DNA from: a virus
Virus record (IMG/VR): IMGVR_UViG_3300009545_000014
Span: 1-37,879 of that record
DNA: 37,879 bases
Direction: 5' to 3' (one strand)
Both the position numbers and the translations under genes were made by a program. Shown piece after piece: positions 1 through 37,879 of the stretch (its first letter is position 1; each line of letters opens with the position of its first letter). Below the pieces are notes generated by a model. The model made no database searches. It had not been told where the DNA came from and saw only the letters and a list, made by a program, of their open reading frames with translations.

Positions 1-123
1 AGATGGAAGAACTTAATCTCGGTACTGATGATGAAACCTTGAGGATTATCATTCGAACAGCTGAAAGAGAAGGAAAACTTGAAAATGTCAAAGATGCCAT
101 TAATCATTTTAAGTCTGGACAGG
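1..123. repeat. Terminal direct repeat (same as 37757-37879)
   Basis: 123 bases identical to the end of the window. It marks circular closure of the assembly; the unique length is 37,756 bases. Confidence 0.97.
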
Positions 124-383
124 ACGATAAGATCAAGGATAGAATTGCCTTTTTTAGGAGTATAGTTAACGGAGACATCGTCCCTATTTGCGAAAATACC
201 GTTAGCAATAGTATTTATGCAATGAAAGCAAAGGAAAGTGGTAAATGGTTTAGTTTAAATGTCTCTAAAAAATTTGTTCGTTGCGATTATTTAGGAACAG
301 ATCTATCTTTGAATAGACCTCCCGAGGAATTTAAATTTCAACTAAAAAAGATGTTTGACATGTACAAACATACAAAAGAATAA
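1..383 (+). CDS. Replication initiator, C-terminal part (gene continues from 37204 across the contig join)
   Basis: This is the 3' part of the lambda-O-like replication gene that starts at 37204. Bases 1-123 duplicate 37757-37879. Joining 37756 to base 1 keeps the frame: the codon at 37756 is completed by bases 1-2, and the next codon is the ATG at 3. That ATG is therefore probably internal, not a start. The joined protein is about 311 residues. This part holds the C-terminal domain, rich in charged helices, which in lambda O-type initiators contacts the helicase loader. No separate helicase-loader gene is recognised nearby. The next small gene begins 12 bases after the stop, in the same direction. 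Confidence 0.8.
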   Translation, partial: MEELNLGTDDETLRIIIRTAEREGKLENVKDAINHFKSGQDDKIKDRIAFFRSIVNGDIVPICENTVSNSIYAMKAKESGKWFSLNVSKKFVRCDYLGTDLSLNRPPEEFKFQLKKMFDMYKHTKE

Positions 384-394
384 AGGAACCTAAA

Positions 395-571
395 ATGCTA
401 GAAATCAAACCCAAATCATCTCGCAAGAGAAAAAACATTGACCAACCAAGAAGCAAACTGTATGAAAGTTATGCGGACCTAAAATGTCATGAAGAGATAA
501 GCAGATTTAAACGAGATCTGGAACTCTTAGGAATTCACGAAACAGCTCTCTATGCAAAGGTTTACGGTTAA
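395..571 (+). CDS. Small basic protein of unknown function (58 aa)
   Basis: A 58-residue reading frame with a good ribosome site (AAGGA about six bases before the ATG). It lies between the replication gene and the SpoVG-like gene, with which it overlaps in a TAATG stop-start. The N-terminal third is Lys/Arg-rich (SRKRKN near residues 9-14). The rest looks helical and ends in VYG. No family is recognised. Tight spacing on both sides and the ribosome site make it a credible member of the early operon. Its charge would fit nucleic-acid or protein binding, but that is inference. Confidence 0.65.
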   Translation: MLEIKPKSSRKRKNIDQPRSKLYESYADLKCHEEISRFKRDLELLGIHETALYAKVYG

Positions 572-846
572 TGGAAATACTCGAATACAAACCTGTAGGC
601 AAAGGAAGCCTAGTCGCGGAGATCTGCATCAAGGTTCCAAAATGGGAACTAATCATTAACAAGATGCAGATCTTCAAGAAAGGCGATTCTAGGTGGATTA
701 ACTTCCCATCATTGAGTTTTCAGGTCGAAGGTGAGACAAAGTATTACCCGCTACTTAAATTCGCCGACAAAGAGCTTTATGTGCGTTTTTGCCAGAAAGT
801 CCTTGAAGCAGTAGATAATTACACTCTGACGCACGGAGAGAAATGA
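571..846 (+). CDS. SpoVG-like small phage protein (91 aa)
   Basis: The order of motifs, GKGSLVAEICIKVP then a W and then W-INFPS, resembles small beta-rich SpoVG-like proteins in phages and mobile elements; SpoVG itself is a site-specific DNA-binding regulator. This assignment is by eye and moderate at best. The start overlaps the stop of the 58-residue gene (TAATG), and the end overlaps the next start (ATGA), so it is translationally coupled. The last 17 codons recur, diverged but in the same order, at 1111-1164 without the rest of the gene, which points to a past duplication and deletion here. Confidence 0.6.
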   Translation: MEILEYKPVGKGSLVAEICIKVPKWELIINKMQIFKKGDSRWINFPSLSFQVEGETKYYPLLKFADKELYVRFCQKVLEAVDNYTLTHGEK

Positions 847-1109
847 TAGGCAGCCTTACAGATCAAGAGAAAGCAGAGTTATTGATGACGAATATGTATA
901 AAAAACTTGCTGAAGATATCATTTCTTGTAAATTTAAATGGGATATAATTTTCTATATTAGAAAAATGAATGAAACATTAGAAGATTTTATCGAAATAGA
1001 AAGAATGGATAATGAAAAACTTAAAAAAATAATAAAATTTTTAGAAAAAAGATGGGGATATGGCGATATTGACATCAAAGACTTTAAATTCGACACAATG
1101 CACTCATAA
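843..1109 (+). CDS. Hypothetical acidic-helical protein (88 aa)
   Basis: No family recognised. The protein looks mostly helical and alternates acidic and basic residues. Its last 14 residues (DIDIKDFKFDTMHS) closely resemble the N-terminus of the gene at 1427 (EIDIKDVDFEAMRS), also at DNA level. The end of this gene may therefore be a fusion to the start of a lost copy of that gene. It is coupled to the upstream gene by an ATGA overlap. The codon bias (A/T at third positions) matches its neighbours. Confidence 0.6.
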   Translation: MIGSLTDQEKAELLMTNMYKKLAEDIISCKFKWDIIFYIRKMNETLEDFIEIERMDNEKLKKIIKFLEKRWGYGDIDIKDFKFDTMHS

Positions 1110-1110
1110 C

Positions 1111-1164
1111 AAAAAAATCCTTGAGGCAATAGACAATTACATACTAACACATGGAGAAAAATGA
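1111..1164 (+). pseudogene. Remnant 3' end of a second SpoVG-like gene
   Basis: Seventeen codons and a stop here translate to a sequence ending ILEAIDNYILTHGEK. The end of the gene at 571-846 reads VLEAVDNYTLTHGEK, giving 13 of 17 identical residues over the shared stretch. There is no start codon or body upstream; the stop of the 88-residue gene lies two bases before it. The TGA overlaps the ATG of the next gene (ATGA), exactly as the intact copy does with its own downstream gene. This is best read as the scar of a tandem duplication followed by deletion. Confidence 0.7.
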
Positions 1165-1430
1165 AAAAAGAAGATCTCATAAAATCACTGAAAGGCTTAA
1201 AAGAATCATGTCATCCGATCGAAAATGATTTTAGTTATGAATTCTGCAGCAGCTGCCAAATAAATAGAATAATCACAAAATACATTAAAGAATATTACGA
1301 AATGAACAAAATACCTCAAGTAATTATAGATCAATTAGATATGGTTAATGAAAGATGGAAAATAGCATACGATTCCACTGAACTTGTTATCGATGAAATT
1401 CTTACCTTGTTAGAAAAAGAGGAAAAATGA
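1161..1430 (+). CDS. Hypothetical protein (89 aa)
   Basis: No family recognised. It has three cysteines in a CHP...CSSC arrangement near residues 17-33, which could bind metal but is not a recognisable zinc finger. The C-terminal half looks helical and ends in an acidic KEEK tail. A GGAGAAA ribosome site precedes the ATG, inside the gene remnant described above. The gene overlaps the next one by four bases (ATGA). Confidence 0.55.
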   Translation: MKKEDLIKSLKGLKESCHPIENDFSYEFCSSCQINRIITKYIKEYYEMNKIPQVIIDQLDMVNERWKIAYDSTELVIDEILTLLEKEEK

Positions 1431-1738
1431 GTGAAATTGACATTAAGGACGTCGACTTTGAAGCAATGCGATCATGCGGGATTAGCATGATCGAGCTAGG
1501 TGCTATGTATCTTTACATCTATGAGCTAATCACAAATCCGGATGTGGAAATAGATAAGGAGCTAACAAAGGACATCATGGTTCTTGTTCAAGATCAATTC
1601 AGAGAAATACAGCAAGATTATTACATGGACAAAGAAATATATCACCTAGGCGAAAAGATAGGTTTTTTGTTAGAGGATTTTTTGGAATGGAAAGATACAC
1701 TTGCCGAAATGGGGCTTTGCTATGATTCGAACGAATAA
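1427..1738 (+). CDS. Hypothetical acidic protein (103 aa)
   Basis: An acidic, mainly helical protein of unknown function. It starts with EIDIKDVDFEAMRS, the same motif that ends the protein at 843-1109, so the two genes share ancestry over that stretch. A GAGGAAAA ribosome site precedes the ATG. The 3' end overlaps the downstream endonuclease gene by 17 bases, as expected for a compact early operon. Acidic small phage proteins sometimes inhibit host DNA-binding proteins, but nothing here shows that. Confidence 0.6.
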   Translation: MSEIDIKDVDFEAMRSCGISMIELGAMYLYIYELITNPDVEIDKELTKDIMVLVQDQFREIQQDYYMDKEIYHLGEKIGFLLEDFLEWKDTLAEMGLCYDSNE

Positions 1739-2150
1739 GGCAGCCTGGCGAGAAATCGGCGGAAAAAAACATTACTATAAGAGCATTTGGGAATCTAATT
1801 TTGCTCGTTATCTGCAATTTAGAAAAGAGAAAAAGCAAATCAATGATTGGCTATATGAGCCAAGAGACTTTTGGTTTGAGGATATTAAGCGGGGAGTAAG
1901 AAGCTATAAGCCTGATTTCATGGTTATAGAGATCGATCATTCTATCATTTGGTATGAAGTAAAAGGCTATTATGATTCAAAATCACTCACTAAGATTAAA
2001 CGATTTAGGAAATATTATCCGCAAGAAACACTTTTTTTGATTGACGCAGATTGGTTTGGCACGTATGGTAAAATGTATGCCGGCCTAATGGAATGGGAGA
2101 CTGTCAATGGAATTAGTCGTCCCAAAACCAGACGGCTAACGCGTATTTAA
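1722..2150 (+). CDS. PDDEXK-family endonuclease (Holliday-junction resolvase-like)
   Basis: A probable metal-dependent nuclease of 142 residues. The nuclease core is visible: Glu24 in WESNFARYL, Asp65 in PDF, and Glu79-x-Lys81 in YEVKGYY, in the order and spacing of PDDEXK enzymes. The same pattern is found in small phage endonucleases of the T7 endonuclease I and DUF1064 type, which cut branched recombination intermediates. The frame is open seven codons further upstream from a TTG, but the ATG at 1722 with a GGGG just before it is the more likely start. It overlaps the upstream gene. Together with ERF and YqaJ it gives the phage a recombination-repair set. Confidence 0.75.
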   Translation: MIRTNKAAWREIGGKKHYYKSIWESNFARYLQFRKEKKQINDWLYEPRDFWFEDIKRGVRSYKPDFMVIEIDHSIIWYEVKGYYDSKSLTKIKRFRKYYPQETLFLIDADWFGTYGKMYAGLMEWETVNGISRPKTRRLTRI

Positions 2151-2166
2151 GTGATTAGGTTTAAGA

Positions 2167-2343
2167 ATGAATTTTATCTCAAGTTTTTTGTTAGTGTCTT
2201 TAAGTAGTCTGATATTAAGTGCATGCACATTTAATGTTTCAATGGCGCACACCCAAGGTACAGCTACAGATACGATCGATGATACTGCGAGCAATCAACC
2301 CAATGTATCACCGAGTCTTACAGTTCCCGTAAAGGGAGTTTGA
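2167..2343 (+). CDS. Small secreted lipoprotein (58 aa)
   Basis: The N-terminus is a type II signal peptide: a short start, a hydrophobic stretch (FLLVSLSSLIL) and the lipobox LSAC, with the acceptor Cys at residue 20. The mature part is only 39 residues, rich in Thr, Asp and Pro, and ends in PVKGV. It would be lipid-anchored at the inner or outer membrane of a Gram-negative host. Phage lipoproteins of this size can be outer-membrane spanins or superinfection-exclusion factors; the sequence does not decide between these. A strong terminator follows about 25 bases after the stop. Confidence 0.7.
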   Translation: MNFISSFLLVSLSSLILSACTFNVSMAHTQGTATDTIDDTASNQPNVSPSLTVPVKGV

Positions 2344-2367
2344 ATTGAGCCCTCTCTTTGTTAGTTT

Positions 2368-2403
2368 CCCTCAATGCGTTTTTTCGTGTTGAGGGATTTT
2401 TTT
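2368..2403 (+). terminator. Rho-independent terminator
   Basis: The arms CCCTCAA and TTGAGGG enclose a T-rich loop and are followed by a run of seven T. It ends the early transcript right after the lipoprotein gene. The next gene starts at 2415 with its own ribosome site, so some read-through or a separate promoter is expected. Confidence 0.85.
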
Positions 2404-2414
2404 ATAGGAAAAAT

Positions 2415-2606
2415 ATGATCGTTAAAATTGCAAATCAAATTATAAATCTAGATCACTTGTCTTATGTAACCATTAAAACTGACAAAGTCACTTTATTTTT
2501 TGGATTTACATCGGGACAAGGTGCTACGGAAACTTACGAATCAGAGGAAGAAGCAAGAAAAGCTTTCGAAGGATTTTTTGACTTTTGGTTTAAGTATCAA
2601 AAATAA
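2415..2606 (+). CDS. Small conserved phage protein (63 aa)
   Basis: A 63-residue protein with alternating beta-type segments (VKIANQIINLDHLSYV, then DKVTLFFGF) and an acidic helix (ESEEEARKAFEGF). The overall pattern recalls small single-domain phage proteins and, loosely, the 74-residue protein at 23824. No function is known. The start is chosen at ATG 2415 because AGGA precedes it; the frame upstream runs through the terminator. It lies immediately downstream of that terminator. Confidence 0.6.
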   Translation: MIVKIANQIINLDHLSYVTIKTDKVTLFFGFTSGQGATETYESEEEARKAFEGFFDFWFKYQK

Positions 2607-2673
2607 ATGTATTTTATCGGCCAAACCGGTATGACGATAGGTTTTTATGTCATTGGGGAATGAACAAATAATC

Positions 2674-2784
2674 ATGTTAGTTGGCTCTAATTCCTATTAT
2701 ATTCCTGAGAATTGTGCGATAGAAGTCACAAAACATAAGATCATTATCATACATAATGGAACAATCATGGAAATTGATAGATGA
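2674..2784 (+). CDS. Very small protein ahead of the ParB-like gene (36 or 45 aa)
   Basis: A short frame coupled to the ParB-like gene by an ATGA overlap at its end. Two in-frame starts exist, ATG 2674 and ATG 2647; neither has a strong ribosome site. The peptide looks beta-rich and resembles part of the 63-residue protein upstream in style (KHKIIIIHNGTIMEI). It could be a leader that couples translation to the downstream gene rather than a functional protein. Confidence 0.4.
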   Translation: MLVGSNSYYIPENCAIEVTKHKIIIIHNGTIMEIDR

Positions 2785-3254
2785 CTGACCTTACATGGAC
2801 TACCCAACAAAGAAAAATCTCGGCACTTAAAGAATACGAGCACAATCCTAGACAAATTCATGAAAACGATTTCGAAAGATTAAAAAAAAGCTTGACGGAT
2901 TTTGGGTACGTCGAGATTATAGCTGTAGACGCAGACAATACGATACTCGCCGGACATATGCGCGTTAGGGCCCTGAAGAAAATGGGGCATAAAGGATTAA
3001 TAGATGTGCGAGTACCGAACCGTCCTCTAACAGATGAGGAAAGAAAAAAATATGTGCTCATATCAAATCGCGTTAGCGGCGATTGGGACTTTGACGTGCT
3101 TGGTAATAGCTGGGATGTTGATCTTTTATTCGAGGTAGGATTTACACCTGAAGAGCTTGAGATTGACATAAATGACACAGATGAAGAAGATGAAGAAAAG
3201 CCTAAGTGCGAAAAATGCGAATCCTGCGGTCAAAAGATAAAGAAACGCCCCTAG
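2781..3254 (+). CDS. ParB-like nuclease-domain protein
   Basis: The 157-residue protein carries the N-terminal ParB/sulfiredoxin-like fold: HNPRQI near residues 21-26, then TILAGHMRVRALKKMGH, equivalent to the GxxR box of ParB N-terminal domains. Phages often encode such stand-alone domains next to terminase genes, where they may act in DNA processing, nicking or methylase-associated roles. The C-terminus is an acidic stretch followed by CEKCESCGQK, four residues of a possible zinc knuckle. It is co-directional with the probable small terminase gene downstream. There is no partner ParA, so plasmid-type partitioning is not supported. Confidence 0.75.
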   Translation: MTDLTWTTQQRKISALKEYEHNPRQIHENDFERLKKSLTDFGYVEIIAVDADNTILAGHMRVRALKKMGHKGLIDVRVPNRPLTDEERKKYVLISNRVSGDWDFDVLGNSWDVDLLFEVGFTPEELEIDINDTDEEDEEKPKCEKCESCGQKIKKRP

Positions 3255-3270
3255 CACTATGCTAAGGGCG
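3246..3270 (+). other. Stem-loop at the end of the ParB-like gene
   Basis: CGCCC and GGGCG enclose TAGCA and TGCTA with one mismatch and a three-base loop; the stop codon TAG lies in the stem. There is no T-run after it, so it is more likely an RNA-stability or processing hairpin than an intrinsic terminator. Confidence 0.5.
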
Positions 3271-3342
3271 ACGCTAACAAGGACGCACTGATGAATAATG
3301 TCACTATTGTGTATTATTTGTTATTATGCAAGACAAATTTAA

Positions 3343-3437
3343 GCCGGGAGAATGCTGACGGTGAAGCAGCTAATTCGAGCGCTGCACTCTAGACAGACGA
3401 ACGATTGGCAAAGGAAGTTCAATTCTTCCCCTCGGCA
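3343..3437 (+). tRNA. Possible tRNA-like element or tRNA remnant
   Basis: A 95-base stretch has a good T-arm (GGAAG, loop TTCAATT, CTTCC). The acceptor stem is convincing (GCCGGG against C-T-C-G-G-C, with one G-T pair) and ends in a discriminator A. A D-arm-like hairpin with GG in the loop is present (TGCT...AGCA). The length fits a class II tRNA. However, no clean five-base anticodon stem with a seven-base loop and a T at position 33 could be drawn. It may therefore be degenerate or only tRNA-like. CCA is not encoded. Confidence 0.3.
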
Positions 3438-3459
3438 TATTGACAAAAAAAGAGGATAC

Positions 3460-3594
3460 ATGGATAAAGAATATAAGAAACTTTTGAAGAAAGAAAAAGC
3501 CGTAGAAAAAGACACTAGACGTATTTTGTCTAAGGATAAGGCAAGAGATGCGCTGGTCGAAAAAGGGAAGATGGCTAAAAAAGGAAAATGCTAA
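3460..3594 (+). CDS. Small Lys-rich protein (44 aa)
   Basis: A 44-residue, strongly basic and helical peptide (KKLLKKEKAVEKDTRR). It is preceded by AGAGGA, which decides this start over an upstream in-frame ATG at 3352 that would run through the tRNA-like element. It ends in a TAATG overlap with the probable small terminase gene and so is coupled to it. The function is unknown; the charge suggests nucleic-acid contact or a packaging accessory, which is inference. Confidence 0.55.
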   Translation: MDKEYKKLLKKEKAVEKDTRRILSKDKARDALVEKGKMAKKGKC

Positions 3595-4040
3595 TGGCAA
3601 GACCTCCTAGTTTAGATCGAACAGGAAGACCTAAGAAAGACATTGATTGGGAAGTATTTAACAACTTGTTACAATCACAATGTACCGCAAAAGAGATTGC
3701 AGGGTATTTTGATATACACGAAAACACTCTATACATACGTGTGCAAGAACAATTTGGAAAAACTTACACTGAATACAGTGCCAGCCAACAGAGTAAAGGA
3801 CATAGTTTACTAAGAGCAGCACAATTTAAAAAAGCAATGGCTGGAAATCCACAAATGCAAGTATGGTTGGGTAAACAATATTTAAAACAAAAAGATACTA
3901 ATAGTATTGAACTAACTCAGCAAGATATAGATAAAATGGATGGATTTGTTCAGATGCTACGAGATAAACAGAATCAATCCGAATCCCCAACAGAATCCTC
4001 AGATTTAAACAACGAAGATAACAACACAAGCAGCGAGTAA
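3594..4040 (+). CDS. Probable small terminase subunit
   Basis: The protein has 148 residues. The N-terminus (MARPPSLDRTGRPKK) leads into a helix-turn-helix (CTAKEIAGYFDIHENTLYIRVQEQF, residues about 31-55). A region shared by many putative phage TerS proteins follows (FKKAMAGNPQMQVWLGKQYL), and the C-terminus is acidic and disordered. TerS recognises the packaging site and delivers DNA to TerL. Unusually, the gene is on the plus strand, whereas terL lies 1 kb away on the minus strand. The 3' end overlaps the convergent gene at 3974 by 67 bases. The start at 3594 is favoured over 3588 by the TAATG coupling and AAGGA upstream. Confidence 0.65.
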   Translation: MARPPSLDRTGRPKKDIDWEVFNNLLQSQCTAKEIAGYFDIHENTLYIRVQEQFGKTYTEYSASQQSKGHSLLRAAQFKKAMAGNPQMQVWLGKQYLKQKDTNSIELTQQDIDKMDGFVQMLRDKQNQSESPTESSDLNNEDNNTSSE

Positions 4041-4366
4041 AAATCATACTGATTGATACTCACTATCATCGCCTGATCCGGCAATGCTTCAATAGACTTA
4101 ATCATCTCATCTAACATAGCAATCAGCTCTAATCTCGTAGGCTTTCTCTTTGGCTCAGGGTCAACGATCGTTGGTAATACTTCATTCCCATTATCGTCTA
4201 TTCTAATGAAGTTACCCCAATCTTTAGCCTGACAACATAAAGATTCTCCCCCGAATACAGATATTTGATCACACTTGCAAGATACATGATCGTTTTTCTG
4301 CAACGATTCGATGATATCGTTGCAGATTTTGCATTTGGCTCTATTTCTCAATTTCCATCCTTCCAT
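3974..4366 (-). CDS. Zinc-ribbon protein (DUF7695-like, 130 aa)
   Basis: The N-terminal part has the pattern CKICNDIIES...DHVSCKCD near residues 12-32. It looks like a small phage zinc-ribbon family in which two C-x2-C or C-x-C knuckles bind one metal. The middle is a Pro-rich linker with DPEPKRKPTR, followed by a helical C-terminus. It is the last gene of a three-gene minus-strand operon that starts at the promoter near 4.9 kb. The 3' 67 bases are antisense to the end of the probable small terminase gene. Confidence 0.6.
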   Translation of the reverse strand: MEGWKLRNRAKCKICNDIIESLQKNDHVSCKCDQISVFGGESLCCQAKDWGNFIRIDDNGNEVLPTIVDPEPKRKPTRLELIAMLDEMIKSIEALPDQAMIVSINQYDFYSLLVLLSSLFKSEDSVGDSD

Positions 4367-4545
4367 ACATTAGCAAGATTGTATAGCTTATCTAGCATAT
4401 CGTTGTAGTCTTTTCTATTTTTGAATATGATGTTTATGTCATCGGTATCCATGTAAAAAAGATACCTATATTTATCGATGTAAGATAGCTCGTAAAATTT
4501 TCTTTTAGTCACTTCGTCCAATTCCATCACAGTATCTGATATCAT
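4348..4545 (-). CDS. Hypothetical small protein (65 aa)
   Basis: Unknown function. The protein is aromatic- and Asp-rich (YLFYMDTDDINIIF) and looks helical. The ATG at 4545 is preferred because AAGGCGG stands seven bases before it; a GTG at 4551 overlapping the upstream stop is an alternative. It overlaps the zinc-ribbon gene downstream by 19 bases. It is the middle gene of a compact three-gene operon. Confidence 0.55.
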   Translation of the reverse strand: MISDTVMELDEVTKRKFYELSYIDKYRYLFYMDTDDINIIFKNRKDYNDMLDKLYNLANVWKDGN

Positions 4546-4547
4546 GA

Positions 4548-4772
4548 TCACACCGCCTTAACGCTATATTTTTCCCAATCGCAAGCGTCGCTCTCATCTT
4601 CCGCATCACTATCAATAATGTCCCATCTTACCATATACTCATTTCCCTCATCATCCTCGGCGATTGCTTGGTAGCAATCACTAACTATATAGTTGTCCAC
4701 CGCTGTATGCGGATATGGTTGCTCTGTGATTGTTAACTCTTTGCCGTTATGTTGTACTGTTCCGTAATCCAT
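4548..4772 (-). CDS. Hypothetical acidic phage protein (74 aa)
   Basis: First gene of the minus-strand operon at 4.8-4.0 kb. The protein is acidic with a beta-rich body (YMVRWDII near residues 46-53) and an Asp/Glu cluster near residues 54-65. AGAGGA precedes the ATG. A promoter with a strong -10 lies about 110 bases upstream. No family is assigned; small acidic proteins of this type are common in early phage operons. Confidence 0.6.
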   Translation of the reverse strand: MDYGTVQHNGKELTITEQPYPHTAVDNYIVSDCYQAIAEDDEGNEYMVRWDIIDSDAEDESDACDWEKYSVKAV

Positions 4773-4882
4773 GATAATTGTCCTCTTTTTGTTGTTAGTG
4801 TTATCACCATCACTTTCCCTGCTTTAGCAACTCGTATCTACTGATGACGAGCGTTAATCGCTGTACTTGCTTTGATAACTCT

Positions 4883-4912
4883 ACTATAGCAAAAAAGGTA
4901 AATTTAACGCAA
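4883..4912 (-). promoter_or_regulatory. Leftward promoter PL1 with shared 16-bp block
   Basis: Read on the minus strand: -35 TTGCGT, an 18-base spacer, then -10 TATAGT. The -35 and the first part of the spacer (TTGCGTTAAATTTACC) are identical to the promoter at 36515-36543. It would drive the three small genes at 4772-3974. The leader of about 105 bases contains a small hairpin (AGCG/CGCT). The shared block covers the spacer and could be an operator; half of it matches the perfect palindrome GGTAAATTTACC at 24044. Confidence 0.65.
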
Positions 4913-4958
4913 CATAAAAAAAGAAAAAAGATGAAAATATGTCATAAAACATTGAACG

Positions 4959-6242
4959 TTAACGAGCGAATGGGTCATATCGATTTCGAAATCTCCCTTT
5001 GTTGTCGTCATCATACGGATTGTACTCTGTGACTTTATGCGTACATACCGCGTACCTCATGGCGTCCGTTGCGTGATCGTCCCTCTTCAATGGTGCGTCG
5101 ATGCCTTTTTCACCTAGTTTAGGGTCCCATACATATCCCTCAATCTCATTTATAAGATTTGGACAGCAATCTAGCACACTTAAAACACCTTTGTACATTA
5201 GATCTGTCATGATCTGTATTCCTTTTTCCACGTCATTATCAGCGTGACATACTGCCATGTTCCGTCTTCTAAGTTCCAATTCAAAAGATGCTGCGCTTGG
5301 ATCAATATATATTTTTCGTACGGGGTAATCTTCCAGAAACTTTTGAACGTCATCAGCTAGCTCGCTGTTAGTTTTTTGCCTTCCTTTTTTCTTATGATCC
5401 CAGTAATACTCTTTTTCTACCCAGATACGCTTACCTGTTTGAGTATATTTTCCAGTTGATACACCAATTAAAAGACAGCAGAAAGGATTATTTGTTCCGT
5501 AATCTATTCCTGCGATCCAATACTCGGCAGAACAAGGGGGGCGAGATAAAACATGCAAAGAAGGATCAAAAAATTCAAAGATGGCCCCCTCTGCAAGGCA
5601 CCATAACCCCAAGACATTACGCTTATAAAAAATGCCACTTGAGCTAGCTTTGATACGATCCTTATATTCCTTGGTGAGAAAAACATTATCATCAAGTACA
5701 TAGTGTAAGGCATAATAATTAGGATCTCCGGCATCGGCCTTGTCTATCCATTCCTTCATAATGTGTTTAGGTTGTTTGGGGTTGCAAGTTGCAAATGCAA
5801 TGCTATGAGGATTTGATAGTCGCGTGTCGATCATATTAATAATTGAAGTTGGATATAAAGTTATCTCATCACAATATACAACAGACATCGTGAGTCCTTG
5901 AAACTTACCGAGATGCCCCTCATCTTTCGCCCCAAGAGTCGATATAGTCTTATCGCCGAAACGAAGTTCTCTCTTTCCTGCAAACCAGGTAAGATAGGGG
6001 CGAAAAATGGATAACTGCTCTGACTCCAAAAGTAAGCGGATCGCGTTATCATATATCGTATCCGACGTATAACCGACCATAAATAGCTGGTTATCTGGAC
6101 ATTCCCAGCAGGCTTGCATAAACCTAATAAGTGTGCAAACTGTTTTTCCCGTTCGTACAGATCCATGAGCAATATTCCACTTTTTGGTTGATTCTAAGAT
6201 AAATTGAAGTTGTTTTGGGGCTAAAGGCTTATCATAGCTCAT
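4959..6242 (-). CDS. terL: Large terminase subunit (packaging ATPase and nuclease)
   Basis: The motor that drives DNA into the prohead and cuts it. The 427 residues show a Walker A-type motif GSVRTGKT at 27-34, Walker B VVYCDE at 121-126, and a C-terminal RNase-H-like nuclease with acidic residues at D247 (GIDYGT), D314 (YIDPS) and D388-D393 (KRDDHATDAMRYA). The length is normal for the family and no motif is missing. It is coupled by ATGA to the small DNA-binding gene upstream (6239-6469). Its partner small subunit is probably the plus-strand gene at 3594, so the two subunits are transcribed from different strands. Confidence 0.95.
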   Translation of the reverse strand: MSYDKPLAPKQLQFILESTKKWNIAHGSVRTGKTVCTLIRFMQACWECPDNQLFMVGYTSDTIYDNAIRLLLESEQLSIFRPYLTWFAGKRELRFGDKTISTLGAKDEGHLGKFQGLTMSVVYCDEITLYPTSIINMIDTRLSNPHSIAFATCNPKQPKHIMKEWIDKADAGDPNYYALHYVLDDNVFLTKEYKDRIKASSSGIFYKRNVLGLWCLAEGAIFEFFDPSLHVLSRPPCSAEYWIAGIDYGTNNPFCCLLIGVSTGKYTQTGKRIWVEKEYYWDHKKKGRQKTNSELADDVQKFLEDYPVRKIYIDPSAASFELELRRRNMAVCHADNDVEKGIQIMTDLMYKGVLSVLDCCPNLINEIEGYVWDPKLGEKGIDAPLKRDDHATDAMRYAVCTHKVTEYNPYDDDNKGRFRNRYDPFAR

Positions 6243-6469
6243 TCATGCCATCCTCTTTGTCTCAGTGCGTATCTTCTCCGCTTCTCCATGATCTTTATGT
6301 ATTTGCCTGGATTAGCAACGTATTTTGGCTCATGTTCAAGTATCCAGTCTCGAGCTTGCTCGTATTCATCGAATGTCAAGCAAAAAGTAGGACAACCTTT
6401 CCGTCGAATCATCACTTGATATGTTGTACAATATTTATGTACGCGTTCTTTGATCATTGCCATTGACAT
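6239..6469 (-). CDS. Small DNA-binding protein, AP2/integrase-arm-like (76 aa)
   Basis: The segment TTYQVMIRRKGCPTFCLTFDEYEQARDW (residues about 15-42) has the three-strand-plus-helix pattern of the arm-type DNA-binding domain found at the N-terminus of tyrosine recombinases and in AP2-like phage proteins. No catalytic domain follows, so it is not an integrase. It is co-transcribed with terL (ATGA overlap) and could help to recognise DNA for packaging or act as a regulator. AAGGA precedes the ATG. The quoted motif is read by eye. Confidence 0.6.
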   Translation of the reverse strand: MSMAMIKERVHKYCTTYQVMIRRKGCPTFCLTFDEYEQARDWILEHEPKYVANPGKYIKIMEKRRRYALRQRGWHE

Positions 6470-6483
6470 TATTCCTTTGGTCT

Positions 6484-6500
6484 GATAGATTGTATCTATC
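6484..6500. promoter_or_regulatory. Perfect 17-bp palindrome between divergent operons
   Basis: GATAGAT and ATCTATC flank a three-base centre. It lies in the 71-base gap between the divergent terL operon and the membrane-protein cassette. The position fits an operator that controls one or both. The -10/-35 boxes around it are weak and are not assigned. Confidence 0.5.
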
Positions 6501-6540
6501 GTATCAATTGTAACTTAACATGTCAACAAGGAGACACAAA

Positions 6541-6696
6541 ATGACAGCAATTTTAATCTTAGCATCAGCAGTTTTACTAATTTTAGGACACAAAGAGCAC
6601 CAAAAACTTGATAAGATGGAGCAAGATGTTGCCTCTATAAAATCAGAATTAATGATGATGGATGCAGCGGAAAAAGCGAAGGAAAATCATGAGTGA
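6541..6696 (+). CDS. Small membrane protein with coiled coil (51 aa)
   Basis: Residues 2-16 are a hydrophobic segment (TAILILASAVLLILG), followed by a charged helix with heptad-like spacing. The layout fits a single-pass protein with a cytoplasmic or periplasmic coiled coil. A strong AAGGAG ribosome site stands eight bases before the ATG. It is the first gene of a plus-strand cassette of small membrane proteins and overlaps the next gene by eight bases. It could belong to lysis (holin or spanin-like) or to host takeover; the sequence alone does not say. Confidence 0.65.
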   Translation: MTAILILASAVLLILGHKEHQKLDKMEQDVASIKSELMMMDAAEKAKENHE

Positions 6697-6964
6697 AATG
6701 AGCGAAGAAGAATATGTAGAAAAAAAAGGATATTTTTTAAACGAAGTAAACAAAAATATTTTAAAATTCTCAGAAAAAAACAATATTAGCTTTTCTTTTG
6801 CAATAGACGCATATTTTACGGCTATACTTAATCTTACTAATGAAACATTAGGAATCGAAGGTGTAAAATATTTAGGGTTAATTATATTAAATGATGTTGT
6901 TCCAGCGATTAAAAATGAAAAAGAAAGACAAAAAATAAACGAAGCTGCTTTGAGGGGTAAATAA
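6689..6964 (+). CDS. Hypothetical protein (91 aa)
   Basis: Unknown function. The protein looks helical, with an acidic N-terminus (MSEMSEEEYVEKK) and a hydrophobic stretch near residues 62-75 that is too short for a confident membrane span. The ATG at 6689 was chosen because GAAGGAAAA precedes it. It shares its last base with the next ATG (TAATG), so it is coupled to the Band-7-like gene. Confidence 0.6.
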   Translation: MSEMSEEEYVEKKGYFLNEVNKNILKFSEKNNISFSFAIDAYFTAILNLTNETLGIEGVKYLGLIILNDVVPAIKNEKERQKINEAALRGK

Positions 6965-7383
6965 TGGATGAATATAAATTTGCTAAAAGTGTGTTTATTA
7001 CAATAATTGTAATTGTTATTTCTATGGTATTTTATTTCACTTTAATTTCACCATTTATTAACGTATGGCATCAGGAAATGATCGGAAAGGCAGAATTTGC
7101 AAGGGCAGAATCTAACAGAAAGATAGTGACTCTTGAGGCAATAGCTAAAAAGGAATCATCTGAAGCTTTGGCTCAAGCAGAAGTGATAAGAGCTGACGGA
7201 GTAGCTAAGGCTAATAAGATTATAGGTGATAGTCTAACGGGTAACGAGGGATATTTGCGTTATCTATGGATACAGGGATTGCAGACGAATGAAATGTCTG
7301 TTGTTTATATACCAACTGAAGCAAATTTGCCAATTATGGAAGCAGGAAGATGGAGAGAAATGGAAAAATCGAAAAATAATTAA
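6964..7383 (+). CDS. Membrane-anchored, truncated Band-7/SPFH-like protein (139 aa)
   Basis: Residues 9-30 form one membrane span (VFITIIVIVISMVFYFTLISPF). It is followed by a long Ala/Glu/Lys helix (ALAQAEVIRADGVAKANKII) and a tail ending near IPTEANLPIMEAG. This is the order seen in the C-terminal part of Band-7 (SPFH, prohibitin/HflK-like) proteins, whose helix drives ring assembly on membranes. The beta domain that normally lies between the span and the helix is almost absent, so it looks like a minimal version. In phages, Band-7 proteins may guard FtsH-type proteolysis or membrane integrity; the role here is inferred. Confidence 0.65.
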   Translation: MDEYKFAKSVFITIIVIVISMVFYFTLISPFINVWHQEMIGKAEFARAESNRKIVTLEAIAKKESSEALAQAEVIRADGVAKANKIIGDSLTGNEGYLRYLWIQGLQTNEMSVVYIPTEANLPIMEAGRWREMEKSKNN

Positions 7384-7410
7384 AATTTAAGAAAGAAGAA
7401 TAGGAGAGAA

Positions 7411-7470
7411 ATGATAGCACTTATTTTAGCATCTCTTGTATGGATATTTGTATATAGAATCTCAGATTAG
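7411..7470 (+). CDS. 19-residue hydrophobic peptide
   Basis: ATG with an excellent AGGAGAG ribosome site, then IALILASLVWIFVYR and a short polar end. It would form one membrane helix. A second 19-residue hydrophobic peptide of the same form occurs at 7702. Its size alone would make it easy to dismiss. The ribosome site, the position in a run of membrane genes and the twin copy make translation plausible. Confidence 0.45.
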   Translation: MIALILASLVWIFVYRISD

Positions 7471-7483
7471 GGGAGGGGGAGAA

Positions 7484-7705
7484 ATGATAGAGAAAAATCA
7501 CATAAAATTACAAATATTTGAATTCATAATTCTTGTAGCTACCATTTCAGGATTATTTTTATGGTGTCGATCCGAATCAAGAAATGACTATAGAGAACTC
7601 GAAAGATGGACAAAAGATATGTTGTCATCAATACAAGCTGAAATAAAAGATTTTCACGGTAGGCTTTGTGCATTAGAAGAAAGATCAAGGGGAGAAAATA
7701 AATGA
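7484..7705 (+). CDS. Single-pass membrane protein with coiled coil (73 aa)
   Basis: Residues about 10-27 are a hydrophobic segment (FEFIILVATISGLFLWC). It is followed by a charged amphipathic helix (YRELERWTKDMLSSIQ) typical of small phage membrane proteins with a coiled-coil tail. The frame is open upstream from a TTG, but the ATG at 7484 follows a GGGAGAA ribosome site. It overlaps the next tiny peptide by ATGA. The type II orientation and coiled coil are compatible with an i-spanin, a holin partner or a membrane anchor. No endolysin gene stands next to it. Confidence 0.65.
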   Translation: MIEKNHIKLQIFEFIILVATISGLFLWCRSESRNDYRELERWTKDMLSSIQAEIKDFHGRLCALEERSRGENK

Positions 7706-7761
7706 GTTACATTTTATGTTTTTTAGTTTGGTTGTTTATTTACCCTCTTCTTTGTGAATAA
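7702..7761 (+). CDS. 19-residue hydrophobic peptide, convergent with the virion block
   Basis: The peptide begins MSYILCFLVWLFIYP and ends CE, so it is almost wholly membrane-seeking, like the peptide at 7411. It is coupled to the preceding gene by ATGA. Its 3' end overlaps the end of the minus-strand gene at 7736 by 26 bases. This tail-to-tail overlap leaves no room for a terminator between the two transcripts. Confidence 0.4.
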   Translation: MSYILCFLVWLFIYPLLCE

Positions 7762-9112
7762 ACAATTGTTTCAAATCTTCTTCGGAAATGTTTTTGAGCT
7801 GATCATACATTTCTGGAGAATCTTCTTTAATCTCTCTAGCATACAGTCCTAAAAGATTCTTAACTATATACCATTTATTTTGATTTATCCCATGGACAAG
7901 CTTCGTTGTTATTTGCTGCAATCTAGGGTTTGTAAGCATTTGACGAGACAATTTACCTAGTGATATTTTAGTTGCAACGGGTCCTAAATAATAAGGATTA
8001 CCTAATACAGCACTCGCTAAAGCTCCGCCCGCTGCCAAGGTTTCTACTCCAGATACAATATCAGATGTAAGAGTAGGCTTTAGCTTTCCTGCTATTTTCG
8101 AATATTTTGAATATAGCAAATTGACGGTATCAAAGTCTTTGGCAAGATCAGGGGACAAAGTTTTTATGGCGTCTTTAATAGGTCCCTTCAATAAGGATAA
8201 CTGCTTAGTCTTTCCACCGAGACTATGATTTACATCGGCATAAAAGTTCATTAGGCTTTCGCCCGTTATCTTATTTCCAAGCAAATCCTGAAGATCTTTA
8301 TTTACTCTTGCCTGAACTTTTCTAGGCATGAGTGCAATTTTTTCTTTCAGAGAATTGATTAATTTTCCGTTGTTTAACTCAGAAATTTCATTTTTAGCAG
8401 CAGGAAACTTAGATAAATTCTTATAGGCACTTCCTAAAGCTTCTTTTGTTTTACCTAACGCTCTTTCTGTAGATCCCCTTTTTGGAGTTAATTTGGTTAA
8501 CCACTTTTGCTTAAAGTCTGATTGAATCAAAGGAGTTATTTCTTCATCGGTCAAACCCATTTTCCTAGCTGCTTTGATTATTTCCTTATTGCTCCCACTA
8601 GAAATAAGTTTTTTAGTTAAATCGGGACCCATAAAAGCGGTAAATTCAGCTGCTGTTTGCGCCCACTCAGGAGCTCCTAATTCTTCCGCAAGTTGTCCAG
8701 CTCCACCTGCTGCTATAGATCTACCAATAGTTGAAGTTGACGCACCTGGAAAAGCCAAAGCGGTTGGAGTTTCTCTAAGTCCTCGCCTTATTCCTTTTTG
8801 TACGGCACCTTCATCAGTGGGTAATAAGACATCTAAATTCTTTGTCTGTTCTTCAAGTTGTTCTTCAGTAGATTTAGGTTTAATTATTTCCCCTTCTTCA
8901 GTGATATCGGGAAAATCTTGCAAAGGACCCATTATTCTCCCTAGCCTTCCTAATCCTTCAATGCCTCCCTTAAGAATCGTTTTTCCATAATCGGCGATAT
9001 CATTGAAGAAGGATTTTTCATTAGGCATAGGAGCCCTAGAAGCCACATCTAAAAAACCCTCTTTCCCCGGCTTAATCTCATCATCCAAAAGATCAAATAT
9101 CGATTCTGGCAT
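7736..9112 (-). CDS. Putative ejection (internal virion) protein, 458 aa
   Basis: Last gene of the virion block. It is a long, mostly helical protein with small-residue-rich segments (SIAAGGAGQLAEELGAPEW, and VETLAAGGALASAV near residue 365) that could insert into membranes. No enzyme motif is visible; in particular no lysozyme or peptidase signature was found. The position after the tail proteins, the length and the composition match DNA-ejection proteins of podoviruses (P22 gp7/gp16/gp20 or T7 gp14-16 classes), which leave the head and form a channel through the envelope. The assignment rests on context rather than on a recognised family. Confidence 0.55.
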   Translation of the reverse strand: MPESIFDLLDDEIKPGKEGFLDVASRAPMPNEKSFFNDIADYGKTILKGGIEGLGRLGRIMGPLQDFPDITEEGEIIKPKSTEEQLEEQTKNLDVLLPTDEGAVQKGIRRGLRETPTALAFPGASTSTIGRSIAAGGAGQLAEELGAPEWAQTAAEFTAFMGPDLTKKLISSGSNKEIIKAARKMGLTDEEITPLIQSDFKQKWLTKLTPKRGSTERALGKTKEALGSAYKNLSKFPAAKNEISELNNGKLINSLKEKIALMPRKVQARVNKDLQDLLGNKITGESLMNFYADVNHSLGGKTKQLSLLKGPIKDAIKTLSPDLAKDFDTVNLLYSKYSKIAGKLKPTLTSDIVSGVETLAAGGALASAVLGNPYYLGPVATKISLGKLSRQMLTNPRLQQITTKLVHGINQNKWYIVKNLLGLYAREIKEDSPEMYDQLKNISEEDLKQLFIHKEEGK

Positions 9113-9113
9113 A

Positions 9114-10454
9114 CTAAAACCTTTCTCTAAATTCTTGAGGGGTCATTTGATAAATACCAAATTCCTCTATAGATGGCACATAATATCCCAATGATTCAGC
9201 CATTTTTAAAGCCTTATCGCCATACTTTTCTTTAAAAAGTTTAGCATTTGCAAGAGTTAGGGGTGTTCCTTTAGGAACAGTCTTACCTAAATTTGACTTC
9301 ATTGACTTTAGGCCTTTTTCTTGCTCTTCAATTTCTTTCATTCGATAAGTAGACCGTTGAAATATCTCTTTCTCTAATGGCTTTAAAACTTGATGTGCGC
9401 GTTTTGAAACATCTTTCTTAACATATCCATATCTTTTCATATCCTCTTCAGCTATACGATCAAATTCGTTAAGATATGCTTTATCTAAGGCAACTTCCCC
9501 TTCAAGCATTTCTTGGACAGTTAAATTAGCCTCTCTACTTTGTCCAATTTTAGGAAACATAGAGTTAAGTCTTTGCTCAAACCATTGGTTTTGAGCTTTT
9601 GCACTTACTTTACCCATATTACTCATTAGATTTTCTTTACTAGCAGTGATCAATTGAGCCCCTTTTTCGGTTCTAAAAACGTCTTTTCCTGTTAAATCCG
9701 CCAAATAATCTAAAGAAAAAGTTCCCATATTCCCAGTTTCGACGGCATCCCTAGCATGATTTAAGGCCATTTCTTTTTTTGGTATAGATTCTCTAAGTTG
9801 ATCTGCTTGTTCTTCCTGTTTTACGGAAAATTTTGTGTGATATCCTCTTTCTGCTTCAAACGCTTTATTTTTAGCTCTTGCTCTTTCAGATGCTACCCTA
9901 GATAAATCATGTTCCCCAGCAGCGGCATATAATTCAGCTTCACGAAATGGATCTTCTTCAATTTCTTCTCTTGGCAATTCATTATTTTGCACTAAATCTC
10001 TAAATGAATCCTGATAGAGTTTTTCATTTAAAGGAATTCCCAACTCTTCAGCAGATTCAAAAATAGCTCTGTTATATTCATCAGGAGAATATTTACTTTC
10101 TTGTTTTCTGTTGAATCCATTTCCTGATATATCTTCAATTAGTTTTCTTCGAGTAAGATCCTTAAATTCAACAAGTTTCTTTTGGTTTTCTTGTTTTTGT
10201 AATTCTATTGCTTGTTTGTCTTTTCCTTGAATAAGAAGTTCTCTTATTTTAGGATTTCTTACCCCCTGGAGATCATATCCTCTTTCTTTCAAAGCAATAT
10301 CCTCAGCCTTCCTAGCTTCCTCAGCTTCTGCTTTCATTTGATGAGCTTGATACATCTCATTTGCTTGATTAAGCCCCCCTCTCAAAGCAGCTCCAATTTT
10401 CTCGCCTCTAGTAGGTCCTTGTTGGGGTGTTCTTCTAATAACTTGTATTGGCAT
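9114..10454 (-). CDS. Putative ejection (internal virion) protein, coiled-coil rich, 446 aa
   Basis: A highly charged, helical protein with long coiled-coil stretches (residues about 40-110 and 330-410) and no recognisable enzyme motif. It stands one base before the 458-residue gene and directly after the 192-residue Gly/Ala-rich protein, an order typical of three ejection proteins in a row. AGGAGA precedes the ATG. It ends in MTPQEFRERF, which may be a packing signal for head interior contacts, but that is a guess. Confidence 0.5.
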   Translation of the reverse strand: MPIQVIRRTPQQGPTRGEKIGAALRGGLNQANEMYQAHQMKAEAEEARKAEDIALKERGYDLQGVRNPKIRELLIQGKDKQAIELQKQENQKKLVEFKDLTRRKLIEDISGNGFNRKQESKYSPDEYNRAIFESAEELGIPLNEKLYQDSFRDLVQNNELPREEIEEDPFREAELYAAAGEHDLSRVASERARAKNKAFEAERGYHTKFSVKQEEQADQLRESIPKKEMALNHARDAVETGNMGTFSLDYLADLTGKDVFRTEKGAQLITASKENLMSNMGKVSAKAQNQWFEQRLNSMFPKIGQSREANLTVQEMLEGEVALDKAYLNEFDRIAEEDMKRYGYVKKDVSKRAHQVLKPLEKEIFQRSTYRMKEIEEQEKGLKSMKSNLGKTVPKGTPLTLANAKLFKEKYGDKALKMAESLGYYVPSIEEFGIYQMTPQEFRERF

Positions 10455-10463
10455 AATATCTCC

Positions 10464-11042
10464 TTAATCAAAACCTGATCCTACACTTGCACCTAAAGAA
10501 GCCCCTTTTAACGCTAAAGCTGGATTACCAGCACCCAAAGCAAAACCAGCAGCGCCACCTAATAAAGCCCCACCAGCTCCACCCCATCCACCAAGTCCAC
10601 CTTGTTTCTGTTGCTTCTCAACAAGCGATCTTTCATAAGGCCGCTGATTTAATAGCATATTGCTATATCCCATAATATCACTTAAAGCCTGCCTCATTAA
10701 ATTTTGTCTATTTCCTTGCAACTGTTGAGCAAAATCTGCTGCAGCTTGTGATTGCGCATTTTGGAAACCGCTACTTCGTCTAGCCCCAAAACTACCAGCA
10801 CCACTAAACTGAGAAGCTAAACCTCTTTGAAGTTGACCGAATTGCTTTAATGCCGGAGCTTCCATTTCTTCAAATAACGCTTCATCTCCACCAGCAAGTC
10901 TTGATAAATAGCTATCAGGTGCTAAATGTCCAAAACTTCTGCTAAATAATTTCTGTTGTTCTGGAGTAAAGTTTTGCAATTGAGCTGCCCTAAATCCCTT
11001 AGGAATTACTTCACCAGCTAATTGCCCTCTATCTCTAGCCAT
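10464..11042 (-). CDS. Putative ejection/pilot protein, Gly/Ala-rich C-terminus (192 aa)
   Basis: Residues 1-145 are Gln/Ala-rich and helical. Residues about 146-190 are a glycine/alanine run (GGLGGWGGAGGALLGGAAGF) with the small-residue pattern of membrane-inserting pilot or P22 gp7-like ejection proteins. GAGGTG precedes the ATG. It is the first of three putative ejection genes in the same direction. The enterobacterial relatives are known to be cleaved at the N-terminus; no cleavage site can be claimed here. Confidence 0.55.
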   Translation of the reverse strand: MARDRGQLAGEVIPKGFRAAQLQNFTPEQQKLFSRSFGHLAPDSYLSRLAGGDEALFEEMEAPALKQFGQLQRGLASQFSGAGSFGARRSSGFQNAQSQAAADFAQQLQGNRQNLMRQALSDIMGYSNMLLNQRPYERSLVEKQQKQGGLGGWGGAGGALLGGAAGFALGAGNPALALKGASLGASVGSGFD

Positions 11043-11072
11043 AATTCACCTCTTTTTCTTTATCCTATCACA

Positions 11073-11555
11073 TTAGGGAAGTCCAATCCACTCCAAAACA
11101 ACAGTTCCAGAGGAAATAACCGGATGAGCCCCAGCCCCTGCATTTATTACAATATCCATTGAATTAACAATAATATTTACCTGTCTTGTCACATCTACCA
11201 CATCTACATAAGGCAAAGGATACCAGATTGACCCATCCGTAAAAGTACCCCAAATCCTTACAAATCCCCCTATCCTAGATATATTGATACCATGAGGGAT
11301 ATTGTGAGGAAAAGCTGAAATAGCTCCTAAATTGTAAACCTGCCTGATTCCTTGCTGTCTAAAATTCTTAGCGATAAACCAATTCTCTCCGGTGACAACA
11401 GGTCGATTTATCGTAAAAATCGATACTGTACGATTATTCACAGCGTTAGCAGTCTTTATGTATGCTCTGCTAAGTTCAGTAACGAGTTGGTCTATTTCTT
11501 TAGGGAATTCTCTAGTAGTTGGGAGATAGGTAACTTGATTTGATACATTATTCAT
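11073..11555 (-). CDS. Conserved phage structural protein (160 aa), tail or neck
   Basis: Starts with SNQVTYLPTTREFP and contains RPVVTGENWFIAKNFRQQGIRQVYNLG near residues 50-77. This resembles a family common in uncultured podovirus genomes next to the tail nozzle gene. The body is beta-rich with repeated aromatic residues. It overlaps the 992-residue gene by four bases (ATGA), which suggests stoichiometric coupling. The exact role (fibre base, nozzle cap or decoration) is not known. Confidence 0.6.
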   Translation of the reverse strand: MNNVSNQVTYLPTTREFPKEIDQLVTELSRAYIKTANAVNNRTVSIFTINRPVVTGENWFIAKNFRQQGIRQVYNLGAISAFPHNIPHGINISRIGGFVRIWGTFTDGSIWYPLPYVDVVDVTRQVNIIVNSMDIVINAGAGAHPVISSGTVVLEWIGLP

Positions 11556-14530
11556 ACGAGCATTTGGCTTGGTGATACATCCATAATAATACCATGTAAT
11601 TCTATCTCAGCAAATTGATTCAAAGGCTCGGTCGATGCCGCAGTTCCTCCAGATATGTAGGGAATAAAAAAAGTCGAATCAACAAATATCGTCACAGTGG
11701 TTGCATCAGATGTTACGACGTAATAATTATTTCCATTTAAATCCAACATGCCAACTACACCAGATATGAAAATAATTGTTCCAGTCGGAAAATTACCCGC
11801 ACAAGTCAAAACACAGGGATTAGCTTGTGTAGCTCCAGTAATTGCAAAAGTATCTGGGCTCGGTGACATCGATCTCATCTGAGCATCTGACATTGTAAAT
11901 CCAAGTTGGATAGTATCTCCAATAAGAGACGTATTTACTCTATGCCATATTTGATCTTGTTGTAATGCCGTAGGAGTCATTAAATTAGAGTTAGCAGGCG
12001 TCAACCCTAAATTAGTGCTTTCGGGGCATGTATAGAGTATAGTACTATAAATCAAAGATGAATTTATTGTACTGATTCCAGGTATGATAGGTCCTATATT
12101 ATAAGGAGAAGAGGCATTTTGACTTAAATAAATTAATAAGGTGATCTGTGATTCTTCAGTAGAGGTTAATAGATATCTTTGAGCCCCAATTCTCGTTTTT
12201 CTGGAATCGTTCCAATGTACAGGAAATTGCTTAGTCTGTATAAATGGATTATACATTCTAACAATGTAACCGCCTCCCAAATAAGTTCCTGAGCCGATAT
12301 CTGGATTAACTTGGAAAGTATTTCGATTATTAGGATCGGCAGGATTTGGACTCACTGAAAATATTTGATTATTTACATAAGGAGCAATAGTTCCTAAGCA
12401 ACCTTGTATGATGATATAATCTCCATCATTCAAGCAATGGTTTGTACAGGTAACGATATTTCCAGAAAAACTAGTAATGTAAAGAGAATCCTCTTCAGTT
12501 GTTCCAACATTCCTTAAAAAAATAAATCCTTGTTGATTGCCTACGATAACCTGAGGTTGATTGACCGTACTGCTACCAGAATTCCAAGGATCATTCCAAT
12601 CTGCCCAAGTAGGATATTTATCTCCAACAGTTGCCCAAGTCAAACCGGTCCGTTGCAGAAAAGGTCCATAGCAAGTGTAACTTTCCCTAAAAATGGACCA
12701 TGTATTGTCTCGATAATTGTATAGCAATGTTTGGTTAGGGAATATTGTATCAAATTCATTATCAGTATAGGTAAAGTATATCCATTCATTGATAAAATCT
12801 CTCTGTGAACTTACTCTTTGCAGGCCGTTATCATTGGTATGAAACTCAAAGATCTGATCAGGAATAGGCAAATCTATTCTTTGACACTGGGTTTGAGAAG
12901 TAATCGTTATGCCTCTTGTTCCAATAGCAAAAACCCCATCATCAGTATTGATAGCGCTAAATGTAGATGTAGAACCATATTCAGAGTTTACAATAAATAC
13001 ATTGAAAGGAACGATATCATTTCCTGAATAGACTAACCTCGCCTGCCTTGCGTCAAAGCCTAAGATAAGCATATCTTCATTGATCGATGTCGTATTGATC
13101 TGCTGGCTAGTTCCAAGTGTTAGAAAATAACCAAATCCTGGCTGATCAGTAAAATAAGCGTTTGCCGTTGCGTTTTGGTTTGTCGGTGTTAAAATAGGAA
13201 AAAACTCAGTCGTTGGAAGATCAACGTCACCAGTAAACGAAGCTGTGTAATAAGGAGTCCCGTTTTGACTACATATAATTGTATCTTGCAAATAGACAGG
13301 ATTAGATCCATCCGCAGCTTGTACAACGCATCCGATAAAAAGCAACCTATCTTTAAAAGGAACGATCATTCTCGCCCCAGCTAAATAATATATTGCTGGT
13401 GGCAAATCTCCTATAGAAAAAGCGCTTTGAGAAAGAGGGGGCATAAAATTAACCCATCCATTACCAGCAACAAATACAGGATTTAGACGACTTGAATTTG
13501 TAGGATCACCATCAAACCAACGGATGCAATCTTTAGTAACATCTGATCGATTCGTTAAATACTGTGCAATTCCAAGAGTTCCATTTAAAGCAAGTGTAGC
13601 CTCAGGAAATGTAACGATGATATTATTTGCATCAGTGACAGTTGTTACATAACCTGTTTGAAAATTTATCCCTGTTGTTGTTTGAACCTCATTAACAAAA
13701 ATAAAGTCTCCAACAACTAGACCATGACCTATTATTTGTAGGCTAGCGGTTGTTGGTGTAAGAACAGTAACGGTTACAATTGGCTTAAACTGAAGTCCTA
13801 TATTCGTTATAGTAAATGGCTGAGTGATCCCGTTTGTCACCCAAAAAGCATTTTCATAGTTAATGGTCCAAAATTGCTGATAATTTTGCCCATTCCAGGT
13901 AACTGGCGTCCAATTGGTCTTTTGAGTATATCCCGGATATGTGCCAGTAGGAGGGTTTTTATACCAACTTACATCATTGGACAGATAAGGAAAATTCTGA
14001 TCGATTCTGTAAGCGTAGACAGTGTCAAATCCAATTGTACCGCTATTCTGTGTATTAGATACGTTGAATTCTCTTAAACCCATTGCGGGCAACTTTGGAT
14101 AATAGTTAAACACTGCAGAAACGGCATTTCCAGATTCAGAAGCAATAGTGAAATCTCCGGTAGCATAATTAATAGATCCACTAGGTGATAATGTACCATT
14201 TTTGCTAGGATCTGTGTAATTAGTGATCCCATGAGTAATAGTGACAGTTCCTGGAACAATATCACCACCGGATTGTAATGAAAATCCTGTCAAAAGATTC
14301 CCATTTCCTGATCCATCCAAAGTGATTGTGCTTGTAGAGCTGTAAGAAACAGATGTAGAGATAAAATGTCTTTCTAATCTACAAAGAAGTTCGGTACCTC
14401 TTTTTCTTTTTACCCTTCCACGCCATTGATAAGCATTTAGGATAACAGGGAATGAGTCGTTGTCGATATTGAACGGAAGACGATTAGTCTGTAAACCTTT
14501 TTCGAATGGACCAATGACTAATTTATTCAT
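11552..14530 (-). CDS. Large tail protein, nozzle/tubular-B-like (992 aa)
   Basis: The N-terminus (IGPFEKGLQTNRLPFNIDND...NAYQWRGRVKRKRGTE) matches the pattern of podoviral tail nozzle proteins (T7 gp12, P22 gp10 class): a statement of the ligand loop, then RKRPGTE-like residues. The body is beta-rich, as expected of a propeller. A segment at about residues 245-310 (HGLVVGDFIFVN...VTDANNIIVTF) is also found in the 389-residue head protein. The ATG at 14530 is preferred (AGGGG before it, TAATG overlap with the upstream gene) over an upstream in-frame codon. It probably forms the distal tube through which DNA leaves. Confidence 0.65.
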   Translation of the reverse strand: MNKLVIGPFEKGLQTNRLPFNIDNDSFPVILNAYQWRGRVKRKRGTELLCRLERHFISTSVSYSSTSTITLDGSGNGNLLTGFSLQSGGDIVPGTVTITHGITNYTDPSKNGTLSPSGSINYATGDFTIASESGNAVSAVFNYYPKLPAMGLREFNVSNTQNSGTIGFDTVYAYRIDQNFPYLSNDVSWYKNPPTGTYPGYTQKTNWTPVTWNGQNYQQFWTINYENAFWVTNGITQPFTITNIGLQFKPIVTVTVLTPTTASLQIIGHGLVVGDFIFVNEVQTTTGINFQTGYVTTVTDANNIIVTFPEATLALNGTLGIAQYLTNRSDVTKDCIRWFDGDPTNSSRLNPVFVAGNGWVNFMPPLSQSAFSIGDLPPAIYYLAGARMIVPFKDRLLFIGCVVQAADGSNPVYLQDTIICSQNGTPYYTASFTGDVDLPTTEFFPILTPTNQNATANAYFTDQPGFGYFLTLGTSQQINTTSINEDMLILGFDARQARLVYSGNDIVPFNVFIVNSEYGSTSTFSAINTDDGVFAIGTRGITITSQTQCQRIDLPIPDQIFEFHTNDNGLQRVSSQRDFINEWIYFTYTDNEFDTIFPNQTLLYNYRDNTWSIFRESYTCYGPFLQRTGLTWATVGDKYPTWADWNDPWNSGSSTVNQPQVIVGNQQGFIFLRNVGTTEEDSLYITSFSGNIVTCTNHCLNDGDYIIIQGCLGTIAPYVNNQIFSVSPNPADPNNRNTFQVNPDIGSGTYLGGGYIVRMYNPFIQTKQFPVHWNDSRKTRIGAQRYLLTSTEESQITLLIYLSQNASSPYNIGPIIPGISTINSSLIYSTILYTCPESTNLGLTPANSNLMTPTALQQDQIWHRVNTSLIGDTIQLGFTMSDAQMRSMSPSPDTFAITGATQANPCVLTCAGNFPTGTIIFISGVVGMLDLNGNNYYVVTSDATTVTIFVDSTFFIPYISGGTAASTEPLNQFAEIELHGIIMDVSPSQMLV

Positions 14531-15195
14531 TAAACCCCTATCGCCATCCAATAAAAACTAGCGCCATTTACAGCTACTCCCGTTCTAAAATTAAAACTTG
14601 TTGTATTTACATCAGTAATAACCCATCCCACGGCTGGATTAGGGGCAGGAATAAGATTGGCAAGATTAGCAACAACAGAGTAGACAGTTGTAAAAGGAAT
14701 AGGAAAAACTATATTAGTAGTTCTACTATTAAGAGTAGTAGGAGCAGATCCGTATTGATAAATTATAGCACCTGTAGCAGCAAGTGGAACCATTAAAGAC
14801 TGATTTCCACCGTTTCCGGGCATGAATGTCCAACCTCCAATACCTGTGGTTATTGCGTTATCGTTTCCAAATAAAGCAAATTGAGTCGAACTGGTAGTCT
14901 GAAAAGTCAATTGATATTCGTTTCCTGAAACTCCATTCGTAGAAAAAAGATTAGAAGTTCCTTCAGCAGATTTAGCATAAAGTGTCGTAGATGAAGATAT
15001 GGTAGCTCCAGGAATAGCCAAAAGATTAGGATATCTAGACTGCTTGTGAAATCCACCGTTATTTTGATTAAAGCTGTAGTGATCTTCGTTAATCAGGTTA
15101 TCAATGCTATTAGTATTTTCCTGCAATTTTGGCTGATCATTGGAAGGATTATTCGTGCTGAAAGGGATGTTATCCGTATAATTATACTTAGTCAT
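14530..15195 (-). CDS. Fibre-type structural protein with gp53-like C-terminus (221 aa)
   Basis: The N-terminus (YNYTDNIPFSTNNPSNDQP) followed by HYSFNQNNGGFHKQ is a pattern seen in many phage fibre or appendage proteins. The C-terminus ends FYWMAIGV, the usual end of gp53-like fibre tips and H-type lectin-like knobs, which trimerise and bind the host surface. It lies between the connector and the nozzle gene, so it may be attached at the tail. The stop overlaps the next start (TAATG). Confidence 0.65.
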   Translation of the reverse strand: MTKYNYTDNIPFSTNNPSNDQPKLQENTNSIDNLINEDHYSFNQNNGGFHKQSRYPNLLAIPGATISSSTTLYAKSAEGTSNLFSTNGVSGNEYQLTFQTTSSTQFALFGNDNAITTGIGGWTFMPGNGGNQSLMVPLAATGAIIYQYGSAPTTLNSRTTNIVFPIPFTTVYSVVANLANLIPAPNPAVGWVITDVNTTSFNFRTGVAVNGASFYWMAIGV

Positions 15196-16428
15196 CTAAA
15201 ATCCTGACATGTTATTTAGTCCCCATCCAGTAGCTCCAAATTGGCTTTGAGAGTATAGAGTTTGGGTCCTAGTTGATGTAAATTGTCTCTGACTTCTTTT
15301 CCAAACAAGCATTTCTTGCTCACGGAAAAAAGGTTCGTAAAATTGCAGTTGTTCTATGTCTCCAGTATCAGAAAGTATCTTCCTAGCGGCACCACGGGCC
15401 AGATATTCACTCATGTACGCGAACTGAATAGCGTCTGAGGTATTCAAGTATGCTGCAGGTGATAGGTAAGCGTCTAATTCGACAAGATATTGTGTATTTG
15501 GAGGAGCTCTAAAAGTAAGCACGTTATCATAATACAATACCGATCTGGGAATACCCATTTGATAATAATAACACAAACCGTTAATAGGCATCCCATCAGG
15601 GATAGCAGTAGGAAAATAAACATTTTGCGCTACTCCTGTGAAATAATTGATCGTGTTTTGTGTCGTAGAATAAAAAGGAAGCGGTATAGTTGGTTGACCG
15701 ATCGCCGTATTTCCATAAGGAGCAGCTCCCGGATTCATTAATAACCCATAGTTTTGATTGCCATCAAGAAATTGACCGCTATCGGCTATTGTTATATTAG
15801 CTCCATCTGCTCCAGTAGTTGTAAAATATACGCTAGAAAAAACGCTGGAAACGGGAACTTGAGGAATTTTTGTTCCTGCATTATCAGAAATAGGCGGATC
15901 TACGATCACATTACTCCCGCTATTAAATGCAATGACACCTGTCATATCTACATGTCCGCGTATAATACAAGCAGAAATTGGATTATTAATAGGACTAGTA
16001 TTTCCAGGTAAAAATGGGAACGGAAGCGTATAGGGGCCAGTAGTTCCGTTCCCTGTTCCAACCTGCACGTTAAGTTGGACGTAATTGGGCCATAAATTAT
16101 TAAATTGATTACGTTGCCCATAAAAAGGAATCTGTATCCCATTGACAAAACACGGGTCCATGAAACCTTGATAAACTGGGTAATAACTTATTTCTTGGGG
16201 TCCTAACTCTGTTTGAATGCTATATAAAGGCATGTTGTATCGATCCACACCAGGAGTGGTAATGAATTGATAGTTTGTCCTAAGATCGAATAATTGTATT
16301 CTAGCATCGACATCCATCGTCACAAAACGATTGATATAATCAACGATAAGAGCATCTGATATAACGGCATCCGATGGGCTTTTGATTATGCGTCGAACAT
16401 AAGTAATTACTGAATTTAAGACATTCAT
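15196..16428 (-). CDS. Head-to-tail connector/adaptor protein (410 aa)
   Basis: The N-terminal part is helical (NSVITYVRRIIKSPSDAVISDALIVDYINRF), which fits the helical domain of adaptor proteins such as P22 gp4 and T7 gp11 that dock under the portal. A beta-rich insertion (residues about 100-290) is followed by a helical C-terminus (YLARGAARKILSDTGD...FFREQEMLVWKRSQRQ). Adjacent genes (fibre-like protein and nozzle) support the role. The assignment is by pattern and context. Confidence 0.6.
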   Translation of the reverse strand: MNVLNSVITYVRRIIKSPSDAVISDALIVDYINRFVTMDVDARIQLFDLRTNYQFITTPGVDRYNMPLYSIQTELGPQEISYYPVYQGFMDPCFVNGIQIPFYGQRNQFNNLWPNYVQLNVQVGTGNGTTGPYTLPFPFLPGNTSPINNPISACIIRGHVDMTGVIAFNSGSNVIVDPPISDNAGTKIPQVPVSSVFSSVYFTTTGADGANITIADSGQFLDGNQNYGLLMNPGAAPYGNTAIGQPTIPLPFYSTTQNTINYFTGVAQNVYFPTAIPDGMPINGLCYYYQMGIPRSVLYYDNVLTFRAPPNTQYLVELDAYLSPAAYLNTSDAIQFAYMSEYLARGAARKILSDTGDIEQLQFYEPFFREQEMLVWKRSQRQFTSTRTQTLYSQSQFGATGWGLNNMSGF

Positions 16429-16616
16429 CTCTTGCCTTTGTGCAATCCTTTTAATGTTTCAGCTAATCTAGCTCTTTTAGCAGTCGTTGGATTTTTCGAA
16501 TGCTCAGCTTTTTTTAGCTTTGATTCTGGAATCTTTTTACCTTCAGGAAAGTGCAAAGTTTTATGCAAAGCTCCTTTATGCTTTATAGCTTCTTGAATCC
16601 ATTTTTCTTTAGCCAT
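16425..16616 (-). CDS. Small basic conserved phage protein (63 aa)
   Basis: A helical, Lys-rich protein (KWIQEAIKHKGALHKTL, then KRARLAETLKGLHK). The W-I-x-x-A-I-x-x-x-G-A-L pattern is common in small phage proteins of head modules, where it has no known role. It could bind packaged DNA or the scaffold. Overlaps of one base upstream and four bases downstream (ATGA) show tight coupling with the histidine-rich peptide and the connector. Confidence 0.65.
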   Translation of the reverse strand: MAKEKWIQEAIKHKGALHKTLHFPEGKKIPESKLKKAEHSKNPTTAKRARLAETLKGLHKGKR

Positions 16617-16807
16617 TATTTAGCCTTGTGATGTTTGTGTCCCATTTTAGCCATCTTATGAAGAGCGCTTAAATGATGTTTAGCCATCTTAGCATGATGG
16701 GCATGTGAATGCTCTTCATGATGCTCGTGATGTTCTTCTTTGTGATGCTTGGCATGATGTTTAGCATGATGCTTCTCATGATGTTCTTTTTCGTGATGCT
16801 TGGCCAT
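16616..16807 (-). CDS. Histidine-rich peptide (63 aa, 24 His)
   Basis: Twenty-four of 63 residues are histidine, mostly as HH pairs spaced by Ala/Glu/Lys (HHEKHHAKHHAKHH), then HAHH and MAKHH. This is a strong metal-binding composition (Ni, Zn, Cu, Co). A ribosome site (AAGGAG) precedes the ATG, and a TAATG overlap links it to the next structural gene. It therefore looks translated rather than spurious. The role in the virion or in the cell is unknown. It may bind metal, neutralise packaged DNA at low pH, or cross-link head proteins. No comparable family is recognised here. Confidence 0.65.
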   Translation of the reverse strand: MAKHHEKEHHEKHHAKHHAKHHKEEHHEHHEEHSHAHHAKMAKHHLSALHKMAKMGHKHHKAK

Positions 16808-16838
16808 TTTTTTCTCCTTAATTTTTGTTTTTCAATTC

Positions 16839-16857
16839 ATGTAAATCCGCTTTACAT
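16839..16857. repeat. Palindromic repeat copy 1 (ATGTAAA-N5-TTTACAT)
   Basis: ATGTAAATCCGCTTTACAT: a 7-bp stem with a five-base loop, in the gap between the 196-residue gene and the histidine-rich gene. The last base is also the last base of the stop codon region of the upstream gene. It is identical to the copy at 21695 and differs by two bases from the copy in intron 2. Confidence 0.8.
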
Positions 16858-17447
16858 TAAAAATTCGAGGCACCCATAAAGATAGACTTTCTATTAGATA
16901 CTGGCAAAGCATCCAGACGATTTTTCGTTGATTCAACGATCAATTGACCTGTCATCGTACCAAATTGATTTGTACCAACCGGCTTGCTTTCATCCATCTT
17001 AAGTTCTCTATATGTACATCCTTTAAGTCTTTCAGCTACGTATCTAGGTGCCCAAAGAGGTTTTCCTACTGGAACGATCCATTCTTCGCATGGAACGCCC
17101 GCAAAAGGCTTAACCCATAAAGTGATTGCTTCACCGATACATTCTCTATTTTCAGCTATAAATTTCACATATTCTTTTGCTTCAATATAATCTTGGCGAT
17201 ATTTTTCATTGAATTTTTCGTTAGGTTGGAAACTTCTATTAGCTTTTAGATAAAGTTCGTTTGATTTTTCAATATCTGACTGAGCAATTTTATGAATAGG
17301 TTCCACATCTTTTTTCGGGGCTGCCGATAATGTATCAAGATTGATTTCTTTAAGTTGATTTTCAAAATCTTTAGAAGATTCAGCGATTTTATCTAATTCT
17401 TTTTCTGCTTCTGATGTCTTCATTTTTGGTCTTTTATCGTCTGTCAT
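16857..17447 (-). CDS. Conserved head-module protein (196 aa)
   Basis: The N-terminal 60 residues are charged and probably disordered (TSEAEKELDKIAESSK). The C-terminal half is folded: WVKPFAGVPCEEWIVPVGKP, then a CTYRELKMDESKPVG segment, ending IFMGASNF. It is reminiscent of proteins that stand next to capsid genes in uncultured phages; the function is unknown. The start at 17447 was taken because the longer frame would run into the upstream stop, and AGGT precedes this ATG. It sits 7 bases after the end of the 141-residue gene. Confidence 0.55.
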   Translation of the reverse strand: MTDDKRPKMKTSEAEKELDKIAESSKDFENQLKEINLDTLSAAPKKDVEPIHKIAQSDIEKSNELYLKANRSFQPNEKFNEKYRQDYIEAKEYVKFIAENRECIGEAITLWVKPFAGVPCEEWIVPVGKPLWAPRYVAERLKGCTYRELKMDESKPVGTNQFGTMTGQLIVESTKNRLDALPVSNRKSIFMGASNF

Positions 17448-17454
17448 AATGTAC

Positions 17455-17880
17455 CTATAATGGTGAAATGTTGATGAAAGCGCCGGGGACATTAGTAGAT
17501 GTCTGATTAGTACCTGTTGAGCTAGTCAGGCCGCTATTAATATCTCCAACGGCTAATATTTGGGGTAAAACTTGTCCTGATGATGAAATAAATGGATTTG
17601 CATTCGATGAGTTAAGGCTTATTTCTACTTGATTAGGATTCGGGATACTTAAAACATATCCTGTTTGTTCGTTAAGTTGACTGCATCCGTTTTGTTCTGG
17701 AATGATTAATCGAACCTGTTGGCCTACCACATAGTTTAAGTTGACTGTTGTTGTAACAAGAGTGGTAATTCCTAAAGCAATAGCAGATATAACGAATCGA
17801 CTCGGCTGGTAAAACTGAGCGTTGATGGGGACATTGCTATAGGGCGGTATAGGCCCAAAAATTAACGGAGGCGTAGCCAT
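17455..17880 (-). CDS. Structural protein, paralogue of the 389-aa head protein domain (141 aa)
   Basis: The whole protein aligns with the C-terminal part (residues about 205-340) of the 389-residue protein. The shared blocks are ISAIALG-T-V, LNYVVGQQVRLIIP, CSQLNEQTGYVLSI, ILAVGDINSG and GAFINIS. This is clear within-genome paralogy. It may be a decoration or head-closure protein that pairs with the longer one. AGGAGAG stands before ATG 17880, which decides the start over an upstream in-frame ATG. Confidence 0.65.
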   Translation of the reverse strand: MATPPLIFGPIPPYSNVPINAQFYQPSRFVISAIALGITTLVTTTVNLNYVVGQQVRLIIPEQNGCSQLNEQTGYVLSIPNPNQVEISLNSSNANPFISSSGQVLPQILAVGDINSGLTSSTGTNQTSTNVPGAFINISPL

Positions 17881-17962
17881 TTCTCTCCTAAAAAAGGGGA
17901 TGGTTTCCCATCCCCCTAACATGCAAAAAAATATTAATATTTACAAGAAATATTACATATTT

Positions 17963-19132
17963 TTACGGATTGCTATAATCATGAAGATAAGCTCTCCATT
18001 CAATCACGTCGCCATCCGCACCACCTAAGAATGCATCCGTGTCAGTATGACCTGCACCAGTTCCAATAATGAAACCTTGAGAAGTATTATTGACAAATGC
18101 ACCTCTAATTGCTGGACCGTTAATTGTCCTTGTTCCACCCGAGAATGTCGGAAACTGTGGAGAAGGATAAAGAGGAGATCCTGCGCTAATTAAATTACCG
18201 CCTGTATTTACATCACCAACAGCAACAACTAATGGGAACTGTAATCCCGGTAAAGTTGAAACAGGTTGATTTGTAGTAAAGGCAGTATAGGAAGATGAAT
18301 TGATGTTAACGACAAACGTCCAGTTATCTGTAATGGATACTACATATCCATATACTGGAGATCCTGGAATCAAAATGTCTGGCAATTCATTTAATTGGCT
18401 TGTACCCCATGATGTAGGAATATGGAAACCAACTTCTTGACCTACCACATAATTATGATATGCAGCCGTTTGAATTGTTGTCGTAGCACCTAGCGTGATT
18501 GCTGTAATGACATTAACACCAGGTTCATAAAGGAATGGATAAAGCAACTTCTTAACAAAAGCACCTGTAGGTGAAGCTGCTAAGTTTGTATAAGCTGAAT
18601 TATTTGTGTTCCAGTTAACAATAAAATTATTGGCATCAGTAACAGTTACAATGGTCATAGGAACGTTACTCAATTGAGGCATACCTGCTGTGAATTGAGT
18701 AGAGTATAGACCATAAAACATTACTGTATCGCCTACACTATAGCCGTGACCAGTTACCTGAAAACTAGTTGTTGTACCTTTTGTTGATGCAACAACTTGT
18801 TGAGCAGGTCCAAACTGGAATCCTAATCCAGCACTAAACGGAGTAATACCATTTGTAAGCACCAAATCGGTACTTAATGTGGTAGCCCCGTTATATACTT
18901 CAATTACTGTAGGATTATATGTGACCATGCTAACTGTTACGTTAACACTAGCATCCCATTTTGCAAATGGAACACCATCATCAGCAGGTGTTAAACATTG
19001 AGTATAGTTGATTAACTCAACATAATCAGGAGTAAAAGGCAAATTAATGTATTTAAGGCTCGGAGCAGATACACCAAGAGATCCACCTGTAACAGTATAA
19101 TTACCCTTAGCCATTCTTGAATATTCAGCCAT
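17963..19132 (-). CDS. Head-associated structural protein (389 aa), possible decoration or tail-completion protein
   Basis: It follows the capsid gene directly (10 bases after its stop) with an AAGGAGG ribosome site. It is all-beta by composition. Three domains can be seen: an N-terminal part (MAKGNYTVTGGSL...W), a middle HGYSVGDTVMFYG...VTDANNFIVNW module that is also in the 992-residue tail protein, and a C-terminal domain found again in the 141-residue protein. Its position suggests a capsid decoration or portal-vertex protein. The exact role is not known. Confidence 0.6.
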   Translation of the reverse strand: MAEYSRMAKGNYTVTGGSLGVSAPSLKYINLPFTPDYVELINYTQCLTPADDGVPFAKWDASVNVTVSMVTYNPTVIEVYNGATTLSTDLVLTNGITPFSAGLGFQFGPAQQVVASTKGTTTSFQVTGHGYSVGDTVMFYGLYSTQFTAGMPQLSNVPMTIVTVTDANNFIVNWNTNNSAYTNLAASPTGAFVKKLLYPFLYEPGVNVITAITLGATTTIQTAAYHNYVVGQEVGFHIPTSWGTSQLNELPDILIPGSPVYGYVVSITDNWTFVVNINSSSYTAFTTNQPVSTLPGLQFPLVVAVGDVNTGGNLISAGSPLYPSPQFPTFSGGTRTINGPAIRGAFVNNTSQGFIIGTGAGHTDTDAFLGGADGDVIEWRAYLHDYSNP

Positions 19133-19142
19133 GATCGCCTCC

Positions 19143-19622
19143 TTAAATTACAGCAGCGCTTTTACGCGTGCTAAGTAGGTTTCTAATAGCTGTATCTTGC
19201 GTTAAAGCCTGAGCTTGCCAGAATTTAACAGCCAGAGTAGCATTTTGGGCCAACATACCACTATAGTATGGGTCACGATAAATTAAAGACATTGTACCAC
19301 CGTTTTGGTTAATATGGGTGATAGCTTGTCTACCAACGACTGTATTGTAATAAACGTCATTACCAAGAGCTGAAGTTTGTCTTGCAACTGGAGCTTCAGA
19401 ACTTGTTAAGATACGTATGTTAAATACTGAACCATATTCAGTCTGCAAAGCAGAAAGATTAGATCCATAGTTCCATTGGTTTAAAAATCCTTGTCCTGTC
19501 AAAGAATCGAAATCAGACTGAAGTTCAGTTGAACTAAGCATGAAGTATGCGCTTCTTACAGGACCTGTACCAAACTTCAGACTACCTTCGATACCGCTTT
19601 CAAATTTGAAAGCATTATTTGT
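19143..19622 (-). CDS. Major capsid protein, exon 3 (C-terminal 159 aa)
   Basis: Reads TNNAFKFESGIEGSLKFG... to the stop. The start of this exon follows a G at the 3' end of intron 2. Without splicing, the upstream frame hits an in-frame TAG inside the intron. Within the exon, SAYFML, DFDSLTGQGF and IRILTSSEAPV match the C-terminal pattern of N4-gp56-family capsid proteins (conserved Y-x-x-x-x-x-D-x-x-x-L, then an R-I/V-x-x-S). An internal ATG (SAYFML region) would give a spurious 132-residue product. Confidence 0.75.
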   Translation of the reverse strand, partial: TNNAFKFESGIEGSLKFGTGPVRSAYFMLSSTELQSDFDSLTGQGFLNQWNYGSNLSALQTEYGSVFNIRILTSSEAPVARQTSALGNDVYYNTVVGRQAITHINQNGGTMSLIYRDPYYSGMLAQNATLAVKFWQAQALTQDTAIRNLLSTRKSAAVI

Positions 19623-19799
19623 CTATCTATTACTTGTTGACCAATGTAAAACCGATTTACATGGGCGGGCTAGTCTTCTCAGCTAACCTCTCTATGTTTC
19701 CATAGAGTCTAGAGCACCGCATCATGCTTTCGCATGTCTTTCCGCTTGCTACGTTCACGCTGCAAGAGCAAATAGCTCAGCTTGCGCCTTGTTGTCTTC
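19623..19799 (-). mobile_element. Group I-like intron 2, short, without ORF
   Basis: The minus strand reads from GAAGACAACAAGGCGCAAGC to a 3' end TCAACAAGTAATAGATAG. These ends match those of intron 1 closely (ACAACAAGG-GCAAGC and TCAACAAGTAATAGAATG). The middle has a CTCTATG-GAAA-CATAGAG hairpin with a GNRA loop, as expected for P8 or P9. The 3' boundary is set by frame (ACA AAT AAT). The 5' boundary, after the T of GGT, is inferred. The 19-bp palindromic repeat (copy 2) lies inside it at 19644-19662. Confidence 0.6.
19644..19662. repeat. Palindromic repeat copy 2, inside intron 2
   Basis: ATGTAAAACCGATTTACAT: the same 7-bp stem as the other three copies with a slightly different loop. Its place near the 3' end of a group I-like intron, where peripheral hairpins occur, may mean the element can tolerate insertion there or serve as a splicing helper. 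Confidence 0.75.
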
Positions 19800-19916
19800 A
19801 CCATTACGTGTTAAGAGTTTCAAGTCCATCAGGAAAGATTTATACTCGACACACATTTTATCGAGTGTTGTAGCAACTAAAGAAAAGTCTGCTACGCCTA
19901 GGTTTGTAGGATTATC
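19800..19916 (-). CDS. Major capsid protein, exon 2 (39 aa)
   Basis: A 117-base exon that reads from DNPTNLGVADF to LLTRNG in the same frame as both neighbouring exons. It lies between two introns whose 3' ends align base for base. The Asp at its start follows the intron 1 3' G (AATG|GAT). The exon joins the helical part of exon 1 to the NNAFKF segment of exon 3. The exact 5' ends of both introns are the least certain part. Confidence 0.7.
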
Positions 19917-21013
19917 CATTCTATTACTTGTTGACTTAAATCACCCAACCAACTATCATTCTAGTATGATTAAAAGTACCGATCTTGCTTACACTGCTGG
20001 CTATATTGACGGAGATGGATGTTTCTACATTGATAAAATCTTTGTAGAAAATCGATTTAAATACCGTTGTTTTATGGCTATAAATTCTACTGAAATTGAA
20101 AATCTTCAGTGTATTCAGAGAACTTTCGGAGGAACTTTGACTTCCAAACCAAGTATTAAAACAGGTCATAAACCGTTGCATCGTCTTATAATAAAAGGAA
20201 AGAATCTTGAAATCCTTAAGGAAATTCAGCCTTTTTTGGTTGAAAAACTTAATGAATTTGAAGTTTTCGAAAAATTTAGAGATCCAAAAAACAGAGAACT
20301 TAGAGACCAATTGATTGATGAGATGGAAATTTTTAAAAAACAATCCAACATCATAAAGGTTTCTATAAAAAAAGAAGTTGAATCTTTTAGAAACACAATT
20401 GATCCAACAGAAGAAGATTTTGCCTATCTTGCAGGGTTTATCGATGCTGAATGTTGTCTCAACATCAATAAAAACAAACCTAAAAATAGACCTAATCCTA
20501 CTTACAAAGCTCTTTTGCAATGCAACAACACTAAATCCCCATTTTTTTATTGGGTTTCCAGTAGATTTGGAGGCCAGTTTCACTTCATTGATAGAAGTAA
20601 ATACATTAACCACAGAAATCAAATGTGTTGGAGACTTTCTGCAAACTCTCTCTTTAAAATTCTCGAAAAAATTTACACTTTCCTTATACATAAAAAGCCA
20701 GTTTGTGAAGAACTTATTAATTTTTGTAAAACAATTGTCCCTCTTGAATCTGTCATAAGCAGGAATAGTCCAAACTTTGGACAATTTTACAAGCCTATTA
20801 TGGAACAAAGAGAAAAAATATTTCATAAAATTCAAGCCCTTAACAAAAAAGGATGTTAATTTAAGCGGGTGGTCATTTCTGCCACCTCTGCATATTACTA
20901 TGCAGACTCGACTATCGCATACGTTTAATAAAACGTCCCTTGAACTTAGTCTGTCAGGCTGCACGAATTAAATAATTCTGCTTGCCCCTTGTTGTCCTTT
21001 ACAGCTTAATTTA
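19917..21013 (-). mobile_element. Group I-like intron 1, carrying a homing endonuclease gene on the opposite strand
   Basis: About 1,097 bases. The minus strand begins TAAATTAAGC, so unspliced translation stops at once after exon 1 (LPLAA-stop). Near the 5' end are ACAACAAGGGGCAAGC, then a GTGCAGCC segment, CAGACTAA (R-like) and GATAGTC (S-like), the complementary P7 strands of group I introns. The 3' end is TCAACAAGTAATAGAATG. Between the core and the 3' end lies a LAGLIDADG gene in antisense. Boundaries follow from frame and from alignment with intron 2. Confidence 0.7.
19966..20859 (+). CDS. LAGLIDADG homing endonuclease (297 aa), antisense within intron 1
   Basis: Two LAGLIDADG motifs: TAGYIDGDGCF at about residues 10-20, and LAGFIDAEC at 155-163. 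The first acidic residues are intact and the second motif ends in DAE instead of DGD/DAD. The length fits two-motif monomeric enzymes that cut long target sites and spread their intron. The gene is on the plus strand while the intron and capsid are on the minus strand, so it is not translated from the capsid transcript and needs its own promoter. The upstream frame stays open to 19789, but that part is capsid exon 2 read backward. The start at ATG 19966 lies just inside the intron. Confidence 0.85.
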   Translation: MIKSTDLAYTAGYIDGDGCFYIDKIFVENRFKYRCFMAINSTEIENLQCIQRTFGGTLTSKPSIKTGHKPLHRLIIKGKNLEILKEIQPFLVEKLNEFEVFEKFRDPKNRELRDQLIDEMEIFKKQSNIIKVSIKKEVESFRNTIDPTEEDFAYLAGFIDAECCLNINKNKPKNRPNPTYKALLQCNNTKSPFFYWVSSRFGGQFHFIDRSKYINHRNQMCWRLSANSLFKILEKIYTFLIHKKPVCEELINFCKTIVPLESVISRNSPNFGQFYKPIMEQREKIFHKIQALNKKGC

Positions 21014-21499
21014 AGCAGCAAGTGGGAGTTCCAAGTCAATCATCGAGGGTTTTACAACAGCAATACCTTTACCGTTGGTACCTGCTCCAGCATTAATTTG
21101 GCTAGCAGCTGATACAATATAGTCCCGTAAAATTAAATCCTCAGCTTGCCTCATGGCTACCGCTAAACGCTCAGATACCCAAGCTAATACACCTTCCTGA
21201 TCCTGGATAATGACTTGTTCGTTAATGATACAGCCAGTACCAAAAACAGCCATTTGAGCATCAATAATATCTCTTTGAGGAACTTGTGCAGGAGGATCAA
21301 TACCAGAGTTACCAAGTTGTACAGTTGGAGGCTGAAGAGCTCTAGGTCTCATAAAACGATATGTAGTACCGCCATTCATTGGCATACTTGACTTATCGCA
21401 GATTGTAATATAATTCATACCAGGAGTTGGCACGTATAACATTCCAGGCGCAAGCGACTGCAATATCATCGGACCCAAGTTACCTGTGGTCGTAATCAT
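21014..21499 (-). CDS. Major capsid protein, exon 1 (N-terminal 162 aa; N4-gp56-like)
   Basis: Principal shell protein of the head. Spliced, exons 1-3 give 360 residues with no stop. The residues VSERLAVAMRQAEDLILRDYIVSA (about 113-136) fit the spine-helix region of N4-gp56-family HK97-fold capsid proteins. ATG 21499 is preceded by GAGGTG; a GTG three codons upstream is the alternative. Exon 1 ends LPLAA, after which a TAA is met in the intron. The scaffold gene is upstream (22142) and head proteins are downstream, as expected. The family call is by eye, not by search. Confidence 0.75.
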
Positions 21500-21660
21500 G
21501 AATAACACCTCGAATAAGGCATTAATGTGACATGTGATCGGGAGACGAACCTAACTACATCTATTCTCGAGCATGTCTATTGAAAGGTGCGAATCTTTCT
21601 AACGCGAATTGCTCATAACGCAGAGCTTACGTAATTTCTTTATACTTATTCTTTGATTTC

Positions 21661-21679
21661 ATGTAAAGCGGATTTACAT
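21661..21679. repeat. Palindromic repeat copy 3, left arm of a large hairpin
   Basis: ATGTAAAGCGGATTTACAT. It is the exact reverse complement of copy 4 at 21695, so the two can pair along 19 bases around a T-rich 15-base loop, and each copy can also fold on itself. Confidence 0.85.
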
Positions 21680-21694
21680 TACGATTTTTTTTTG

Positions 21695-21713
21695 ATGTAA
21701 ATCCGCTTTACAT
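21695..21713. repeat. Palindromic repeat copy 4, right arm of the hairpin
   Basis: ATGTAAATCCGCTTTACAT, identical to copy 1 at 16839. Together with copy 3 it lies in the leader of the capsid transcript. Confidence 0.85.
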
Positions 21714-21786
21714 TGGAGAAATTCTTTCATTTTATTATCGAATTCTTCTTATATTAAGGGGACAATATCTTTTTCATTAGGATGTT

Positions 21787-21903
21787 CTAAGAACATTTTG
21801 GTGGTTCTTTAGGATCTTTAATGCCTGAAAACTTATAATAAGCAAAAGTCCCCATTAAAACAGCTCCAGCGACAAAATAACCGATTTGTTCAATGTATTC
21901 CAT
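21787..21903 (-). CDS. Small single-pass membrane protein (38 aa)
   Basis: A short frame with one hydrophobic helix (IGYFVAGAVLMGTFAYY) followed by KFSGIKDPKEPPK and Cys. An AGGTGAGG ribosome site stands before the ATG. It lies 6 bases after the end of the DUF6496-like gene, in the same direction. Small hydrophobic proteins are found in this position in some phages without known function. Confidence 0.55.
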   Translation of the reverse strand: MEYIEQIGYFVAGAVLMGTFAYYKFSGIKDPKEPPKCS

Positions 21904-21909
21904 ATATCC

Positions 21910-22140
21910 TCACCTTTTTTTAGGTATTTTAGCACCAGCTTTTCTTGCCTCTGATAAAGCAATGGCTATTGCCTGTTTTTGATCTTTAACTTTAGCTCCC
22001 GAGCCACTATGTAAAGTTCCCCTTCCATATTCATGCATCACAGTCTCTACTTTATCTTTAGGCTTAAGATTCTTTCTTTTTTTTGCACCTTCACCTAATT
22101 TATCAGGGTGTTTCATTGCTTTTTTTATAGATTCTTTCAT
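21910..22140 (-). CDS. DUF6496-like small basic protein (76 aa)
   Basis: Contains KVETVMHEYGRGTLHSGSG...QKQAIAIALSEARKAGAKIPKK. This is the typical order of DUF6496 proteins: a VMHEF-like box, a GTLxSGSG box and a QAIAIALSEARxAG helix. The family is widespread in phages and bacteria, basic, and of unknown function. It lies one base after the scaffold gene. Confidence 0.8.
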   Translation of the reverse strand: MKESIKKAMKHPDKLGEGAKKRKNLKPKDKVETVMHEYGRGTLHSGSGAKVKDQKQAIAIALSEARKAGAKIPKKR

Positions 22141-22141
22141 T

Positions 22142-22810
22142 TTAAAACCCCATCCTTGATTGCAATTCTTTCATCTTCTTAAAAGCCGCTTCTTGCCCTT
22201 GTGGACTATAATCACCTTGATTACCAGTATAAGGAGATGAACCTACACCACTAGGCTGGTAAAAAGGAACTCGTCTATTAGCATCTACTTTTTCCTGAAT
22301 AGTGGATTGCTTAGGCTTTTCTTGGTGAAGACCTAAAGCTTTTATACTTTTATATACTAGCTTTTGTCTTTCGAATCCTTCAGGCATCTCTAAAATGCTT
22401 TCAGCAAGATCCGGATCTAATTGAGCAAACTTTTCTGCATGCTGTAGAACATCATAAAAGTCTTGATTTTGCTTAAGCCAATTCTGTTGTCTTTCTTCAG
22501 CCAATGCTTGATTAACAGCACGCTTAATTTCAGCTTGCGTCTGTTGTTTGGTTTGCTCTCCAAATCGATTAAGGGTTTTATTCAGCTTCTTTTTATCTAC
22601 ATAGGGCTCACTGTCATCATCTTCATCATCATCAGGAGGAACTTGTTTTTTTGATTGAGCTTCCCTTAAAGCTTCTTCTGCTTGTAACCTTGCCTGTCTT
22701 TCCATAGCAAGTTTTTGTTCCATAGCTCTAAAGTTGTATTCTTTGTCATTTTGTTTTTTTTCTGGAATATTTTGATCTTGAACTTGTGGATTCTGTGTGG
22801 TATCAATCAT
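22142..22810 (-). CDS. Capsid scaffolding protein (222 aa)
   Basis: The composition fits a scaffold: a Gln/Glu-rich coiled coil (EQKLAMERQARLQAEEALREAQ, residues about 31-52), an acidic stretch (PPDDDEDDDSEPYVD), another helix, and a C-terminal helix (AAFKKMKELQSRMGF) of the type that binds the capsid shell. It precedes the capsid gene by two small genes. AAAGGAGAC stands before the ATG. Scaffolds help the capsid proteins assemble into a prohead and then leave or are degraded; no protease gene is recognised here. Confidence 0.75.
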   Translation of the reverse strand: MIDTTQNPQVQDQNIPEKKQNDKEYNFRAMEQKLAMERQARLQAEEALREAQSKKQVPPDDDEDDDSEPYVDKKKLNKTLNRFGEQTKQQTQAEIKRAVNQALAEERQQNWLKQNQDFYDVLQHAEKFAQLDPDLAESILEMPEGFERQKLVYKSIKALGLHQEKPKQSTIQEKVDANRRVPFYQPSGVGSSPYTGNQGDYSPQGQEAAFKKMKELQSRMGF

Positions 22811-22890
22811 ATATTGTCTCCTTTAGCCTATCACGCGGGCAGCGGTTGGATTTACTTCATTTAAAGGAATTTCTAGATAAAAGGCAATAT

Positions 22891-23061
22891 ATGAATAGTG
22901 AAAAGATTCAAAAATACTATACGCCATATCTAGAATGTCGAAATCCGAAAACAGGGGAGATCTTTCAACTTATTCCTGAAATCAAGAATAACTCGGAAAA
23001 AATAAAGCCATTATACAAGCAAAATAGAACAAGGAAGAAAAATGAAAATCAATATACTTGA
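22891..23061 (+). CDS. Hypothetical small basic protein (56 aa)
   Basis: First gene of a plus-strand island inside the minus-strand virion block. It is Lys/Asn/Tyr-rich with a CRNPKTGEIFQLIP segment. The ATG at 22891 has AAGG before it; the frame upstream runs into the scaffold promoter region. The last 20 bases overlap the 175-residue gene downstream. The function is unknown. Confidence 0.5.
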   Translation: MNSEKIQKYYTPYLECRNPKTGEIFQLIPEIKNNSEKIKPLYKQNRTRKKNENQYT

Positions 23062-23569
23062 TGCACATGATAGATTAACTGACTTCATAAGCAAATCATC
23101 AATGGATATCGCTGAGTGTTGTCAAGATTTGATCAATCAAAGACCATTTGGAAGCCATGCGTTCTACATTTTTGCTCATAAACGCACAATTGGGTTAGAT
23201 GAAAAGTTTAACTTATTCCTATCAGGTAAGTATTATTCATTGGCTGATGTTCCAGAAGCCACAATTATATGGCAACCACGTTTGACAAAGCCAAAAGCAC
23301 AAACAAATTCAATGCTATTTAAGGCCTATCCTGGAACTGATAAGATAAAAGTTATATGGATGATACCAGGAAGAGAAATGTTTGAGCAATACCAGAAAGA
23401 CAACTTGACAGAAAGCAGCATTGTATCTGAAAGTATTCACGCTTTCGAAAATGATAGAGGGCGTTTAGAAGCAAAAGAAGACGATGATTTAAGCGATGAA
23501 GCGATTGACAAGATCTACCAGAGCATCGCTAAAGGGTCTAAGAATAAAAACAATCTACTAATTCAGTAG
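23042..23569 (+). CDS. Conserved phage protein (175 aa)
   Basis: The core PFGSHAFYIFAHKRTIGLDE...TIIWQPRLTKPKAQTNSMLFKAYPGTDKIKVIWMIP resembles a family seen in many uncultured phage genomes with the portal and capsid genes, with strong conservation of WQPRLTKPKAQ and IWMIP. Its function is not known; it could be a packaging, decoration or chaperone protein. The C-terminus is acidic and disordered. AGGAAGAAA precedes the ATG. Confidence 0.6.
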   Translation: MKINILDAHDRLTDFISKSSMDIAECCQDLINQRPFGSHAFYIFAHKRTIGLDEKFNLFLSGKYYSLADVPEATIIWQPRLTKPKAQTNSMLFKAYPGTDKIKVIWMIPGREMFEQYQKDNLTESSIVSESIHAFENDRGRLEAKEDDDLSDEAIDKIYQSIAKGSKNKNNLLIQ

Positions 23570-23588
23570 ATTTTAGGAGATTTTGACA

Positions 23589-23852
23589 TTGGAAAATAAC
23601 GATAGATTTTATGTAGAGTATGTTATTTTAGAATCGGATGATGAAAAAGAAGAAGCTGAAACTTATTTAAAACTTTGGTTGAAATTTTTCCCAAGGAGAA
23701 TAGTAGAAAGAGGTGGATCAATAGAAATATTAGAAGTGATTCATATTGATCAACCTGGATATGATTTAGGAAATGAAGAAATTATAAAAAGAAGAATAGG
23801 CTTAAAGATAAAGGTTAGGATAAATGAGCGATTGGAAAAAGATAAACAGTGA
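23589..23852 (+). CDS. Hypothetical protein (87 aa), TTG start
   Basis: An acidic, beta-alpha protein with DRFYVEYVILESDDEKEEAE, later an IDQPGYDLG segment and a basic end. There is no ATG; the TTG at 23589 is taken because AGGAG lies nine bases upstream. A second TTG at 23583 is possible. It overlaps the next gene by 29 bases in another frame. The function is unknown. Confidence 0.5.
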   Translation: MENNDRFYVEYVILESDDEKEEAETYLKLWLKFFPRRIVERGGSIEILEVIHIDQPGYDLGNEEIIKRRIGLKIKVRINERLEKDKQ

Positions 23853-24048
23853 ATTATGGATGGATTTTGACGCTTTTTCTAAGGTATTCATTTCACAAGG
23901 GTCTCATGATGGTAAATATTATATAGAAGCCGAACTAAAAGAATCCAATGATGTTTGGACAATTGGAGAACCTTTTGATTGCGAAAAAGAAGCTGAAAAA
24001 GTAATGGATGGATATTTCAAGATTGGCACAAATTCACCGCCAAGGTAA
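23824..24048 (+). CDS. Small conserved-type phage protein (74 aa)
   Basis: The pattern is an N-terminal strand (ELWMDFDAFSKVF), a central strand (YIEAELKES), and an acidic helix (CEKEAEKVMDGYF), the same order of elements as in the 63-residue protein at 2415. No function is known. Its stop codon lies inside the 12-bp palindrome GGTAAATTTACC (24044-24055). It is the last gene of the island. Confidence 0.5.
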   Translation: MSDWKKINSELWMDFDAFSKVFISQGSHDGKYYIEAELKESNDVWTIGEPFDCEKEAEKVMDGYFKIGTNSPPR

Positions 24049-24055
24049 ATTTACC
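24044..24055. promoter_or_regulatory. Perfect 12-bp palindrome GGTAAATTTACC
   Basis: The half-sequence TAAATTTACC is the part of the spacer shared by the two leftward promoters (4.9 and 36.5 kb). Here it is a complete palindrome, at the end of the plus-strand island. It may be an extra operator for the same regulator. Confidence 0.5.
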
Positions 24056-24111
24056 CTAACATCAATGCAACATAATCGAGGTTATCAGACGTTGATAGGT
24101 AAACAGGAGTC

Positions 24112-24130
24112 CCCCCGGCCTGACCGGGGG
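24112..24130. terminator. GC-rich hairpin between convergent genes
   Basis: CCCCCGG and CCGGGGG pair over a five-base loop. It lies between the end of the plus-strand island and the end of the minus-strand 59-residue gene. A stem of this strength suits a bidirectional terminator, but no run of T follows on either strand. Confidence 0.5.
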
Positions 24131-24201
24131 TAAAAGAGAAAAGTCACACTTAACTAGGGAAGTTCTCAATATACCATGAAAGAATATTTAAGCAAAGAAA
24201 A

Positions 24202-24381
24202 TTATGCTAAAGATTTAGGAGGCTTGCTTAACTTTTTCTTAGAAAGTTTACCTCCTATCAATAAACTGCGATCAATACCAACAGGATTTCTGATTCCAGT
24301 TCCCTGATTATACCCATTAGGCATATGTGAGCTAGGAGTATGAAAGTTTTTAACTTTTCCTTTTGTCGTTTTCTTTGTCAT
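24202..24381 (-). CDS. Small conserved phage protein (59 aa)
   Basis: Pattern: basic start (TKKTTKGKVKNFHTP), then SSHMPNGYNQGTGIRNP, and a lysine-rich end KKLSKPPKSLA. This resembles a small protein found in many uncultured phage genomes close to the portal gene, with the same KxPPKSLA end. It has the low-complexity look of a short virion or head-assembly component. It overlaps the end of the upstream gene by 32 bases in a different frame. Confidence 0.6.
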   Translation of the reverse strand: MTKKTTKGKVKNFHTPSSHMPNGYNQGTGIRNPVGIDRSLLIGGKLSKKKLSKPPKSLA

Positions 24382-24607
24382 ATAAACCTAAAGTTTTAAC
24401 GCGACCCATTGGTACGCCGGGTTTTGCATCATGTGAATCTGTTCCAATTGGCTGATTTACTCCCACACCATAGTCATAGCCTTGAGAAACAAAACTGCTA
24501 GATCTTTTGTCGTAGCATTCTGGATCTACACTTTGAGGAAAAGGCTTATGTATAATTTCTTTTGGCTCGGTTCTATCCTTAAAGCCAGTCTTAAAATCTC
24601 TTACCAT
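24350..24607 (-). CDS. Hypothetical head-module protein (85 aa)
   Basis: A polar, probably unstructured protein (VRDFKTGFKDRTEPKEIIHKPF... GVGVNQPIGTD ... VPMGRVKTLG). No family is known to the annotator. It stands between two small proteins of the portal-scaffold interval and is co-directional with them. Small polar proteins here are often minor head components. Confidence 0.5.
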   Translation of the reverse strand: MVRDFKTGFKDRTEPKEIIHKPFPQSVDPECYDKRSSSFVSQGYDYGVGVNQPIGTDSHDAKPGVPMGRVKTLGLYDKENDKRKS

Positions 24608-24674
24608 GATAATCCCTTTTTAAAAATGGGTAATGGCTTGCATGAATGATCCACTACCCCAAACCGCGAGGGGT

Positions 24675-24896
24675 TTAATTTCGATAACCATCTTTTTGCT
24701 TATGCTGATTAATCTTTTTTTCCATTGAAGACTGAACACCTCTAATAGCTTCAGTAGTATCTTCATACTTTGTTAAAGCACCTGCACCTTCAGCTGAAGA
24801 TTCGGTTTTGATTTTTGCACCTTCTGGAAAAGGAGATCCCTTTGATCTACCTCCGGCCCAGAAAGAATGATCATCAATTCTTTGACCACCACTCAT
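24675..24896 (-). CDS. Conserved small phage protein (73 aa)
   Basis: The sequence has GGQRIDDHSFWAGGRSKGSPFPEGAKIK, then SAEGAGALTKYEDTTEAI, and ends GYRN. The DDHSFWAG box plus SAEGAG is a pattern in uncultured phage genomes beside portal genes. Its function is not known. AAGGAG stands before the ATG. Confidence 0.6.
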   Translation of the reverse strand: MSGGQRIDDHSFWAGGRSKGSPFPEGAKIKTESSAEGAGALTKYEDTTEAIRGVQSSMEKKINQHKQKDGYRN

Positions 24897-24907
24897 AATA
24901 TTCTCCT

Positions 24908-25105
24908 TTATTTTTCTTCAAGGCATAGAATATCTTGCCTGAAGTAGTTTGGGTTTTCTTTTTTCATCTTCTTAAAATTTTCTTCAATCCTCTCACAGTC
25001 TTCAATATGATATTGACCACATACAGTGTCCATATTCGCACCCTGATAGATATAATTCCCATTACTAAGTAACAGAAAGTCTTCATTTTCGTAAACGACA
25101 TTCAT
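24908..25105 (-). CDS. Hypothetical protein (65 aa)
   Basis: Four bases after the portal gene. It is acidic with Cys and Tyr residues (VCGQYHIEDCERIEENF) and no visible domain. Its position directly after the portal, together with the coupled spacing, suggests a role in head assembly, but nothing in the sequence proves it. Confidence 0.5.
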   Translation of the reverse strand: MNVVYENEDFLLLSNGNYIYQGANMDTVCGQYHIEDCERIEENFKKMKKENPNYFRQDILCLEEK

Positions 25106-25109
25106 ATAC

Positions 25110-27257
25110 CTACTGCATTGCTTGTCCAGCCATTTCTTGCTGAGGCTGTCCTTGCATCTCTTGAGTCTGTTGTTGAGGTTTGGCCATCATTATTTGCTGC
25201 ATAAATTTCTTTGAAGCTTCTGTTCTTTCTACCTGTTGTCTTGAAATCTTTTCGGTCTCTTCATCATCATATTTAATTGATTCAAGATTGTTAGCTTGAA
25301 GATAAGTTTCTAGTTCACCAAATTTCTGAATAGACTCTAACAGTGCAGTAAGAGCAGCCATTTTCTCTTTTGATGCTAGCGCATGGTTCTTACTTATCAT
25401 ACTCATACGCTCTTCAAATAACCCTACGTTGCTTTCAGCCCTAGAATCCCTTTCTCTTGCCATTGAAAGTTGGTTATGAATCTTAGCAATAAGCTCTTTC
25501 ATCTTCATTTCTTCGAAGGCATGCTGGATATTCTGAGCTTCATTTTGTACGGCTGCTGCTTGCATCTCTTGTTGTTGCAAGTATTCCATGATCTCAGTCT
25601 TACCTTGAATATTCATATCTTTAATGATCATGGATGCAGGCAATACTTCTCTTCCGAATCTTTCGTTAATTTCAAGCATTTGCTGAGCTTGGAAGTTCTT
25701 TTGAGTAGGTGTTAAAAGGCCTTCTTCTACGATGACTTGATATTTAGCAAATATACGAGAAAAGAAATGAGGAGAGGGTTCTTCTCCTATTAGCATACCT
25801 ACTTTAGCAGCATTCCAGTTGTAAAGAACAATCTGAAGTAATTTGTTCCCAACTTTCTTAAAAGCGTAATCCCATTGATCAAAATATTTCTGAAATACCA
25901 TGAGGTTCGCAGCTTGCTTTAGCATCATTGTCAAAGAACTAATAATCTTGTCATTTTGACCCGACCAATTTTCAAGATCAATTCCACTGGTTTGAAAAAC
26001 AAGTCTAGACATTTGTTCCGCTAATGCCAAGTCAGACTCTGGAACTGCACTAGGAATGATCTTTTCTACATCTGTCATTTCATAGCCATCATTGATAATG
26101 ATATCCCAACCTTGACCAGACTTCTTAAGATTATCTTCGTTTGCAACAGCTCCTGATTTTCTTTTCCACCCGGCGTTAATGGTTGCGGCTGCTATATCGT
26201 TATTTTGGATAACCTTATAATTAAAGAGGAAATTAGCATCGCGCATGGTGCGCACTAAAGATCTAACTCTTAAATCGTATTGGTTGACATGTGGATCGTA
26301 ATTCCAAAATACGGGTACAGCTGGAACTCCGATATCTCCCATGGGATTTTCACCTAAATACATAAGCTGATCATTTAAAACAGTTGCTAATTTCCAGCAG
26401 GGGACTTCTACAGTCACTGCTTCTAGATCTTCTATGTGATAGAGAATCTTTTCGAGGTTTTCATCACCGCCGGCAAAGTCATAGAACATGTTTTTTGATC
26501 TACTATAAAGTCTTTTCTTACGAGTTTTCCATTTGTACCAAACATAAGAAAGTACTAGTAGATCATTTTTAGCCATATTGTAATTTTCAGGAAGAAAATA
26601 GAAATTTCCATATGCCTTTGGAGCACTAACCATATTAGAAACTTCTTGTGCTCTTTCTCCAAATCTATCCCTAGCTACTTGCTTTGAAATATACTCCTGA
26701 AACCACATATATTGAGCATCGGAAAAATCAGGCTCTCTAGCATACGGATCGACTAGAAATGAATTATATTCCCATATTTTTAGCTTAAGTTCACCTTGCG
26801 CATGATCATCAGTGGTATAATCAAGATAAGGTTGAACCATCACAAGACCAGAAATTGCCGATAATTCATATGCCTTAGACATCTGCTCATGTATGCCGTT
26901 ATTATTGCATACGTGAGTCATTAATCTCGTATATTGATCTGTTGTATTTGGATCAGATCCTTCAGTGGGAACATAATTAATCGATTTCCGATGTTGTCTT
27001 TGATAGCCAGTGATCATATTGACAGGCTGTTGGACGAGATTGAAGTAATACTGGGAAGCGTTAGAAGTAGGTTGAAAGCCAAAATATCGATTTACAAATG
27101 TCTGAGATCCTGCATAGAATAAAGAATCAATGTTAGATTGGTTCCAGCGAGCCTGTTCGACAGGCATGCATTTGGCTTGAAGATTATCAAGCCACTGCCT
27201 GATGTTGTTCTGAGATGGCTCAAGCGTGTTATTCCAAGGCGGAAGGTATAGAGACAA
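25110..27257 (-). CDS. Portal protein (715 aa)
   Basis: Forms the twelve-fold ring at the head vertex through which DNA enters and leaves. The pattern matches large portal proteins of P22-like podoviruses: a conserved N-terminal region (FVNRYFGFQPTSN, QQPVNMITGYQRQHRKS), a central QNNDIAAATINAGWKRKSGA region near residues 350-370, and a long Gln-rich helical C-terminus. A TTG start at 27257 is likely because GGAGG lies four bases upstream; no ATG is in reach. It is the first large gene of the minus-strand virion block. Confidence 0.85.
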   Translation of the reverse strand: MSLYLPPWNNTLEPSQNNIRQWLDNLQAKCMPVEQARWNQSNIDSLFYAGSQTFVNRYFGFQPTSNASQYYFNLVQQPVNMITGYQRQHRKSINYVPTEGSDPNTTDQYTRLMTHVCNNNGIHEQMSKAYELSAISGLVMVQPYLDYTTDDHAQGELKLKIWEYNSFLVDPYAREPDFSDAQYMWFQEYISKQVARDRFGERAQEVSNMVSAPKAYGNFYFLPENYNMAKNDLLVLSYVWYKWKTRKKRLYSRSKNMFYDFAGGDENLEKILYHIEDLEAVTVEVPCWKLATVLNDQLMYLGENPMGDIGVPAVPVFWNYDPHVNQYDLRVRSLVRTMRDANFLFNYKVIQNNDIAAATINAGWKRKSGAVANEDNLKKSGQGWDIIINDGYEMTDVEKIIPSAVPESDLALAEQMSRLVFQTSGIDLENWSGQNDKIISSLTMMLKQAANLMVFQKYFDQWDYAFKKVGNKLLQIVLYNWNAAKVGMLIGEEPSPHFFSRIFAKYQVIVEEGLLTPTQKNFQAQQMLEINERFGREVLPASMIIKDMNIQGKTEIMEYLQQQEMQAAAVQNEAQNIQHAFEEMKMKELIAKIHNQLSMARERDSRAESNVGLFEERMSMISKNHALASKEKMAALTALLESIQKFGELETYLQANNLESIKYDDEETEKISRQQVERTEASKKFMQQIMMAKPQQQTQEMQGQPQQEMAGQAMQ

Positions 27258-27299
27258 GGTACCTCCAAATTAAAATCTGAAGATATCTAAAAATTTTTA

Positions 27300-27662
27300 T
27301 TATTGCAAGACGGATTGATAGAGTTTTTCTGAAATTCTCGATATCATTTCCATTGTCTCACTTTTTCTTCTTTCGCTATACATTGGAAAATGTTTGTATA
27401 AATCTTGATGCATTGAAAAAGATATCTCTCTAAAAATCATGTTAATGTCATTAATGCTGTAATCCAATTTCCTGATATCAGTGATAGAAATCTGCTTTGC
27501 CCTTTTAGCATTCATAAGAGTTTTAAATGAGATAGAACTAGGATCAAGATAATACTTCATCATTACAAAAAAATAATTCTCAAGATTAAGCTTTGTATTT
27601 ATTTTATGTACTTGTTCTTGATATGGATTATCCCATTTATACCCGCTATGAGATCGAATCAT
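27300..27662 (-). CDS. Hypothetical helical protein (120 aa)
   Basis: Unknown. It has a His- and Arg-rich, Tyr-rich, helical character (NYFFVMMKYYLDP; HKHFPMYSERRK-like C-terminal part). ATG 27662 is taken as the start since the longer frame would run through most of the preceding gene; the two overlap by 17 bases. It is the last of three genes that follow the MerR-like regulator, just before the portal gene. Confidence 0.55.
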   Translation of the reverse strand: MIRSHSGYKWDNPYQEQVHKINTKLNLENYFFVMMKYYLDPSSISFKTLMNAKRAKQISITDIRKLDYSINDINMIFREISFSMHQDLYKHFPMYSERRKSETMEMISRISEKLYQSVLQ

Positions 27663-27873
27663 CAGAAAAAATCTCCTTAATTTTAGCAAATAGCTTCTCT
27701 CTAGGAATAATAATTTCATCATTTTCTGAGATGATTCTTAAATTCTTCCAGCAGCATTCGCCCCTTAAGTCTAAAATATTGTCTGGCCAATCGAATTTTT
27801 CAGGAGGATATAGACTATTTTCAATGTTTTTGATTTCTTCAAGTTGTTTTTTAATGAATTCTTTCTCAGACAT
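27646..27873 (-). CDS. Hypothetical protein (75 aa)
   Basis: Starts MSEKEFIKKQLEEIKNIENSLYPPEKFDWPD, so an N-terminal helix is followed by an aromatic stretch. No family is recognised. ATG 27873 has GGGG nine bases upstream; ATG 27885 is the alternative. It overlaps both neighbours slightly, in a tight three-gene operon. Confidence 0.5.
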   Translation of the reverse strand: MSEKEFIKKQLEEIKNIENSLYPPEKFDWPDNILDLRGECCWKNLRIISENDEIIIPREKLFAKIKEIFSDDSIS

Positions 27874-28099
27874 CTTTGACCCCATCTTTTACCATTTTCT
27901 TTAAAACATCCCTCATATTACACTTAGCAAGCCTTTCGAATTCACTATGTGGAATTCTATAAACCGTTCTTTTATCAGTTCCTAGCTTAAGCGCACTTAT
28001 CAGGCCAGATCTAATGTATTGCCTTATCGTATTTGGGTGCAAGCCTAACTTTAGGGCAAATTCTACAATGTTATAGAAATCTTTATCTAGATTTATCAT
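27866..28099 (-). CDS. MerR/excisionase-type DNA-binding protein (77 aa)
   Basis: A helix-turn-helix of the HTH_17 type: VEFALKLGLHPNTIRQYIRSGLISALKLG, then a wing with RTVYRIPHSEFERL. The length is normal for a bare winged-helix regulator or an excisionase-like architectural protein. No integrase is present, so regulation is the more likely job. It is divergent from the fibre gene at 28216, 116 bases away, and could control that promoter. Confidence 0.75.
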   Translation of the reverse strand: MINLDKDFYNIVEFALKLGLHPNTIRQYIRSGLISALKLGTDKRTVYRIPHSEFERLAKCNMRDVLKKMVKDGVKDV

Positions 28100-28160
28100 T
28101 GTGACTATTCTTCACTATTTGTGATTAAAATACAATGGTTGTTAACATATTAAAAATTAT

Positions 28161-28188
28161 TTGACATCTACCTTAAATATGCTATGTT
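28161..28188 (+). promoter_or_regulatory. Strong sigma-70-type promoter for the fibre operon
   Basis: TTGACA, a 16-base spacer, then TATGTT, 28 bases before the ATG at 28216. The ribosome site AAGGAG follows. It is the clearest bacterial promoter in the window and is read by host polymerase. Confidence 0.8.
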
Positions 28189-28215
28189 AAGTTTTTATTC
28201 ACAAGGAGATTTATC

Positions 28216-30837
28216 ATGAGTATATCAGTTTACGGTATTGGCGGTTTAGTAGCGGTTCCACCACCTGCGATTTCAGGAAGAGGTGTGCCAGCTGCCAGTT
28301 TACAGGGAGCGTTAGGACAGCAATATTTTGATACCTCTACATCTCCTCCAACAGAATATGTCTTTAATGGTGTTACTTGGCAGGCAGGGGGAAATGGAGC
28401 GGCAACAACAACAACACCTGGTATCGTTACTCTTTCTACATTAACACAATTAGAAAATGGTACTGCTCCATCTGGCGCTTATGTTCCTTTGGCAAATGAT
28501 GTAAATACATTTGTTAATGCTGTATTAACAGGAGCTGCAGGAAGTGCAACAACGACATCATCAGGTGTCGTATTTTTGGCTTCTAATACACAGGCAGCAA
28601 ATGGAACATCTCCAACACCAGCGTATGCATTAAATCCGGCAGCACTTGTTTTCGCTTTAGCAAATGGTGGATTTCCTATAGGAAGTGGAACTGCAGGAAG
28701 TGGAGCTTTCACAACATTAACCGCGTCAAGTACATTAGTAGTAACGGGAGCAACTACACTTAACAGTACTTTATCAGTAACAGGGGCTACTACTACTGCG
28801 GGTATTTCTGGAACAACAGCAACATTTAGTTCAACTCTTCATGCAGGCGGTGCGGTAACATTTGGATCTACTTTAGTGATGACAGGAGCAACTACGTTAG
28901 CAGCTCTAACACAAGTTGGAACAGCTTCTATAAATGCTTCAGGAACAGCATCTACTACAATAGGAGGATCATCAGGAGCAATAACAATTGCAGTAGGTAC
29001 AGGTAACTTCGCACTTAATGGCGGCGGTAATACAATTAACATAGGAACAGATGCCGCAAATACAATTGTAATAGGTGATGCTACCGGAGCTGCATCTTTA
29101 TCATTGGCTGTGGGATCAGGTAATTTTGTTCTCGATGGTGTAGCAGGCTCAACTTATACAATTGGCGCAAGTACTACTACCGGATCTATAACAATAGGAG
29201 GTACAGCGCAATCTACTGGAACAATTACAATTGGCTCATCTTCTGCTACTTCTACGGTTGCTATTGCTGCAGGATCTGGAACAAATACAGTGGCTATATG
29301 CAACGCTGCATCTAATGCTAATGCTTGTGAAGTAGATATTCTTGCAGGTGCAACACCTGGAGCTACCCAAACACTTAAAATTATGTCTGGTGTGGCTTCA
29401 GCTGGTAACCAAGTATTTGGTTGCCAAGGAGGAGCAATTTCTCAGGGTACAAATACAGCAACGTTTTTTGGAGGCATTACTACCGGAGGAACGAATAGCT
29501 TTAACCTATTCAATGCTGCATTTACAGGCGGAACAAATAGCGTTAATATCTTCTCTGGTGCCTTTACTACAGTAGCCGGAACTATTAACATGTTCTCCGG
29601 TTCCTTTACTCATGCTTCTACTTTCAATTTGTTTAGCGGTGGAGCAAGTGCAATTGGTACAACCAATATAGGAACAGGTACAGGAGCTGCTCATGTAACT
29701 AATATCGGTTCGAATGCCGGTGGTAACGTGACCATAATTGCTGGAGCTAGCGGAACAATTGGAATTGGATTAGGCGGAAATGCTGGCCAAACCATTACAA
29801 TCGGCGCTGCTGCACAAACAGGCACAATAACAGTAGGCTCGTCTTCAGCAGCTGGTGGATCAACAGTCGCAATTGCTGCGGGAACTGGAGCTAATACGGT
29901 ATCAATAAATAACGCTGCCTCTAATGCTAATGCTTGCGTGGTTAATATTCTTGATGGTGCAACTCCAGCTGCTAGCCAAACATTAGCAGTTATGGCGGGT
30001 GTTGCATCATCTGGTACTCAATCATGTCAATTCTTAGGTGGTGCAAATACAACAGGAAGCCAAAACTTCCAAGTATTTAACGGGGCAATTGCAGGAGCTA
30101 CAGACACCATTAGTTTATTTAGTGGAACAATAGCTTCTGGAACAGCAACATTTAACCTATTCAATGGCAATGCATCGGGTGGAACGTTAGTAGCTAACAT
30201 ATTTGGATCAACAGCAGCTACAACAGCAGGTACTGTTAACATTAACACAGGCGCTGCAGCGCATGTTCTTAACGTCGGATCTGCTTCAGCTGGTAATATG
30301 ACATTTACTATAGCTTCAGGAAGTACGTTTGCAATTGTTGGATCTGGTGGAACAATCAATATTGGTCATGATGCAGCAGCAAACACAATAGCAATTGGTA
30401 ACGGAGCAGCTGCAAATACGGTAACTGTTGGATCTACTAGTTCAACCAGTTCTCTTACTTTACAGGCTGGAACTGGTGCAACTGGCCTTAAATTAAATGC
30501 CGCTGGTAACGTACAAATGGTTCCGGCTACTAGTTCAACTGCAAGCCCTACAGCTTCAGTGACAATGAATAATAGAGTTGGGGTTGCTACATTTACAGGA
30601 TTTACGACAGCTTCAGGATCTACACAAAGTTTCACAATTACTAATAGTACAATATTGACAACTTCAGGTGTTATCGTTACAGTAGCAAATCTAAATGCAT
30701 CAGCTGCGGGAGCTGAAATGACCTTATTAGGCGTAACTCAGGCCGCTGGATCTATCATTGTCAATACAAAAAACAATGGTGGTGGAGCATTAGGAGCAGG
30801 CGATAACGTACTTATCACATTTTGGGTAATTTCATAA
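28216..30837 (+). CDS. Long repetitive tail fibre (873 aa)
   Basis: The residues are almost all Gly, Ala, Thr, Ser, Asn and Ile, as in fibrous beta-rich phage fibres. An N-terminal attachment-type region (about 1-140) is followed by a long beta-repeat shaft. Two blocks of about 200 residues recur near residues 335 and 535 (GTITIGSSSATS / GTITVGSSSAAG, both followed by NAASNANAC and DGATP- or AGATP-type segments). The C-terminus ends GDNVLITFWVIS. It is the first gene of the plus-strand adsorption module, behind the 28161 promoter. It probably binds the host surface. Confidence 0.75.
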   Translation: MSISVYGIGGLVAVPPPAISGRGVPAASLQGALGQQYFDTSTSPPTEYVFNGVTWQAGGNGAATTTTPGIVTLSTLTQLENGTAPSGAYVPLANDVNTFVNAVLTGAAGSATTTSSGVVFLASNTQAANGTSPTPAYALNPAALVFALANGGFPIGSGTAGSGAFTTLTASSTLVVTGATTLNSTLSVTGATTTAGISGTTATFSSTLHAGGAVTFGSTLVMTGATTLAALTQVGTASINASGTASTTIGGSSGAITIAVGTGNFALNGGGNTINIGTDAANTIVIGDATGAASLSLAVGSGNFVLDGVAGSTYTIGASTTTGSITIGGTAQSTGTITIGSSSATSTVAIAAGSGTNTVAICNAASNANACEVDILAGATPGATQTLKIMSGVASAGNQVFGCQGGAISQGTNTATFFGGITTGGTNSFNLFNAAFTGGTNSVNIFSGAFTTVAGTINMFSGSFTHASTFNLFSGGASAIGTTNIGTGTGAAHVTNIGSNAGGNVTIIAGASGTIGIGLGGNAGQTITIGAAAQTGTITVGSSSAAGGSTVAIAAGTGANTVSINNAASNANACVVNILDGATPAASQTLAVMAGVASSGTQSCQFLGGANTTGSQNFQVFNGAIAGATDTISLFSGTIASGTATFNLFNGNASGGTLVANIFGSTAATTAGTVNINTGAAAHVLNVGSASAGNMTFTIASGSTFAIVGSGGTINIGHDAAANTIAIGNGAAANTVTVGSTSSTSSLTLQAGTGATGLKLNAAGNVQMVPATSSTASPTASVTMNNRVGVATFTGFTTASGSTQSFTITNSTILTTSGVIVTVANLNASAAGAEMTLLGVTQAAGSIIVNTKNNGGGALGAGDNVLITFWVIS

Positions 30838-30850
30838 CATAAGGTAAAAA

Positions 30851-31066
30851 ATGATTAAGCAAATCACGCAACTAGAACACGTTATCGGCGATAGAGTATA
30901 CAATTTTGCTTGCAATCCTCAATCGCCTATAAATGAAGTTAGAGAAGCATTATACAAGTTTTTAGGATATGTAGACGCAATAGAAAAACAAATTGCTGAA
31001 CAGGAGAAGCAGAAAGCTGCGGAAACTCCACCGGTTGAAGCTCCACCAGAAGAACCAAAGGCTTAA
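30851..31066 (+). CDS. Conserved phage protein following the fibre (71 aa)
   Basis: The N-terminal half IKQITQLEHVIGDRVYNFACNPQSPINEVREALYKF resembles a family of small proteins beside fibre genes in phage genomes. The C-terminal half is helical and then Pro/Glu-rich. Ribosome site AAGGTAAAAA. It could be a fibre-assembly chaperone; that is inference. Confidence 0.6.
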   Translation: MIKQITQLEHVIGDRVYNFACNPQSPINEVREALYKFLGYVDAIEKQIAEQEKQKAAETPPVEAPPEEPKA

Positions 31067-31068
31067 AT

Positions 31069-31404
31069 ATGGCTTTTACAAATAGAGTAACGTGGGCGCC
31101 TTTACTATCATTTGATACAAGCACTCTTACAGGTTCCTATCAATCGATAGGAACTCCTTTACCTCAGCCAGCATTTATATTGAAAATGGTAAATACATCT
31201 ACAAGCAACGTTATCGTATCTATTGATGGCGTACATGACATAGATGTTTTGCCAGGCGGTTCTTTTTTTCTTTATGATGAGACAAAAGGCACACAAAGAG
31301 AAATGTTGCAACAAGGGACACTTTTCTTTTTTAAACTAGAAACTGGAGCTGCTGCATCAGCAGGGCGTATCTATGTTGTTGAACAGTATCTTTTAACAAA
31401 TTGA
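31069..31404 (+). CDS. Structural protein, fibre-associated (111 aa)
   Basis: Starts AFTNRVTWAPLLSFDTSTLTGSYQSIGTPL. The pattern of SIDGVHDIDVLPGGSFFLYDET is a compact beta-sandwich seen in many phage fibre or spike bases. It is beta-rich and similar in style to the other proteins in the module. The start follows the previous stop by two bases. Confidence 0.65.
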   Translation: MAFTNRVTWAPLLSFDTSTLTGSYQSIGTPLPQPAFILKMVNTSTSNVIVSIDGVHDIDVLPGGSFFLYDETKGTQREMLQQGTLFFFKLETGAAASAGRIYVVEQYLLTN

Positions 31405-31411
31405 GGTATAA

Positions 31412-31927
31412 ATGAGCCAAGCAGGGGATATTAGCGCAACATCTGGGCCAGTGCCACCTCAAGTCGCTACTCAATTCACAACTGACAGTGGAATAGCTGT
31501 TGTTTACAACAATAATGTTGATGTATTTGGTGGGCCCGGTATCAAAACATCGGCAATAACAACCGTTAATCCAAATGACACAATACAAATTAAAGTTATC
31601 ACTGATGGATTTAATTGGAGTGAAGAAGTAGGGCCAACCTACAACATTCCAGTAGATCATGGCGTATTTTGCAATGCTTCCATGACAGTTAATCTTCCAA
31701 CTGCAGCTCTTGTAACTGGAGATTCAGTCATTATTTACAATGATTTTGGTTCTAGTGTAATCGTACAGGCAGGAGCTGGACAAAGGATACAATTCGGAAC
31801 TGACTTATCATCTATCGCTGGAACTGCAACCAGTACCAATGTAGGGGATATATTAGAATTAACTTATAAAGCATCCGATACAGCGTGGCATGTTATTGCA
31901 TGCGTTGGATCTTGGCCGATTGCATAA
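31412..31927 (+). CDS. Fibre or spike accessory protein (171 aa)
   Basis: Beta-rich, with Gly/Thr/Val-rich stretches and GDSVIIYNDFGSSVIVQAGAGQRIQFG near residue 105, recalling head-fibre domains. The end (DILELTYKASDTAWHVIACVGSWPIA) resembles the C-terminal end of the 452-residue spike gene (GQRHIIKDATG..SITIVYNGTQWNVI), so the two share a type of domain. It lies seven bases after the preceding gene. Confidence 0.6.
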   Translation: MSQAGDISATSGPVPPQVATQFTTDSGIAVVYNNNVDVFGGPGIKTSAITTVNPNDTIQIKVITDGFNWSEEVGPTYNIPVDHGVFCNASMTVNLPTAALVTGDSVIIYNDFGSSVIVQAGAGQRIQFGTDLSSIAGTATSTNVGDILELTYKASDTAWHVIACVGSWPIA

Positions 31928-31936
31928 AGGAAATAT

Positions 31937-33295
31937 ATGGCTTCAGGAAATGCACTAAATATTTCAGAGACGGGATTTGTAACATTCGATGGAACAAATA
32001 CGTTTCATGGTCGGACATTAACAGCAGGTACAGGAATAACTATAACAAATGGAAATGGTGTTTCTGGAAATCCAGTTATAGCCTCCACGGCATCCTTAAC
32101 AGATCTTCATACGGCTAGATTTATCGTTGCTTCTAGCACATCAGGAACAGGCGCTAATTATACTACTATCAGTAGTGCCATTACTGCAGCAGCTTTGACA
32201 GGAGTTCCTTGCACTATTTTCATACAACCCGGTACCTATACAGAGAATCTTACGTTGCCAGTTGGTATTTCTTTAACAGCATTTGACTGTAATGGTGTTA
32301 GTGGAGATACAATTATCAATGGAAAAATTACTTGTAATTCTTCAGATGCAAGCCAACAAAACGTTATTTCCGGGTTATATTTGCAATCGAATAGTGATTA
32401 TATCATTGAAATGACAGGGTCAAACACCTGTGATGTAAAAATTATTCAATGTTTTTTTTCATGTTTAGACCATACTGCAATTCATATCACAAATGCGAAT
32501 GCGTCCTTAATGTTAAAGGAATGTACAGGTAATACATCAGTCAATACAAGCATCTTTACAGTAACTAACACAACTACATCGCCTCTTAATGGTGGTTTGA
32601 TCTTTATAGACTGCTTTTTTGACAATAGCACAGCAGCTAGTACAACAGCGAGCACTATTTCAGCAGGACTATGCCAGATATTTAATTCTAGATTTCTGGT
32701 TCCGATTACAACCTCAGGTACAGCCAATTTCACTCTATCTAACTCTACAATCGATTGCGGAGCTATTAACACAACAGCTCTTACGATTGGTGGTAGTGGT
32801 GGAAACGAAGTATATAATAGCAATCTACTTTCTGGAACAGCTACTGCTCTTGTTATGACGGGATCTGGATTTGTACAAGGGATAGAGGTTAAGTCAACTA
32901 ATACAGCCGCAATTTCTGGAGCTGGAACACTCAACTATTCGAATATCAACTTTAGAGATACTTCATCAGCGATCACAACCACAACACAAGTTCCTAAAAT
33001 AGCATCAAATGATGCCATAACAGTTGTCACACCTGGTGCCTATCCTTACACAATATTGGCTCAGGATGCAATGATACTTGTTGATACTACTTCAGCGCAC
33101 ACTGTAGTTCCGCAAGCATCACCAGCAACGGGACAACGTCATATTATTAAAGATGCAACTGGGACAGCAGCAACTAATAACATCACAGTGACGCCGTCAG
33201 GAAAAAACATAGATGGAAATGCTTCGTTTATTATAAATTCTAACTACGGTTCTATAACTATAGTTTATAACGGAACTCAATGGAACGTAATTTAA
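31937..33295 (+). CDS. Tail spike with right-handed beta-helix (452 aa)
   Basis: YTTISSAITAAALTGVPCTIFIQPGTYTENLTLP near residues 73-106 is the classic entry of a pectate-lyase or pectin-methylesterase-type beta-helix. It is followed by a long run of beta coils (CDVKIIQCFFSC, MLKECTGNTS, IFIDCFFDNS). N-terminal residues 1-60 look like an attachment domain and the C-terminal 100 residues like a trimerisation or receptor-binding end. It probably binds or cleaves host polysaccharide. Catalytic residues cannot be assigned. Confidence 0.7.
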   Translation: MASGNALNISETGFVTFDGTNTFHGRTLTAGTGITITNGNGVSGNPVIASTASLTDLHTARFIVASSTSGTGANYTTISSAITAAALTGVPCTIFIQPGTYTENLTLPVGISLTAFDCNGVSGDTIINGKITCNSSDASQQNVISGLYLQSNSDYIIEMTGSNTCDVKIIQCFFSCLDHTAIHITNANASLMLKECTGNTSVNTSIFTVTNTTTSPLNGGLIFIDCFFDNSTAASTTASTISAGLCQIFNSRFLVPITTSGTANFTLSNSTIDCGAINTTALTIGGSGGNEVYNSNLLSGTATALVMTGSGFVQGIEVKSTNTAAISGAGTLNYSNINFRDTSSAITTTTQVPKIASNDAITVVTPGAYPYTILAQDAMILVDTTSAHTVVPQASPATGQRHIIKDATGTAATNNITVTPSGKNIDGNASFIINSNYGSITIVYNGTQWNVI

Positions 33296-33304
33296 AGGTT
33301 TTAT

Positions 33305-34198
33305 ATGTCATATTTAAATAATTCAAAAGTTACAACATATACTGCAGGATCGTATAGTTGGAGTAAAGACGTAAGGACAAAATCCGTAGAAGTATGGGGG
33401 TGGGGTCCAGGAGGTGGAGGAGGAAGCGGAAGAAAGGGAGCTTCAACAGCGGCAAGCGGAGGATCTGGGGGAGCATCAGGAGGATTTTTCTATTTTTCTG
33501 GTCCTGCAAGTGTTTTTAATTCTTCAGAAACTGTTGTTGTTGGTGCTGGAGGATCTGGAGGATTAGCCCAAACTAATGATGGCCAAGATGGAAATGTAGG
33601 AAATCCTGGAACAGCAAATACAGTTTTTGGGAATATGATAGCTGTATTAGGGGGTGGCGGAGCAGCTGGAATTAATGGTACTCCAGCAGCCGCATCTGCA
33701 ACAGGAGCATCATTTGCTGCACAAATTCAAACAACTGGAGGTAGTGGAGGTGGTGGAAGTAGAACAGGTGGAACACCCGCACAAGCTGTAGGTAATGTCA
33801 GTAGCACTACCCCTCAAAGAGCATCTGGAGGAGGCGGCGGAGGTGGTGCCGATAGCGTCACTCAAAGATCTGGTGGGGCAGGAGGTGCAAACGGTAATAT
33901 TACAGGAAATCTTTTAGCTGGTGGAACCGCAGGACTTGAAAGCACTGGCATAGCTGGAGGAAATGGACAACCTGGAATAACTTCTACAGGGGGAATTATT
34001 ACCGGTGGTACAGGTGGAGGCGGCGGCGGTGGTTATTCTGTAGGCGCTGGCGGAGCTACAACAGGCGGTAAAGGCGGAGACGGTGGAAGTCCAGGCGGAG
34101 GCGGAGGCGGAGGAGGCGGTGGATTAAGCACTGTCGCTAATTCCGGAGCTGGAGGAAATGGACAAGATGGATTAGTAATAGTTATTGAGCATTTTTAA
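33305..34198 (+). CDS. Glycine-rich adhesin (297 aa)
   Basis: Long runs of Gly broken by single residues (GGGGGSGRKGAST, GGSGGASGG, GGGGGGGADS, GGGGGGGGGG). This is the layout of polyglycine-II bundle adhesins such as the gp38-type tips of some phages, where Gly strands pack in a lattice. The N-terminus (KVTTYTAGSYSWSKDVRTKSVEVWGWG) is a typical mixed beta domain. The last gene of the adsorption module. The end abuts the convergent gene (34199) with no space. Confidence 0.7.
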   Translation: MSYLNNSKVTTYTAGSYSWSKDVRTKSVEVWGWGPGGGGGSGRKGASTAASGGSGGASGGFFYFSGPASVFNSSETVVVGAGGSGGLAQTNDGQDGNVGNPGTANTVFGNMIAVLGGGGAAGINGTPAAASATGASFAAQIQTTGGSGGGGSRTGGTPAQAVGNVSSTTPQRASGGGGGGGADSVTQRSGGAGGANGNITGNLLAGGTAGLESTGIAGGNGQPGITSTGGIITGGTGGGGGGGYSVGAGGATTGGKGGDGGSPGGGGGGGGGGLSTVANSGAGGNGQDGLVIVIEHF

Positions 34199-34438
34199 TT
34201 ATCCGACTTTTTGCATACCCATAGAGTAAACAAAGCTCTTCAATTCTTCCAAATCTTTTTTTTGGATATCTAATTCAACTTGCTGGTTTTGCTGAGTCTT
34301 AACCAGCTCGTTGTGTCTCGCAAATAAACCACGTCGTACATTATCGCTTCTTTGTTTAACGACTAACAATTCACGTCTAAATTGTTCTTTGAATAAGTCT
34401 AATTCTGTATTGTTGAATAGATCTTGTTGGATGTCCAT
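34199..34438 (-). CDS. Small coiled-coil protein (79 aa)
   Basis: Helical from end to end: DIQQDLFNNTELDLFKEQFRREL, then RRGLFARHNELVKTQQNQQVELDIQKKDLEELKS. It is likely a dimeric coiled coil. No family was recognised. ATG 34438 is preferred to a GTG at 34480, which lies inside the palindrome. A -35/-10 pair and a 40-base palindrome sit directly upstream, so it may encode a regulator or early protein with its own control. Confidence 0.6.
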   Translation of the reverse strand: MDIQQDLFNNTELDLFKEQFRRELLVVKQRSDNVRRGLFARHNELVKTQQNQQVELDIQKKDLEELKSFVYSMGMQKVG

Positions 34439-34447
34439 ATTAACTCT

Positions 34448-34489
34448 TAGTGGTTTGTGTTGAGATAAACATCTTAACACAAACCACTA
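34448..34489. promoter_or_regulatory. Large hairpin/palindrome upstream of the 79-aa gene
   Basis: Two 19-base arms (34448-34466 and 34471-34489) pair around the four-base loop AAAC with a single G-T mismatch. The outer 14 base pairs are perfect. On the minus strand the right arm holds the -10 of a promoter (TAAGAT), so binding of a dimer would block that start. It could also be a terminator-like hairpin after the YqaJ gene, but no T-run follows. Confidence 0.75.
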
Positions 34490-34499
34490 TTTAAGTCAA
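34471..34499 (-). promoter_or_regulatory. Leftward promoter for the 79-aa gene, overlapped by the palindrome
   Basis: Minus strand: TTGACT, a 17-base spacer, then TAAGAT. It reads toward the 79-residue gene at 34438. The palindrome covers the spacer, the -10 and the predicted start of transcription, which fits an operator under repression. Confidence 0.6.
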
Positions 34500-34507
34500 T
34501 AATATAT

Positions 34508-35356
34508 TTATTTCTCTAATCTAACAGTCCAATAAACACTTTCTTCTTTTCGATATTTTTCTAAATCGACGCCATCAAGTTCGGGAATCTCATTATATTT
34601 GATTGAGCCTATTTTTTTTGTTTTGGTAACACTTACCCCAGACCCCTTAGAGTTTTGATCACCAGCGAGATTTATAAGGGCTTCCTTAAGGACTTCTTCC
34701 TCATGTATCAATTGATCTAATTTAGATTTGCAAATTCTGAGTTCTTGAGCAATCGTTTGCCATCGGATATCTTCCTTGATCACGCAATCTTTATCTGACA
34801 TTTCTGGAGGAACACCGGTTATTACAAACTTCCAAAACTCTTCGGCTTTTTCTATATAGTTCCTTAAAAAATCGTCATTTCTTTCGACTTCAATGGGATT
34901 AACCTTTAATTCGGGGTGATATTCCCCATACCAAATCGAATCTAAGTCATAGACATACATTTGATGCTGTAACTGAGAATAGTAATATCCGGGTATTTCT
35001 GAAGTATCTGCAAAAATCTCTACTCTTTTAAGATTAGGGCATTTGATTTCAACGGCCATGGTTTTGTCTAAATTGATTCCATCTAGAGAAGCTAAAAATA
35101 TCCCTTTGGTTTTTACATCATCTACAAAATATTCATCCAAAAGGCTAGAGAAAAAATCTCTAGCCTCATTTTCTAATGCCTTACCTCTTCTCATCGCATC
35201 GTTTTCTTTCGTTTCGAATAGCCCTAGCTTTTCTTGCCAAAGTTGATATCGTGTTTTCCATGGTGAAATTCCTAGGATTGCTGCACTGTCTGAGGCTCCA
35301 ATGTGTCTTCTTCTCAATTCGTGCCATTCTTGCGATCCTTGTTTGATATAGGTCAT
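34508..35356 (-). CDS. YqaJ-family viral recombinase exonuclease (282 aa)
   Basis: A 5'-3' DNA exonuclease that resects double-stranded ends for ssDNA-annealing recombination (the lambda Exo role). The motifs are clear: QGSQEWHELRRRHIGASDSAAILG near residues 6-29, MRRGKALENEARDFF (about 55-69), then Asp92 in LDG and Glu103-x-Lys105 in VEIKC, the catalytic core. The length is normal for the family. It overlaps the ERF gene by four bases, so the two are made together, as exonuclease and annealase pairs usually are. Confidence 0.85.
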   Translation of the reverse strand: MTYIKQGSQEWHELRRRHIGASDSAAILGISPWKTRYQLWQEKLGLFETKENDAMRRGKALENEARDFFSSLLDEYFVDDVKTKGIFLASLDGINLDKTMAVEIKCPNLKRVEIFADTSEIPGYYYSQLQHQMYVYDLDSIWYGEYHPELKVNPIEVERNDDFLRNYIEKAEEFWKFVITGVPPEMSDKDCVIKEDIRWQTIAQELRICKSKLDQLIHEEEVLKEALINLAGDQNSKGSGVSVTKTKKIGSIKYNEIPELDGVDLEKYRKEESVYWTVRLEK

Positions 35357-35949
35357 ACCTCAACCTCTTTCTTTTGCATTCCTGCTAGTTTATTGATGAT
35401 TGCCTTACCGTGATCCTTAGGAATCATCGATAAGCTGGTAATCTTGTAATGATCTAAGATAAGTTTCTTTTCTTCGTCTAGGCCTTTAATCATTAGCTCG
35501 ATTTGCTGAAGCTGTCCTATGGTAATATATTCCGGTTTTTGCTCTGGGACATTATACGTTTTCCCACTAGCAGAATTACCATCGTCGTCATCATCAGGCG
35601 CTACACCAACAATTGCAGATAAAGCATATCTTCTCATGTACGTGATCGCCTTACCGTATTCCTGAGCATCTTTTTTAACTGTAACAACAGGAAGCTTGGA
35701 GCTTATCCATTGACCAGATGAATGCATGAGGGTAGTAATTAAATACATCTCTCCGTTTGTGTCAAATGTTTGTGTCACAGATAAACCATTTTTTGACAAT
35801 GGCTGTCTGCAAGCATTCCATACAGAATTTAAATCGGCATACTTAGATTTAAAGAAAGGATTGGCGCAATCCTTGATAGCAGGGAGTATCTCTCCCTGCG
35901 CTTTGGCTAATGCCGATGCTAACTCATTGATTTGTTCAGACTGGCTCAT
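35353..35949 (-). CDS. ERF-family ssDNA-annealing protein (198 aa)
   Basis: Single-strand annealing protein that pairs with the YqaJ exonuclease in recombination or in the circularisation of DNA. The pattern QGEILPAIKDCANPFFKSKYADLNSVWNACRQPLSKNGLSVTQ is the ERF signature. It is followed by MHSSGQWISSKLPV, a YGKAITYMRRYALSAIVGV helix, and an acidic DDDDDG linker, as in P22 ERF relatives. The length is usual. It overlaps the downstream exonuclease gene by four bases. Confidence 0.9.
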   Translation of the reverse strand: MSQSEQINELASALAKAQGEILPAIKDCANPFFKSKYADLNSVWNACRQPLSKNGLSVTQTFDTNGEMYLITTLMHSSGQWISSKLPVVTVKKDAQEYGKAITYMRRYALSAIVGVAPDDDDDGNSASGKTYNVPEQKPEYITIGQLQQIELMIKGLDEEKKLILDHYKITSLSMIPKDHGKAIINKLAGMQKKEVEV

Positions 35950-36227
35950 TAATCCACCTCATTCCATTTTGTTAATTCTTCTTCAAACTTTTTATCCGTC
36001 ATAGTCAAAGCAACCCAGTGCATCCAATTAAGATCTAACTTATTCCACACGTCATCGTACACAGGCTCTTCGTTACATAATGCAATCTTTAGCATCTCAA
36101 GAAAGTCTTCGTAAATGATATATCCTACGAGTTCTTTAATCTTCAACTCAGCTTCTTTCTGGTATTCCCAACGTTTGTTGTCAAGCCAGTAGTCATACTC
36201 TTCCAGATCAATCCATCTATTTAACAT
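35949..36227 (-). CDS. Hypothetical acidic protein (92 aa)
   Basis: Trp- and Tyr-rich with acidic residues (LNRWIDLEEYDYWLDNKRWEYQKEAELK). No family was recognised. ATG 36227 has GGAGGG before it, which decides the start over an in-frame ATG 15 bases upstream. It shares one base with the ERF start and overlaps the preceding gene by seven bases. Confidence 0.55.
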   Translation of the reverse strand: MLNRWIDLEEYDYWLDNKRWEYQKEAELKIKELVGYIIYEDFLEMLKIALCNEEPVYDDVWNKLDLNWMHWVALTMTDKKFEEELTKWNEVD

Positions 36228-36430
36228 ACTAACCCCCTCCAAACGCCTAAGTAAATTTCGAAACCTTCTTTATTGCTCCAGTAGAGCTGTAATCCTCTCT
36301 TCACTGCATTAAACACAGTGTCATTCCATACCCCATTACGCTTATTATCGAAGCATTGGAATATAGCTCCTGTATAACTACTTCCTAATTTCAGTTGTAC
36401 GAGAAATTCGTAAACTTGATTTGCATTCAT
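36221..36430 (-). CDS. Hypothetical small protein (69 aa)
   Basis: First gene of the leftward early operon. It begins MNANQVYEFLVQLKLGSSYTG and is beta-helical by look with many Phe/Tyr/Trp. The ATG at 36430 is preferred because AGAGAGGTG stands before it. The promoter at 36515-36543 is about 80 bases upstream, and the leader contains a stable hairpin (36464-36493). No function is assigned. Confidence 0.55.
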   Translation of the reverse strand: MNANQVYEFLVQLKLGSSYTGAIFQCFDNKRNGVWNDTVFNAVKRGLQLYWSNKEGFEIYLGVWRGLVC

Positions 36431-36463
36431 ATTCACCTCTCTTGTTAGTATCTCACCGCTCAA

Positions 36464-36493
36464 CCTGCCGGGCTTGTTGACCCGGTCGACAGG
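36464..36493 (-). other. Leader hairpin of the early leftward operon
   Basis: CCTG and CAGG frame CCGGG and CCCGG around an eight-base loop. It lies between the promoter and the first gene of the operon and could regulate translation or protect the mRNA; no T-run follows. Confidence 0.5.
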
Positions 36494-36514
36494 GAGCTTG
36501 GCTTTGATATCTTC

Positions 36515-36543
36515 AATATAACAAAACGGTAAATTTAACGCAA
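36515..36543 (-). promoter_or_regulatory. Leftward promoter PL2 with shared 16-bp block
   Basis: Minus strand: TTGCGT, a 17-base spacer, then TATATT. It drives the ERF/YqaJ operon. The first 16 bases (TTGCGTTAAATTTACC) are identical to the promoter at 4883-4912. The TAAATTTACC block lies in the spacer, a usual place for an operator of the neighbouring XRE-like regulator. Confidence 0.75.
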
Positions 36544-36617
36544 GGAAAAAAGCAAAAACAATTCACGGTTGAAATTTATTCAGAGATAAGATACAGTAAA
36601 GAAAAAGGAGGTAAAAC

Positions 36618-36878
36618 ATGGATTTAGACAAATACTTAGAACTTAAGAAAATCTCGATAAGAAAGCTAGCTGATAGCATTGGATATGATTTTCAGTACGT
36701 ACGAAAGATAGTGAATAGACGTCTAATGCCTGGAACTAAACTGGCAAAATCGATATCTAAATGGAGTAGGGGAATGGTTAGCGAAGAGGACATACTTAAT
36801 CAGGGTGTCATAACGCTAAAAGAAGAAAAAGAATTGCTTAGGAAGATTAGGGATGAGAGAAAGAAAGAAGCAATGTAA
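36618..36878 (+). CDS. XRE/Cro-like regulator (86 aa)
   Basis: A helix-turn-helix is visible in ISIRKLADSIGYDFQYVRKIVNRRLMPGTKLAKSISKW (about residues 12-49). It is the usual size for a Cro-like protein, followed by a charged helical tail. An AAAGGAGGT ribosome site is eight bases before ATG. It is divergent from the leftward early operon across an intergenic region with the PL2 promoter. It most likely controls that promoter and its twin at 4.9 kb. Confidence 0.75.
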   Translation: MDLDKYLELKKISIRKLADSIGYDFQYVRKIVNRRLMPGTKLAKSISKWSRGMVSEEDILNQGVITLKEEKELLRKIRDERKKEAM

Positions 36879-37050
36879 AGAATGCATAGGGTATTTACTC
36901 TATAATGAACGTTATGACTCGTGGTATTGCGATAAATGCAATACATGGGAAGAAAAGGCGTGCGGTGACGAGAAGTGTTTTTATTGCAAGGATAGGCCTC
37001 AGAGACCGGGGAATATGCCTTCTTTTCAAAATGTTAAGATGAAAAAATAA
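36853..37050 (+). CDS. Small zinc-ribbon protein (65 aa)
   Basis: Cysteines in pairs: QCKEC, WYCDKC, KACGDEKCFYC. They could form one or two zinc ribbons, as in small phage RNA- or DNA-binding proteins. Overlaps the end of the regulator by 26 bases in another frame. The end is Pro/Arg-rich and then basic. The function is unknown, but the gene is co-transcribed with the regulator. Confidence 0.6.
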   Translation: MRERKKQCKECIGYLLYNERYDSWYCDKCNTWEEKACGDEKCFYCKDRPQRPGNMPSFQNVKMKK

Positions 37051-37092
37051 AAGATTTGCCAAAATAGATGACTTAAGATAGAAAAGACTCAT

Positions 37093-37112
37093 CCCCCGAG
37101 AAATCTCGGGGG
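37093..37112 (+). terminator. GC-rich stem-loop after the zinc-ribbon gene
   Basis: CCCCCGAG and CTCGGGGG pair around AAAT. It stands 43 bases after the stop of the 65-residue gene and before the replication gene. It may weakly terminate or attenuate; no run of T follows. Confidence 0.5.
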
Positions 37113-37129
37113 AACGAAGTTCGCAAGAT

Positions 37130-37183
37130 TGTTGGATTTGTTACTCTCATGCTAGTGGTATCATTAGAGTAGCAAACCCAACA
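37130..37183. promoter_or_regulatory. Long inverted repeat ahead of the replication gene
   Basis: Two 18-base arms, TGTTGGATTTGTTACTCT and its near complement, flank an 18-base spacer with 16 exact pairs and one G-T. It lies 21 bases upstream of the replication gene ATG. A regulator dimer or a structured leader are both possible; it also borders the contig region where replication control is expected. Confidence 0.65.
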
Positions 37184-37203
37184 TTTTTACACAAGGGTTT
37201 GTT

Positions 37204-37879
37204 ATGAAAATATCTCCACCAAATTACACTCAAACACCAAACGAATTATTTGATTATTGGTTGCCACACCTAAAAGAGGGTGAATTAAAAGTTTTATTAG
37301 TCATTATGAGAAAAACTTTCGGATGGCATAAAACACATGATGAAATAAGCATTAGTCAGCTTTCAAAATTAACAGGAATGCGTGAAGAAACTGTGGCAAT
37401 GGCTGCCAAATCTTTACAAAATAAAGGCGTGATAAATAGACAGGTTATTGGTCCAATTGGGCAACAAAAAACCATTTATTCTCTCGTAGTACAAGAAAAT
37501 TCAAATAATTCTTACCCCTCGGATAATCCGAGGGGACCCCTCGGATTTGACGGGGGGGGTAAATCCGAGGCACAAAAGAAAGAAAAAAAAAAGAAAGAAT
37601 TTATATCTATAAAAGGCAATGTTTTAACAGTGTCTAACAATGTTTCAGAAACACCAAAAACATTGGAAAACATTGAGAAGACATTGCCTTTTTCAAGAGA
37701 AAAAATAAGAGGAAAACATTTCCCCTTGAAAAAGCATCAAAGAGAGTTGTTCGAGCAGATGGAAGAACTTAATCTCGGTACTGATGATGAAACCTTGAGG
37801 ATTATCATTCGAACAGCTGAAAGAGAAGGAAAACTTGAAAATGTCAAAGATGCCATTAATCATTTTAAGTCTGGACAGG
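37204..37879 (+). CDS. Lambda O-like replication initiator, N-terminal part (continues at base 1)
   Basis: The N-terminal 90 residues match the phage replication protein O winged-helix domain: QTPNELFDYWLPHLKEGELKVLLVIMRKTFGWHKTHDEISISQLSKLTGM, then KSLQNKGVINRQ. This domain binds iterons at the origin. A low-complexity KKKEKK stretch (about residues 120-135) separates it from the C-terminal domain. The gene itself carries palindromic repeats at 37515-37570 (candidate origin), as in lambda where the origin lies inside O. The reading frame stays open to the contig end and continues at 3-383; the joined protein is about 311 residues. Confidence 0.85.
   Translation, partial: MKISPPNYTQTPNELFDYWLPHLKEGELKVLLVIMRKTFGWHKTHDEISISQLSKLTGMREETVAMAAKSLQNKGVINRQVIGPIGQQKTIYSLVVQENSNNSYPSDNPRGPLGFDGGGKSEAQKKEKKKKEFISIKGNVLTVSNNVSETPKTLENIEKTLPFSREKIRGKHFPLKKHQRELFEQMEELNLGTDDETLRIIIRTAEREGKLENVKDAINHFKSGQ
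37515..37570. other. Candidate replication origin: iteron-like inverted repeats
   Basis: CCCCTCGGAT occurs at 37515 and 37537. Its inverted form is ATCCGAGGGG at 37526 and ATCCGAGG at 37563. The first pair forms a perfect 10-bp inverted repeat with a one-base centre. An A-rich stretch (about 37571-37605) follows, suitable for unwinding. The set lies within the replication gene, between its two domains, which mirrors lambda ori in O. Confidence 0.65.
37757..37879. repeat. Terminal direct repeat, right copy
   Basis: Exact copy of bases 1-123. It interrupts the replication initiator gene on paper only; after joining, the frame is continuous. Confidence 0.97.

Follow-up and report, generated by a model that had tools for sequence, protein, structure and literature searches.

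The capsid gene of the viral contig IMGVR_UViG_3300009545_000014 raises the question of what becomes of capsid protein when its message is translated with the introns still in place. Group I introns are usually said to limit damage through efficient splicing and a stop just inside the intron. In this gene we made a new observation: the exon reading frame runs on into both introns and ends there in LAA-stop, like the ssrA/ClpXP degron. Taken as a whole, we consider it likely that the two insertions are self-splicing introns whose in-frame tails would tag unspliced capsid fragments as degrons.

The window, by which we mean the whole stretch of DNA analysed, is a single viral contig, closed and 37,879 bases long, with a 123-base terminal repeat, and it encodes a P22-like portal protein (Pfam E=1e-53) and a large terminase. 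An earlier note, made from the sequence alone, had located a capsid gene at 19143-21499, which holds, and had left its strand unstated; the gene lies on the minus strand (21499-19143) and is interrupted by two insertions that we assign to group I. For comparison we fetched 80 of the 239 relatives of exon 1 in IMG/VR. Residues 1-143, the block DNPTNLG..VATTLD and exon 3 run on uninterrupted in most of the fetched relatives, and about 60 uninterrupted relatives read straight through both junctions. The junction search required the 5' exon to end in U and the intron to end in G, and the best-scoring protein was chosen, which gave a single best solution per junction in most genes. The gene is then made up as follows:

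21071..21499, minus strand: capsid exon 1, 143 codons, ending ..GAGTNG and adjoining exon 2 in uninterrupted relatives
19917..21070, minus strand: group I intron 1, 1154 nt, with exact junctions set by relatives; the 5' exon ends in U and the intron in G
19860..19916, minus strand: capsid exon 2, 19 codons, DNPTNLGVADFSLVATTLD
19623..19859, minus strand: group I intron 2, 237 nt, junctions fixed by relatives
19143..19622, minus strand: capsid exon 3, 159 codons plus TAA, starting TNNAFKF

Because about 60 uninterrupted relatives are contiguous at these points and our covariance model R1 matches only these two introns in the window, the insertions are not a product of chance. Three coding blocks of one capsid gene, two related insertions and joining at phase 0 had all been proposed in the earlier note, and the relatives, R1 and the junctions, which match related phages lacking the insertions, bear this out. 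The block lengths changed: instead of exons of 162, 39 and 159 codons and a protein of 360 residues we find 143, 19 and 159 codons and 321 aa, as the first two blocks had included the in-frame translation of each intron up to its stop. The stretch ACAACAAGG-GCAAGC and the 3' end AACAAGTAATAG are indeed shared by both insertions. The former had been taken for the 5' intron end and turned out to be P4/P6 inside the core; the true 5' splice sites follow ..GAGTNG and ..VATTLD, 75 and 64 nt upstream of this stretch, and 5' sites near GACTTGG were abandoned once the relatives had fixed the junctions. Both introns have a 3'-terminal guanosine when their junctions are set by uninterrupted relatives; the search admitted only introns that end in G. 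A second 3' site downstream of intron 2, with equal alignment score, was dropped since it would remove conserved residues.

The in-silico spliced capsid is identical to the uninterrupted protein of the relative L003 at 272 of 321 positions (85%), and the best match of this protein family in PHROG is the major head protein phrog_1357 (E=4e-17). A Pfam scan of an uninterrupted capsid relative returned PF25209 only, below the cut-off, and Blast against 50,697 phage records turned up nothing closely related to the capsid. AlphaFold, given 16 close relatives, modelled the capsid at a mean pLDDT of 28.9, and the model was set aside.

Are the insertions ribozymes? Their predicted splicing elements are:

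21056..21076, minus strand: P1 of intron 1, exon AACGGU (21076-21071) with GCUGUU (21061-21056), U.G at the splice site
21065-21062, minus strand: candidate P10 of intron 1, UAUU, which can pair with GAUA of exon 2
20864..21053, minus strand: ribozyme core of intron 1, R1 106 bits, E=5e-26, with P7 formed by GACUA (20951-20947) and UAGUC (20914-20910)
19844..19866, minus strand: P1 of intron 2, exon ACUCGAU (19866-19860) with GUCGAGU (19850-19844), U.G at the splice site
19853-19851, minus strand: candidate P10 of intron 2, UGU, which can pair with ACA of exon 3
19664..19842, minus strand: ribozyme core of intron 2, R1 109.9 bits, E=5e-27

By inspection, 4 and 3 adjacent P10 pairs are possible in introns 1 and 2, and P1 is present in 137 of the 145 candidates of the intron family. 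RNAalifold on the untrimmed alignment gave a poor structure, so the structure was built by hand from an alignment of 29 compact family introns and tested against 500 shuffles. It comprises P3, P4, P5, P6, P7, P8, P9 and P9.1, including the P3/P7 pseudoknot; P2 is absent. Standard pairs fill 98.0% of pair cells, compared with 75.7% in the shuffles, both-sided changes occur at 27 of 35 pairs (18.3 in the shuffles) and covariation is 0.605 (0.177 in the shuffles), with none of the 500 shuffles reaching any of these measures. P7 is paired in 100% of the 29 introns and occurs in the family as GACUA/UAGUC, GACUU/AAGUC, GACUG/CAGUC and AGCA/UGCU. The window introns have the first and the last of these: the segments CAGACTAA and GATAGTC of intron 1 do form P7, as had been suggested, and P7 of intron 2 (AGCA/UGCU, about 19750-19747 / 19716-19713) is compensatory to it. 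P3 occurs as 63 different strand pairs; on average 6.8 of its 7 positions are paired, compared with 4.9 after strand exchange.

A check with a group I covariance model, which the earlier note had recommended, gave a divided answer. The Rfam model RF00028 found no match in the window at gathering or relaxed thresholds (E up to 10) and none in related loci, and other Rfam matches in the scan were far below gathering. The family model R1, derived from the 29-intron alignment, with a training set that included intron 2 of the window and not intron 1, matches both introns and nothing else in the window. As RF00028 misses the whole family, membership in group I rests on the structural definition, and P1 with its U.G pair, the omega-G and the covariation of P3-P9 support the reading of both insertions as group I introns, which the earlier note had called group I-like. 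R1 thereby uncovers an intron family that is widespread in phages and escapes Rfam.

From junctions and structure we infer that splicing leads to the 321-aa capsid. Both introns would fold on the late capsid gene transcript as two ribozymes. The internal guide of each would bind the last bases of the preceding exon (P1) and the first bases of the following one (P10), and two guanosine-initiated transesterifications would remove each intron. A ribosome on unspliced RNA would cross the 5' splice site in frame and, as follows from the sequence, should stop before P7 and release a fragment ending in LAA. The two predicted tails are:

21011..21070, minus strand: in-frame tail of intron 1, KGIAVVKPSMIDLELPLAA-stop, TAA at 21013-21011
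19755..19859, minus strand: in-frame tail of intron 2, KMCVEYKSFLMDLKLLTRNGEDNKAQAELFALAA-stop, TGA at 19757-19755

Read in the exon frame, the introns end in ..DLELPLAA-stop and ..AELFALAA-stop, with 19 and 34 intron-coded residues and the endings LPLAA and FALAA. The stop lies in the P5 loop of intron 1 and at the end of P6 in intron 2, in both cases before P7. Recognition of ssrA by ClpXP depends above all on the terminal Ala-Ala, and as a degron on GFP the sequence YALAA suffices while LAA alone does not (PMC7652416); the window tails exceed the length needed for an ssrA-like degron (about 5 residues or more). The resemblance to ssrA/tmRNA and other Ala-Ala degrons of ClpXP (PMC7652416) lies in a C-terminal (Y)ALAA on an incomplete protein. 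It is a likeness by sequence to a tag that may not be that of the host, and the putative tag of the window introns is encoded by the intron, unlike the one that tmRNA adds.

The endings of the window introns are common in the family. Among 97 capsid introns whose frame was fixed by homology, translation continues beyond the P3/P4 strand in 76, and in the other 21 it stops earlier or runs in another frame. The 76 translated tails end in AA in 49 cases (37 of them LAA) and in A or S in 70; 14 lack a final Ala, and 8 of those 14 end in Ser. Some tails come close to ssrA itself (ESYEYALAA, EVYDYALAA, EQYALAA); those of L251, L265 and L284 end in TYEYALAA, SYEYALAA and VYDYALAA, and that of L270 in EQEALAA. 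The ending is kept even though the site of the stop varies between the P5 loop, the end of P6 and the P1 loop (L270). In phase-2 insertions 19 instead of 18 nt precede P3, so that the reading frame is kept. The tag is not general, because the in-frame tail of a classical intron, that of T4 nrdD, ends in ELT.

It might be argued that Ala-Ala-stop is a by-product: GCAGC-T[AG]A would persist because the RNA structure needs it or through common descent, and the peptide would have no function. GCAGC(C/G)UGA does lie within the 3' strand of P6 in many introns, and all introns concerned share ancestry. However, the ending is missing where it would not be translated. In the matching but unread frame it occurs in none of the 21 untranslated introns (Fisher p=2e-8 against 49/76), and in a wider intron set it occurs in 48 of 79 translated and 3 of 47 untranslated introns (p=4e-10), and in the remaining two frames of the same introns in 6 of 153. 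The Ala-Ala codons vary synonymously, with 17 codon combinations encoding Ala-Ala-stop in the wider set and all three stops in use. Moreover, the tail part KxxLIDLE is accounted for by RNA (P3, J3/4 and P4), whereas the ending usually falls in the P5 loop, outside the helices, and is not so explained. Core-less insertions at one site, described below, are always 2 mod 3 in length and reach LAA-stop or LVA-stop in the other frame of the downstream exon. As the introns are related, the counts are not independent. In a tree of 67 cores, made with the tail columns left out, we find a minimum of 11 changes of frame status and of 21 changes in the Ala-Ala ending; no independent pair points in the wrong direction, but only 2-4 of them lie on supported branches, too few to reach significance (p 0.125 or more). 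We regard the by-product explanation as unlikely.

A different function for the tails would be to form a shortened capsid isoform that acts as a regulator, scaffold or decoy and is not waste. In its favour, the tails are in frame and many of them are long (18-34 residues). However, much of their sequence is dictated by the P3 and P4 RNA strands, and as the Ala-Ala ending occurs at about 32 capsid cut points and in other genes as well, there is no common isoform. We think this quite improbable.

We thus return to the degron. The released fragment, ending in LAA, would carry a C-terminal degron for ClpXP of the host or a similar protease, and the truncated capsid, a potential assembly poison, would thereby be destroyed. 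That unspliced capsid fragments meet this fate is probable in our view. The Ala-Ala tail looks like a built-in safety device that has not been described before, and we found no precedent for an intron-encoded degron in the open-access literature searched. If this is true, a tail marking the unspliced product would provide a second line of damage control, at the level of the protein, and it would help to explain how introns are tolerated in one of the most abundant proteins of the phage. An in-frame stop just inside group I introns, ending translation before the core, has been noted before (PMC3073962); the early-stop class of our family resembles this pattern, while most family introns delay the stop and add an Ala-Ala tail. 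Group I-like introns, with splicing shown by RT-PCR, are reported for the mycobacteriophages LittleE (capsid gene) and BAKA (tail gene) in the available text of PMC3706429, where there is one intron per gene and an in-frame tail goes unmentioned. Their unspliced frames end in TAAA-stop and AAAAA-stop, in a GC-rich genome that makes Ala common.

A second class of insertions was seen in capsid genes of relatives; the capsid gene of the window has none. These mini-introns lack the core, measure 29-47 nt (59 nt in one case, in L109) and break or stop the frame. They lie at reference residue 87 (TTCGGT|..|ACTGG) and at least three other sites, and each is built from a short loop, guides for P10 and P1, and then 14-29 nt with a terminal G. 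In 30 distinct cases P1 has a mean of 7.1 pairs, against 3.3 in shuffles (highest 4.0), and P10 a mean of 5.3, against 0.7 (highest 1.3), figures that describe the class and do not prove it, since the search patterns required part of the guide at three sites. The layout was originally recognised without guide-based patterns. At site 87 all 12 pattern-found mini-introns have a length of 2 mod 3, so that unspliced translation shifts the frame in the downstream exon and ends in LAA or LVA. At a second site 8 of 8 end in Ala-Ala, and at a third there is an immediate stop. A full-length intron occupies site 87 in L091/L202, which makes loss of the core the likely origin of mini-introns.

The family core was found in 19 of 19 mini-intron records searched and in neither of two records of uninterrupted relatives, and in 23 of 28 cases a full-intron motif lies 41-185 nt downstream of the mini-intron. 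It might be possible that mini-introns have lost the core, retaining just the guide (P1 with a reinforced P10) and a terminal G, that they depend for removal on the core of a full-length neighbour in the same transcript, shared or acting in trans, and that LAA degrons would destroy the unspliced capsid; we put this forward tentatively, as a proposal that could well go either way. That the core of the neighbour would serve them, in cis or in trans, is the least secure point of our whole analysis. The available part of PMC6155759 describes natural group I introns as cis-splicing. Spliceozymes, in which a group I core excises a short core-less intron in trans, are engineered and carry the guide in the ribozyme (PMC4094466), whereas the mini-introns of the relatives are natural and carry it in the intron. 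If true, core sharing would be a natural step that leads from self-splicing towards splicing by a catalytic RNA held in common, a transition of the kind proposed for how the spliceosome arose. Translational bypassing was rejected as an explanation for mini-introns: at site 87 the last triplet of the insert differs from the take-off codon, and P10 pairing would not be expected.

How could the introns have reached this gene? Intron 1 contains a gene of its own:

19969..20859, plus strand: LAGLIDADG homing-endonuclease-like ORF, 296 aa, antisense to the capsid gene and within intron 1

The ORF matches Pfam LAGLIDADG_1 (PF00961; E=2e-8, 35.7 bits, cut-off 23.1) and phrog_5046 (E=5e-32). Its closest relatives are 41-58% identical and, where strands were compared, likewise antisense to the host intron or capsid gene; Blast found no close relative of the nuclease among 50,697 phage records. 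Promoter matches for the antisense gene were no more numerous than expected by chance. An antisense LAGLIDADG ORF in a capsid intron is also reported for LittleE in the available text of PMC3706429, a likeness to intron 1 by arrangement. Most likely the antisense gene spreads intron 1 by cutting intron-less capsid alleles.

According to the earlier note, one of the two introns gave rise to the other. They are homologous and only 57 nt apart, as a local jump within the capsid gene would have it. However, their cores share just 61% identity, whereas the nearest introns to each belong to other phages, at 85-87%. For intron 1 these are the intron that L328 has at the corresponding site (87%) and one that L050 has at the intron-2 site (162; 85%); for intron 2 it is one that L136 has at the intron-1 site (143; 85%). 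With the type-1 core found at site 162 and the type-2 core at site 143, the two types have moved between both sites, with new guides, in other phages. Local duplication within the capsid gene of the window is not indicated, and we consider a local jump in either direction very improbable. That the gene is a decaying pseudogene from which the insertions are not removed is hardly credible, given a spliced protein that is otherwise undamaged at the identity to an uninterrupted capsid reported above, and an intron structure that covaries across 29 introns.

Two introns 39 codons apart in one capsid gene had also been thought uncommon. The gap is 19 codons, and related phages have up to five introns here; the capsid gene of L321 has four full introns and one mini-intron (read from exon matches). 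With sites within one or two residues merged, family introns occupy about 32 distinct sites of the 320-codon capsid gene. Phage Twort has three introns in a gene that is reportedly orf142. The finding of three group I introns in one gene of this Staphylococcus phage goes back to Landthaler & Shub 1999, cited as orf182 in the available part of PMC3073962. Twort thus resembles the window in that a single phage gene contains more than one group I intron and these are related, and differs in the gene and the intron lineage, our family being marked by its many capsid sites and its Ala-Ala tails. In Bastillevirinae phages up to three group I introns per gene, most with nuclease ORFs, are described in the accessible text of PMC11878797; these lie in polymerase, terminase, nrd and thymidylate synthase genes, were found by existing models, and the gene families named there do not include capsid genes. 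Exon skipping is reported for Twort (PMC3073962, available part). In the window, skipping of exon 2 might be possible too and would keep the frame at a loss of 19 residues.

Within capsid genes of relatives of the window's phage we noted candidate mini-introns, insertions of 29-47 nt that lack a ribozyme core and, judged from sequence, carry exact P1 and P10 guide pairings with the flanking exons. They are listed here by phage record.

Candidate mini-introns in capsid genes of relatives
Site 87 (reference capsid residue 87): L106, L218, L285, L290, L399-L404, L406, L408
Second site: L236, L328, L348, L409-L413
Third group: L213, L221, L234, L241, L244, L277, L297, L380
Further records, listed separately: L321; L279

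At site 87 and the second site the unspliced frame ends in LAA, LVA, MAA, IAA or CAA/AAA. In the verified introns of the mycobacteriophages LittleE (L397, 351-2592) and BAKA (L398, 1-1500) it runs to TAAA-stop and AAAAA-stop, and in two further records an enlarged P1 loop encodes the tails EQEALAA (L270) and YTLARAA (L374). L202 and L091 have a single insertion at site 87 with a tandem, partly duplicated intron core.

Peripheral intron loops contain small sense ORFs (L072, 6538-6983; also L001, L018, L046, L076, L078 and L112), which often start with GGGGCAAGATTATG and continue in frame into the ribozyme core; one of these ORFs is DUF551 (Pfam, above cut-off). Two copies of hairpins resembling TGTAAATCCGCTTTACA lie upstream of the window's capsid start (21660-21715), and a similar form is found in a peripheral stem of the window's intron 2 (19650-19672) and in the intron of L072.

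Some capsid genes carry small indels. In L181, L377 and L315 the capsid exons are intact except for 1-2 nt inserted after ATCGAT, around residues 80-95, an insertion common to separate contigs and compensated in L181 and L377 by the loss of 1 nt further along. Net insertions of 4-5 nt shift the frame in L219, L255 and L282 near residue 115, a region where other relatives have an intron.

Five window-type phage contigs, L333 (39,844 bp), L386, L377, L328 and L348, have been assigned to MAGs, whose names are Parachlamydia, Parachlamydiaceae, Bacteroidales, Patescibacteria and Pseudomonadota; Chlamydiae account for two of the five, but the assignment of free phage contigs to bins is doubtful.
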